Origin: Erodium maritimum
Taxonomy: Eukaryota > Streptophyta > Magnoliopsida > Geraniales > Geraniaceae
Direction of reading: 5' to 3'
Assembly (NCBI GenBank): GCA_963921825.1
Contig: OY997594.1
Coordinates: forward strand, 67,627,675 to 67,691,674
Length of the DNA: 64,000 nucleotides
Shown: positions 1 to 64,000 of the stretch, one piece after another
Layout: every line of letters starts with the position of its first letter
How positions within the stretch are numbered: position 1 is the stretch's first letter
Made by a program: the position numbers and the translations under genes
The notes under the pieces: model-generated
What the model was told of the DNA's origin: nothing
Seen by the model: only the letters and a program-made list of their open reading frames with translations
The model's database searches: none

Positions 1-1
1 C

Positions 2-256
2 ATTAACCGAGAGGGACGAAGGATTGTAGAGGAAGAAGCTGCTGAAAGACAAGCACTTGCTGCTGAACGAGCCGCTGAACGAGTTGCTGCAAGAGCTAGG
101 CTTGAGGAAAGAGGTAGGCGTCTTCATGCAAGGGTTGCTGCTCTCTCAGAGTCTGGTACATCTGATGGAGCCACCTCCATGCGCGGCCCGAAGCATGACG
201 CAAGGGTGTACGTGCAGTGGCTGAAAGACAACTTTGTGCGCGAGGACGAAGACTAG
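2..256 (+). CDS. C-terminal end of a CACTA-encoded protein (partial)
   Basis: An open frame enters from the left edge and stops at TAG 254-256. The visible 84 residues begin with a strongly charged Glu/Ala/Arg-rich stretch of about 40 residues (EEEAAERQALAAERAAERV), likely a coiled coil, and end in an acidic tail (VREDED). It lies 1.2 kb inside the CACTA end and in the element's orientation, so it is most likely the last exon of a transposon protein. I do not recognise a catalytic domain. No start is visible because the frame is cut by the window edge. Confidence 0.55.
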   Translation: MNREGRRIVEEEAAERQALAAERAAERVAARARLEERGRRLHARVAALSESGTSDGATSMRGPKHDARVYVQWLKDNFVREDED

Positions 257-490
257 ACGCCTAGCTAGAATATTAATTTCCTACTATTTAACGGATGTGT
301 GTTAAGGATGACTTTTACTTCAATAGCACTTTTATATGACTTTGTACTTTGAATGGTTAACAGTTGTTTTAATTATTGTTCACTTTATTTATTAACTGTT
401 GGTTTATATGAATATTATTTGCGTATGATTTGACTTAATTATTTGGGATTGATTATAATTGTAATATGTTCTTTGACTAAGTCAGGATAT

Positions 491-817
491 ATGGAACCAA
501 ACTCTGATCGTAGACTAGAGCGTAGGTGGCGACGACGTGAAAATGCGGGAACCGTTGTACCTGGTCCACATAGAGTCAACGCTGCAGTTGCCCCAGCGTG
601 GGTCCAACATTATTCCCTATTAGTCCAGGAATCACGTCAACGCTACGACTATATTTCTCAGCTGATGAATGAGAAAGGTATGGAAATACCTCCATCCCCT
701 GTTGGAGGCCCGCAGCATACCCCTCCGTGGTTGAACGAGGAATGGATGAACGAGGTTCAAGACAATGACCTTCATGCTAGAGCGGAGCCTGCGTGGTTTC
801 GTCATTTTGAGGACTAG
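491..817 (+). CDS. Small CACTA-internal ORF, function unknown
   Basis: A 108-residue protein from ATG 491 (MEPNSDRRLERRWRRRENAG) to TAG 815-817. The same frame is open back to an ATG at 443, but those extra residues are hydrophobic and look like read-through of non-coding DNA, so 491 is preferred. The N-terminus is very basic; the rest is rich in Pro, Trp and His. It lies between the preceding ORF and the subterminal repeats, where second ORFs of plant CACTA elements often sit. No named domain is recognised. It could also be the last exon of a longer spliced transposon transcript. Confidence 0.4.
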   Translation: MEPNSDRRLERRWRRRENAGTVVPGPHRVNAAVAPAWVQHYSLLVQESRQRYDYISQLMNEKGMEIPPSPVGGPQHTPPWLNEEWMNEVQDNDLHARAEPAWFRHFED

Positions 818-1075
818 ATGGAAGTGACCAGAGAAATGCAGGAGCGTGTCATCAGAAACCTGCTTGTTTTGTAACTCTATTAGGCGTGTTTGTGTTTTCT
901 TTTATGACTATGTTTACTGTTGTGATTATGTGAACACATTATCTGGCAAATGCTTCCAAACAATTTATCTATGAACTGTTTTTTTATATACGCATTGTTT
1001 CATACATATTTCATGTGTAATGTCGTTATGTTTATCGGGATACCGTTACATTCTTTCGTATATTGCCTCACCTTA

Positions 1076-1437
1076 CCAACGGATACAACGAACTTGGCTA
1101 ACGGATGCAACATATGTGGCTAAGGTATGTCAGTTGGCAGACGGATGCACATATGTGGCTAAGGTTTTTGAACTTGGCAGATGGATGCACATACGTCACT
1201 CAAGCTCTTTTCACTTGGCTGACGGATACAGCATGCGTGGGTCAAGTTTTTGCACTTGACAGACGGATGCACATACGTCACTCAAGTTATTTCCACTTGG
1301 TTGACGGATACAGAATGCGTGGGCCAAGTTTTTCCAGTTGGCCGACGGATATAAGTTTCCTTATCTACGGATCTAGCATCCGTCGGCCTGGTGGTTCACT
1401 TGGCAGACAGATTGCTGTATCCGTCTCCTAAGGGCTA
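1076..1437 (+). repeat. CACTA subterminal repeat array
   Basis: About six imperfect copies of a unit near 55-60 bp built on ACTTGGCAGACGGATGCACA followed by TATGTGGCTAAGGT or TACGTCACTCAAG. Similar motifs in inverse order (ATCCGTCGGCC, ATCCGTCTCC) follow up to the terminus. In En/Spm such arrays bind the element's DNA-binding protein. The ORFs that cross this array are by-products of its periodicity. Confidence 0.75.
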
Positions 1438-1493
1438 AAACTTATGCCACAGATCCATTTTATCCGTCTCCTAAGTCGATTTCTGCAGTAGTG

Positions 1494-1823
1494 GTTCGAC
1501 CTGGATCCTCTTAGAACCCTACCTACAAGGCTACAACTAAACTAACAACAATTAAGAAAATCAAATATAATAAAAGAAAATTAATATTTGAGGGGCCACG
1601 TGCCCTCTGGTTCCTATGTACACCAGCTTGTAGGTAGTGGTTGGTAAGTACAATGAAAGTGGTGTGGTTGGGTGAGGGTAAGAGCGTAGGTGCAGGCCTG
1701 AGACTGAGAGACGTGGGTGCAGGGGGAAGATCTCTGACGTATGTTTATATATATTATTGTTTTGGATATTGGTATTGCTGAGAGAATCACAATGTGCCGG
1801 GATGTGCCATGCAAATTAGGTTA
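1494..1823. other. Intergenic spacer between CACTA end and MITE
   Basis: About 330 bases with no convincing ORF or repeat ends; I assign nothing here. Confidence 0.5.
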
Positions 1824-1891
1824 GGGTTACTTTCATCTCACTACTCTAATTACATGGAGGTTTTTCATCTCACTAATTTGATTATTTTTTG

Positions 1892-3414
1892 CAGGGTCGG
1901 CCCAATGATTATTTGGGCCTTAAGCGAGAATTTGATCAATAACTTTTTTTCTTATGAAAGAATATAATAGGATAATAAGTAAAATTGCTCATATAAAAAG
2001 ATTATACTAGATGATATTGAGCAAATGAGCTTCAACGTCTATTTATAACACTAAAAAATATAAAATGGACGATGAATATTAGTTTCTAACAAGATAGTAT
2101 CGATGAATAAGATTTACCGTCTAGAATTCAATACAAAAATCAAATATATTTAAGGATTCACATTTATCCCTAAATAAGATATATTCATGTCATGTTTGGA
2201 TGTGATAGGTTCAAGATCATTCTAGAAAATTTCACTAAATTATCTAGAATATATGTGACGTTGTGTATAACTAGCTATTGTCATTATCTTCTAGAAATTT
2301 TCACACTTAAAATAATTTTTAAATAGTAAATATGGATTTTAACTATGATCAATCAAATATAACAAAAAATAAGAAACCCGTCAGAATTTAGAATAATATT
2401 GCAAGATAGTAAGTAAGAATTTTTAAGAACTAAAGGTATTTAGTATTGAAATCCACCGTTTAACCGACAAAAACAAAATGGAACAAGCCCAACACCTTCT
2501 CCTGGTTACCTCAGGATATATGTCTAACTTCATGTAATTGTTGTTACTATCTAAAGATTAAAGACGCTTATAAACAAACTCATTTTTATTGATCATTTTG
2601 ATTTTGAACTCAAGAACCAAAAATAAATCATCATTCATGTTTATGGCCTCTAGTCTTTGCGCTTTGTTGAGCATCTTCATGTCAACGGCTGAGAAACATC
2701 TCCATTCGCCAATGAGTGAATCATTTTCCTAGAATCTAAACAATACAACTTCATGTGATGCGTATATAAAGTCAACTCTACTTATTATCTTGATTAATTT
2801 GATTAATCATGAAATGAAACTTTCTTAATACCTATTTTATTGCAATAAATTTGGAAGGGTTTCTCTTCCTCTTGACAACTTACTTTCTCATGTTATTTTG
2901 GTTTAAGCATTTCCGTAATGAAGTTGACAAATTATTTCTCATTCCTCAAACAAATACTATAGTGTGGTATATAAATATTCACAATATTTTCTTTGCTTTT
3001 GTTCCATTCTTTTGTGTGATCCCTATTTAGTTCACTAATCATTGGTAAATTGAACTTGCATGTTTTGTTTAGTTAACGATAGTTTTCACTGCTAAATAAA
3101 GACCCATAGAGCTGTTAGAACGTTCAACAATCAAGAAAATTTGTCTTTCTTTTGGATGAGAATTGTTTTTTTTTCTAAAGAACAAACTTGATTCGAGATC
3201 AAAATTGGCACAATTAGTAATAAAATTTAATTTTAAAATTAGAAAACTTACATTTTCGTTGGATTAGATTTGATCAAATAATAACAAGTCCTTAATTTTG
3301 TGTAGCCTTTTTTGATCCAAGGTCATAAACGGTTTATTATTTAATTTTATGAGGTTTTTTCGATATGAGGCCTTAAGCGGTTGCTTAACTCGCTTAAAGC
3401 TTGAGACGGCCCTG
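1892..3414. mobile_element. hAT-type element with 8-bp target duplication
   Basis: The ends CAGGGTCGGCCC and ...GACGGCCCTG are inverted repeats (CAGGGYCGKCYC), followed inwards by a shared TTAAGCGAG motif. The flanks carry an exact 8-bp duplication ATTTTTTG (1884-1891 and 3415-3422), diagnostic of hAT transposition. The 1.5-kb interior is AT-rich. It has only weak coding remnants on the minus strand around 2550-2700 and no usable transposase frame, so the element is non-autonomous or decayed. It inserted into the MITE arm, so it is younger than the MITE. Confidence 0.9.
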
Positions 3415-3647
3415 ATTTTTTGTGGCACCTCACTACCTTAGAATGTATTTTTTTTTCACTTTTATACCCGCCGTCAATTTTCCATCCATTTTTGGATGAA
3501 AACACTTACAAAGTCTATAATACCCCTCACTAACAATCAAATTTTCAAAAAGATGTCATTGGTTTTCAAAATTTATTTAAAAAAATCAGTTTTTAATGTC
3601 ACAAAAATGCATTATAGGGTAGTGAGGTGCCACAAAAACTGCATTTT

Positions 3648-5385
3648 TTTTTATAAGCTAAAGAATTTTGTTAAGCAAATGTTCTATAAAGATATAGAAC
3701 AAAGCAAGAAAGAGATCCAAACGGACCTTTTCCTTTAAACCAATACAGCTACAAAGAGCAAAACAAAACCTGAACAAAACAAGACGTAAACAAAACACCT
3801 TGCCTATTTTCTATTCGGGTTCAAACAAGTAAACCGGTTAGATACCGGAACAGGGGTTAGGACTTGAGCAGAACTGGGTTCTCTTCCCTCGGAATCCTGA
3901 TCGAGAGCTAAGGAACAAAAATCAACAGCCTTTCTATCAACCTTCGAGCTGTAACTCCAGTTGCCCGAGCTATCTTTTTTGGCTACATTCACCAAGAAAC
4001 AGACCGAATTATCCCCTTTATTAGCAGAAGTCCTGGCTCTCGTCTGATACACTACCACTGGTTGTGCAATCACCTTCGCCTGACCCTTCTTAGGGCGACC
4101 ACGTCGTTTTGGCTCAGCCACCGAGATCGGTTTTTGCAAGGCTTCCTTCCACGGGCTTCCTTGAAAACCAATCTCCACAGCCGGGTCAACGCCCTGAAAC
4201 GGATCGTCTTGACTCGAACCTATCGCTGATGGATCCAAATCATTCTCCAGTCGCTTAAAAATTGAAGCCAATTTTGGATCCTGTTGGGCCAGAACTGAGC
4301 CAACTGGGACAGGCCCAGGAGATAGGCCCGGTTTTGATGTGCCAAGCCCAGGAGATAGGCCCAGTTCAGAAGTGTCAGCTAGGGCAGACCCAGGAAAAAG
4401 GCCCGCTTGGCCCAACACCTCCCGAAGCCCACCATCAAGTCCAACTTTGACGCGATCACGTAACGTAGACGGAGACGACCTCTCTTCCAAGAATCGCGGC
4501 GCAATCAATTCAGAATCAACAGAGTTTCCTTTGTTCAAATTTGAAAATCCTTGATCCAACGAAATCCCTGTGATCAAGGGATCGAAGTCTGAAACAGAAT
4601 ATGAAAGCCCGCAGTATTTCTATACTGACGTTGTCGGGTCTGTTGCCGGAGAGGGTGTGGCCAGAAGAGGCTTGACCACACCTCCAAAACGCTGCAGACC
4701 TTCTCCTTCTGTCCGACCGAGATCGTCGGGGCTGGAAAACGCAGCTTCACGCGGAACAGAGCATGTGCTCTGTTTCGCGTTCCCGACTGGTTCAGTCACC
4801 TTGGAGTCCAACCGACGCCGGAAAAATGCCACGAACAAGACGTGACCATTCACCTGTGCCCCGTTTAACGTCTCCAAAGCCCGGGACGCAGCCAAAGGCG
4901 TCGTAAATCGAACGAAACCGAAAAAACGTCCTGTCCTGTTTGCACGCTTCAGCAAAGAGAAGGAAGCTATGTCGCCAAAAATGGATAGCTTTTCCTGAAA
5001 CCAGACTTCTGAAGCAGGATAAGGTAGGTTCTGGACGTAAAGCTCAGTGTCGCTCACTTCAAAACGTACCGGCGAACGTCGACGGCGAGCACCTGCTCCA
5101 CCCGTGCGAACTCCGGCCGTCTCCCTTTCCTTTGGGTGCACAGGAATAGAAGCGGCAACAGCAACAACCTCACCGGGAAACGAGCTCTTTCCCGATGAAG
5201 CTGCACCCGTATTAGAACTGCCCCTGCCACCCGTTTGTTTGCCCCGGCCACTCTGCACACCACCTCCAACAGGGTTATCCTTAGAGGGTCTCTTGACCGG
5301 GACAACAATGGCCTGAAACTCCTTGTAAAGCGACAATAAACCTGAGCAAAACACTAAAAACTCATCAAGAGTACCGGGCATAAAC
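3648..5385 (-). mobile_element. ORF1-only LINE-type retrotransposon ('half-LINE'), RRM family
   Basis: A minus-strand retrocopy bounded by an exact 9-bp duplication CTGCATTTT (3639-3647 and 5386-5394), with a T-run at the left that is its A-tail, preceded by an AGCTTATAAAAAA-type 3' end. It carries one long ORF1-like frame (RRM protein) and a short 3' UTR, with no endonuclease or reverse transcriptase. Its 5' end lies only four bases before the ATG, so it is probably 5'-truncated. A related copy with the same tail lies at 54317-56147. It inserted inside the MITE at 1824-5535. Confidence 0.8.
3804..5381 (-). CDS. RRM-domain ORF1 protein of a half-LINE, one in-frame stop
   Basis: Read from 5381 downward, a single frame of about 525 codons interrupted only by TAG at 4620-4622. 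Order: an N-terminal helix-like segment; a Gly/Ser/Arg-rich linker; an RRM at about residues 112-190 with RNP2-like ELYVQNLP and RNP1-like GRFFGFVRF; a Pro-rich region; a short repeat (GLSPGLGTSKPGLSPGP); an SPWKEAL motif; an AT-hook-like KRRGRPKK; and a polar tail. RRM-bearing ORF1 proteins are known from plant L1-clade LINEs of the BNR type. The protein probably bound the element's RNA. An otherwise open frame suggests recent insertion or selection. Confidence 0.75.
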
Positions 5386-5535
5386 CTGCATTTTAGGGTA
5401 GTGATGTGCCAGAAAAATAGTTAGGGTATGAAAGTGGAAAAAATGCATTATAGGGTAGTGAGGTGCCACAAAAAATAATTAGTATAGTGAGATGAAAAAA
5501 ACCACATAATTAAGGTAGTAAGATGAAAATAACCC

Positions 5536-6173
5536 TATATGTTATAATCGTCATTCTCTATGATGATATAAGGGTTAAATCTCCATTAAATCATCTCTAA
5601 ATAAATATGTACTTAAAAATTAGAGTCAAATTGCTACTAAATCTTCAAAAGTCAAGGGGCACATTACGATAATTTGTTATGACAGAAGGCTTTGCTAAGG
5701 TTTTAGTGTCGTCTCTTTGTGAGCCACCCTAACCTAATCGGTCACGGTCCTCCCAGCGTCTTTCTGGTTCCTTTACTCCGTCGCTATGACGTTCTTCTCA
5801 ACCTTCCAATTCCTCTTGTATCGGATTGGGGAGGAATTTATCTCTGTGCGGCGATATCCCTCGGCAATTCCACGTCGATACAATTGTCTTAGAGTGAAAC
5901 AAACATCAACCGGGTTTTTGAAGCTGTGGTGGCTACTCAATTCAATTTATACATGAATATATTGTCCATACTTTGGGTTACATGGAAAAGATAATAAATA
6001 ACGGGGTATATATTGATAAACTACTTACTAATTGCAAAAAACTTATCAAGCTAAGTAATCAAGAAAAGGCTACACGGGCGTAATGATCGTCTGGCCCGGT
6101 CGGCTCGGGGCTTGTATACATCTTAGGTTTTGAAATTTGAAGACGTTTTGATGGGAGACCAATGTCCATATGG
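5536..6173. other. Intergenic, no gene seen
   Basis: A GC-richer patch at about 5690-5890 has short coding-like stretches, but no frame longer than background and no repeat ends. It may be an old retroelement scrap. Confidence 0.4.
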
Positions 6174-7169
6174 GGAAGTAAGTGTCTTAAGAAAATCGGT
6201 TTCGGGCGTCAACCAGTCTCCTCTCTCTTCCCGATATCATATGAAGTAAGCTTGTTCAATTTCCAGCAACCAAAATTTGTTTTTCTTTTCTTTCATTTTT
6301 GCCGATGAAGGTTTAGTAATAAAATATTTAGATTTATCGAATAAATAATATATTAAATATTATTTTGAACGAGGCGGTTCACGGAGCTTACAAGGTTCGG
6401 GTCGAGTTTAAGTTATTTATAAGACGAGTTAAATTGAACCCGAATTAAGTTTGAGCTTGATAATAATGAATTGGAGTATGGCATGGAATCGAACTTAAAT
6501 CGTCTCATTAAGAGGGATCCTCTTACAACCCTGCCTACTACTAAACTTAGTGTAATTTTATATATATGGTTCACATTATAAAATGACCCTAAATTTGTCA
6601 AACTTATCATTTTATACATCAAGGTTTTTGAAGATTGGAGCGTGATGGTATGTGAGCTAGGTCCAACGGAATGATGAAGAGATATGACGAGCTAGTTGGG
6701 ATAATACGGTATCGCATCAATCTCTTTTTATGACCCAGGTATGTAAGGTCCTAAAATATGAAAGAAAAAAAAATGTTTCGTCCCACATGGAGCAAGTCAG
6801 TTTGGTATGACTGATGCAGAGTATATATATTCTCTCCTTCTTCTTTGTGTTTTTCCCTACACGTCTCTGGTCATTACTCTCGCAACTTCAATCATGAATC
6901 AACCATTGGGACTAGCAAATATACCACCAAAGTATCATTTCATAAACCGTCTAAAAATCAAATGGCTAGGATGTTCAAGTGGTGTATCTTGCCACGATGC
7001 TGAGACATCATGATGAACATCCTAGCCATTTGATTTTTAGACGGTTTATGAAATAATACTTTGGTGGTATATTTGCTAGTCCCAATGGTTGATTCATAAT
7101 TGAAGTTGCGAGAGTAAAAATTAGAAACTTATAGGAAAAAACACAAGAAAGGAGAGAATGTATATCCTG

Positions 7170-7494
7170 TATTAGAACTATAATTGGGCCTTCAACTATC
7201 AGCTTGAGCTTTTAGTCGAGTTGGTTCTCTAATATGGTATCAGAGCTTGGCACCTCACGGACCCGGGTTCAAACCCCACTCTCTACAAAAATTTCTAATT
7301 TCTCTCTATTTATCAAATTTGCCCAAAATAGGCCAGCCCTTATCACTATTCTCAATGGGCTCTTCTCTTCTTCTAATAATATTCACCTCCAAACCCGTAA
7401 AACGGGCTTGTCCGTGAGGGCGCGTGTTAGAATATAACTATAATTGGGCCTTCAACTATCAGCTTGAGTTTTTAGTTGAGTTGGTTCTCTAATA
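7170..7494 (+). mobile_element. TRIM (miniature LTR retroelement)
   Basis: Two direct terminal repeats of about 65-70 bp (7170-7234 and 7425-7494) share AACTATAATTGGGCCTTCAA and end TTGGTTCTCTAATA. The first is followed at 7235 by TGGTATCAGAGC, the initiator-Met tRNA primer-binding motif; a purine-rich GTGAGGGCG lies just before the second. A 5-bp flanking duplication is seen (TCCTG 7165-7169, CCCTG 7495-7499). It has no coding capacity, as usual for TRIMs. It looks structurally whole and fairly young, and sits in the right arm of the hairpin locus only. Confidence 0.85.
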
Positions 7495-8000
7495 CCCTGT
7501 CTTAGTCGCACCAAATTGACTTGTACCATGTGGGACAAACATTTTTTTTCTTTCATATTTTACGACCTTACATACATGGGTCATAAAAAGAGACTAATAG
7601 GATACCATATTATCCCAATTAACTTGTTACTTATGTGTTTATCACTCCGTTGGACCACGTCCACAAAACATCATGTTCCAACCTTCAAAAACCTTGATGT
7701 ATAAAATAACAAGTTAGACAAATTTAGGGTCATTTTATAGTCTAGAACCAAATATATATATAGTTACACTAAGTTTAGTTGTAGGCAGGGTTGTAAGAGG
7801 ATACCTCTTAATGAATCGATTTAAGTTCGATTCCATACGATACTCCAATTCGTTACTATTAAGCTCAAACTTAATTCGGGTTCAATTTAACTCGTCTTAT
7901 AAGTAACTTAAACTCGACCCAAACCTTGTAAGCTTCTTGAACCGCCTCGTTCAAAATAATATATAAATATATTATTTATTCAATAAATCAAAACATTTTA

Positions 8001-8490
8001 GGGTTTACTCCATGTCCTAACCTTGTACTACACTTAATTGTCAAATCCGCACCCAAGCTTTGGAAAATTGTCAAATAGTAGCGAATTCCAAAACTGAATT
8101 ATTAAAAATCAAAAAGTACTGTTTAAATTGACTTTTTCCGTGAACAGTGAATCACGTGCTGCCCACGTGACTCATTTTATAATGGAGCTTGCGCCAGCTG
8201 AGGTCACGAAGAGATGAAATTCGAAGCTTGGACACAAAGAGATGAAGTTCGAACAGCTGAGATGAAGAGATTAGGTCACAAAGAGATGAAGTTAGGCCAA
8301 GTTAACATCCGTAGGAAGAACATATTTGAGGGTAAACTCGACTTTTCACTTGTCCAAGTTAACGTCCGTTTAAAATTAGAAACAATTGGCAATTTCAGAT
8401 AATTGATCGTTACTACATGGCAATTTCAATTGTACAGGGTTTGGATTTAACAATTTCTGAAAGTTGGACGTTAGGACATGGAGTAACCCC
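8001..8490. mobile_element. MULE-type MITE, 490 bp, 9-bp target duplication
   Basis: The ends GGGTTTACTCCATGTCCTAAC and (reverse complement) GGGGTTACTCCATGTCCTAAC are inverted repeats. The exact 9-bp AACATTTTA flanks both sides (7992-8000 and 8491-8499). The interior has imperfect repeats around GAGATGAAGTTCGAA at 8205-8300 and no coding capacity. It interrupts only the right arm of the inverted duplication, so it postdates the duplication. Confidence 0.9.
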
Positions 8491-8574
8491 AACATTTTAT
8501 TACTAAACCTTTATCGGCAATAATGAAGGAAAGGAAAAACAAATTTTAGTTATAGGAAACTGAATAAGCTTCCT

Positions 8575-8910
8575 TCATATGATATCGGGAAGAGAGAGGA
8601 GATTAAACGACGCCGAAGCTGATTTTCTTAAGACGTTTACTTCGCCAGACGGCATGAAATGATGCTTTGGTGGTATATTTGCTGACGGGACGAGTGAAAT
8701 ACGACCATTTTTTGTAGTGGTAGCATAAGAGTTATGCGACGAACATAACTTGTTCGTCTCTGTGCTTTGTGACATAGACACCTTATGTTCGTCGCTGTCT
8801 TGAAACTGGGCAACAACCGGCTCGGTGACGGTGGAGCTGGGAGAGGCCGGGAGTGAAGGAGAGCCGCCGGTAGTTATGGGCTTTGAAGCCTCTTTGGATT
8901 GGGGGTTCAT
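8575..8910 (-). CDS. Unrecognised Ser/Thr-rich protein ORF (possible first exon)
   Basis: A 111-residue frame from ATG 8908-8910 (MNPQSKEASKPITTGGS) to TGA near 8575. It is low-complexity Ser/Thr/Pro-rich to about residue 35, polar in the middle, then contains SANIPPKHHFMPSG at about residues 77-90 and a basic stretch. The motif ANIPPKxHF recurs in both arms beside the hairpin loop (6916-6953 and its inverse at 7042-7080) behind another ATG (MNQPLGLANIPPKYHF), which supports real coding origin. The stop lies inside the inverted duplication, so the frame may once have continued or been spliced there. No family is recognised. It may be a gene fragment. Confidence 0.4.
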   Translation of the reverse strand: MNPQSKEASKPITTGGSPSLPASPSSTVTEPVVAQFQDSDEHKVSMSQSTETNKLCSSHNSYATTTKNGRISLVPSANIPPKHHFMPSGEVNVLRKSASASFNLLSLPDII

Positions 8911-9404
8911 AAGTAGAATTTGGGGTTCTCTTTGGATGCATACTTAATGGGAACAAAACCAGCAAACAAGAGGGTACTGTATTTGGGTACACTGCTAATA
9001 TGAACCGGTATATACCGGAGAAGAAGATGAAAGGAAATGGTGAAAAAAAATGAAAAGAAAAACATTTGTGGTTGTACCAGTAGTTTAGAATGTAGATGAT
9101 GAGATAAGATTTTGGGGATTTGGCCTTTGACTGTCTTTGAAAAATTAAAATAATAACTGGACGAGAAGAAAAAAAATTAAGTTCATGAAAAATAAAAAAT
9201 TAGAAATGGTGAAAAGACCTTGTTAATTAGTTATAAGCATTTCATTTCAAAAAATATAAAATTAGTTATAAGCATTTATGATGAATATTGTTAGGGTTCG
9301 GCGATTTGCGATCTGTACTATAGTGAGTCTTTCGAGGACGATGGTGACTTACTTTTTCCCTGTCTAAAGTAGGAATTAAATCTGACACTACAATCCATAG
9401 AAAT
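8911..9404. other. Upstream flank of the 8575-8910 ORF and spacer
   Basis: AT-rich with oligo-A runs; GGTATATACCGG lies at about 9007-9018. It holds the presumed promoter of the minus-strand ORF, but no TATA box could be placed with confidence. Confidence 0.35.
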
Positions 9405-11130
9405 GTCATATGGGCGCCGTCATACTGGGAGTGGGGTCGGGGTCTGGCAGTCATCACAAGGAAGGTATCCGGGTCTGCATCTTCCTCTTTTCGTTTCTAT
9501 TTTGCTTGTTGTCTTTGTTTGAGTCTGAGCTCGTCTCGGTGAGGGAGTCGATCGATCGCAGATCCAACGTCCCTTGTAGCCCTACCCCGGTTGATTCTAT
9601 TTATGGGTGGTTGTGCTGTGATTGTCATGTTTCCATTCGGGGCTGGTGTGGGAAGCTTAGCTTCATCTTTCCGACTCAGTGGTTGTCCTCTAGATCTGCA
9701 GTTTGGGCGGTGGGAGGAGGTTCTTTATCTTCGTACAAGGAAAGACACTGACTTAAGATTCTATTATCGGTCGGGGTTTTTGTCGTCTAGGGTGCCGAGT
9801 AGGTGGTGAAAGCATCTACTATCTCGTGGTCTAGTGGCAATGGTCTGGAACTCCACGAGAAATAGATGGAGGTCGGCGGTTCAAAACATCCTGATTTTTG
9901 TCTTGGTTTGTGATAGGTGGTGGTCGGAACAGCAAGGGGATAGTAATAGATTGAGGGGAGGCATAGCGCAGAGGTGTACCTCCCTCTCTGACGATCCACA
10001 GGACCCGGAATTATGTCATAATACCATGCGGATGATGTCATGGAATTGCAGAGGACTTAGGAAATTGGCCTCGGTGGAGTATTTGAAGGGAGTTATTCGA
10101 TGAAGCAAACCCTAAATCCTTTTCCTCTGCAAAAAATTTGCTAGGGTGGCCCAATTAGAGACCATAAAACTGTAGTTGAGTCTTTCGGGAGGCTGCGACG
10201 TATCGACAACGGGACACCATGGGGGGCTCATGCTCCTCTGGACGGAGGAGATACAAATCTCGATTCGGTGCTCGAGTCCTCGCTTTATAGACGTCCTCAT
10301 TTGATGGGTGGGAATCGATGAATTCCGCCTCTCAGGGATCTATGAGGAGGCTAATAGGGAGCTCTGGTGGAAAACATGGGACTTACTCAGGTCACTAAGA
10401 GGTTCGAATGTTTCAGAGAAAAAATGGATCTTGATGGGGGATTTCAACGATATTCTCAACCAGATAGAGAAGAGAGGACGTCATTCGTACCCCGAAACTC
10501 TTATCACCTCATTTAGGGACGTATTAAGGGAATTGTAGTTGCATGATATGCCATTGCAAGGGTATGAGTACACGTAGCTTAGCGATAGTGAATCGACTAC
10601 AAGGATGGAGGTGCAACTAGATATGGCCAGCATCTCCCCCGTCCTCAACCACAGGTGGCCACAAGCTCATCTAGATAACATGGTTATTTCCACGTCGGGT
10701 CATCTCCATATCATGTTCGACACGGAGAGAAGGATTGAACCCATGCCATCCCATTTTGGAAAATACAAAGGAGACGGGTGAAGCGTTGAAAAAGTGGGGT
10801 AAGGAAGTTTATAACGCTCTTTCCCGAAAGAATTTCCGTTATGAGATGGATATCCTTTGACTGAATGGCAAGGGAGATCGCACCAGTATCCGAAAACACA
10901 AAGCTCTACAAATCCCATACACCAAAGCTCTCGACAAGAAGGGAGTGTTTTGGAGAGAAAGGGAAAAACAATATTGGCTGACAGAATGGGATCGCAATAC
11001 CAAGTTTTTCTAAGCCTCCGCCTCCCAACGGAAGAACATCAACAAAGTGACAGAGCTTAAGGATGTGGAAGGAACGGTGTTGACTTGGGATACAGGACTG
11101 GGAGATAACATTTCGATCACACGGGACTAC
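9405..11130 (+). mobile_element. L1-type LINE fragment (endonuclease and start of RT region), decayed
   Basis: Plus-strand coding pieces in order: MSWNCRGLRKL, the typical start of a plant L1 ORF2, at about 10033; an APE-endonuclease piece at 10308-10538 with MGDFNDIL and EKRGR; and a later piece near 10975-11100 whose frames give DRNTKFF and ASQRKNINKVTELKD, matching the linker before plant LINE RT domains. Frameshifts and stops separate them. 9405-10020 is probably 5' UTR or ORF1 remnant. The RT, the 3' end and the A-tail are absent. The fragment ends where CACTA-terminal sequence begins. Confidence 0.75.
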
Positions 11131-11139
11131 GTGTTGCTT

Positions 11140-11655
11140 AAATCAATTATGCTCTATTTGTGTGTTATGTTCCAACTACCGGATGATTAATGATATATAC
11201 AAATAATTTACTGTTTCGAAACTTATATATATGAACTGTTCTTTTGTCTATATATATACTGCTTCATACAAGTTTATGTTTTGTGTACATATGTTCATGG
11301 GACTAATCGAAATGTGTTTGTATGGAGATTTACACTGCCTGACTTTACCCACGGATACAAATTACATGTGTGTCGAATACCTTATCCGTTGGGCAAGTCA
11401 TGACTTTAGCCACCGATGCCACATTTGTGGGTAAATTATCCTCACTTTACCCACGATACAATTTACTTGAGACTCGAATATAATATCCGTTGGGCAAGTT
11501 GTCACTTTATCCACGGATGTCGCATCAGTGGCTAAAGTACCTTCACTTTAGCCACGGATCCAAATTACTTGTGACAAATATTATATCCGCTGGTCAAGTC
11601 ATCACTTTAACCACGGATGCGCCACCCGTTGGCCAAGTCAAATTCCACAGTAGTG
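11140..11655 (+). mobile_element. CACTA terminus fragment, same family as 1-1493
   Basis: It ends ...AATTCCACAGTAGTG at 11655 (inverse CACTACTGTGGAATT), with CGA at 11656-11658 as a possible 3-bp duplication. Subterminal repeats (ACTTTAGCCACGGATGC, ATATCCGTTGGGCAAGT) occupy 11335-11640, preceded by ATGAACTGTTCTTTTG and TGCTTCATACAAG, the same order as at 965-1010. No left end or transposase is visible, so this is a deleted or truncated element. The unit sequence differs from the first copy, so it is a separate subfamily. Confidence 0.75.
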
Positions 11656-12046
11656 CGAGTGGTGCAGAGTAAAGGTGATGCCCGTGAAGGAGGAAGGGAT
11701 GGTGGTGGTGGTGAAAGGGAACGAATTTTTCGTGAGGGGCTAGGCCGCATTACGGAGAGATCCCTAGCGACTACTGCGATTGATCCCCTCATACCCAGAA
11801 ATTATGGTGGAGGTAACGAAGAGGATGGAAGGGGTTGCTATGATGGTGGTGATGATAAACAGGTTGAACTCTAGTGACGGAGAGAATTGTTAGGACCGAC
11901 CGTAAAGAGCATTGAGAGGATTCACCAGATTTATTATTAATTCTTTGATCAGTTAAGTTTAAATATAATATCATATAATCTAGTAAATAATTTATTTACT
12001 AAGTATTTCATTATTTCCTAATATATATACTCACAAAATGTATTTC
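11656..12046. other. Spacer with a short Gly/Glu/Arg-rich frame
   Basis: A plus-strand frame continues from the CACTA end through about 11874 (GDAREGGRDGGGGERERIF). I see no family match and no start outside the transposon, so it may be a scrap of a disrupted gene or chance. The remainder is AT-rich. Confidence 0.3.
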
Positions 12047-12051
12047 CTAAT

Positions 12052-12205
12052 TGTTAGTCCACATGTATATTGACAGTTTGCATATTCAGTTATCTTGTCT
12101 ATAACTCCCATCGGTTCCCTTTGTAACCATCTCTGTAACTACTCATGTGACTATTTATACTGAATATAAGGCATGGACAGCATCATGCATTGATAATTAC
12201 TGAAA
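12052..12205 (+). repeat. 5' LTR of the Copia element
   Basis: It begins TGTTAGTCCACATG and ends TTACTGAAA. It matches 15210-15363 over its whole length and is followed directly by the tRNA-Met primer-binding site. Confidence 0.9.
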
Positions 12206-15200
12206 TGGTATCAGAGCCAAAGCACGTACTGCTCTCTCATCCTTTCACATAATCATGTCCCTAGAACACTCAGAAAATTCAGAAACCACTGCAACAAACA
12301 GTCCTCATCTTCCACCTTCCCGATCACACCTTCATCCGGTATTCACCGTATCTAATATTCAGCATAAAGTTCGTATACTTGACGGCCATCGAGTCACATA
12401 TAGTCAATGGGTAAAATTGTTTCTCTTGCATTGTAAAGGATATAAGGTAACCTCTCATGTTGATGGCACTCCGCATCCGACCTCAACCGATCCGGACTAC
12501 GACACTTGGTGCGAAATAGACGCTCATGTTCTTCAGTGGATATATAGCACCGTCTCGGATGAACTCTTGAGCCGCACTTCTAATTCTCTTTCTATTTTTG
12601 ACATTGTCCACAGTGATTTATGGACTTCTCCCTTGTCTAGCACCAGTGGGTACAAGTATTATATGGTTTTGATTGATGACTTTTCTCATTATGTTTGGGT
12701 ATTTCCTCTCAAATTCAAATCTGAAGCCTTTTCAAAATTTGTTCAATTCTCTGCTTATGTCAAAACTCAATTTGGATTCCATATCAAAACTTTTCAGTGT
12801 GATCTCGGAAAGGAATTTGACAATTCCCCCTTTCATACATTTGCTAAAACTAATGGTTTACAATTCCGTTTTTCATGTCCTCAAACATCCCCACAAAATG
12901 GCAAAGCCGAGAGAATGTTACGTCGTCTCAACGACATTTCATTAACCCTCCTACATCAAGCCTCATTACCATCACATTTTTGGGTCGAAGCCATCCTCAC
13001 AGCCACATATCTCCATAATATCCTCCCCTCCAAAACTCTACATTACCGAACCCCCATGTCCATCCTATTTCTTAAACACCCTACCTACCAACATCTTCGA
13101 ACATTTGGGTGCCTTTGCTTCCCCAATTTATCAGCCAAACGTCAACACAAATTGGATCCTCGCTCCTCTCGATGTGTCTTTCTAGGCTACCCAGACAACT
13201 TTCGCGGGTACAGGTTCCTAGACTTGTCTTCAGGTAAAATACATATATCTAGACATGTTGTATTTGATGAGAACACTTTTCCTTATGCATCACTTTCTAC
13301 ACCTACTATAGATACATATTCATTTCTCCAGCATGATACCTCTCACTTTCCCGTCTCCTTGTATGATGAGTTTAACCCTTTTAGTTCTCAGCCTACTACT
13401 ACTACTCAACCAAATACCATGCCACCAAGTCCTACTATACTACCTATCCTTGACACTCACCAAACAAACCCCATAACACCAAGTCCTCCTATACCAACCT
13501 TACCCGACACTCACCAACCAAATCCCATCACACAAGAACAACCCTCTCCAAATACCTTACAAGCTCCCACTGAACCACATCGTCACCATATGGTCACTCG
13601 TTCTAGACATGGCCTTCTTCGGCCTCCATCCCGTCTTAACCTTCACATAACCACTATATCCCCGATACCTAAATCACCTCATATTTCCTTACATGATCCT
13701 AATTGGGCCGCCGCCATGCATGAAGAGTACGACGCTTTGATTAAAAATGGTACATGGGACTTGGTACCTCGCCCCACAAATTCCCCGGTCATACGATGCA
13801 TGTGGTTATTTAAACATAAATTTCATGTTGATGGTAGCTTGCACAGATACAAGGCTCGTTTAGTGGTCAATGGCAAGACACAACAGGTGGGGATCGATTG
13901 CGAGGACACATTTAGTCCTGTGGTCAAGCCAACGACCATTCGGACCGTGCTCAGTCTTGCTGTCTCACGTTCTTGGCCCATCCATCAACTCGATGTTAAG
14001 AATGCGTTCCTCCATGGAGACCTCAATGAAACCGTGTTCATGCATCAACCTCCAGGCTTCGTTGATCCTACTGCTCCTCATGCCGTGTGTCGCCTTCGTA
14101 AGTCGTTATACGGCTTGAAACAGGCCCCAAGAGCTTGGTATCAACGATTCGCTTCCTTCATCATCTCACAGGGATTTCGTAGCAGCTTATGTGATACATC
14201 ATTATTTATTTTTCATCACAACACTGACAGTGCTTACTTACTCCTCTATGTTGACGATATCATCTTGACAGCTTCTTCAACAACGTTGCTTCACAGAATT
14301 ATTGCTTCGCTATCCCAGGAATTTGCTATGTCTGATTTGGGTTCTCTTAGCCATTTTTTGGGTATCTCCGTCCAGCATACATCTCATGGATTATTCTTGT
14401 CTCAACATCAATATGCACAGGAGATTTTGGATCGAGCTCATATGAAGGACTGCAATCCTTCTGTCACTCCGGTGGACACCGTTTCCAAGCTCAGTGGCTC
14501 ATCTGAGCCTCCAATTGCTGACCCATCTAGTTACAGGCAGATCGCTGGTGCTCTCCAATATCTTTGTATCACTCGCCCGGCCCTCTGTTATGCCGTGCAA
14601 CAGCTTTGTTTGTTCATGCATGATCCGCGTGCGAATCACTTTCGATTTCTCAAACGGGTCCTTCGATATGTACAAGGCTCCTCTTCGTTGGGTCTTCACA
14701 TCACACCTGCCTCCTCCCTTACTATTACAGCTTATTCCGATGCCGACTGGGCTGGCTGCCCAGATTCCCGACGTTCGACCTCCGGCTTTTGTGTGTTTTT
14801 GGGTTGCAACTTGGTTTCATGGTCATCCAAAAGACAACCCACAGTCTCCCGCTCCAGCGCCGAAGCGGAATATCGTGCCGTCGCTAATGCTGTAGCCAAA
14901 ACGACTTGGCTCCGCAATCTTTCGTATGAGCTTCACGTTCCGGTTCCTCGTGCTTCCGTGATCTTCTGCGACAATCTGTCTGCGGTATACATGTCCTCTA
15001 ACCCTGTCCAGCATCAGCGAACCAAACATGTTGAACTCGACATCCACTTCGTCCAGGAGAAAGTACAGATTGGTGCAGTTCGTGTGTTACATGTCCCTGC
15101 TTCTTATCAATACGCCGACATTTTTACAAAAGGATTGCCTCGGTTCCTCTTTCATCGCTTCCGTTCCAGCCTGTGCGTCCGCGAGCCTCCCGCTCCGGCT

Positions 15201-15209
15201 GAGGGGGAG

Positions 15210-15363
15210 TATTAGTCCACATGTATATTGACAGTTTGCATATTCAGTTATCTTGTCTATAACTCCCATCGGTTCCCTTTGCAACCATCTCTGTAACTAC
15301 TCATGTGACTATTTATACTGAATATAAGGCATGGACAGCATCATGCGTTGATAATTACCGAAA
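15210..15363 (+). repeat. 3' LTR of the Copia element
   Basis: It follows the polypurine tract and ends TTACCGAAA before the CTAAT duplication. About four differences from the 5' LTR. Confidence 0.9.
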
Positions 15364-15368
15364 CTAAT

Positions 15369-15675
15369 ACACACTTAATGGAGAATTAGCCACTTTTAAG
15401 AATTCAGAAATAAGTCTTATTATTATTAATTAATAAGCATTTTATTTGTTTCCTTTTTTTGATGTAATCATAAAAGCATTTTATTATTTCCTAAAAATTA
15501 TTCTAAGTAATATATTCTGAAAAGTTGTCACATTTACCCAAATGTTTGCTGAAATTTTGTCCAGATGTAAGCCTATAATTACCAAACATTTTGGTTCAGA
15601 AATCTAATTTTGAGTTTAGTTAAAAAAAATTCATATAAAGATTTATGTCTGGATTACATCAACTGATAAAACTAA
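15369..15675. other. AT-rich spacer between Copia and Harbinger elements
   Basis: No ORF, no repeat ends and no regulatory motif that I can support. Confidence 0.45.
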
Positions 15676-18074
15676 GAGAATGTACATCGTGGGGGTCACG
15701 GTTTGGGGTTCAGGGTGCAAGATTCATGTGCTGATTGAGATGAATTATGATGCGAACCCCTGAATTTGAGAGATAACCATATTATGAAGATCATATATGG
15801 AGATCATGGTTTGTAAAAGTGTTAAGTGGATGCTTACTTGGATAACTAATTATCTTTTTGCTGAATTTATTAAATTCATATTTTTTAAGCGAAGGTGTAG
15901 ATTTCATTAATTAAATTGTGGAGAGACAATAAAGTGCATCAAACACTTTCTGACCACGAAGAATAGGCAAGAACACCTAATAATGTTCGCTATTCTTTTC
16001 ACAGTAGAACCGTCCTTGACGGTATTGAATTGGCGCCCTATAGGAAAAGTCAGAAAAATGGATGGGGGAACGGGGTACCAGAGATCAGAGACCTCGACGA
16101 TAATGGTGATGGTGGGAGGCAAAGCATCGACTGGGGACCCCTCACATGGCCAGTCCCCGATGCTTGGGCAGGGTCTCATCCCCCCAGTCGCCTTCATCTT
16201 TTGACGTCCTCCAATAGTAGCTCCTCCCCCAGCCCGGGTCGCCCATCCCACCCCTCTTCAGGATGGGGAGGGATCAGTGGTGGACTCAGCAGAGAGCTGG
16301 GATCCACACGCCCTCTGCCGGATCTTTGCGTGCACAAAAGTCGGGGAGTGGGGGCTGGACCACCAAGGAAGGTCTGGCTGTGTCGATTGGTATGGGGACC
16401 AATTGGGAGCACCGGGACCCTAGTTAGGTACCGGGTCCATTGTTATGCCAGAGACCCTTCCCCAAGGCAACCCAAGACTAGGTATCGGGTCCATTGTCAG
16501 CGGGATCCGAGCATCCACCTCCAGGCCCCCATCCAGGGTAGCTTCTTGTCCATGGTTCGCCCCTTGGGTTCGCGGTCGCACCACCAAGACCAGAGAGCCA
16601 CCTCTCCTGAGATTAGGGCTGAGGATTACCCCATCAGGGGCAACCCACACCCTTGTCTTCCTCCAGTGCAGAACACGGCGAATAATCATTGAGGAGGTCT
16701 CCACCATCCTCCACCATATCCCACCCCGATCCCGGGTCCAGCCCTAACTACGAGATTTGACCCACGCGATCGAGGCGGCAGCCGAAAACTTCGTAACGTC
16801 CCAAAACCTCCCCTCCGGGAGGCCGGGGGGTTGAGGTTGCCCTAGAATGGGCGGTAGGCCCTCTAGACACTAGGGCGAGGTCTTGGTGCTGGTGGGCCCT
16901 GAAGAACGGGGTATGGTTCGGCCCACAGGGAGCAGTTTTGTAGCTTGTAGCCTAAGTCACCCAGTGCCGCCTCACCCAGCCCCGACGGTCCCACTTCCGA
17001 CGACAAGAAGCACTATGGGGAGTGAGGGGCGACCCTTGCGGGCTAAGGAACTCCAGTGAGTCCCTCGGATCCTAAGCTAGGGTCACAGAGCCCAACGGAA
17101 TAGGAGATTGGGCCGAGATCTTTGGGAGAGAGGGGGGAGGATGATGGTGATGATATTTGCAGACCAACCAGAGGGACATAAGGCAAGATCGGCGGGAGAG
17201 GATGAGGGGGCATGGCTGTCGGTTTGGAAACCGCCATAACCACGGGAGAGATGGGGTTTGGGAGAGTCGCCGAAGGCGGTGGGAAAGTCAGCCATTCCCA
17301 CCCGTATTTAAACCCCGCAATAGACGTGGTCTGTGAGTTCATCGGGATGGGACAAGCGAACACGGAGATACCGAAGTCGACAGGCCCAAGCGGCGCGGCA
17401 GCAACAGCAGACGGGAGCTCCACAGCGGTGAGACAGGCTAGGGCTAGGGTAGGCTCTCAGGTCGAAATTAAATTCATATTTAAAACACTAAATACTAAAT
17501 AAAATTGGATTTTTTATAAAATTAATTAATTAACTAAAATGAAAATTTAACTTATAATTAATAAAAAAAATTAAATAAAAACCAAATAATACCATATAAA
17601 CCTAGGTTTGAATGTTGGAGCACGTATGTTGAGTTTTGTTTGTTTTCTCGATTCGAAGTGTAAATCAATGTTTTTTGGTGATCAAAGACATTAAAATAAA
17701 TTAATTAGAACAATATGAACTTAATGAGTATAAATTTATACATTTTGGAGAAGTGTTGGTGAATTGATGAATGGGAAGGGGGTATTTATAGGTACGTAAA
17801 AATTAATTTTTTATGTGCTTTTTTGTATAAAAAAATTTAAAAAACTGAGCCGAGCCTCGTGTCGCGTGCTGAGTGGCCGACGACAAACCATGGATCGTGA
17901 ACTAGGGAACTACGAAAGTGATTCGCGGTCCGTGACCCGAATCGCGAACCACAAAATTGTGGTTCGCGAGTCGCGATTCATGCACTCCACATCGTGTGAA
18001 TCACGACTCATGAACTATAATTTTTTGATTTGTGAATCGTGGTGCGTGATCTGATGCCCACGGAGTGAATGCTC
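15676..18074. mobile_element. PIF/Harbinger-like element, split by a retrocopy
   Basis: The left end GAGAATGTACATCGTGGGGG and the reverse complement of the right end GAGCATTCACTCCGTGGGCA are imperfect inverted repeats of the GxGCATxCACxxTGGG type seen in Tourist/Harbinger elements. TAA occurs on both sides (15673-15675 and 18075-18077), the expected 3-bp duplication. Removing the 1.6-kb retrocopy leaves about 0.8 kb with no transposase. The right half has a cluster of imperfect GAATCGCGA/GATTCATGA repeats (17930-18045) and, on the minus strand, CCTATAAATACCCCC near 17780-17795, which looks like a relic promoter. Confidence 0.6.
15884..17466 (-). mobile_element. Non-autonomous LINE-type retrocopy, GC-rich (family B)
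   Basis: Bounded by an exact 15-bp duplication ATTAAATTCATATTT (15869-15883 and 17467-17481), with a short T-run on the left giving the A-tail of a minus-strand insertion. The interior is markedly GC-rich against AT-rich flanks. It carries broken proline-rich frames (17423 to 17043, and others to about 15907) but no endonuclease or RT. Its 3' end is shared with 38145-38475, including DLWYP[VA]PP and a run of matching residues. It is a complete retro-insertion of a short element, 5' part of uncertain origin. Inserted in the Harbinger-like element. Confidence 0.75.
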
Positions 18075-18077
18075 TAA

Positions 18078-18471
18078 TGTTTTAGTTGAGAAAACTAGAT
18101 CCAATATAGGGATTCATATCACCTCCAACCTTTGGTCTAGGGTTGTATGTATATATCCAATCCGTCCACATCCTATTAATATTGTAAATCTTTCATTTGT
18201 GAGAACCTGATCTAATATAAAAATAAGTCATTATAATGAAAACTTAGACTCGTGGAGCTATTATTAAATCATTCGAGAAAAAGAAGCATTCAATCGATCT
18301 CCGCGCAGTTTTCTCCTAAAAATGACTTCTTCTTTTTCTTATATTCGATTTGTTGCAACTTAAATTATACTAGACACAAGATTGGTTCTATATAAACGAT
18401 GCACAATCTAACACATACTAGAAGTTGTTAGATTATATTACTAGTTATATTATCTAACAAAAGCGTTACAC
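18078..18471. promoter_or_regulatory. Upstream region of the NHL gene
   Basis: About 390 AT-rich bases between the Harbinger end and the NHL start codon. The promoter must lie here or within the transposon. I could not place a single convincing TATA box; TTCTATATAAACG at about 18386-18398 is the best candidate, about 85 bp before the ATG. Confidence 0.4.
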
Positions 18472-19173
18472 ATGGAGCTCTCACCTACACAAAATCCGAC
18501 TCTGCCCCTCCTTCGACCGCAAACATGTACAATAAGCATAACTACGAGAAAAAACAGATATTGCTGCAAAGTACATTTGGTTTTTCTCCTCCTATTGGGA
18601 ATGCTAATGCTCACGTTCATATTGGATCGTTACGATGCATTTCCCATGCCCATTCGCATCCAAATCGATTCCTTCTCTGTCTCGTCCTTGAGCTTAAATA
18701 TCTCCGATTCCTCAAATTACCCTTCCTCGATAACCGGAAATTGGAACTTCGGTTTAAGTGTGAGTAACGATAACCGGATCTTGACACAGTCGGTGGACAA
18801 GATCGAAATCACCGTTCGCTACCGCGGAGTTCCTCTATCGACGGGACATGTGACCGTTCCGTTTCAGGTGCGCGCCCAACAACACGCACCGTCCCTGCTT
18901 GATGTGGCAACAACTCAACGAGTAGAGAATTGGGTCGTGAAGAACATTGCTGCTGATCAAATTCGAGACGACGCCGTATTGTTCCATCTCACAATGAAGA
19001 CAGTGTGGTCGGCCAAAAAACGTTACGCGGTACCTTACATATGTACGGGGTTGAAGGTATTGTTTAATACCAGTTCTGGATACGATCATGGACGTGTATC
19101 AAATGGACCATGTGATTGTGATGTTTGGTATAGCATGGACCAGATCAGGGACGATCGAGGATTTTTTTTTTAA
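18472..19173 (+). CDS. NDR1/HIN1-like (LEA_2 domain) membrane protein
   Basis: A single-exon gene of 233 residues. Layout: a short Pro/Thr-rich cytosolic N-terminus; one hydrophobic segment at about residues 34-51 (HLVFLLLLGMLMLTFIL) acting as a type II membrane anchor; then an LEA_2-like beta domain with the family pattern IDSFSVSSLSLNIS, a TGNWNFGLSVSNDN core and RYRGVPLSTGHV. A cysteine cluster (GPCDCDVWY) lies near the C-terminus. Length and layout match NHL proteins (about 200-260 residues), plasma-membrane proteins that include defence regulators. Which member this is cannot be told. The first ATG is used, with a stop at TAA 19171-19173. No frameshifts; it looks intact. Confidence 0.8.
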   Translation: MELSPTQNPTLPLLRPQTCTISITTRKNRYCCKVHLVFLLLLGMLMLTFILDRYDAFPMPIRIQIDSFSVSSLSLNISDSSNYPSSITGNWNFGLSVSNDNRILTQSVDKIEITVRYRGVPLSTGHVTVPFQVRAQQHAPSLLDVATTQRVENWVVKNIAADQIRDDAVLFHLTMKTVWSAKKRYAVPYICTGLKVLFNTSSGYDHGRVSNGPCDCDVWYSMDQIRDDRGFFF

Positions 19174-19483
19174 GGTAAATGTATATTGAGATTAATGATC
19201 CTTAATAAGAATACATATTAGAGCCTCAGATAACGTTATTCCTAATCACTCGCGAACGGTCTTTGACAAACTAATGTGTAGCTTCATTTGCTGAGCCCGA
19301 TTAAACTCTAGGCGAATTTCATTAAGTTTTGAAAGTAAGGCGATATAATATTAATTGTTAATTAATTAATGATATTTCTCAACGGAGATTAAAAAAAATA
19401 ATGTTTGCTTGTATCAGCCGAACTGATCTTCGACATTTCTTCAGTTGTTGTTCCGAATCCATCTCAACCCCTCACTAATTGTA

Positions 19484-19857
19484 CGCTTACGATGGTTCGT
19501 TTAGTTCCTCTTGTGCTTCATGTTAGAAAAATCTGGGTTATATACCCTTTTTTATGCTTCTTGGTTGGAAAATCTGGGTGTTAGACCTATTGTTACTAGT
19601 TTAGCGCTTCATGGTTGTAATATCTGGTTGTCTGGCTTATTCCCATGTTGGGATGTCGAGGTTCCTTGTATAGGAATCCTCTTTCATTTATTCACTCCCC
19701 TTGTTGGGGTTCTCATAAGGCTGTGTTTTCATACCAACACTCGAGTCTGTAGTTCATTCATGGTTTCACTTTCAGGTCTGTAGCTGGACCTGCTTGTACT
19801 CCTCTCTTACCTCTTGAGATGTTTTAATTTAAATTTGCATTCGCTGATAAAAAACCT
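19484..19857 (+). mobile_element. Short retroposon with 13-bp target duplication
   Basis: CTCACTAATTGTA flanks both sides (19471-19483 and 19858-19870). The insert ends TTCGCTGATAAAAAA, the same kind of 3' end as the LINE at 39215-40520 (TTGCTGATAAAAAAAA). At 374 bp with no recognisable domain, it is most likely the 5'-truncated 3' UTR of a LINE, or a SINE using a LINE tail. The short hydrophobic frame inside (19511-19783) is not considered a gene. Confidence 0.75.
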
Positions 19858-20004
19858 CTCACTAATTGTAATGATGTAACATAAGTTATGCTCTTGTCCC
19901 AACTCATGATTATGTTCGTTGGTTTACGATCCAAAGTTATTTTATTAATAAGTTGAAATTCAACCTTTTATTTACATGACAAATTAAGAGAACCAAAATA
20001 GTTG

Positions 20005-23000
20005 TATTTGTCATTTGGCAAACACCGTATGAGGCATGGAGATGCAAAAAGTCATCTGTAATTCATTTAAAAGTTTTTGGTTGTATAGCGTATGCTTTGG
20101 TAAACCTTCGTTCCACTTGATAAGAAATCTGATAAATGCATCTTTATTGGTTATTGTCAATATTCCAAAGCATATCGTCAATATAATCCAATTACTGACA
20201 AAGTTATGATTAGCAGAAATGTCATGTTTAATGAAGAAGCCAATTGGGAGGAGATAGAAAAGAATGGAACAACTGATGATGTTTATGCAGTGGAGAATGA
20301 AAATGTTGCATATGCTCCTCCAACAAGTACTCCACCGAGTACATCTACATCTACTCTGTCAAGTACAGCTCCATCTACACCTGATGGAAGTAGCAACATG
20401 TCTCCATCTACTCCACATTCAAGTAGCAGTAGTGAAACACCACCAAGAAGGTTTAGAGAGTTACATGATATCTATAATTCCTGTAACTATGCTTTATATG
20501 TATCTGACCCATTTTATTATGAAGAAGCTACAAAAATACCATAGTGGAAAAATGCAATGAAGGAGGAGCTACCAGCCATTGAGAAGAACTCAACATGGGA
20601 GTTAGTTGATTCTCCCAAAGACAAGAACATTGTTCGGTTGAAGTGGGTGTTCCGAACAAAGTATCATGTTGATGGAAGCATTCAGAAGAGAAAGGCTCGG
20701 CTCGTAGCCAAAGGATACTCATAGTTGCAAGGTATTGATTTTGATGAGACTTATTCTCCGGTTGCTCGGTTTGAAACCGTAAGAGTGTTCTTGGCTTTAG
20801 CTGCTCGGTTGAAATTTCTTGTGTACCAATTTGATGTTAAATCTGCATTTATGAATGGTACGTTAGAGGAGGAAGTATATGTTTCACAACCAGAAGGGTT
20901 TATTGTTTGTGGCAGTGAAAACAAAGTCTACAGGTTTAGGAAAGCTTTGTACGAGTTAAAACAGGCCCCGCGTGCTTGGTACAGCAAGATTGACACTTTC
21001 TTTCGTGATAATGGGTTCTCCATAAGTGAGAATGAGCCTACCCTTTATCTGAAGCGGCAAAAAGATGGAGAATTTATGGTGGTATGTTTATATGTTGATG
21101 ATATGATTTATATGGGTTCTAGTCAATCATTAGTTGTTGAGTTTAAAAGGAGCATGATGAATGAGTTTGAAATGACTGATTTGCGTATGTTGCAATATTT
21201 TTTGGGGCTTGAAGTGAAGCAATCAGATGAAGGCATTTTTTTTTGCCAGAAAAAATATGCCTCTGATTTGTTGAAGAAATTTAATATGAGCAGTTGTGAT
21301 GTAGCAGTGACTCCTATGAATACCAATGAGAAGTTACAACGTGAAGATGGGACAGGGAATGCAGATGCAAGACACTTTCGAGCCATTATGGGTGGTTTGA
21401 ATTATCTTACACACACTCGACCTGATATCTGCTTTGCTGTTAGTGTGGTGTCAAGATATATGCATAGTCCATCCCAAAAACATCTTGGTGTAGCCAAGAG
21501 GATCTTGCGTTATGTAGCTGGAGTGACTAACTTTGGTCTTTGGTATTATAAGGTGTCAATGTGCAGGTTGTTCGGGTTTACTAACGGTGATTGGGCAAGA
21601 TAATTGGATGACAGAAAAAGCACTTCAGACAATTGCTTTAGCTTTGGTTCTGGAATGGTAACATGGAGCTCAAAGAAACAAGAGACAGTGGTTTGTCATC
21701 ATGCGAAGCTGAGTACACCACTGCATCTACAACATCGAAACAAGTTATGTGGTTGCAGAAGCTTTTAGCTGATTTCAACTTTGAGCAAATCGGAGCAACA
21801 GAAGTATATTGTGACAACATATCAACAATAGCTATCAAAAGGAATCCTTGCTTTCATGGGAGAACAAAACACATAGACATTCAACATCACTTTATACGAC
21901 ATCTTGTGGATGATGAGAAGATCAAGTTAATTTTCTGCGGCACGAATGAACAAGTGGCTGATATTCTCACGAAATCTCTTCCGCCGGCTAAGCATCAATT
22001 CTTCATAACAACATTGGGAGTGTGTGACTTTGAATCAAGGGGGAGTGTGTTAGTCTTAGTGCCCGTAGTTCAATCCTAAATGTCCAAATGTATATATCAT
22101 CGTTAGCAATAAAATTAAAGCGGCTATATATTACTTATGTGTTGGAGTAATATATCGATGTGTGCTCTGATCTATGCCCACCATGCGAATAGTTACATAG
22201 ATCGAGATAGATCACACTCGATGGGTCCCTAGTCAACAAAGCTTCACTAGAAGCGACTAGTATGAAAGATGACTCTTTATGGCTTACGTTATGTTAGTCA
22301 TTGGAATGGGATTCCGGAGTCTGATCATAGATATCATGTGGGACATGATATTGGACGACCCGCCCTGAATATGTGCCATAGATTAAGTCATGAACATATT
22401 CAGTGTCGTAGCTTATCATGTATCCTTAGACCAAGGAGTCTTTGTGATCGCTATGTAGTCAACAACTGAGTTTGACCTGATCCTAACGTTGTCCGTAACA
22501 GGGCTTCCATAACGGCCAGGATTGGCTTGGGGACGAGCTACATAAGTGACACGAAAGACGGCTAAGGGATTTATCCCTCATACTAAGGTATGGGAAAGAT
22601 ATCGGTTCTCGGCCGCTTGATCGAGAGTGACTGAAAGAATAGCATGGTCATGCACATGATACTGGGTATCATATCTTCAGTCATCTCACATATCAAGGAA
22701 CGGTGATTGAGAATAATAAGGATGACGGCTTTATGCCTTATCTCAATCAGGATATCGGAGATAAAAGGATAATGATGGGGACGACGGAAAGGTTAGAATC
22801 GACATGGTCGATTCGTTATGCAGTGTCAGGCAATACTAAAGCCTCGTTAGTTGTCAATTAAATAGGATCAAGTAAAATGAGATTTTACGTTGATCTATTG
22901 ACATGCATAAACCTAAGGGTCACAACGGAGGATGAAACTCATTGACACATTTATGGAGAATGGCCAAAAGGGAGTTGTCTCGGGACATGACCAAAACTGG

Positions 23001-23735
23001 GTTTTGGGTCATGTGCCCGTAAGTGAATAGGACTTTACGGATCGAGACAAGGCTTGGAGTCTTGGGATTGATCGTGTCGGATAATGTTGGACATTTCCAG
23101 TATGGAAGGCTTGGAGGCGATGAGCGAATCACGGGACCTCGTTGGAAATGGCCACGGGCCATGTTCCAAGAGGCCCATGAAAGGCCCATGCAACCAAGGC
23201 CCATGGAACTAATTAATCAAGTCTTGATTAATTAGTAATAAGTAAGGAAGACAAGGATTAAGGTGTTGGTGATTCACCACCTAACCCAATCTTGTCTAGC
23301 CATACTTTGTCCTATTTACACCTTACTTGACACCATACTTGTCCCATGCCTTTAGTTGGACAAGTATGGGTTTTATTATGTTTAAGTCATATTTTTTCAA
23401 CATAACAAACACAAGACAAGAATAGGAAACACAACTTCTCTCTCCCTTCCCTTGCAATTTCGGGTTTGGCAAGCTCCCACCTCCATTTTTGTGTTCTTGA
23501 GTCCTCAAAGAGAAGAACTACGTGGCTTTGATTCCCATGTGGATTTGTAGGCGTCTTGGAGACTCAAGCCAATCATTCGTTAACCGGTGTTCTTGTTTTG
23601 GTAAGAACTAGTGCTGAATTTTTCTCTTGTGAATCCATTCTTTGTTAGTTGTTTCATGGTTTTAATCGTCTCTTGGTTTTCATTGATTTTCCGCTGCGAG
23701 TTGGTTCATCTCCAACCCTACCTCGAGACCCAACA
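20005..23735 (+). mobile_element. Partial Ty1/Copia retrotransposon with 3' LTR
   Basis: From the left: the end of integrase (residues like HLKVFGCIAYALV and KAYRQYNPI), a Ser/Thr/Pro-rich linker, reverse transcriptase (with YVDDMIYMG), RNase H (DILTKSLPPAKH), a polypurine tract (AAGGGGGAG, 22038-22046) and a long 3' LTR. No 5' LTR, primer-binding site, gag or protease is present. It is broken, with several breaks in the coding part, and is older than the Copia at 12052-15363. Sequence style and the long LTR suggest the Tork-like side of Copia; this is inference. Confidence 0.85.
22048..23735 (+). repeat. 3' LTR of the partial Copia element, about 1.7 kb
   Basis: It starts TGTTAGTCTTAGTGCC right after the polypurine tract and ends near ...CGAGACCCAACA after TTTTCCGCTGCG, a common 3' end of plant Copia LTRs. 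The right boundary is uncertain by some bases because there is no second LTR to compare. Confidence 0.65.
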
Positions 23736-24050
23736 GAGTGTTGGTTGATCCAAATGAGAGTGGGGTTAGCAAGTGATCTAAAACAGAGAGTGGGTAGTTA
23801 GTTGGTTATTATCAAAGAATGGGTAGCGGTGGTCATGGCTTCGTGTATACTGAAAGTCATGACTTCTAATATTTATGCATTAATTATATGAGTGGGTAGA
23901 AGATCTATTTTAAGAGTTTAGTAGTTATTTCTATTTCATACTTAAATGTTGTAATCGTGATTCAATTCTAATCAAGCATTCTCAGACTCTCTTGTTGTTT
24001 TCTACTTCTTCTTTGTTTTTCTTTCCTCTTCTACATCTTCCTTGTCCACA
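23736..24050. other. Spacer after the LTR
   Basis: No ORF. A repeated GAGAGTGGG/AGAGTGGGTAG motif occurs at 23755-23900. Nothing else identified. Confidence 0.35.
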
Positions 24051-24057
24051 AAATGGG

Positions 24058-24197
24058 AAGGTTGTCCATGGTGGGTTTGCGCCTTCAACGAAACTTTCGA
24101 GATGAGTATTGTTTCAAGTGGGTGTGAAAACCCACCATGGACAACCTCATCTCTACCTATTCTTTTCACACCCACTTGAAACAATACTCATCTCTAT
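24058..24197. repeat. Interleaved inverted repeats (A-B-A'-B')
   Basis: Arm A (24059-24078, GTTGTCCATGGTGGGTTT) pairs with A' (24129-24147); arm B (24102-24135, GAGATGAGTATTGTTTCAAG) pairs with B' (24163-24197). The arms alternate rather than nest, so one strand could form a pseudoknot-like or two alternative hairpins. It is followed by coding-looking sequence. Probably a local inverted duplication of the same 5' gene segment. Confidence 0.7.
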
Positions 24198-24480
24198 CTC
24201 TCTATAACACCTTCCTCTCTTCACAACGAGTTCAACGACTCTGCTTCTCCACCGCGACAACGTTTCCACATGCGGAGAAGGGCCTAACTCAGGCAACGAT
24301 TTGAGCCTCTACGAGCAGTTCTCGTCTCTTTTCAGATCAGAGGTCCTGACCTCGCTCTCGCTCTTTTACAGACCATTGTTTCTCAGTCAGGCAGGTTTGA
24401 GAATACTATATGGTATGCTTCTTGTATTTCGGTCCCAAAATATTGTGCCTGTGCGTCAAGTTCTTGTTATTGGTCTAGAT
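24150..24480 (+). pseudogene. Possible host-gene fragment, unrecognised
   Basis: A plus-strand reading beginning in the inverted repeats gives HLKQYSSLSLYNTFLSSQ and then, after a frame change, GPDLALALLQTIVSQSGRF and a stop at about 24480. The composition is protein-like (Ser/Leu-rich, plausible organelle-targeting start), but I do not recognise the family. A downstream ORF from 24301 reads another frame of the same DNA. It may be a broken 5' exon. Confidence 0.25.
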
Positions 24481-24569
24481 AGTGCGGGACCAGGTCTCAG
24501 AACTGAGGGTTTATGTGTGAAAGTGGTGAATTGGGGGATTGTCTTAGGGTTTTGGAGTTACAAGTGAAG

Positions 24570-25692
24570 TGGTTGGTAGATGATGGGTTAGTGATTCTGA
24601 TACGGACTAGCCGACATGTGCTCTAGATATGAGACGTGCATGAGTTCTTGTGCTCTGGTTCAACTCGTAGTCAACGACGGTAAGGTTGGAGAGATTGAGC
24701 GCGAGGGTTTGAAAGTGCTCAGTCGATCTGTTGAGGATTTGGTATAGTCGTGGTGGTGGAGGCCATGGTTGTTTGTCGGTTTGGTGTATGGTGTGCAACG
24801 AGGATGACGCGTGAAACGGGTGTAGTTCATTTTTAAATTTTTTTAATTTAATTATATGCGAAAAATGAAAACAACATTAAATAATAATTAATTTAGTTTT
24901 CTAAATGTTAATTTTTTTCCTATTTTCTAAATTAAAATATTATCTAAATAAAATAATTTTAAAAAAATTGAATAAAAGGATGAAGTAAATTAAAAACAAA
25001 ATTAATATTAAAAATTAATGAAAAATAATATACATTAAAATAAAAAGATTAAAAATTAATATAAAAATAATTAAAAAATAAAAGATAAAAGATTTTGAAA
25101 AGATAAAATATCACAGTATGCTTTTTTTTTACATTTTAAGAATTAATGAAATAAAAATATTAAAATATTTTTTAAAATATTTTTAATATATATATATGTT
25201 TTTATATCTTTTTAAAATTGAAATCTTAATTTTATATATTTTTAAAATTAAAATATTATTTTTAATAACAAAATACGATTTTTATGGTAAAATTTGAAAT
25301 TTGAAGGTAAATGAAAGACAATTTTGATATTTTACGATTTTCATAGATTTGAAGAATCAATAACATGGTTTCGAAAATTTAATTGTTAATGAGAGGTATT
25401 TTGAATTTTTTTTTTACATTTTTTGGATGAAAAAGTAACATAAAAATAACTGTGAGTACTGAATTAAAAATAAAACTTTTAAGGTACTAAAAACAGAAAG
25501 ATAAAACAGTCTATAATATTGTACTAAAAGTAAAACTTTTTCAAGGTTTTATAATAAATTTTTCTCAAACTACAAAGGGTTAACTTGATTTGTTAGTGGA
25601 GAATGAAGCATAAAAAACAATGTTTCCAACTATTTCTTTCATGATCATGCGAGCTAATACATAGCTTACTCATACATGAAAAACATTATGGG
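24570..25692. other. AT-rich intergenic DNA
   Basis: Extremely A/T-rich between about 24830 and 25560, with many AAATTAAAAAT-like words. No gene, no clear terminal repeats. The last 100 bases are the 3' flank of the minus-strand peptide gene. Confidence 0.5.
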
Positions 25693-26230
25693 TCATATAC
25701 TGTCTGGTGCTAAACAGCAACACGTGAATTCATCTTCACAATGGGCATTGCTGACCTTAAAACCAAGCTCTTTGATGCAGTCATTAATACACTTAACCAT
25801 GTTGCAATCTTCCATTATCGGAGCATAGTACCGGCATGCACCATATCCCAACCCCAACGCTCTACCTGTTAAAAAAATTGGTATATGTTATGAGAAAACG
25901 TTTAATTAATATATATTTTTCATTTAGAAATAATGATAATAATATAGATAAGAAATAGACCGACAGATCTTGTTCATTCTCAAACATGATTAGTATATAG
26001 ATAAACACCCTATTGAAGATATGCGCAACCCTAATACAATTCGTTTGACAAATGATAAAACCATATGAGACATCTGAACTAAAAAAAATTAAAAAAATAA
26101 CAAATAAATCAACTAACATTGAACTTTCGAGTCGATATACAAAATAGGAAGAAAAAAATACATTACCCGGCGAGAAAATAAAAAGCAACCCAATTACAAT
26201 TGCTATGGGAATGAAGATGGAGTTCTTCAT
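25693..26230 (-). CDS. Defensin-like secreted cysteine-rich peptide, two exons
   Basis: Exon 1 is 26167-26230 and exon 2 is 25693-25865, with a 301-bp GT-AG intron (25866-26166), giving 78 residues ending at TGA 25693-25695. Residues 1-21 (MKNSIFIPIAIVIGLLFIFS) form a signal peptide. The mature part has eight cysteines at 32, 42, 47, 51, 64, 70, 71 and 72, including CxxxC (CINDC) and CxC, the CS-alpha-beta signature. The intron just after the signal peptide is typical of plant defensin-like genes. TATAAAAA lies 62-70 bp upstream of the ATG. Roles in the family include defence and pollen-pistil signalling; the role here is unknown. Confidence 0.75.
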
Positions 26231-26292
26231 GATATGTCAAATAGAGGTATTCAGAGTAAGAAATTGTAATGAATATATATGCTCTTGCAGGG

Positions 26293-26300
26293 TTTTTATA
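26293..26300 (-). promoter_or_regulatory. TATA box of the cysteine-rich peptide gene
   Basis: The minus strand reads CCTATAAAAACCC about 65 bp before the start codon. A MITE ends only about 26 bp further upstream. Confidence 0.6.
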
Positions 26301-26325
26301 GGCTCCAGTCCATTGTTGAACTAAG

Positions 26326-26729
26326 AGATAATTTCATCTCCTTACCCTAAATCTTTTATATTTCATTTAGAGTACCCTAAACTTTCATTAATTCATTTAG
26401 AGTACTCTAAATGTTTTTTGTGTCACCTCAGTAACCTAAACTTTCATTAATTTCATTTAGTACCCACCGTTAACTTTCCATCTGATTTTCCATTCAAAAC
26501 AGGTTAAATAACCATAATACTCATTACTAACAACCAAATTTAGGGTAAAGTTAATGGCGGGTACTAAAATGAAATTAATAAAAGTTTAGGCTATTAAGGT
26601 GACACAAAAAAGATTTAGGGTACTCTAAATCAATTAATGAAAGTTTAGGGTACTAAGGTGACACAAAAAAAGATTTAAGGTACTCTAAATGAAAAATAAA
26701 AGATTTAAAGTACTGAGGTGAAATTATCC
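26326..26729. mobile_element. MITE with long inverted repeats, in the peptide gene promoter
   Basis: The left arm GATAATTTCATCTCCTTACC matches the reverse complement of the right arm GGATAATTTCACCTCAGTAC; the arms run on through repeated TTTAGAGTACCCTAAACTTTC and GTGTCACCTCAGTA blocks, so most of the 404 bp folds back on itself. TIR style matches the MITEs at 1824 and 53166 (ATTTCATCTCACTACC), pointing to a related MULE-type group. No clean target duplication is visible. Confidence 0.7.
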
Positions 26730-27060
26730 ATTGAAATAATTAAGCATTTTCCTGCCATGTGATTTTTCTTTTTGTGGATGGATAATTAATCCAGTGAATA
26801 AAATCTTGATACACTTCTAATTCTATTTGCTGATAATGAATTTGACATTTTCCTTTGATTCTGATCAGTGTTTTTAGCAAGTAATTGATATTTTCATTAC
26901 TGTTATACCTTAAATTGTATTTTCCTCCAATAAATATCAAATAATAAGGATCTGTTAATGAACCTTAAAATTGAAATACATTGAATTTAAGACAAAGTCT
27001 GAAACTCGTAAGTTCCTGACGCAAACTCTATAGCTAGAATATCCAGTTAATCCAAAAAAA
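26730..27060. other. AT-rich spacer
   Basis: Nothing identified; the minus-strand frame at 26740-26940 has no family features. Confidence 0.4.
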
Positions 27061-28060
27061 TTAGTGGGAGGAGATCCTCATAGTGGTGGCGGTTTGGCTA
27101 TAGTTCACGATGTTAATTTCCTGACTCGATCTGAAAATGCCCGGGATATCTGATATAGGACGTTTGAGGAGATAACGGGCATTCATGGAGAACACCATAA
27201 AAAGGGGAAACCAGAATGTCGGGTTTGCACCGATCTTGGCAGGACGAGGTGTGCGCCCCACACACACCTCAAGGGTGTTAGAGTCTCGACCCAGCGGATA
27301 AGGTTGGGGCACCGAGTTTTCACTAGTTGTTGCCGACAGGAACAACTGTTGATTCCACTTTCCTTGACTTTGAGCGGGGTGTCAGGGTCCCGACCCAACG
27401 GATGGGGATGAAGCGCCTTTACACGGATTCTTCAAATGATCTGGTGCACCATAGTCCTATCGACATGACCTGGGTTGGGCCTCCAATGGTAGAGATGTAG
27501 TAAACAAGTATGTGGCGGAGGCGGCGCAAGAGGCAAAATCAGCGACTCTTGTGGTAAAGTAGTTGATGGCGACGGTGGCTCTGGTGGCAGAGGAAGCGAG
27601 GACGGTGGAGGATCTAGTGAAAGAGGAGGATGTAGCAGTGACTCTGGTGGAAGAGGAGGTGGCGGTGACAATAGAGGAGAAGGTGCTGCTGCTAGGTTGT
27701 GAGCGATGGTGGAGGAGGACGACAGGCACGCAGAGGCGAGGGCGCTGGTGGTGTTGGAGGCGACGACATTGGGGGTGGTTGTGGGGAAGCATAGAAGGCT
27801 GAGGGTAGGGCTTCTTCTTCCTAGAACGCACAGGTTTTATAAATCCCCGTGTTGGGGTCGGAGGCATGATGCGAGGCGTCTCGGGTAGTGGGACGGCATG
27901 GAAGATGATAGCAAGATTTGAGTGGGTCAACATGAGGGTTGGTGTAGGCGTGATGGTATCTGAAGGGGTGAGGGTAGTGGGAGACAACTAGGAGGGTGAA
28001 GCTCGAAGGCAGCGCAGAGCAAAAAGATGGGATGGGGAGTGAAACGGTGGTGGGCAACGT
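27061..28060 (-). mobile_element. Proline-rich LINE-derived element, partial (family C)
   Basis: On the minus strand, GC-rich broken frames include MPPTPTRGFIKPVRSRKKK, a Pro/Ser-rich tract (27432-27671) and a core at 27061-27345 with RTPRPAKIG and SDIPGIFR. The same order of parts is found on the plus strand at 62737-63939, and the core also at 40640-41040. No RT or endonuclease. The MPPxP...KPxRxxKK start resembles the ORF1-like frame at 48480-49795, so family C is probably a deleted LINE derivative. No A-tail or target duplication is visible in this copy. Confidence 0.6.
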
Positions 28061-29405
28061 GTAGTGGAGAAAAAGAGAAAAAAGAAAACTATAAAGGCCA
28101 TTTTTTAAAAAAAAAACTTATATGAATATGCTAAATTATATTATTAAATTAAAGTGATAATAGTAGAAACTTGAGGTGAATTATGCGCGTTTTGCAAAAA
28201 TTAACGGTGAGTGGAAGGTAGGGGTGAGAAGGTTAGTTGGGGTGACGGTATCACTATTGGATGAAGAGATGACACGGTGGGATTGGAAGGAGTGTGATGG
28301 CTCTCGAGGGCCCTAATTCTTAGAGAGAATACTAGTCTCTTAGACTCTGATTTTCCACTACTCACAAGTCTTAGGTTTACCTTTTTGTTTGTATTTTTTC
28401 ATTAGGTTCTTGAACAAAAAAAAATCGATTGTCCAAAAACCGTGGATTTTTTAAAGATGAAAATCGATTTTTTTCCAAATATATTATAATAAATTGCCTC
28501 TTCCCCCTCAACGTGGTTGAATAGCAACGTCGCTCCTCGAGGGCCATCAATGACAAACATCTTCGCTAGGTAACACCATCCCCACATCAACATGACTAGA
28601 CCCCATCCCATCAGCGAAAGACATGCCCCTTGTAGACGCGGAGGCGTTAACAACCAGTGGATCAGTAGTTGTGCACCGGAGCAATAGTCTTGCCAAGGAC
28701 TACCACGAGACCGTACTGCCGCTTTGAGCTGCCCTCTCGGGTTCGACTATGATGGAGAATATCTAGGGCCACTTCAGAACATTCTCATTAGAGGAAGATA
28801 AAGACGGCGAGGACGCTGGTGAAGGGGGAGATTGTTTCCTACATGCAAGGGCTGCTAAACAACTCCGCTAGGAGCCATGAGTTGTCCCCAAGGCGAGGTA
28901 GTAGGTGTTTGGTGGCCTACTACCCCATGACTCGGGACCAGGCCCTACTGGCCTTTCCTAGAGGAGCAAGGGAACACCCCTTTTTATTTTCGGTTTGGTT
29001 TGTTTTTGAATTCTTATCTTAAACTCATGTTGTTTAGTTGGTAGGATGTTGAATTTATGTTGGACGTTTTTTACGACTCCAATAACATTGAAAAGCCTAT
29101 AAAAATCCCGAACACATTCTGAAACCTAAAGTTCGCGAATCAGACTATATTACTATTGATTGACCCAGTTAATATAAATCATTTTTCGCAATTTTTTTTT
29201 TATAAAAAAAGGCTAGTGAGTAGTGACACACTCTGAATCCGGTTGGTCAATGAAACCCACAGCAAGTGAAACGCGGCCGTTTCTCACCGAAAGAGAAACT
29301 CAACTAACTATCCCGAAATGGTTAAAAATGAAAACGACTCAATTTAGGGTTCCAAAATAATTTGCCCCAAATTTTCAAGCTCTCATCTCTCTCGCCACTC
29401 CTCCC
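28061..29405. other. Intergenic region and 5' flank of adenylate kinase
   Basis: 28250-28340 and 28500-29000 are GC-rich with short retroelement-like frames I cannot classify. 29010-29405 is AT-rich, then CT-rich just before the ATG (CTCTCATCTCTCTCGCCACTCC), typical of a plant 5' leader. Confidence 0.4.
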
Positions 29406-31526
29406 ATGGCGGCCATTACCCGCCTAACACGATCCACCTCTTCCTTCAGGAGATTCTTCTCCTCCTCCGCCGTCGCATCCAATCCTTCTTTCTTCTCCGC
29501 CAAGCCTCAACTCGAGCGCGTAGATCCCAAGGATCGTAACGTGCAATGGGTATTTCTGGGCTGTCCCGGCGTCGGCAAGGGCACTTATGCTAGCCGCCTG
29601 TCTACCCTCCTAGGTGTCCCTCACATCGCCACTGGAGATCTCGTCCGAGAGGAACTCGCCTCCTCCGGTCCCTTATCTCAAGATGTACGCGATTCAGGGT
29701 AGCTATTGCTATGATTGATTGATTTGTTTTCCTCGCTTTCGTGAAATTTGATAGATCTGTGATGAATGCACCTTGGATGGCAAAAATCATAAAAATTGAT
29801 TACATGCTGATGATATTGTATTTATGATGTTTTTTGGTTTATTTGCATGTCAAAGTTTCTATCTTTCGATAATATTGAAGCTGTTTTATCCAAAAAAAAA
29901 AATAGTTTTCATTTGCTAGATGTCAAAAATAAAGGTATGAAATTAGCTTCCTGGTGTAGCCTATTGTGATCTGGCGCATGGTATTATGTATTACTAATTA
30001 TCATTATCCATATGTTAATACATAAAACTCATAGATTGCTCATGTTATCTCATATGGGGGCATATTTACCAATGGTTTTTGAGTTTCAAAATGCCCCATC
30101 AATAATTTTTGAGGTGCCACCTCAGCATCACCACCCTTTGAAAATTGTGCTCTCTGGTGGTTGGACTAAATTTGAGTCTCAAATCTCACATCATCGATTA
30201 CTTGTGTCAATCTAAAATTTTGGTTAGAAAAGAATTGGACTTGACCCCCAACCATTAGCTATACTGGCCAAGCCAAAGGTTGGGTCTGTTCTAGTGGTGT
30301 CTTTCAAGTCCCAACAATATTACCAAGGGATTGGAGGTCACCACTGTGTACGCTCTCAAATATTAAGCTATGAATCTCACCCTTACAAAATTAACATTTC
30401 ATGTCACTCATTTTAGCATGCTCTTTTGATGCAGCTTTCTAGGATGGTAAATCAAGGCATGTTGCTTTCAGATGATATCATAATTAACTTGTTATCAAAG
30501 AGATTAGAGGCCGGATATGCCAAAGGTGAATCTGGGTTTCTTCTTGATGGCTTTCCTCGCACAATAAATCAAGCGGTGAGAATTTTTCCTTGTCCAAAGA
30601 ATAGGTTTTGTTATTTTACTTGACATGTTAATTATCTCGCCTCATATGTTGAGATAGGGCTTGCTCTTATATGAAAATGTGTAGAAACTGCTTAAATCCT
30701 TACATGTTTCTTTTTTCAGGAAATATTGGGTGGAGTGACTGACATTGACCTGGTAGTTAATCTGAAGCTTCCAGAAGATGTATTGATTGAGAAATGCCTT
30801 GGAAGAAGAACTTGCAATGAGTGTGGGAAAGGCTTCAATGTGGCCTCCATCAATGTCAAGGGTGAGAACGGAAGCCCTGGAATTAGCATGGCACCACTTC
30901 TCCCCCCTGCACATTGTATGTCAAAGCTTATCACTCGCGCAGATGATACCGAAGAAGTTGTGAAAGAGCGACTTCGTATTTACAATGATAAGGTATTATT
31001 CGGTTCCTTAATTACATAAGTTGTTGGCTTGGTGTCTAGATATCCCATGCAAGTGACATTATGGCTTCCTACTTTTCATTCCCATGGACTGTTTTTAAGA
31101 TAGTAGACACATAATGGTGGCTTCCTTGTGATGATGCTTTGTTGAATTGACTTTTTAGTCATCCTTTTGGTAGGAAAATAAGATTTTAGCCATCCAAAGT
31201 ATCACATGATCTCAGCTCAGCCCTGCCTTTATTATCCTCATCGCTCTATTTATTGAAAGTTGTCTCGGTATCCTAATAAATGCATATTCTTATACTTCCA
31301 GAATTTTCTGAATTTTATTCCACGTTTACTTTTCTGTAATTGTTTTATATGTATTCTTTACACTACCGTGCCTCACTCACAGAGTCAACCATTGGAGGAA
31401 TATTACCGCAGCCAAGGAAAACTCTTGGAATTCGTTCTGCCAGGAGGGATTCCAGAGTCATGGCCTAAGTTGTTGGAAGCTCTTGATCTTGATGATTACG
31501 AGGAGAAACAGTCTGCTGTAGCATAG
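29406..31526 (+). CDS. ADK1: Adenylate kinase, organellar type (four exons)
   Basis: Exons 29406-29684, 30435-30575, 30720-30992 and 31383-31526 join in phase 0 with GT-AG introns to give 278 residues. It catalyses ATP + AMP = 2 ADP. An Arg/Ser-rich, acid-poor first 35 residues are a transit peptide (chloroplast or mitochondrion). The P-loop GCPGVGKGT is at 52-60, followed by ATGDLVREE (AMP site), LLDGFPRT at about 129-136 and a long lid starting [12 protein letters not shown] at about 168, with a zinc-type CxxC. The sequence closely follows Arabidopsis At2g37250, including the C-terminal [14 protein letters not shown]. All key residues are present, so it looks functional. Confidence 0.93.
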
Positions 31527-31826
31527 AGTTTATAAGAGTACTTGCTCTATAAAGGGTGAGTTCGTAATTATTTGCATGCGTAATGGACATGCGTAGAAAT
31601 TTTGCATTAAGAAAATTATTATTCGTTTTCTTTGTGGAATAATAACCTTTTGTATCTGCCCTGCCATTAACTTATTATGGTGTCCTAGTTGGGCTGTTAG
31701 GTTCTTGGTTCTGAAGAGGCTTCTCTGTATTCTAATTGTTGAGGAAGAGTGAACATGAATATTGAGTGTTGGTTACTTGTAGGCAATAAGCTTCCCAAAT
31801 AGAGGCTAATTATTTGAAGTTTGAAT

Positions 31827-32355
31827 CCTTGAATACTGTTCTCTTTATAAACCTGATTAGTGCGCATGGTAATATGACTTGAATTTGCATGTTTTTCATT
31901 CTATGTTGTCTTGATTGATTCCCTCTGCAGCTGGCCGAGCTGGCTGGTTTTAGTATTGCCAGGCAGTAAGTTAATACAGCGGCATAAATTTAAATGCAAC
32001 ACTATACCAGCTCTTAACTGCATGAGATTTAGCGGTGAGGATAGATTGTGTTGTACATCTTATTCCTTTACTCTCAGTAGTCAATTTCATTTTCCTTGAA
32101 TACGTCCTCTTTATAAATCTGATTAGTGTGCATGTACTATATGATGTGATTTTGCATGTTTTTTGTTCTATGTTGTCTCGATTGATTACCTCTGCAGCTG
32201 GCCGAGCTGGCTGGTTTTAGTATTGCCAGGCAGTAAGTTAATACAGCGGCATAAATTTAAATGCAACACTATACCAGCTCTTAACTGCATGAGATTTAGC
32301 AGTGAGGATAGATTGTGTCGCACATCTTATTCCTTTATTCAGTAGTCAATTTCAT
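31827..32355 (+). repeat. Tandem duplication (two units of about 265 bp) in the 3' flank of adenylate kinase
   Basis: Unit 1 (31827-32093) and unit 2 (32094-about 32355) are highly similar, with a core of over 100 bp almost identical (CAGCTGGCCGAGCTGGCTGG onward). Each holds CTCTGCAG, a good 3' splice site (31930 and 32197). A GT donor at 31556 just after the stop codon would make a 3' UTR intron with two alternative acceptors. Unit divergence is concentrated in the AT-rich left part. Confidence 0.8.
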
Positions 32356-32360
32356 TTTTC

Positions 32361-33550
32361 ATTCTATAAAGAATAAAATTAATTTACATTGGCTTCATTA
32401 ACTCCATTTTTGTAATTATCGTTTATATTATGTATATAGTATGTGTATGGAAATAAGGTCTGTTGGTGGTGATCGATCCTGAAACCTTAAGTCTCTGATG
32501 TCTCGCACCTCTATTCATTAAGTACACTGTTTATAATGTAGGTGCTCATATTACTACTATAGCGCCGAGATTTAGAACATTTGTATTGTGCATTATAACA
32601 ATTGCTCCTAGATTACCTTAATGTTCTGATGAAAAATATGATTAATTGATAGAAATTTGGCATGATAGCAAAAAAGTACTTGTATTGTCGATTTTTTTTA
32701 CAGGTTGGTACCTTTTCTTCAAATTGTTGTGGATTGTGACTTCGAATTTTTGTTTTGTTGCACTGTCAAATTGTTCCGAAATGACAATTGCCTTCATAAA
32801 ACAATTGATTTTAAGTATATGTTTTGTTTTTAATTTAGATTTCTAGGGATTTTTTTTCATTTTAGAATAACAAACACAGCGTTGCACTACACCGCCATTA
32901 TCCAAAAGCCTTGTTATTGTTTCGGTTGCTTGGTTTTTGTAACAAGTATGTTTCTCTTTGCTTTGATGTTCAGTCTATGTCCATTTAAATTTGAATTTAC
33001 AAATATTAGGTGTGTTAAAGTCGCGAAGGGGTTATATTCATATGTTACATTCAGCGGCTCTAAAAGATTTAATAATCTTAATTAGAAAAAATTGTAGCTT
33101 GAACCTCGTAAGACGGTGTTCCAATGTTGTAAGGAACTTTGTTTGTGTTTCAATTTAGTCTTAGAATTGTATTTTCCTTTTATCATAGAAGTTTTATATG
33201 GGTCTTTTTTAAGATGAGAGGAAAAAATAGTCTGCAAGAAACAAGCGAAAACGGGATTATAAGATGCCCAGCATAGGCACCCTAACAGAACTAAAAAATG
33301 AAATAAAAACAGTACCAAACTGAACTAAAGCGATACAAAAACACAACCCCTTCCAACAGTCAAAAACAAATATAATACGGACAACATGAGCCCTATAAAA
33401 CCTTATACTGTGTAAACTCTGTAAATTAATTAATAGTTATAAATCACCACAACAAACCTTTTCATCTTGAAGGTGTGAAAAAAAAACAGCAATGACCAAC
33501 AAGATTTTAAGAGCATCATGCAAGCACAATAAGGGTAATCCAAGTCTCAC
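32361..33550. other. Intergenic, no gene recognised
   Basis: AT-rich. 33180-33420 reads like the inverted 3' end of an old LINE (minus strand), but with no domain to prove it. Confidence 0.35.
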
Positions 33551-33551
33551 T

Positions 33552-33960
33552 CAAAAGAAATGGCAATAATGAATTAGATGTGTTAGATGCAATGAATCAC
33601 CTAGAAGAAAATGTAGTTGTACAATTGTTTACCGATGAAGAAATTATGGAGAGTGTTACTGGAACTGATAAAGATGGTGATGGAAGTTATACCGTGAAAC
33701 CCACATTGTGGAGAGGTTTGCAGAAAGCTTAGAGATTCGCTATAGAAGCTCGACTAAGGAAGGCTTGAAGAACATTGAAGCGACTCTGAGCCTTCATTAT
33801 AATAATAGATCTTCTAGTCCTATTGGAGTCACTTGATTGTAATCCTCCTTTGTTGCTTTTGTTGTTTGTGTTTTAGGCCAGTCTCATTTCGAGTTAGCGG
33901 GTGCTTTGCTCTGTATCTTTTTCTTCGTTTATAAATTTATTTCTCTTTGATCAAAAAACA
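33552..33960 (+). mobile_element. Unclassified transposon remnant with a short acidic coding tail
   Basis: A plus-strand frame from about 33562 to TAG 33731 gives NNELDVLDAMNHLEENVV and LFTDEEIMESV, an acidic helical stretch reminiscent of the C-terminus of plant pogo/Tigger-like transposases. Sequence up to TTTGATCAAAAAAC at 33948-33961 looks like a retroposed 3' end. The two hints conflict, so I leave the class open. Confidence 0.25.
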
Positions 33961-33961
33961 G

Positions 33962-34399
33962 TTCGACCATGAAACCTCTTTCACGGAAAAAGGCTATTAA
34001 AGCGAAAATCACATTTAATAATTTCTTGGTGAGTTATGAAAAAACAATATCAGAATTTCTTATGATGCTACGAAAAATTAGAGATGAGATTTAAGATGGA
34101 TTTGATTTGAAGAAAACACGAAACACAACTGAGTCATTTTTCAATAATCCTTCATAAATCATTCATGTAATATGTTATATATAAGGAATTATTCATTTAT
34201 ATTATATATGGGACCTATAGAAGTTATCAAAAGTATACCATCTTATAATTTTAGCGAACTATTAATTTATCACCCTATCTCCGAGTCGGAACCGGACAAA
34301 AATATTATCTTAGATTATTTATTAAATAATCGAGTACTATTTTATCGAGTTTCTATTGTACTACTCGGAACTGAAAGATATCATCCGCAACTTTAGATT
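33962..34399. other. AT-rich filler beside the LINE ORF1 fragment
   Basis: Contains a short frame (34172-34396) with no family features. Confidence 0.35.
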
Positions 34400-36178
34400 T
34401 GAAACCCAATGGGATGCAGTACGCCCAAGCTATTGAAGAAGCTTGTCCCTTACTACATCTCCCCGCACCAGGTTCATAAGTTTCCTCCATTAAAGCACGA
34501 TCACTGACAAAACGATTTCCACGATCTCCTTTACTAAGCAGCGCTCTTCTCTTCTTCTTACTTTACATCGGGATGGTAAACAGAGTCTTCTCCGAGTCGA
34601 CCGACATAGCTCCGATAGACATAGTTTTCTCGAGGTCAACCAACATAATACCGGACTGAGTCTGAACTATACCCGCAAAATTTGAATCCCCCTTATCCGC
34701 ACTCTACAAAACACTCTCAGATTCAGAACAATCGAAGTCACCTATTTTTTTGACAGTGTCCGACCTCATCCCAGTCGGGTTGGGCTGCATCTCTCGCACA
34801 ACTCTGACACTTGTAGACGACCCTTAAGCCGTCTGTTTAGCAAGTACCTCCTTCCCAAGTAAGGTATTACCGGCTTCCCTACTTGCAGACATCCACATAT
34901 CAACTGAATCCCCTTGGCGAGAGGGAAGCAATACCGAGACCTGGGTATGATCCACAACAGAAAGTTGCATGTTAAAGGCCTCTTCCTCTAAAAAGACATC
35001 CACCCTTCAATCAGACGTGAACCTAGAGTCCACGTGCACCAAGACGTAGGCCTCTTAGAAGGAGAATCCAATAACGGATTGCGCACCACGATGCCTATTT
35101 CCCCTAAACCTAACTTTAGGTTCGCGTTCGAACATCCGTGAATGGGGAGGCCGTTGACTCTTACCCAATTGAAAATACCACCTTCAATAATAGGCGTTTC
35201 TTATCCAATCGCACAGTCATCCACCGAGAGAGCTAAATCCAATGGATTTTCATCATCCTTTCCTCGAACTCCTTGTCGGCACAAGTAACCAAAACTACTC
35301 TGTTTTCCAAAGCCTTCACTTAAAAGTCCAAAACCCCATGTTTCCCAATCACCTCTTGCACCTCCGTTGGGTTGATTTTGGTGTATAGCACAACCAATAA
35401 ACCATTCGTTGCCTCCTCTTTCAAGTGATCATCCATTGTTATGTGGATCTGATACACTTCCTCAGTAGTGATTCGACCTTAGGAAACATACTCTCTCTTC
35501 TTGTTAATGACGTTTCGTAAATCAGGCCCCAAACCTAGATCCTTCTACCACGCCTGAGCTATGAATAACGTGTGTGAACCCAACTTAGTACCATTGGTCA
35601 CCCTTACCCTCTTCTCCAAGTCGGCCCCTGGCTTGAATTTGACAAAGCCAAATAATCGGCCTCTATGGTTCAGATTGGATGTAAGGTGGACAAATTGTAC
35701 CTCGCCCACAGTACTAAATATGTCCCGAACGCCATCTACAGTTGTACCTTCCGGTAAATTCAACACGAAAACTTTGGTAGGAGTAACGCACCTTGCATTG
35801 GAGCTTTTCTGAACCGTTCCTCGACCCTCTCTTTCCCAGCCCCCACCTCCCCAACCTCACCCCTCTGTGAATTGTCCTTGTCCAAATCAAACCCGAGTTC
35901 ACCTGTAACAGGCCAAACTCTCCATGACTCCACAAACTCACCCTCACCTTGTTCCCTGACTCTTTCCTCTCGTACTTACTGAGATGACACAACCATCGAC
36001 CTCATGTATCGATGTTAATCCAACAAATCGAGGGACATAGGACGTTGAACGACTAGTCCAACAAAACGAGGAACAGAGGACGGAGGATCGAGATGTCTGG
36101 ATAATCGGCCTAAAATTGCAACGGAGGAGGAGGCCGTTGGAGAGGACATTGGGATGCGAGTTGGCGAGAAGAAACACC
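34400..36178 (-). mobile_element. LINE ORF1 region with RRM and DUF4283-like segment, decayed
   Basis: Read on the minus strand: an N-terminal region, an RRM (VFVLNLPEGTTVDGVRDIF ... GRLFGFVKF) at 35545-35775, then pieces that resemble the DUF4283-type middle domain of plant LINE ORF1 (VLYTKINPTEVQEVIGKHG, then VNGLPIH), and an acidic, Ser-rich C-terminal part ending near 34400. Stops and frameshifts are frequent. ORF2 is not adjacent. It is the longest relative of the RRM proteins at 3804-5381 and 54517-55750, and shows that those copies lack the middle domain. Confidence 0.65.
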
Positions 36179-36191
36179 TACTCGCTACGGC

Positions 36192-36378
36192 CAGGGGCGG
36201 AACCGAATTTTTTTAGGGCTAACCATGGTAGAAACAAAAGAAAAACTCAGGGTGTTCCAATCATGATTCGAACTCATACTCTCTTGTAAATATCCAAGAT
36301 CCATATACCATTAGACCAAGTTTTCGTAAGTCAATGTGCTATATGGAACACCCTAAGTATAGGGTGGTTCCACCCCTG
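36192..36378. mobile_element. hAT-type MITE, 187 bp, containing a tRNA-like segment
   Basis: The ends CAGGGGCGGAACC and (inverse) CAGGGGTGGAACC are inverted repeats; the flanking 8-mers GCTACGGC and ACTACACC agree at 5 of 8. On the minus strand the middle reads GGTCTAATGGTATATGG, about 30 bases, then GAGTTCGAATC, similar to tRNA A and B boxes. It sits at the 5' edge of the LINE ORF1 copy. Confidence 0.6.
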
Positions 36379-37840
36379 ACTACACCCACGCGGACGACAA
36401 GGCTCGCCAGAAGCTCATGGAGACAACCAATTGTTGTGGCGGTGGCGACGACACAAACATGATGGAAGTGAACCCTAATCGTGCGTACGACATGTTTTTT
36501 TTATCTTACCTTTTACTTCTCCTTCAGTGTTAGAATTTTGATTTTATTTGTGTGTTTGTTATGTTAATGTCAATTGAGTTGCTTTGAAGACTAAATGTGA
36601 TAGGATTATATTGGATTATTGGGGAGCAAAATTCCAGTATAATGAAATTTTAGAACAAAATAGAAATGAAATAAATATTTGAACACTGGTTTGGAAGGAT
36701 TTGATTTGTCATAACACGAAACTTTAGAGGATAGTGGGGGAGTTTAGGGTGGCCTCCGACTTCACTATTGGATCTTGAGCCTTCGAGTTAATCAGAACTT
36801 ATGTTATCGCAGTTTGCCCTTCAAATCTGTAAGGCCTCTGATCGAAGGTTTCCGTCGACACAAAAAGCTCAACCCTCGATCCTCCTTCCAAGAATCAGAG
36901 GAAATTTTGGAAAAAATATTATTTCCAGTAATTCTGCAATTTCCTTCCATTAAAAAAAAACTGCTTTTTGATCAAAAGTGCCCCTCCTCAAATATTAAAA
37001 AATATCCTTAACTAATTTCTTTCTTTTTTGTTTATGAAATTGTTTTTTTTATTATAATTACTTAAATGTATTACTTTTATTTGATTAGATTTCTTAATTT
37101 CTCTTTTTTATTATGTAATTATTTTATATTTTATATTTAATAAGAATTTAAATTTGTGTAAAACTTTAGTTGAAGTCATTGTTTTAAAATTTAAGACTAT
37201 TATTAATTTAAGTTTTGAGTTGAACTATTGTTTGAGGTTTGAATAATTGTCAATTTAAACTAAGTTATCTACAAAATTACTATAATAATTAAGAAATGTT
37301 TCAAAAAATGACCTGACTCTACGATATTTGATAAGAACAAGAACAAATCGAGTAGGAGGCCGATGATTATTGTATACGTCGAGAAAGATAATATTTATAC
37401 AAAAATTGTATATGAAAATTTGAAGCCATATTTTGTAATATCATTAATTATTATTTTTTATATACGATATCAATTTTTCAATGTTATTTTTACGATAATT
37501 TTTACTACGAAAAAAAATCGGTGTCCCCCTCATTTAAAAAACTAGATCTGCCACTGCCAAGAATTACAAGACTTTCTATTCCACAAGAATGGCGAAAATG
37601 TCATCAAAACCTCTCATTCTAGGTCCGTTAAATCACTCGCTAACCCATTATTTATATATTATATTTTAATTTTCAAAAAAAATTATAAATCTAAAATTTT
37701 AAAAATCAGATTTTTTTATATATCAAAATTTTATTTCCTAAAAACATTTATAAGAAACGAGTACCAACCTGAACTTCCTTCCCTCTTATGGTGCGAGAGA
37801 CGATGAAAATTACCGTCAAAGGCTATTTTAATTAAGCACT
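36379..37840. other. Intergenic, mostly AT-rich
   Basis: 36380-36500 continues the LINE 5' flank. At 37535-37556, AAACTAGATCTGCCACTGCC looks like the end of a further transposon (inverse GGCAGTGGCAGATC), but I could not find its partner end. No gene. Confidence 0.4.
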
Positions 37841-37940
37841 TGATCGGTTGTTTCTGATACACTAATATATATTTTGATGTTGTTGTCTCTTGATCGGTTG
37901 TTTCTGATACACTAATATATATTTTGATGTTGTTGTCTCC
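37841..37940 (+). repeat. Two tandem copies of a 50-bp unit
   Basis: TGATCGGTTGTTTCTGATAC and the next 30 bases are repeated once without interruption and with almost no change, so this duplication is recent. Confidence 0.9.
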
Positions 37941-38144
37941 TGGTAGTAGATAGATGGCATGCCATGGTAGCTACAATCAATTGCTTCATACATAATTGTG
38001 GTATACTTGTATACAGTCTATCATCATAGAGCAGCCAAACATTATTATTATAACTGTACTATATAATAATTGTTGTCGGGAAAATTTTCAATATAATTGT
38101 CCAGAAAAAAAAGTACGAGGTTTGGTAATTACTTTTAAGTTTCA

Positions 38145-38475
38145 TTTTTTTGAACGAAAGGTATAATCCATTCATTTAACTTCAAATACATCTGAGTGTA
38201 TCAAGAATAAATCCATAACCACGAAAAACAAGAACAGACAAAAGGCACAATGATGTCGCAGTTCTTGTCATACTATAACCGTCATTGACAGTATTGTATG
38301 GGCCAGCTATCACTGAGTTGGGATGTCGTATAGGCAAGTGATGCTCATTGGGCAAAGAGAGAAAACAGTGAGGAGGAGCGGGGTACCAGAGATCCTCAGG
38401 GACCTCGACAGTAATGGTAGGGCACTGGATTCCTGTCGTCATTGACCCGGCACAGGCAAAGTCAGAAAAAAATAA
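38145..38475 (-). mobile_element. 3' end of a family-B LINE-type retrocopy
   Basis: A T-run at 38145-38151 (A-tail on the minus strand) followed by a stretch whose translation (EVPEDLWYPAPPHCFLSLP ... NTVNDG) matches 15907-16100. It is 5'-truncated. The right border lies near 38466-38475, where similarity stops; no clean target duplication. Confidence 0.6.
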
Positions 38476-39214
38476 CAAAAACCCACCCGATTAGCCAGAT
38501 TCGAGACCTTTCAACCAAATTTGTTTGATTGACATCCGGTAATACCCGATATTGGAATGTTCTCGAAAAATATCAAAAATTATCGGAATTAACGTTCCTT
38601 CCGGTTATGTCCTATATTGCTCACACCTATAGTACGTTGAACTCTAAACATTTGATTATATTCGTACACAATATTACATTGTCGAAAGTCTTTGATTGTT
38701 TTCGATAAAATTTATAGGAAAAGAATGAAACGAATGAAGAGATATGAAGAAGTGTGAAAAATTAAGTGTAAGTATGAAATAATGTTATTTTCGATAATTC
38801 ATAAAAAATAATTATATTTTTCAAATAAAAAACAGAAAAATAATTTCTAAATTTCTGAAACGTTGAAACACTCATTTTCCTATTCAATTGGATGTAAATA
38901 TACCGATCTTGTCATATCATAAAAATGTTTGATTTTCCGTCGAAAAAGGATCATAAATTGTTCAGTTAAGTGTTGCATGGCCTTGTCCATTATTGTCAAG
39001 CCTAGCAGCAGCAATTAAACCCTTCCAAAAAGAAAAGTAGTAGCATTAAACCATGCATGGAAGTTAATTTAGTAATATCGGATACATACAGCCGTAAAGG
39101 AGCTCTCAAACCTTAACTAGCCATTACATTGTATATAAATGCTCCAATTATATGCCATCATCATGCACATTGAAGATGGTTCGGTTTGGGGGCACTGTCC
39201 TCTTTTAGAGCATA
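38476..39214. other. AT-rich intergenic DNA
   Basis: No gene. GATGGTTCGG(T/A)TTGGGG at 39175-39199 is nearly repeated at 41019-41042. Confidence 0.4.
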
Positions 39215-40520
39215 CTGATAGATTTTATTAATCCTGTACCTACTAAGTGCTTTTTGATGGCAAGAGGATTAATTTCAGGTACTATCTGGTGCCCTATCTG
39301 TAATGAAGAGCCAGAGGAGATTGATCATTTATTTTTGGGGTGTAAATTGGCCAACAACATTTGGAAGCTGTGTTTGGATTGGTGGGGGATCAGGACTGCA
39401 TTTCCTGAATCCTTCCTACACTGGTTCATCTCTTGGAACTCTCTGCAGTCAACAAAAATTAAGAAGCATTGGAATATGATTTTCTCCAGCATCATTTGGA
39501 GGGTTTGGCTTTGTAGGAATCAGCTGGTCTTTAATGGTGTGCCTCCCAGGCCTGACTTGGTGTTTCAACAGATACAATCAGACACTTATCAAATTCTTTG
39601 GGCCAGATTCAAAAAGGAGCATGCTTTCTCTTTTCTCAACTGGATTACTGATCCTCACATGTGCTTATCAAGAAAGAATTCTGGGTTGATTGGATCTTTG
39701 AATATTTATTGACTTCACTGGAGCTTTTATTTTGGGGCTGGATTGGGAAGGGTTTGGGGGTGGTTTAGGGGAGTGTGGTGAGGCTTAGTTTGGTGAGGTT
39801 AGGACTTCTCTGGGTTGGGATTTCAGGCTTTTTGAGAGTGGGTTCAGTCTTGGCTTTTGGTGTGAGGGTAGATCATTTTAGCTGGAGAGTGTCTCTTTGT
39901 GGTGTGGATTAAAGGACTGGTGTAGCTGCTGGGGAATTGTTGTGTTGGCTGATGGAAGTTTCACAAGGACTCTTCATTGTGGGTGGGATCTGCATAATTT
40001 TGCAGGTGGTGTTTGCTGTTGGAGGATTCACAAAACTTCACATTTTGGGGGTACTGCATAATTTTGCAGTAATGTTTGGGTGTTTTGGAACACATGGTTG
40101 TACTGGTACCGGTTGGGATTTGTGTTTCACAGGATCTAGTTTGAGGGACTTTTGGTTTTGGATCAAATTCTGTTCCTAGTTGAATTGGGAACTTTGGGAC
40201 TTTGTAAAGGCTTTCAGGTTAGTTTTTGAGAAGATTTGGGTGCCGTGTACTGCAAGAACACGGTTAGGGCTGTATTTTGGGGGTTTTGGGGGTTGCTTGA
40301 GTAACAAGTCAAGTAGTTAATGGATAGAGTATGGGTTTGATTGGGGTAGAAAATTGATTTTGTAGGTTTGGAGTAGCAATTTAATTGCCTTGTATTCTTG
40401 GGGTAACAATTGTATACCCATTGTTGTAGTCACTCATGGAGGGTTAAATCCCTTGGCCAAGGCTTTTATTTCAAAAGCTTGGTTTATAAAAACAAAAAAA
40501 TTGCTGATAAAAAAAAACAG
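39215..40520 (+). mobile_element. 5'-truncated L1-type LINE, 3' end
   Basis: It starts inside the end of ORF2: a frame from about 39225 to TGA 39712 with a zf-RVT domain (CPICNEEPEEIDHLFLGC, then ANNIWKLCLDWW) and no RNase H. A long G/T-rich 3' UTR follows, ending TTGCTGATAAAAAAAAAC near 40516. The same tail ends the retroposon at 19484-19857. The coding part is open for over 150 codons, so the copy is moderately young. Confidence 0.8.
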
Positions 40521-40639
40521 ACTTTAGAAAAGTCAAAAGTAAACATACAAAAAGAAAATACTGAATGGAAATAATAGAAAGGATTGGACATAGACTTGGA
40601 TATGATAAATAAGTGTTGAGACGCTGACTATAATTTGAA

Positions 40640-41040
40640 TCACAGTTTTGTAAATATCTGATGTGGGGCAGTTGAAGCGGGCATCCAGAGAAAACACTAG
40701 GAAATAGGGGAATCAGACTGTCAGATTTACACCGACCTCTGTAGAGTGTGGTGTGCGTCCCAAGTCATACCTCGAGGGTGTTGGAGTCCTAATCCAGCGG
40801 ATGGGATTTGTGCGTCGAGTTTGTACTGGCGGCCGACAGGAGCAACTACTGATTCCAATTTCCCTGACTCCGAGCGGGGTTGCCAGGGTCCCGATCCAGC
40901 GGATGCAAATGGGAATGAGGCGTCTCTACATGGAAACCCCGACTGATCGAATGCATCACAGTCATGACGCCTGATCAAAGGTTGGTCCTTCGATGATCGT
41001 GAATGATCAACCGTTAAGGATGGTTCGGATTGGGGCACTA
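40640..41040 (-). mobile_element. Family C repeat fragment
   Basis: The minus strand shares with 27061-27420 and 63340-63560 the core order: a Pro/Ser start, ATCCGCTGGATTAGGACTCC-type sequence, GGACGCACACC, then a block ending CTGGATGCCCGC. Only the core survives, and no ends are visible. Confidence 0.6.
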
Positions 41041-42984
41041 TCTAACAAACAAATCTCCAAATATAAATTAATAATTTATTTAAGCTATCAAATATTTTTT
41101 TAGCAAAACTATTGATTTAATAATTTATAATGAACACATACAAAAAGAAGCAGTGTAGAAGTATGGATTGTCCTTAGAAAATCCACCGTATTTGTCCTAA
41201 TATTACAACCGATACATATTCGGTTTTGAAAATTGGGATGACATGCCAACGAGAAGAAATTAAAAACTCAATGAAATCAACCCCGGCTCGACCTGATACA
41301 AGTAGAAGTGCCTGAATACTGCCCAGTCTTTTGAATATGATTGTGTAAATCTGAAGAAAATGCACTACTTAACTAAGGATCATAGTAATTGGACGGGAAA
41401 ACCAGTTAGAAGATGGTAACCGGGTATGGGTCATGACGCTTTTCCTCCCCAACGACATGTATTCACGAGGGAAACCCATTTACCTTGGCGAGACTATTTT
41501 CCAGACTTCACCTGATTCTCATATGACTCCTCTGCATATACCATATTGATGAAGCCCAATACACTCGTCTTGGCCGATTCTTCTTTAGTTCAATGGCGGG
41601 ATGACATCAATCCCTTCCTTAGCCTTCCCGCGAGCCAGAATCTCCAAGTTCCGCCCTATCATCCCCTGGGACGAGCATGTTCCTCCTAATTGAGAAAGAT
41701 GTGGGCCAAGTGTTGCACGTCCCGCCTAACTATATGTTAGGCATAACGTTGGTTGTTACTCAAACCAAATGTCCTGACAAAAAATTCTTCACAACAGCAA
41801 TATAGTGTATCACCCTCCAACCATACTTCAAGAATTTATAAGGACGTGGACTCTAATTTGTCACCTCCACAAAAAAGTCTAATAGGCCCGTGGCCCGATT
41901 ACCTTTTCCGACAGTTTCTTTGTATTGAACTCCCGAACCAAGCCAAAAACTGAGTGTTTACCAAAAAATTGTAAATTTTTAAATCCCTCATGACTGGTAT
42001 ATACTGCGTAAATTGTGCACCCACCAAAGGTAAATCAATCAAGCTCGTGCGGAGCAAAAAAATTCTCAAAAACATGAGAATCACGATTGCGCCATACCGT
42101 CGGCATCCAAGTCGTCGTTTATGTTTATGTCGACCAAGCTCTTCACCATCAATAGGATGCTTGTGATGCTCTCCTCTGCGTCCTCATGAAAAGGTAGACC
42201 ACCACACACGATATTCGTGTGTTTCATGATCTGGTTCCTAGGAGAAGCCATTATTTTCTCCCTCGCACCTCTAAGTCTCAACGTTGTTGTACTCAAAGGT
42301 TGTGTATCTCTAGAGGTGATTCGCGGTTACTTGTTGCAATGGTTCTCTCCACCCACGCCTCTAAGTCTCAATCATGTTGAGTTTGAAGGACGCCTCATCT
42401 CTAGACGCGATCCACGACTACATGTTGTCATCCTCGCCTATGGGTCTCAACGTCGGTGTATTCGAATGTTGGGATGTCATTCTTATCACCGAAGCCGATT
42501 GGGGTTCGGTATCAGGTGTCTTTATTGGCCCACACAATCAGGCGAGGTCAGTTACGCAGCCTCGCCAAATTCATGAGGCACCAATAAGGAAGAGGGACAT
42601 TATGGAGGAGAAGCGCCGCACCCCCATCATGATTGGTTGCTACTGATCGTCCTCCTCCACTAGTTAATGTGTTCCCTGTCCAAGCCAAACATTTTATCCA
42701 GACTTCTATTGAGTCTCAAGGGAGGTTCCAACTACATCTAAGCACATATGGTTGGTGTCATGTCGAGTCGGGATTGGTTTTACTACTTTATGATTTTGTT
42801 ACTTTTCGAGTACTACTCAGATATTTTAAAATAACCGTTTATGCCTCGATTATATTTAACGGATTAAGTGTAAGATTATCTATAGATTATCTTCTTTCCC
42901 ACTATTTTTCTTCAGGTTACATTTAAATTTTAATAAAATTGTTTCTTTCGCTAAAAAAGGGTAGAATTTAAGCTTGTAAGTAAG
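41041..42984. other. Unassigned repeat-like DNA
   Basis: No domain recognised. 41390-41760 and 42080-42660 are GC-richer with broken frames. 42915-42950 (TTAATAAAATTGTTTC followed by GCTAAAAAAG) resembles a LINE 3' tail on the plus strand and compares with the tail at 63905-63939, so at least part is a retrocopy. Confidence 0.35.
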
Positions 42985-43025
42985 TTTAGGTTGATGTTTT
43001 TTTTTGAAACGAGATACGAACTTTA

Positions 43026-43892
43026 TTAATTGAACTTTTGTAAGATAGACATAAACGCGGCCGGGATGGTGAATCCGGACCACGAAAGGACAGGCACAGA
43101 ACGGGCTTCCCGGGCTAGCCAATGGGCTGCTCCGTTCGCAGACCTAGATATGTACTCGAGTTTAACATCCTCGAGAGTAGCTAACAGGGACCTGCAGTCG
43201 TCTACCAACCGGCCCAAAGGGGAGAAGACCTGGTGTGTGCCTTGAATCAGGTGTACCAGGTACTGGGCGTCGCTTTGTATTATGACCCTGGACGATTGCG
43301 ATGCTTGTATCCATTCCAAGGCCTGCCATATCGCCATTGCCTCCGAATATTCAGGATTGAGTGCCCCACTCCCATAGCCATTCCGTGCTTCCCGGACCCC
43401 TCCCGTATCCGTGCGACATATCCAACCCCATCCAAACTGACCTGAATCCGCAAAAGTTGCTCCGTCAACGTTGATCAGAGACCAGGTAGGGGGAGGGGGT
43501 TTCCATGTAGTTTGTCTGGATTGGGGGGTGTGAACGGGCTTCGGGAGACCCGATTGTGCTTCTACCCAACTATGCTGGTTACTGAGGACCGTGGCCACCA
43601 GCTCTTGTGGGGTGGAGGTGGCCTTATCCCAAACCATAGCATTCCTCGCCTTCCATATCTCCCAGAGGACTAGACAGGCTTTGCTCCGGGTCGCAGCATC
43701 TGGGATCAAGAACAAGGCTGAGAGCCAGTCAGCTAGAGGAGATGATAACGAGGCAGGGATGGGTAACCCTGCTTTGTCCCAAACCGACCTCGCAAAGGGG
43801 AAAGATAGCAGAAGATGATCCGTAGTTTCCGGGTCGGATTGACACATCTGGCATGTGTCCGAAATTGGAACGAACTTTGTGCGGAGGTTCAT
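43026..43892 (-). pseudogene. LINE ORF2 C-terminus: zf-RVT and RNase H
   Basis: An open frame of 288 codons. It starts in zf-RVT (CQMCQSDPETTDHLL, then WDKAGLPIP). The RNase H (RVT_3 type) begins at INVDGATFADSGQFGWGW, with the acidic residues D (INVDG), E (EYSEAMAIWQALEW) and D (IIQSDAQYL), then SANGAAHWLAREA. This frame is intact even though the upstream parts of ORF2 are disrupted. Confidence 0.85.
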
Positions 43893-44562
43893 TGCAACCT
43901 ATAATGTACCAGAGATAGCTCGCCATAAGAATACCTTGATTCGTGGCTGAATGTCCTGGTCCTAAATACTTGTCCAAACCGTTGTCCCCATGGAGGCGTG
44001 CCAACGTCCGTTATCTCTGGGGAGTGCTCTATAACCCTCTTTCACTGAGTACTCCCCTCTGATATTGAACTTCCAGGACCATTTATCTGAATGCCGGGGG
44101 AGAGGCGGGGGTACCTGGAAGACATCTTGAACAATTGCCGGAGGGAGGTTCAGCTGTAGTTTTTGCACGTCTCATTCATAATCGGCGGTGGCAAGATTCG
44201 ACACCATAAGGGCCGGGGTGATACACGTGTGCACGGGAATAATTGGGTTATTCCCTAGGAGCCATGGAGAACCCTCAACCATAGTAGAGCAGCCGTCACC
44301 AATAGTCCGGATCAACCCACCACGGAGCAGTCCCTGGGTGCCCCGAAGGCCCGACCAGATTTGGCTGGGTCCATTTCCTCCTCCCGCCGAGAGGCAATCA
44401 CCCTGAGGATAATAACGGGCTTTGAGGACGCGAGCCATCAAACTATCAGGTTGGGACCAGTTTCCACCCCATTTTTTCCAGCATTGAGATATTCATATCC
44501 CGCATATCTTTGAAACCCATACCTCCATCCTCCTTTGGCCTGCACAATTTAGCCCGGTCCTA

Positions 44563-46370
44563 TCAGATGATCGGCTTCGTGCCCCTGGGAGTACCCGTCC
44601 ACCAGTACCGAGCCAGTGCAACATGGATCTTATTTATGGATTCCCTTGGGAACAGGAACACACTCATCGCATAGATTGGCATGGCCTGGAGGACTGATTT
44701 GATCATAACCTCCTTCCCTCCTGCCGATAACATCTGCCCATCCCATGACCCAATTTTTGTCACTATTCGGTCGCATAAGAATTGAAGACTCTGACCTTTT
44801 TTGCGACCCAGCATGTTGGGTACTCCCAGGTACTTAGTCGGTCCCGAGATTTCCTGGATCCCTAGTATGTCACAGCATGCCGATCTCTTGGCCAATGTCG
44901 TATTAGTATTGAAGAAAATGGAGGATTTACCTTTGTTGATGACTTGGCCCGAGAGATGACCAAACATTTGGAGGATATTGTTCAAATGTGTCGCCTCCTC
45001 GTGGTCTGCTCTGCAGAAAATGTAACAGTCATCCGCAAAGAAGATGTGAGAGACCAACGGAGCTCCTCTAGCCACAGAGACCCCATGAATCTGTCTAGCC
45101 CTCTCGGCTTGACTGAGCATTCAGGACAGACCCTCCATACAGAAGAGAAATAAATACGGCGATAGAGGGTCGCCTTGTCTGATACCCCGACCTGCTGTAA
45201 AAGGGGTCGTGTGCTTCCCGTCAGAGCTTACCGTGTATTCGATTGATCGCATACATGCGAGCATCATCGCTCGCCATCCCATATCGAATCCAAATGCTCC
45301 ATCATGGATAACAAGAAAGACCACTCCACTCTGTCGTAGGCCTTACTCATATCTAACTTCAGTGCCATAAACCCTCGCTGCCCCTGTGTTTTACGCCTGA
45401 GGGTATGGATAATCTCATAGGAGATAATGACATCATCCTGAATGTGTCTGCTCGGGACAAAAGCCCCTTGATTCGTTGATATTATCGGATCCAATAAAGG
45501 TTTGATCCTGTTGGCTAGGACCTTAGAGAGGATTCTGAATATCACATTACAGAGGGCGATAGGTCTCAGCTCCGCAATCTTTTTCGCCCCTGGAATCTTT
45601 GGAATCATAATCAGGGTGGTCTTATTGATGTCCTGGTCAATGGTGCAAGTCAAAACTGCCGTACGGACAAAATCTATGACCTCCGGGGATAGGGTATCCC
45701 AGTAATGTTGGAAGAACTTTGGGTTGAGACCGTTAGAGCCTGGGGATTTTGACCCCATTTGGAAGACAGCATGGCGCACTTCCTGATCTGTCACCCTCTT
45801 GGTCAGTAGTAAGTTCTGTGCCGAGGTGATCATGCTCGTGACATGCATGGAGAGATCGTAATCTTCAATCTCACCCGCAGTGAAGATATTTGCAAAGTAC
45901 GTGTGGAGCAGGTCGCTCATTCCTGTATTCCAGTGCACTTCCACACCTTCCTCATTAACCAGGGATTTTAACTTGTTTGTAGCCTGGCGTTTTGAGGACG
46001 ATCTCTGGAAGAAGCTTGTGTTTTGGTCACCTTCCCCAAGCCAATGTTGTTTCGCTCTCTGACGCCAAAACTGTTCTTGTGTTGCTAGGGCCCTGTTATA
46101 CTGTTTCTGAATCGCCAATCTCCGCTTGATGCCCTGTCTATCAGTTCTACCATTCAATTTAGCGAGAGTCCGCTGTAACCGCCGGATCTGGTTAATGTTA
46201 TCTCTGAATATTGTCTGGCCCCTGTCATCCAGCGACACCCCGATGTCCTTAATATGATGCTTGATGTGACGGTCCCCCGGTTGTCCCCATTCTGACTGAA
46301 TTAACGCCCCACACTCGGGATGGTCAATCCACATGTTCTCAAAGCGAAACTGACGAGGTCGTCGTTCCAC
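44563..46370 (-). pseudogene. LINE ORF2 reverse transcriptase domain, broken
   Basis: The upstream piece (46370-45264) holds the linker (GDQNTSFFQRSSSKRQ), fingers and palm start (RPIALCNVIFRILSKVLANR, then LDMSKAYDRVEW). A frame change near 45300 leads to the second piece (to 44563) with the active site FADDCYIF, a variant of YADD, and LGVPNMLGRKKGQ. One frameshift separates the halves; a stop ends the second piece. Confidence 0.85.
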
Positions 46371-46379
46371 CGAATCCTT

Positions 46380-47129
46380 CTAGAGGCGAAGGAGTATGGG
46401 TTTATGATCTGATATTGAGATACCCAGGTTCTGAAGTGACACATCCCTAAACTGGTCTCGAGCCTGTGGGGAAATGAAAGCCCTATCCAGCTGACTTTCC
46501 ATTAGAGACTCAGCGTCCTGGCCCCGTGCCCATGTGAACTTGTAACCTTGCAGAGGCACCTCTTCCACCCCTATATCCGATATAGCCTGCTGAAAGCCTT
46601 GCATGAGGGCTAAAGGGTACGCCCTCCCACCCCATTTTTCCGATGGACGTAGCATATTGTTAAAACCCCCCACCAGAATCCAATCCACCGGCGCCAATAT
46701 TGTGGCCAGGTGCCTCAAATTGGTCCATGTCAGATGCCGGTTCTCCCAAACCGGTTCGCCATAGATACCTGTGAAACGAATAGGTGTTTCCTGACAGATC
46801 TGGACAATCGTATCAATGTGTTACTGCTGCATTGACAAGATCGTAACCTTGCACTGTTCCCCCCACAGCATCATAACACCCCCTTTATTTGTCTGGGGTC
46901 GGGAGCCCGGAGTGGCCTATGGTGTAACGCCCGGTATACCCGTACCACCGTGAAATCCTAGCGTTCTGCGCAATATAGCGAGACGTGATCTTGAGTTCTG
47001 GGATTCCACATGGCGGGTTTCCGTCAAAAACAGTACATCAGGTTTAAACTGTTTCACCAGGTCCTTCAACTGGCGACGGTTGTGGTCCGTGCCTAGGCCT
47101 CTACAGTTGCAGGCCAGCAGATTCGGCAT
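46380..47129 (-). pseudogene. LINE ORF2 endonuclease domain, broken
   Basis: Start ATG at 47127-47129 gives MPNLLACNCRGLGTDHNRR, the usual ORF2 start, then PDVLFLTETR. After a frame change near 46920, a second piece (46718-46380) has ILVGGFNNML, where GDFN is expected, and SISDHKPILLRL, the conserved SDH. The GDFN aspartate is replaced by glycine, and a TAG at 46380-46382 separates this domain from the RT region. Confidence 0.8.
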
Positions 47130-47629
47130 TTCAATCAAGTAGTAGAAATCAACTTTTGCAAGGTGAAAACGATACCTGTCGAAACTTTCGAGAGATGAGG
47201 AGATCCAGCGACTGGCTGTCGAGAGTCCGGGCTGGATTGGTCCGACAGATCTGGCAGAGTTCGGGAGCCGGCGGGCAGCGATACACGCGATGGACGAGAG
47301 AGGTCGGGGGTGGGCTCTGAAACAGTGGTCCGGTGGTGAAGACCAACGATCGGAGCGGGTGACAGGAGAGAACCCTGGCGGCGGATTGACGGTCGGGAGA
47401 GATGGCAACAGGTCGGCGGCGTCGAACCCTAACAGGGTTAACGAGGGTACCCAGGGGTTAAAGTGCACCGAGGACAGGGGGAGGGAGTCCGTGAGAGAGA
47501 GGACGAAGGACGCCTGACGGCGGGTGGTCGGAGTGGGCTGGAGGAGGACGAAGGCGACAAACCAAAAGAGTTAGGAAGGAACTTCAAGAGGTTGTTTGGA
47601 GAGCGAGTTTTACAATTTAGGTTGATGTT

Positions 47630-48479
47630 AAACATATAGATCTTGCACAACTCATGAAAAAGGTCGACTTAATTATAGACCTATTTATACATCATGTCTA
47701 TTTTTACACGAGTTTTCTTGTCTGAATATCAAATTAAGCTCACTTTATCCCAAAATAAATATTTTTCTAATCCACTTTAAACACTTATTTTAATACAGAC
47801 CACAAAACCAGGGTCAATACCGTCAAACAAACAATTTTTATGATGATGGCTCCCACCATAAATGAAAAACGTCAATATGTTATATATGTTTTTAGAGCAT
47901 GAATCAAAAAAATTATTGAATTAACGATTGATAGGAACATGATGGTTATCAAAACATGAATAGGGTAAGGCGTTGCCCCTGACAGAACCCGGGACACTAA
48001 CCATTTGACTTAAATTTCCGGTAATTCAAGGTAATTTTGGAGAGGGTAAATCCTTTTGGCGATGGATGCGTGCTACTGCTTGATCTTGTGCTTTTCCCGA
48101 CTCGACTCGAATTGGTATGTTTTGTCTACAGAACACACTGATCCCTCTTGGTGGAGACCCTTAGATGGAGGTAAGGATGATGCTAGATGTTTGAGGAGGT
48201 ATCCGAGAAAAGGAGGCTTGGGATTGAGTTGTGCTTGATCCCTTCCGGTCGGGGTGTTCCTCCTTTAACACACCTCGTCAGTCACCCCTTTTTCTTTTGC
48301 GGTGCCCCCTAGTAGAGTGATGTCCAAGAGTCAGGGACTGAGCTTGCTTCTCTTTCCTGGCCCTGTCCCTATCCCGAGGTCTCCTCCGAGACGTACTCCT
48401 CTTGATTAGGTAGGAGTACATGTGTTACCCCATCCTGTAATGCCCAAGGCCCCCAATCCACCTAGGATGGTGGATTAGA
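47630..48479. other. Spacer and unassigned GC-rich patch
   Basis: 47630-47930 is AT-rich. 48050-48480 has short frames that may belong to the C-terminal part of the LINE ORF1 to the right. No independent gene. Confidence 0.35.
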
Positions 48480-49795
48480 CCTAGGGGACATGTTCTTCTG
48501 GCTTCACGGGTGTGCCAGAAAAATAGGCAAGAGGTCATGTATTACAATAGGGGTTTTGGGGAGTAGCATCTCAATGCCCGACGGGCAATCGAGGAGGAGT
48601 GGGGTTGATGGGGGCTTCTTGGGTCGGATGGTATCCGCCCAATCCCGACAAACACCCATGCACAGGGCTACAATCTCTTCCGCCATCAGGGATAGGTCAA
48701 AACCCCAGGGAGGTGACACTCATCCGTTGTCCTCGAGGGCACTAAAGGTTACAGTGCATGATACATCCACATGTGAAGTAGAAGCACGAGAGGCACTTGT
48801 ACTGTATAGGATCCCTAGTCTGCCTTACGTGGTCCGGGATGTGCATGCAGATAGATCGACAAAGCGGGGTGGCTAGATTCTTCCAGAACCTGAACGGAAG
48901 ATTACTAACCCATGTCATGCCCGAGTTGTCCGTTTGGGTAACCACGAAGCCCCCTAGTGCCTCGCCCGCTTGTAATCCCGGTGTAGTTGTGAGCCCGTTG
49001 GGAGGATATTGAAGAGTCGTGCCCACATTTGGAGGCGGGAAAAAGGGAATGTGGCCGGATTCAGCATGTTAGATATCTTTCAGAATAAGCGGTTCCCTCT
49101 TAAACGACCACAACTCCTCCCTGCAAATCTATTCTTTCTCTGCATGAGAAGAGAAATAAAACCCATAAGTACCCCAATTGAGATATTTGATGACGAGATT
49201 ACAGTGGTTCCATACCTTCATCATCAGGCCCTCCACGGTCGGACGGTCGCAGCGATGAGATGCGAAGAGATGATCAAAAATTATAAACTTCGTTTGTGCC
49301 TCCAATTTCTCCACTAATGGATCATGTGGGACGAGGATGGCACAATTTTCCTCCGCCTCCATGGACAACAAGAAGGGCCACCATCGTAGGTAGGGATGTT
49401 GGCTCGGGTACCGCACTTGTCAGGGTTGGGATCGACATAGTTGAAGGGGGCGGGAAAGGAGGCAGTCGGAGATGGTCGTTAGCATGAGTGGAGCCACCAC
49501 TAGTAATGGTGGGAGAGAGATAGGAGAGGGACATGTTAATTTCTTCTTCGGTCTGATGGGTTTTGTAAACTCCATCTGAGGTTTGGGTGGCATTTCCCTA
49601 TGGTATCGATCGTAGATGCAGCAGAAGGTGCAAATTGACTCGAGGACAATGTGGTTATGTGGTTGGTGGAAGTTGACGTTGACTACAACCACGAGATAGA
49701 TGGGGCCAACATCATTGGAAAACAAAGAGGGTGTGAGAAGGAGAATCAGAAACCCTATCAACAGTTTATATAAACTCGCTTAAAACATTTTATTA
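48480..49795 (-). mobile_element. LINE ORF1 remnant with DUF4283 and zinc-knuckle parts
   Basis: Minus strand, from 49795 downward: an N-terminal piece (MPPKPQMEFTKPIRPKKK, Pro-rich), then DUF4283-like KVWNHCNLVIKYLNWGTYGF and ELWSFKREPLILKD, then EALGGFVVTQTDNSGMTWV and a degenerate zinc knuckle. This is the usual order of plant L1 ORF1. Stops separate the pieces. No ORF2 is attached. It shares its start with the family C elements. Confidence 0.65.
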
Positions 49796-51220
49796 TCAAA
49801 TACAAAGAGAAGAAAAAAAAAAGATGGAAACCCTAGCTGCGGGAGAATCGCGTGAGAAGGGGGAAATCGCGTGTGCCGGCGAGTGTGGCCGGACTTTGGC
49901 TACGGCTAGTGAGGGGAAGAGGTACGTACTGGTAACCTGTGTTCTATTCCATCTTAATCTGGCTTTGGTTGGATCAGAGGAAGGATCCACGTTGGTGTTG
50001 GGAGTTTTATCCCTTGTTGCCCCATGACCGGTGAGCTTGTCTACGGCGTGGTTGGTAGTGTTTCCGGGAGCGCCTGGTATTGCTCGGGGCCGGGGTGTCG
50101 GGGACAAGGCGTCGGGATCGACTGATCCTCTCGGTGAATGGGGGTTGTGTGACAGCGGACTCGGGGTGGAGGACCGGAAATACTGCGAGTTGCGGGCGTG
50201 TTACGAGGGTTATAGACATCAGAAATATATTAACAGATCTCTTCAGGGGTTCACGCAAGTCGCAGCTCTGAAACCTAGGGTTTACTCGGCGCCGACAGGT
50301 GATCAATCTGAGGGGGATGGTGGCTTCATCATGGGGTAATTCACGGAGCCCACGCCGGAGCTGCTGGGGAACGAGGGGGCGGCGATCCAGTCGCAGTGCA
50401 AACCGTTCTCGGCACGGGGTTTCGATCATTGGGGCTCGCCGAGAAGGGATGCGACCACGGAGAAGGACCGGCCCGGGGGAGCTCGGGTACCGGGACGACA
50501 TCGTGGGGGTGTGCCGCCGGTATGCCGTGGGTAGGTGGAGTGGTTTTGGGACATGATTAGGGTTCTGATGCTTGGTCACATGATCATGGGTGTTGTGCTC
50601 CATCACATGATCATGTCATGGTTGATGGTACCATGGTCTCCGGTGGTGGCCTGGCAGAAGAGGGTGTCAGACAAGGGGAGATCGGGGAAGCCAACGGAGA
50701 GGACGGCGGCGGCTGCGTGGTTGAGGAGGCTGGGGAAGAAACCATCTAGGGTTTTCCATGGTGATGGGCCGGTTGAACCTACAGGAGTGGGCCTGTGTTA
50801 TGGAGCGGGTCGGGTTGTTCTGACACAGTGGTCGAGGAGTTCTCATAACTATGATGGTACGTCAAACATAGCAGCGGCGGGGGGCTTCAGGCACCCTCGC
50901 CTCGCGGAATGATTCCAACAAGGTCTAGGGAGGGGTCGGTCGACAACATCGCCTCCCTAGACGTAAGGTGGAAACGGTTCCACCAACTGTCGACAAGGTT
51001 CTCCCCTACCAGTTCGGGTCAGCACTCCCGCGTTCAGGAGCCCTACATTTATCAGTCAAGGGAGGACGACGCACGCTGACTCTCCGGGGAGATATCGGTC
51101 CACCAATGCACTTTCTTCACTCGTTTTGCTCGACCAGTGCCTTATGGTTGGCGTATGCTGTATTGGTGTCTTCGGATGCTACCGCAGTTCCCCCCTCCGG
51201 CCGCCCTTATGCCTAGAGCA
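49796..51220. other. GC-rich repeat-like DNA, unclassified
   Basis: Frames on both strands up to about 200 codons (for example 50535-50912 plus, 50007-50606 minus) are Arg/Pro-rich, overlap each other and lack domains, so they look like GC-rich noise in an old retroelement 5' region. The sharp change to AT-rich DNA at about 51230 marks a likely insertion border. Confidence 0.35.
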
Positions 51221-53156
51221 ACAGTTAATTTTCAGTCGTTGTTTTCCATTATTATTACAGTATTTGGTTGTATGGTGAAAGCAATTTTACGATCACCTGA
51301 ACGTTTTAATTAATAATATTTCCATTCCCTCTAAAATAATAAAAAATAAATTAATTAAAACACCAGTTGGCACGTGCGGTGGGCAAGACAACTACCAGTC
51401 AGGGCCATAGAAATGGAAGCAAACTAATAATAAGAATAGGGTTTTATAGCCATCCCTCAACTAACTTTCCCAAGTCCAACACTCTTTCAACTAATCCTCG
51501 CTGCAGCTACATGCCAATTTTGATCATGACCTTTCCATTCAATCCCCATTCCCACTTTATACTCTCTCTATCTTATTTTATTTTATTGCATACACTTCCA
51601 TGCATTATTTTATTCCATGATTTTGAGTGCATATACAGTATGATCAGATCGACACAACTTCCCACTTATTTAAATACCTTTTCTTCGTCCATGTATTGAT
51701 TCTAAATTAAGATCGATTTTCTTTGAATCAAAACAATAAAGAGATGATAAAGAATTTTGCGATAGAATTATAAAAAAAATACATGTTTATACTTAAGAAT
51801 CATCAATTAAACGTGTTTACTTTTGTTTTTAAAAAAGAATTAAGTACACGACGTTTGACATTCTACCCGATAGATACGTAAGAACAAAAATCTTAATAAA
51901 TCAATCGTTAAAACAATATGTCATTAAATATCAGTTTTATATAGTTATCCTCATCAAATAATACAGGATAAATATGATATACAACTTTTAACTATTCTTT
52001 CTGATAAGATTTGAGCTATTATGCATCAACTTGCATTCATTGCATGATGATAATAAATGAAAAAGGTGTTCATTTTTAAATTAGTTACTTATAGAGATGA
52101 AAGTATATATAACATTAACAAAATAAAACCTTTTTTTGGTGTGGCCGATAATTGCAGACTTGTAGTCATCAGCGGAAAGAAAGTTGGGGAAAGGAAAGTT
52201 AATAGGAACATATAAATAGTTTATGACAAAATCATCTTGTTCTTTTATAGAAAAGACACCACTTTACAATGAAACCGCAATATTTCAAAAATATTGGCCT
52301 ATCTTTGAATTATTGTAGGGCAATAGTTGAAAATGAAGTAATAAAGTAAACCTTTTTAAAATGTATAGTTTTTTTTATAAGATGGCTTTACCATGTCCAT
52401 CGCGTTTAAATTATATTGAAGTTTAAAGTATCAAATCTGTTAAAAAAAAATTCATAGACAAAAACATAAATAATATTTAACTAATAAAATTAACATTTCA
52501 ATCATACAATTTGACATAATCTATTTTTGAAGTTCAGAGATTTCCTTTCAATCAGAGCAATGTAAAGATGTTATGGGTGCCGGTTAGGGTTTGAAACAAG
52601 CTTAATCTAAGTCTGATGTATGATCTGATTAATACCCTTCACTGTTGAAGGCTACATATTGGTTGGTGATGAACGTAAATGTGTTCTATCTAATTTGGTT
52701 ATTTTTCCCTATGTTTTTATTTTGTTTGTGCCTTGTTTTTATATTTTTAGTTTTATTTGATAATTGTGCTAAACCTCGTTCTTAGTCGATATTTTCAAAT
52801 GTTCATAATATATTCATGATTGGTCTTGTTTGTAGGCCGCGAAAAAAGAAAAATATTGACGCAAGAATGAGGTCGATCGGAGGTCAGACGGAGCGGGAAC
52901 GAGCATTTGAAGTTTAAAATTAAAAAAGGAAAAAGTCATCACTTGCGTTGCTCCGGTGTTGCCAAGCCACGGATGGATCGTGCGCCCGTGCTTCAGGAGC
53001 CGCTGATTCGCTTACCTACGCGCGTCAGCTTGATCCAACGACTTGGAAGCCCGAGTGCTCAGCCTCTTCAGCACACGCGCCCGCACCCGATTATCCTCGC
53101 CCAGCTGCGCTGCTCATGCCCTTCTCGCGTGAAATCAAAGTAGCCCATATTCTTTA
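51221..53156. other. Intergenic, AT-rich
   Basis: No gene. 52830-53140 is a GC-richer patch with short frames, lying next to a MITE. It may be part of a non-coding retroelement region, but I could not find its ends. Confidence 0.35.
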
Positions 53157-53165
53157 TTTATTTTA

Positions 53166-53560
53166 GGGTTAATTTCATCTCACTAGCCTAAAAATTCTTA
53201 AGTTTCATCTCACTACCCTAAAAAATTCTTAAGTTTCATCGCATTACCCTAAAAATAGTTAGTGGCGCCTCACTCCCCAATTATAAGTTAAGGAACAATT
53301 TAATACCCAAAAGCACAACTACACTATTAATAAATTTTGCAAGTCCTAGGTTGAAGACCATACACGTAATTACACAACTACACTATTGTTTTTTAATTCT
53401 TCAACCTATGACTTACAATTATTTTTTAATAGTGTAGTTGTGCCTCTGGGTACTAAACTGCTCCTTAACTCATAGTTAGGGTAGTGAGGTGTCATTAACT
53501 ATTTTCATGGTAATAAGATGAAACTTAAGAATTTTTAGAGTAGTAAGATGAAATTAACCC
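53166..53560. mobile_element. MULE-type MITE, 395 bp, perfect 9-bp duplication
   Basis: Long inverted repeats (GGGTTAATTTCATCTCACTA at the left; the same with CATCTTACTA at the right, inverted) cover most of the element. TTTATTTTA lies on both sides (53157-53165 and 53561-53569). It belongs to the same family as the split element at 1824-5535, and is the reference copy for it. Confidence 0.9.
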
Positions 53561-53569
53561 TTTATTTTA

Positions 53570-54302
53570 TGCGGCTGTGTATATATAGATAGAAGGGGAG
53601 AGTGATTTTGAGGATCAAATTTTTTCCTTAGAATTTAATATCAAGTTTGATTTTTATTTTCTCTCTCTTATCTCTCTTGTTCTTCAAGTGTTCTTGAGTG
53701 TTTTTCATCTTGGGAACATTTTCTACCACCAAAAGTCATAACTAAGACGATCCAAGAAGGATTCAAGCATCCATGAGCCTCCCACCATCTCCAACTTCTC
53801 CATTTTCATGAGTTGAAGCTGTGGAGAGTTAGAGATGGTGAGTTTGCAAGCTAGAGGAGTTTTCGATTGAGTTTCTCAACCCAATCTCGGTTCTAATATA
53901 TATTCTTCTCTATTTTGTTGTAAAGCTCGTGTTTGTTGGTATGCTTGAGTACGATTTGGATTCCATGACCTTGGACTCCAATCTTTGGTCATGGTTGTTG
54001 TGTAAATGTTGATTTTTGTTAAATTGATGCTTAGGTTTGTGGTTAATTTGAGTTTGGTGATGTGTTGGCATGATTTGGGGTTTTGAGCTTAATTAGCATC
54101 CAATTGCTTGTGTTGGTATTCATCTATATTTAAGCCACTCGATGTTTATGCACGATTTTCGTGCTTTGTGTTCGATTTGTCATGTTTTTGGAGAGGAAGA
54201 GGAACAAACGTGTTCGTGGAAACAAAAGGTTGAGTAGAAGTGTTGTATAGAGATGTGTTCGTAGATTAGGTTATAGTTGTTGTGTTTTAGAAGATAACAA
54301 AC
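53570..54302. other. Non-coding region with transcript-like features
   Basis: GTGTATATATAGATAG at about 53577 resembles a TATA box, followed by a CT-rich leader (TTTCTCTCTCTTATCTCTC) and several GT/AG sites, but no ORF. It could be a promoter of a lost gene or part of a retroelement terminal repeat; I cannot decide. Confidence 0.3.
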
Positions 54303-54316
54303 ATGATTATTATTTT

Positions 54317-56147
54317 TTATAAGCTCAGTTTTTTTAAATGACTCATTTTAAGGAGAAATGAGGCAAGAGGTCAAAAGACCAGAAAACGCTTACAAAAAAC
54401 TCCGCTAAGGAGGAGCTATAAGGTCAAACCTTATCCCAAAGAGTACAAAAAACCAAGAAACACACAAACACGAACAAAACACATGATCAAACTAGTGAAA
54501 ACTAAGCCACTGGTTTCTTCCGACCCTTGTGAGACTATTTCCACAATGTCGAAAGAGGAGGTGCTGACTTGATGGCACGTTCTCGACTCAACGATCGAGT
54601 CCTCGAACGAGTAACAACCGTATAAGTGGAAGGTCGACTCAAACGAGGTTGGAGAAGGGAGTCCTTCCATGGACTGCTTTCCTTCTCCTCCGCTTCCATC
54701 GAATCCTCCGACACTACGACATCCGAATCCGAAGCTACCTGATCTTTGGCTTCAATCAATCCCTTATGGTCAGAATAATCAACCGAAACCGCAACAGAAC
54801 CTCCGACACTTACACAAACCACCGACCCTTCCTCACAACCACTTGTCACGTAACCTTCCTCTACCTCTAGAGTAAGAGAACTTGGTGAAAAAGTTTAATT
54901 GGACGTACAACCCAACTCGCCACCAGGATGGACTTCACCAGATCCAAATTTCACACACTCAACATTCGTACACGCCTAAGCAATCTATGTTGCGTGCAAA
55001 CCAAGTAACAAACAACTCGAAGAGTCATGGGCTTTAGTACGACCCTGATCTTCAATCGAAACCTCCGAAACGCACGCACCCGATTTGAAACAAGAGTAAA
55101 TCGCGAAAAGATCGGCACAGAGATTTTATGATCTCTTCCCGAGCCTCTTTTAATGAGCAATCAAATGCCAGGAAAGAAATTTGGTCACCATTCAGAAGGA
55201 GCTTCAGCTTCGACCCAAACTCAAAAAGGCAAATATTAACCTCCTTCCCCAGCAAACCTCGTCCCTGCAAACCGACCACCATGCTCTGTTTTTTTTTGCA
55301 CCCAAATCTCTGCTCTAAGTTACAGTGTTGGCACCACCCTTAGAGCTCTATTTTGGAACTACGACTCCTTTTACTGTGAATGGTTCCGACTCAGGCCGAG
55401 CAAGAGCCACAAAAGCTTGAATCCATTGAATTTAAACCCGTCATACACATCAACGGCCATTTGAGCTGACACCGAATATTGAAAATTGACAAAACCGAAA
55501 AAAACTGCCTTTTCTAGTTGAGTCGTTTTAGAGAATTGTCAGATACAACAGTGTCGAACTCGCTGAAAATGGACCGAATCAACTCATCTGAAGTAGAAAA
55601 CGGTATGTTATAAACAAAAATCTTAGTACCTGAGATTCTCGAGGATGACGCCACCAACGCCTTTGTAGAAGGGATCACCGGAGGAGAAAGCTTCTCACCT
55701 GAAGGATCTGAAGCAGACACCAAATGGTTGACCTCAGATGGACCCTAAAACTGCCCTGGATTGCAATCTCCGACCAATTAAGGGATTGAATCACCTCCAC
55801 CTCACGCCCTTGCGCTTCACAACCACTGAAGTTGTCGATGGAACACGACGCTTGATTGTTTGTTTCTTCTGATCCAAATCACCTCTCTTGCTTTATCTTC
55901 GAACTGATGCAAAATCAACTAAAAGACCATCCCTCACAGAAAGACGAGACGAACCATACTCTACACAACATTGGGAGATTTTCCTACAAAAACGAATCCC
56001 ACGAACATCACAATACCTAGCCTTAAGAGTCTTGACCTTACCAAGTTTGAGAGCTCCGGCCATCATTAGGGAAGGGGCTTCTTGATGAGGTTATTGTTCT
56101 AATGGAAGTACTATAACCTAATACTCTGAAGTTCTCGCACATGCCTA
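54317..56147 (-). mobile_element. Second RRM half-LINE copy, decayed
   Basis: A minus-strand copy bounded by a near-duplicate ATGATTATTATTTTT (54303 onward) and ATGATTAATTTTTATTTT (56148 onward). It ends AGCTTATAAAAAAT (left edge), as does the copy at 3648. Read from the right: about 70 bp of 5' leader; MMAGALKLGKVKTLKARYC; an RRM in two frames (KIFVYNIPFSTSDELIRSIF, then FFGFVNFQ-like and FKLFVALARPE); later ESSPWKDSLLQPRL and TVVTRSRTRS, then a stop near 54535. No RT. Several frameshifts and stops, so it is older than the first copy. Confidence 0.7.
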
Positions 56148-56161
56148 ATGATTAATTTTTA

Positions 56162-56877
56162 TTTTACTTTTTATTATTTTATTATTATATATGATATTTA
56201 TTTTCATAATTTACTTTTTGAAATAAAAACTGTTTTTAAAAGGTAAAACTATTTTTTTAAAATAAAATTTATTTTGTATAAAATAAAAACTTGTTTTTTA
56301 TAAATAAAACTGAATTTAAAAAATAAAAAGATTTTAAAAAATTAAAATATAATTTTATTTATGTTTTTTTAAAATTAAAATATGAACTTTGTAAATAAAG
56401 ATTTATAATTAAAAATTGAAATTTGAAAAATAAATAAAATGATTTTGTTAAATAAAAACATGATTTTTTAAAAGTAAAAATAATTTTTGAAATTTAAATG
56501 TGATTTTTGAAAAATAAAACTGATTTTAGAAAAATAAAATTGATTTAGTTTTGGTTTTAGAAAATAAAGAATTAGAAAACGAAAATTAAAGGAAAAACTA
56601 AAATGATTAATGAATGGTAGCATTGTGTAATATTAGAGGATAATTGAGGGTATTTTTGTCATTTTACAACAAAAAACTAATAGAGCTGGACGAAATGGAT
56701 CTAATCGTTAAACGTACAAACATGAAAGTATGTATCAATTAAATAAAACATAAAGATATGTATCAGATAATCGTGTCAAATTAAACATATGCAATGCATG
56801 AGTTTCTACCTCTATTCTCTAAATCTTATTCTAAGGGAGCCAATTTTGCCATTTGTTTCATAAATTTCATTTTCAAA
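56162..56877. other. AT-rich intergenic DNA
   Basis: Highly A/T-rich with repeated ATTTTTAAAATAAAA words. No gene or element ends seen. Confidence 0.45.
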
Positions 56878-58036
56878 GGGAAATTTCATAAAATATGCCT
56901 CATAATGATACAAATTTGTTTTCTATGCTAGTATAGTTCATAATTTGAAAAATATGCTTTTCAATTGTTTTAGGACAACAATACCCTCATTTTATTTTAA
57001 ACAAGATAATTCATAGTTTATTAATTCATTTAAATCTATTTTCAAAATAAATATTCAGTTTTTAAATAAAATATTTTTATTTTTTTAAAATTTTTAAAAT
57101 TATATTTTATTTTCTTAAATATCAAATTATTTTTATAAATATTATAAAATATATATATAATTCAACGATAATTTTTCAAAAAAATATATTATACTTCATT
57201 ATTTTTTTAGTTTTATTAATTATTAAATTCCTATTTTAATTTATATTTTTAAATAGGATTATTTTGACAAATATAATTTGAAAGATAATTCAATTTTATA
57301 AAAATCAAATTTATTAGTTACTACTTCATATTTTACTTTTAATACAATTTAAAAAATAAATTAAAATCTGATTTTCATAATTAATAAAATATGAATGTAG
57401 TAACTAATAAAATTGAACAAAATATTAAAATCAGATCTGAATTTATTTTTATATAAAAAACAGATTACTTTGAAAAATAATTTTTAAAGATAAATAAATT
57501 TATAATATATTTTATTAATTATGAAAATAATAATTTAATATTTAATTTATTTTTCAAATTAAAATTTAAAAAATAAAATATGAATTTGATTACTAATAAA
57601 ATTGTATAAAATATATTTTATTATAAAATCGAAATTATTTTTCAAAAGTTACCATTATAAAAGTGAATTATCCTTGAAAATATATTTATCAAAATAATCC
57701 GATTTAAAAAAATAGATTTAAAAGTATAATATTTTTGTTTGAAATATTATCGTTGAATTATCTTTTTTAAAATATTTATCAAAATAATTTGATTTTTAAG
57801 AAAATAATATATAATTTTAATAATTTATAAAACTTAAAAAATATTTTATTTAAAAACTGAAAATTTATTTTGAAAATAGATTTAAATGAATTAATAACCA
57901 TGAATTATCTTGTTTAAAATAAAATGAGGGTATTATTGTCCTAAAACAATTGAAAAGCATATTTTTCAAATTTTGAACTATACTAGCATACAAAACAAAT
58001 TTATATCATTATGAGGCATATTTTGTAAAATTTCCC
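56878..58036. mobile_element. Foldback MULE-type element, inverted repeats about 190 bp
   Basis: GGGAAATTTCATAAAATATG at the left and (inverse) GGGAAATTTTACAAAATATG at the right open long inverted repeats that include TGCCTCATAATGATA and AATGAGGGTATT. TTTTCAAA flanks both sides (56870-56877 and 58037-58044), with one more base each side making a 9-mer at 8 of 9. The interior has further inverted pairs (AGTTACTAC... near 57315 and GTAGTAACT near 57395), so nearly the whole 1.16 kb can fold. No transposase. Confidence 0.85.
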
Positions 58037-58044
58037 TTTTCAAA

Positions 58045-58922
58045 TCCTGCGGAATAGCATGAAAAACTTCAGACTATTTTGTTGATATTGTAATCATACC
58101 CTATCTTCAATATCCATTTTAATTCATCTTGACCAAACACAATATTTTCCTCCTGATGCTAATCAATCACATGCAATCCAATAATATTCTTAATCACGAA
58201 TTCACAATCATTTAATGACAAACACTAACACCAATCAAGTTTGAAACTATGTATGAAACAACACAAGTATGGGCCCGATTTCACTCTATTTTACATATAA
58301 ATATGTAATGTTCCCTAAAAACAACGAATAAGCTCACTTTGTTGTCACCTCACTCATGCATTATTTTCCCTACAAGTATGGTTGAGAAATCAAAGCCCTA
58401 GTTCCCCAAATAAAAGGGCACTTGGTGGTCTATTCACTAAATGACTTTTCAGCCCCTCACAGAACCCTGGCTTCAGGTTGAATGACAAGGGTAAATAAGT
58501 CAAATCACCATATCTACAATGGACCCAGCATTTAATAACGTGTTAAATTCTGGCCCATCAAAAAGAGCCATATGTCGGGAAATTAGCTCTTCCAGTTCCC
58601 TGCTAACCTGACAAGATCACTCCGAGGGCCCACAGGCTAAGAGACTGTACCACACGCGCCATCAATGCTCGTGGGGCTGGTCTTCCGGCGCGAAGAACGG
58701 TGTACCAAAATGTTGAGGTCCATCAGAGAGTCAAATGAGAGAAACAGAGACAGTTAGTTGAACATACCCATCACAGTTTTTATGAGGGCCCCAAAATGTA
58801 ATAACTCGAAAGAACAGGTCCTTATTTGCAAATTCTGAATAATTATTGAAAAAAGTAGCAGAAATATGTTTCTAGAAAACAGAATTTATAAAATAGAAAA
58901 CAAATCTCGAAGCAGTTTGGAA
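58045..58922. other. Distal upstream region of WRKY44
   Basis: Moderately GC-balanced, no ORF. It would hold the distal promoter of WRKY44. No specific element is claimed. Confidence 0.4.
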
Positions 58923-59997
58923 ATTCCTCTTTCTTCTTCTTCTTCTTCTTTCTTCCTCTGCGGCTGCTACTTTCTTCTTCGTGTGTTCAAAGTTTGAAGC
59001 TTTAGGTCTCTTCACATTCTATCTCTCTCTAGGTGTGTGAAGTGAGGGAAAAAGCTTCATGAAAAGAAATGAGAACAAAAAAATGGAGATAAAAATGTTG
59101 TTTTTAGCTCGAAAGAGACAAACCCATTATTTCTAGAGATTGAAGCTTGGTTTTAACTAGCTGAGCTGCTCTGGGTGTCCCTCCAAGCTCAAGTTTTTGA
59201 GGTACTTTTTCTAAACTTTCCTTTTTTTTTTATTTCAATTTCTCTGTTATTTTCTGAATGGATTCATGGGTCTGTAATGCAGTAGAGCTTTCTGAGTCTT
59301 ATGAAAATGGGTTTGTAGATGAGACTTTGGACATAGTTTTTGCAATTTGGGTCAGTTCCAAAAGCTCTCCTTTTTTCTTCTTATTTTTGATTCTTGGAAC
59401 CAAAATGTCTGGGTTTGGTTTATGATATATGTTGCTTCTCTTGTTCCTGGTTACTGGGTTTTTTATGTGTACTTTGGAGTCATGCTTTTTGCTGCATTTT
59501 CTTGGGGAAATTATCTGCTGAGGTGTTAATTTGATGAGATTGGGTAATGTTTGATTTTAAGCTTCTTGTTCAAAGAGGGTTGATTTCTGTAAAATATTCA
59601 AATTGCTTTGCAAATTGTGTTCATTCAACAATGTTTAGGAGTGTTCATGTTAGAAGTATGTTGAGTTTTCGTTTCATGATGAAGAACATCCTCTAGGTTT
59701 AGAAGCTTCTTAACATGTTCATAAATCGAATTGTGTTATGAATGTTTTACTGCAATTCACAATCTTGTTGTTAGTGCAACCATGTAGAAGACAACCTTGT
59801 TTGATACAAACCATACCTGGTCTCAATCCCATGACATGCTAAATGATCTTAACATTGTGCAGGTCTACAAGAACCATAAACCTAAACCATTGGAGGCAAC
59901 ATAAATGAAGACTCAAAATTGGTCATTGTTCCTTATCAAACTCTGCAAGATGAGAGTTCCAAGTTGTGATTATTGCTAGACATCATCATAGTTTCCA
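58923..59997 (+). promoter_or_regulatory. WRKY44 5' leader with an intron
   Basis: A TTC microsatellite (58930-58955) and CT-rich sequence precede a likely transcribed leader. A leader intron is inferred from TTTTTGAG^GTACTT (donor at 59202) and TTGTGCAG^GTCTAC (acceptor at 59862). 5' UTR introns are common in plant WRKY genes. The transcription start is not defined. Confidence 0.5.
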
Positions 59998-62022
59998 ATG
60001 GAGGTTAAAGAGGGTAATAGAATAGTGGTAGCTAAACCCGTTGCTTCGAGGCCTACTTGTTCTACTTTCAGATCCTTCTCCCATCTCCTCAATGATGCAA
60101 TTAATGGCTCTCCCCCCAATGGAGGCTCTGAAACCACAGTGCCCGCCATTAGACCAAAGACCGTAAGGTATAGGCCAATCCTGAATCATGCTCCAACCGG
60201 TTTGGTTTCTCCACAGGTAACTTCTCAACCCCGTCTCAGCTTTTGTAGCTATCTGCTTCTATTGTTCTCATCAGAACATTGTCAATATCGCTTACTTGGG
60301 TTGGCCTTGTTAGAGAGCTCTCTCACCTTCTTGAGGTCAGAGGTTCGAATCTTAGTGGGCACGTCTGCTTGGGAGCAGGTGTGGGTGGAGGTTAGATTAG
60401 GAATTAGGCTTATAGGCTAGAATAGGATTTTCCCCGCTTTCTTGCTGATCAAAAAAGTACATTGTCAATCTCAGGCTCAAATCTTCAAAACATCGATTCA
60501 GAATTCATCAGATAGCATACCGAATCCAACAGTTGTGTACAAACCAATGGCGAAGATAGTGTCAAAGACGACAGTTTCTCTCCTGGCTAATATGGTCAGT
60601 GCCTGAATCACTTTGATTTTAGTTTTGATTCTTGAGATGTGATACTGAATCAAGAACGTCTTTCTTGTTTCTTTCATCAGGGGAATACGAATGGTGACCA
60701 TCAACAACTACAACAAGCATTGCCCGATCTCAGCTCAAATCTTGTTCAGACAAGCTTGACCTCAAAACCACCGCTCCAAGTCCAGGTTCATGAAGAAGAT
60801 CCAAAGGCATTGCCTCCCACAAAAGCTGGAGTCGATAGGCCTTCTTACGATGGATACAACTGGAGAAAGTATGGCCAAAAACAAGTCAAGGGAAGCGAGT
60901 ATCCACGAAGCTACTACAAGTGCACGCACCCGAACTGTCCCGTTAAGAAGAAGGTGGAGAGGTCATTGGATGGGCAGATTGCAGAGATTGTGTACAAAGG
61001 TGAGCATAGCCATTCAAAGCCTCAGCCTCCCAAGCGCAATAATACATCGGGGTCAATGGGGATTGTGCCCGAAGGAACTGGAACAGGCCAAGTTGGTGCT
61101 AACCCGTTATGGAATGGTAACAACAGTGAAAGGAACGAAGGGTCTGAGGGTAGAGTTGAGAATACTCAGAATGAAGGTGGTTTGTCAGCACAATTGGCTT
61201 ATCAGGGGAATGCTCTGGTGTCTTATGATCCTGTAGTGAATGCTGTGACGATCCCTGGTTGTGCCACTCCTGATAATTCTTGTGGCCTGAGCGGGGAAGG
61301 TGAAGAAGGGAGCAAGGGGCTTGATACAGAGAATGATGAGCCCGGAGCTAAAAGAAGGTAACAATTCAAATCTATGTTTCTATGAATTGCAAATAACTAC
61401 CTTTATGAATTGCCCACAATAGTAGATAATTTCCACAAACACATGAACCTATAGTAAAGTTCTCGCAAACACATGACTACCCTTCTGAATTATCACCATC
61501 GAACAAAATAGGATAAAAATCATCAAAAAATTCGACTTTTAAAGAGTACTGGTTTCATTGATCTATTTTCTTCAGGAAGAGCGAGAATCAGGGGAACGAA
61601 GCGGGTGTGTCAGTAGAAGCTACACAAGAGCCTCGCGTCGTGGTGCAGAGTTCCACGGATACAGAGATCATAGGTGACGGGTTCAGGTGGAGGAAATATG
61701 GACAGAAAGTCGTTAAGGGAAACCCATATCCAAGGTTCGTTCTTTCCATACTCAACGAATAAGGATCGTTACAATAACTCTTTGTATTCACTCTTTCTCG
61801 CCGCTTGGTGTTGGTTTGTGTCTGTTGCGTAGAAGTTACTACAGGTGCACTAGTGTCAAATGCAACATGCGCAAGCATGTGGAGAGGGCCTCGGAGGATC
61901 CCAAAGCTTTCATCACCACCTACGAGGGAAAGCACAACCATGACATGCCTCTCCGTGGCACAAACCCAGCAGCAGCTGCCTCCGAGCAGGAATCGCAGGT
62001 TGCTAGCAAAGACAAGTCTTAA
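59998..62022 (+). CDS. WRKY44: Group I WRKY transcription factor, TTG2/WRKY44 orthologue
   Basis: Coding exons 59998-60216, 60475-60594, 60681-61357, 61576-61734 and 61833-62022 join into 454 residues. The start [19 protein letters not shown] and the motif [20 protein letters not shown] match Arabidopsis TTG2/WRKY44. WRKY domain 1 has WRKYGQK at about 174-180 with C-x4-C-x22-HxH; domain 2 has WRKYGQK at about 377-383 with C-x4-C-x23-HxH. The last intron splits the Arg codon of YPR^SYY, as in all group I genes. A basic KRRK lies before domain 2. TTG2 acts in the nucleus on W-boxes and controls trichomes, seed-coat tannin and mucilage. All DNA-contact residues are present. Exon 2 start is inferred from frame. 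Confidence 0.93.
60287..60458 (+). mobile_element. tRNA-derived SINE in WRKY44 intron
   Basis: A 172-bp insert flanked by an exact 11-bp duplication ACATTGTCAAT (60276-60286 and 60459-60469). It starts with a tRNA-like head: GGTTGGCCTTGTTAGAGAGC (weak A box) and GGTTCGAATC (B box, 60342-60351), then a tRNA-unrelated body and CTGATCAAAAAA tail. The intron's 3' splice site (CTCAG, ending 60474) is five bases beyond the duplication, so the SINE has replaced the branch-point region; TTTTCCCCGCTTTCTTGCTGAT from its body could serve instead. Confidence 0.85.
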
Positions 62023-62723
62023 CCGGAGATTCTAGAAGCAACGTTTGATCATCTTTAGTGACAATGTAGACGCAAGAGCTCTAAGTCATGGAGACCCAAC
62101 ATTTCAAGAGCACTACCTTTTATCCTTATGATTTCATCCGAGAAGCTTTCGTGGTGAAGACAGTTTTGTGAGGGTAATATGGGAACAATTGTATCTGTTA
62201 ATTTTGCTTTGCTTCATTTTTTTTCTCGCATTAGTTCTTAAAGCTAATCTTAGCAATAATTATAAAACAGTATTTTAGGTATTGTTTAATCTTAGGAATA
62301 ATTATATACAGTATTTTAAAGTATTCACTTTTTGTAACCTATTTATAATTATTTCAAACCAACTTTATAATAAAAAATTTATATTAGCATATCATTTAAA
62401 TATGTGTACTCTAGACAATATGAAAATTTGGATTTTTTTTTATTGTGTTTTACATTTTTACTCGTCATCTTTTATGTTAAAAAAAACAGTGAGTCGGTAA
62501 CAAAATGATAAGTTCAAGCGTTTCAAAAAAATATGATAAGTTCAAGTGTTTTTTTGATTAATTATCAAGGAAGAGGAATACAAAAAAAAAGCATTCTCTC
62601 AAACAGATACAGAGATTTCTTTTGACCTGACCAAATGTAGGACTCGCAAATAAATTCTGGAAGCTAAAATAAAATTGAGATAAATAAATAAGATTGCCTA
62701 AATAATTAAGGCAATAAATTAAT
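62023..62723. other. 3' flank of WRKY44 and spacer
   Basis: The 3' UTR probably covers the first 200 bases, up to the T-rich stretch near 62215-62230. Beyond that, AT-rich spacer without genes. Confidence 0.45.
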
Positions 62724-62736
62724 TCAGATTTGAGAT

Positions 62737-63939
62737 AAATAGGTTTTGGGCGAAATTCATTTGTGGAGATGGTTCTGTTAGGGTTTGTAGCAAGTCGTCG
62801 TCCTCTCTTCTTCCAGCCTGTAGAGTTTTACTTCGCTGTCGCATGCGACTTTCGTCTCCGGACCTCATCCCGTCCACCATCTCCTCCAGTACAGCAGTTT
62901 CCTCCATCCTCCCTTCTACCCCCACTGATCTGCTATCCTACAACCGCAAGCGACCGAACCCCACCACTTTCTCCTGCGTTGCCGCCCTTGTCCACCATAG
63001 ATCACGACAGTCCACCCCTACTTCATCCTCTGTTGCCAACACCGCCACTGCTACCTCCTCCGCTACCACCAGAGTCGTCGTCATCGCCCCCTCCTCTGCT
63101 ACCACCAGAGTCGTCGTCATCGCCCCCTCCTCTGCTACCACCAAAACTTTTTCGCCACCATCGCCTCAACTATCAACAACGCCTCCGTCACAAGCCCGTC
63201 TACTACCTATGCTGCCTCCACCTCCTATTTTGGTGCTCCGCCGTGGCCTGCCTAATACCTCGTTGATATCTGCGTTCGCCGCCTATGTTACATCATGCGC
63301 CGCCCCAGCACTCCGTGCAAGGATGCGTCATTCTCATCTGTTGTATCGGGACCCTTCCACCGGTGCAAACTCGGTGCACCAACCCTGTCCGCTGGACCGG
63401 GATTATAACATCCCCAAGGTGTGTGTGGGGACGCACACCTCGCCCTACCGAGGTCAGTGTAAATCCGACAAGCTGATTCCCCCGTTTCCTGATATTCTCT
63501 TTGGATGCTCGTTATCCCTTCAACCGCCCCATGCCAGATACCCCGAGTATTTTCAGATCGAGGCAGAACACGAACTTCGAGGCACTCACGTCTTCCATTG
63601 CAATCGGAACCAACTAGAGCCATCCGAGGTGTCTTTGAGGAGACACATCCCGGCCCATACAAATCATAACCCCTCTGATTCCCGACCTCCTCCTTTTCCT
63701 AGCATTCTCCTTAACCGAATGTTGCGATACAATATATCCGATCAAGTCGAGACGGGAAAAATCTCATAGATCTACAGAGCTCAACACAACTAAAATAAGG
63801 AACCATCCTCAAGTGTCTCCCTGGTCTATACCGGAGTTTTAATTATAGGACTAATGTTTCGGTTTCTTTCCAATTATGTATGGTCATTTTGACCCATTTT
63901 TATTATATTAATAAAATTACCCTCGATTGCTAAAAAAAA
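62737..63939 (+). mobile_element. Proline-rich LINE-derived retroposon with target duplication (family C)
   Basis: Bounded by an exact 13-bp duplication TCAGATTTGAGAT (62724-62736 and 63940-63952) and ending ATTGCTAAAAAAAA. It encodes no RT. Two overlapping frames (62763-63266 and 62843-63769) are Pro/Ser/Thr-rich; the first contains a short tandem repeat PPESSSSPPPLL. The 3' half carries the family C core shared with 27061-27345 and 40640-41040. The 308-codon frame is open by composition and is not taken as a host gene. It is a complete, moderately young retro-insertion 0.7 kb after WRKY44. Confidence 0.75.
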
Positions 63940-64000
63940 TCAGATTTGAGATTGTGGACAAATATTATCCATGAAACCCACATGCCTTCATTAATCAGAG

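Follow-up and report, generated by a model that had tools for sequence, protein, structure and literature searches.

The genome of Erodium maritimum contains a family of non-LTR retroelements whose full-length copies encode ORF1 alone. The family is real: it is HAL1-like in its working, its protein carries an RRM, and it comprises several lineages. Judging from the sequence features described below, it is very likely a long-lived family that is moved in trans by the enzymes of L1-type LINEs. One copy is located at positions 3648-5385 of the window, by which we mean the whole stretch of 64,000 nucleotides that was analyzed.

An RRM-encoding element in the window

The window copy has its sense on the minus strand and is organized as follows.

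3648..5385, minus strand: ORF1-only retroelement, nearly full-length, slightly 5'-truncated
3804..5381, minus strand: ORF1 frame of about 525 codons, interrupted once by a stop at 4620-4622, under purifying selection among copies
4836..5042, minus strand: RRM domain, Pfam PF00076 (RRM_1), E 1.4e-12, residues 127-195 of the translation window:4620-5420:-
4080..4112, minus strand: AT-hook-like basic stretch PKRRGRPKKGQ, read from the sequence, with no Pfam match
3648..3803, minus strand: 3' UTR (about 150 nt) with the tail AACAAAATTCTTTAGCTTATAAAAA and an A-run, read from the sequence
5386..5394, no strand: 5' side of the target-site duplication (TSD), CTGCATTTT on the plus strand, adjoining a local repeat and weak alone
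3639..3647, no strand: 3' side of the TSD, CTGCATTTT on the plus strand

The ORF1 frame opens at an ATG at 5381 and continues in one frame on the minus strand to a stop at 3804-3806, in agreement with an earlier sequence-only reading that gave the RRM-encoding frame about 525 codons and one stop. In a comparison with solved chains, the best matches of the RRM were to polyadenylate-binding proteins (PABP) and Hu proteins. That reading had also assigned an AT-hook to the protein, of which the basic stretch is retained as AT-hook-like by its presumed likeness to the motif, but it has no domain match to back it. Compared with L009, its closest relative, the window copy is without about 35 nt of the ORF start. 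At the sense 3' end the A-run is followed by AAAATGCAG, and AAAATGCAG is also found immediately 5' of the element. The A-tail and the 9-bp duplication, both put forward as marks of LINE-type integration, are indeed present; however, the duplication is weak evidence on its own because the same local repeat occurs in both flanks, and the best exact flank repeat of this copy in the exact-match TSD test (25 nt) is made of that local repeat.

Copies share both ends and are flanked by target-site duplications

When the window element was compared as DNA with the host genome (40 contigs, 763 Mb), the best 40 of 1905 candidates yielded 48 matched pieces. Fifteen of these pieces, one of them the window copy, cover the query from end to end (positions 1-6 to 1722-1738), and the 14 full-span copies other than the window copy show 73-94% identity. 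At the protein level, at least 150 loci, the best 150 of 9417 candidates, have at least 58% amino acid identity to the window RRM region. The 3'-end pattern AATAAAATTCTTTAGCTTATMAAAA, allowing up to 2 mismatches, occurs at 181 sites in the genome compared with a single site for the reversed control. When 20 further tail sites among the 181 were fetched, the C-terminus of ORF1 was present at 18, and the other two consisted of only 46-61 bp of tail.

In a wide search that allowed mismatches, 13 copies measured 1758-1850 bp between their flanking repeats. Exact flanking repeats of at least 11 nt were detected for 20 of 38 tail-bearing copies (19 if the window copy is set aside), compared with 15 of 1406 mismatched pairings, and the remaining 18 of the 38 were without such a repeat in this test, which looked for exact matches in fixed stretches. 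L012 and L018, which have no tail, and L001-L008, which are overlapping repeats of other copies, were left out. Among copies with a conserved 5' end, 15 of 23 tested have exact repeats of at least 11 nt, and the expectation that multiple copies would have both ends in common and differ in their target duplications is thereby confirmed. Four copies with TSDs (L021, L033, L035 and L037) are truncated at the 5' end, and in these the element joins the TSD directly. TSDs, A-tails and 5' truncation together form the sequence signature of the LINE machinery.

No ORF2 was found at the 20 further AATAAAATTCTTTAGCTTATMAAAA tail sites (of 181). A tblastx match of 37 aa at L052 (E 4.5e-4) lies in antisense frames and was taken to be chance and not ORF2. 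The sequence-only reading had suggested looking for an autonomous LINE that matches the element over its last 100 bp, but none carrying the ORF1-only tail was seen among the 20 sites sampled from the 100 listed (181 in total). Weak tblastn matches of ORF2 pieces were seen at L016, L023, L028, L029, L042 and L043. Those outside L016 lie in the flanks, and L016 gives its match because this copy is nested in the RT frame of a different LINE, the 3' side of that frame having been read by eye. Furthermore, none of 150 RRM-ORF1 loci comes closer than 10 kb to any of the top 110 RT loci from one LINE clade, the closest approaches noted being two loci at 22 and 28 kb; these lists represent the best 150 of 9417 and the best 110 of 14740 loose candidates, respectively, and 50 of 150 DUF4283 loci were included. 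The proposed parallel with mammalian HAL1 is supported by these copies, which carry TSDs and A-tails and no ORF2 in those examined.

Purifying selection on ORF1

ORF1 is under purifying selection. As had been proposed, dN/dS was computed between copies, giving a median of 0.44 for the ORF, well below 1, compared with medians of 0.89-1.50 for the shifted frames. Pairwise comparison of 26 selected copies, which reuses branches and mixes selection with neutral decay, and in which only the true frame had its stop codons skipped, gave medians of 0.436 (whole ORF; 1.02 and 0.97 in the two shifted frames), 0.233 (RRM; 1.37 and 1.50 in the shifted frames) and 0.396 (C-terminal part; 1.08 and 0.89 in the shifted frames). 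For the whole ORF, the filter left 307 of 325 pairs; L010, L012, L018 and more 5'-truncated copies were left out. Near-full-length open frames are found in three of the 26 aligned copies, with whole-locus frames of 535 aa (L013), 535 aa (L022) and 534 aa (L032). The closest pair among the 26 is only 96.8% identical, so present activity of the family is unproven.

Similarity between copies is not even along the element. Over the last ∼640 nt, which comprise the C-terminus and the 3' UTR, median between-copy identity is 0.875-0.889, compared with 0.786 for the RRM and 0.69 for the rest, suggesting either that copies are mosaics or that the 3' end is constrained. The diverged copies L039-L047 are 87-89% alike to the window element in the last ∼640 bp and 69-77% in the matched upstream parts, and L046 has no match upstream of the shared ∼640-bp 3' part.

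A second lineage of similar design

A further element of this type is found in the window.

54317..56147, minus strand: second ORF1-only-type element, diverged and decayed, with an RRM at 55412-55636, SPWKD, and the tail GCTTATAAAA

It had been read as a second copy of the element at 3648-5385. The two do have SPWKD and the GCTTATAAAA tail in common, but they do not belong to one family, as this is ruled out by an RRM identity of only 29-39% at the amino acid level (best E 8.7e-7) and by DNA matches that are short only (best E 0.13). The element at 54317-56147 is itself repeated, with 46 matches, itself included, from the best 40 of 501 candidates.

LINEs with ORF2 only

The window also contains an L1-type LINE of the complementary arrangement, which the sequence-only reading passed over, as it did the 5' truncation of the element at 3648-5385.

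42999..47615, minus strand: L1-type LINE with ORF2 only, frame broken; endonuclease PF03372, RT PF00078, zf-RVT PF13966 and RNase H PF13456; 5' UTR of about 480 nt; no ORF1
47616..47629, no strand: 5' side of its TSD, AACATCAACCTAAA in the sense direction, 14-nt exact repeat
42985..42998, no strand: 3' side of its TSD, 14-nt exact repeat
47577..47604, minus strand: its 5'-end motif, the window copy differing from the genome pattern at 5 positions

Loci L068-L073 and L076-L086 belong to the same family. Exact flanking repeats of 10-17 nt were found for seven of eight ORF2-only LINEs tested, including the one in the window. For the pairs L068/L072 and L069/L073, the only ones compared with random stretches, repeats as long were seen in 0 of 300 and 1 of 300 stretches, respectively. 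L082/L083 is the pair without a TSD, and the 3'-side stretch fetched for it did not show the LINE tail.

The LINE 5' motif GCTCTCCANNCAACCTCNYTGAGGTTCC, with up to 3 mismatches, is present at 406 genome sites and at none in the control, and the LINE 3'-end pattern at 72 sites and none in the control. Thirteen of 100 listed 5' motif sites (of the 406) have RT downstream, among 71 of the 110 RT loci given. The distance from motif to RT is 1187-1287 nt at 11 of these sites, which leaves no room for ORF1: in the window LINE, 750 nt separate the ORF2 start from the RT query, and 1187-1287 nt therefore corresponds to a 5' UTR of ∼440-540 nt. The other two distances are 2931 and 5022 nt. At the 2931-nt site the start of the endonuclease is at the usual distance, and another repeat interrupts its gene.

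The remaining 87 of the 100 listed motif sites have no listed RT nearby. Pairs of the motif exactly 52 bp apart were observed at C3:28582305/28582357, C4:65637895/65637947 and C6:17479404/17479456, and together with these 87 sites they indicate that other elements may share the LINE 5' end. At L089 the 5' motif is followed by a different, GC-rich sequence, and the motif may therefore not be exclusive to the ORF2-only clade. For one of 15 ORF1 loci checked (of 150), C1:54964858-54968435 on the minus strand, a same-strand copy of the LINE 5' motif lies ∼3 kb upstream, an arrangement that could be due to chance, nesting or a longer unit.

How the ORF1-only family may move and how it may have arisen

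If, as is very likely, the ORF1-only family is moved in trans by L1-type LINE enzymes, a predicted A-tailed transcript would encode an RNA-binding protein of ∼535 aa with the RRM and the AT-hook-like stretch. This protein would presumably coat its own RNA, and perhaps that of its helper too, and the A-tail would recruit the RT. The ORF2p of an L1-type LINE, acting in trans, would then nick the target DNA and prime on the A-tail, and such target-primed reverse transcription would leave the TSDs and 5' truncations that are observed. At the 5' end of the RNA, the RT may add sequence from another template, yielding leaders between the TSD and the element. By its gene content, the ORF2-only LINE family represented at 42999-47615 is the most interesting candidate helper; it lacks the kind of protein that the ORF1-only element encodes.

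Many LINE copies are defective, and the window element could on that ground be a one-off truncated copy produced by chance deletion of a LINE. The sequence-only reading had tied this outcome to an element found only once, or to copies that all continue into an ORF2. Instead, there are many copies with the same two ends at different target sites, none of the copies examined continues into ORF2, and because the element is multi-copy with common ends, TSDs and an ORF1 under purifying selection, a chance deletion is refuted and we regard it as exceedingly improbable. It is also quite improbable, to a lesser degree, that the copies are processed pseudogenes, which LINEs would have made from the RNA of a PABP-like host gene with an RRM, and not a retroelement lineage. 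The RRM does resemble those of polyadenylate-binding and Hu proteins, but a selected ORF extends across a large and diverged family with common ends, including the 150 loci (best 150 of 9417) that retain at least 58% amino acid identity to the window RRM region, and a second lineage has a similar design; independent pseudogenes would keep a low dN/dS only through the evolution of the source gene itself.

Two origins for the ORF1-only family carry more weight. The family may have lost ORF2 from a two-ORF RRM (BNR-like) LINE and be moved by that LINE in the manner of HAL1, the ORF2-only LINEs being unrelated, an origin to which we give a little less than an even chance. A LINE of the kind needed is present in the same genome at L087/L074, with an ORF1 containing RRM and DUF4283 and an ORF2 of 1238 aa; a genome search with PF00078 otherwise returned mostly shorter matches, taken as LTR-type RTs. 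A decayed ORF1 of the same RRM and DUF4283 type lies within the window at 34370-35850 on the minus strand, and at least 150 DUF4283 loci, the best 150 of 12439 candidates, exceed the cut-off genome-wide. The RRM of L087/L074 is 36.5% identical to that of the ORF1-only protein over 63 aa and has the same best NCBIfam model (PABP), both falling far below its cut-off, but RRMs in general resemble one another to this degree. There is in addition a weak C-terminal match between the two proteins (tblastn E 0.006 with L013 and 0.17 with L022; hhalign E 0.0097, probability 4%). Against such an origin, a domain search detected no DUF4283 in the ORF1-only protein, and L074 has no A-tailed end within ∼700 nt of its ORF2 stop, in contrast to the short tail of the ORF1-only element. 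Given a conventional two-ORF LINE with this RRM resemblance, a HAL1-like origin is at least as likely as a split, two-component LINE, in which ORF1-only and ORF2-only L1-type families would replicate separately, be selected separately and, much as the parts of a segmented genome do, make up for one another in trans, the former supplying an RRM protein for chaperoning or packaging and the latter the endonuclease and RT. We consider a split LINE possible, though unlikely. It is favored by the coexistence in one genome of two families that each have their own ends and TSDs, by their A-tails and non-homologous 5' leaders, by the selection on ORF1, and by the repeated nature of the ORF2-only class, with its exact repeats at seven of eight members tested and its RT at 1187-1287 nt from 11 of 13 motifs, a 12th being explained by insertion into the endonuclease gene. 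One member of each family also lies in the 64-kb window, but LINEs are abundant in the genome. Direct similarity between the ends of the two families is not significant. A shared 3' end (TTAATAAAATTC) that appeared good by eye failed both a shuffle test, in which 2743 of 20000 shuffles were as good, and a control with AATAAA sites, of which 9 of 159, the window LINE's own site among them, scored equally well; a shared 5' end failed likewise, with 457 of 5000 shuffles as good, and 102 of 3000 stretches taken at random from the window. Against a split LINE stands, too, the ORF1 locus noted above, one of 15 checked, which has the LINE 5' motif upstream and could be part of a longer unit. Other possible helpers exist in the genome, namely the DUF4283 loci and L087/L074, and the ORF2-only LINEs may need no ORF1 at all, as with RTE LINEs, which have a single ORF (PMC9033089).

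Comparison with known elements

HAL1 (half-L1) is a non-autonomous L1 derivative that encodes only ORF1p and that originated several times in mammals (PMC5753468), and to that extent the elements are alike, each being ORF1-only and relying on LINE machinery. The present elements differ in residing in a plant, in coexisting with ORF1-less L1-type LINEs, and in that no parent LINE with the same ends was found here, either at 20 of the 181 tail sites or through the tail of the ORF2-only LINEs, whose similarity is not significant. The protein of HAL1 is a mammalian L1-type ORF1p, whereas an RRM protein with an AT-hook-like stretch is encoded here. The closest likeness in plants is to BNR-type LINEs, known to us from a classification table and reference titles, which have an RRM-bearing ORF1; as far as those sources go, the present element differs in having neither ORF2 nor the DUF4283 region, and because ORF2 is absent it is not a BNR LINE. 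Celine of poplar is a plant L1 LINE with a DUF4283 ORF1 (PMC11288735). Celine-type LINEs, as described there, resemble the candidate helper in their A-tail, TSD and EN/RT-encoding ORF2, but they carry both ORFs, whereas in the window the LINE is limited to ORF2 and the element at 3648-5385 to ORF1.

HeT-A of Drosophila is a Gag/ORF1-only non-LTR element that obtains its RT in trans, similar to the arrangement proposed here, but it is telomere-specific and its Gag is unrelated. To our knowledge, mammals (HAL1) and Drosophila (HeT-A) are the only hosts in which ORF1-only LINE derivatives have been described, and a search of titles and abstracts, lying mostly outside the subscription literature, found no description of a plant ORF1-only LINE family or of an ORF1-less plant L1. 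A plant RRM-ORF1 family with several lineages under purifying selection would show that the ORF1-only state arises independently and lasts. In this genome, the two halves of a LINE may live as separate elements. Cis preference is thought to hold LINEs together, and it would be broken if the ORF1-less LINEs did depend on the ORF1-only family. The role of the LINE ORF1 protein in plants would in that case become testable by genetics.

5' leaders and flanking repeats

In both the ORF1-only and the ORF2-only families, non-homologous leaders lie between the TSD and the conserved 5' end. In 15 ORF1-only copies (L011, L013, L014, L015, L019, L020, L026, L028, L029, L032, L034, L040, L042, L043 and L047) they measure 21-104 nt to the GGCCGG anchor, a length that includes some N-terminal codons common to related copies. 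The LINEs, among them L076, L078, L080 and L086, have leaders of ∼8-60 nt as read by eye. Leaders are absent from the four 5'-truncated ORF1-only copies with TSDs. Template jumping at the 5' end of the RNA is a possible source of the leaders. In the leader of L014, 53 nt match an unlinked locus at 96%. A 2.2-kb stretch examined there yielded no ORF1 copy, and for L014 a simple 5' transduction out of a resident copy is therefore not supported.

By eye, at least six ORF1-only copies (L015, L022, L026, L027, L030 and L047) are flanked by one repeat family (tagtatgtcagaaccggc), and insertion into this family could possibly reflect a target preference. A piece of the tagtatgtcagaaccggc repeat, in inverted orientation, is also found in the leader of L013.
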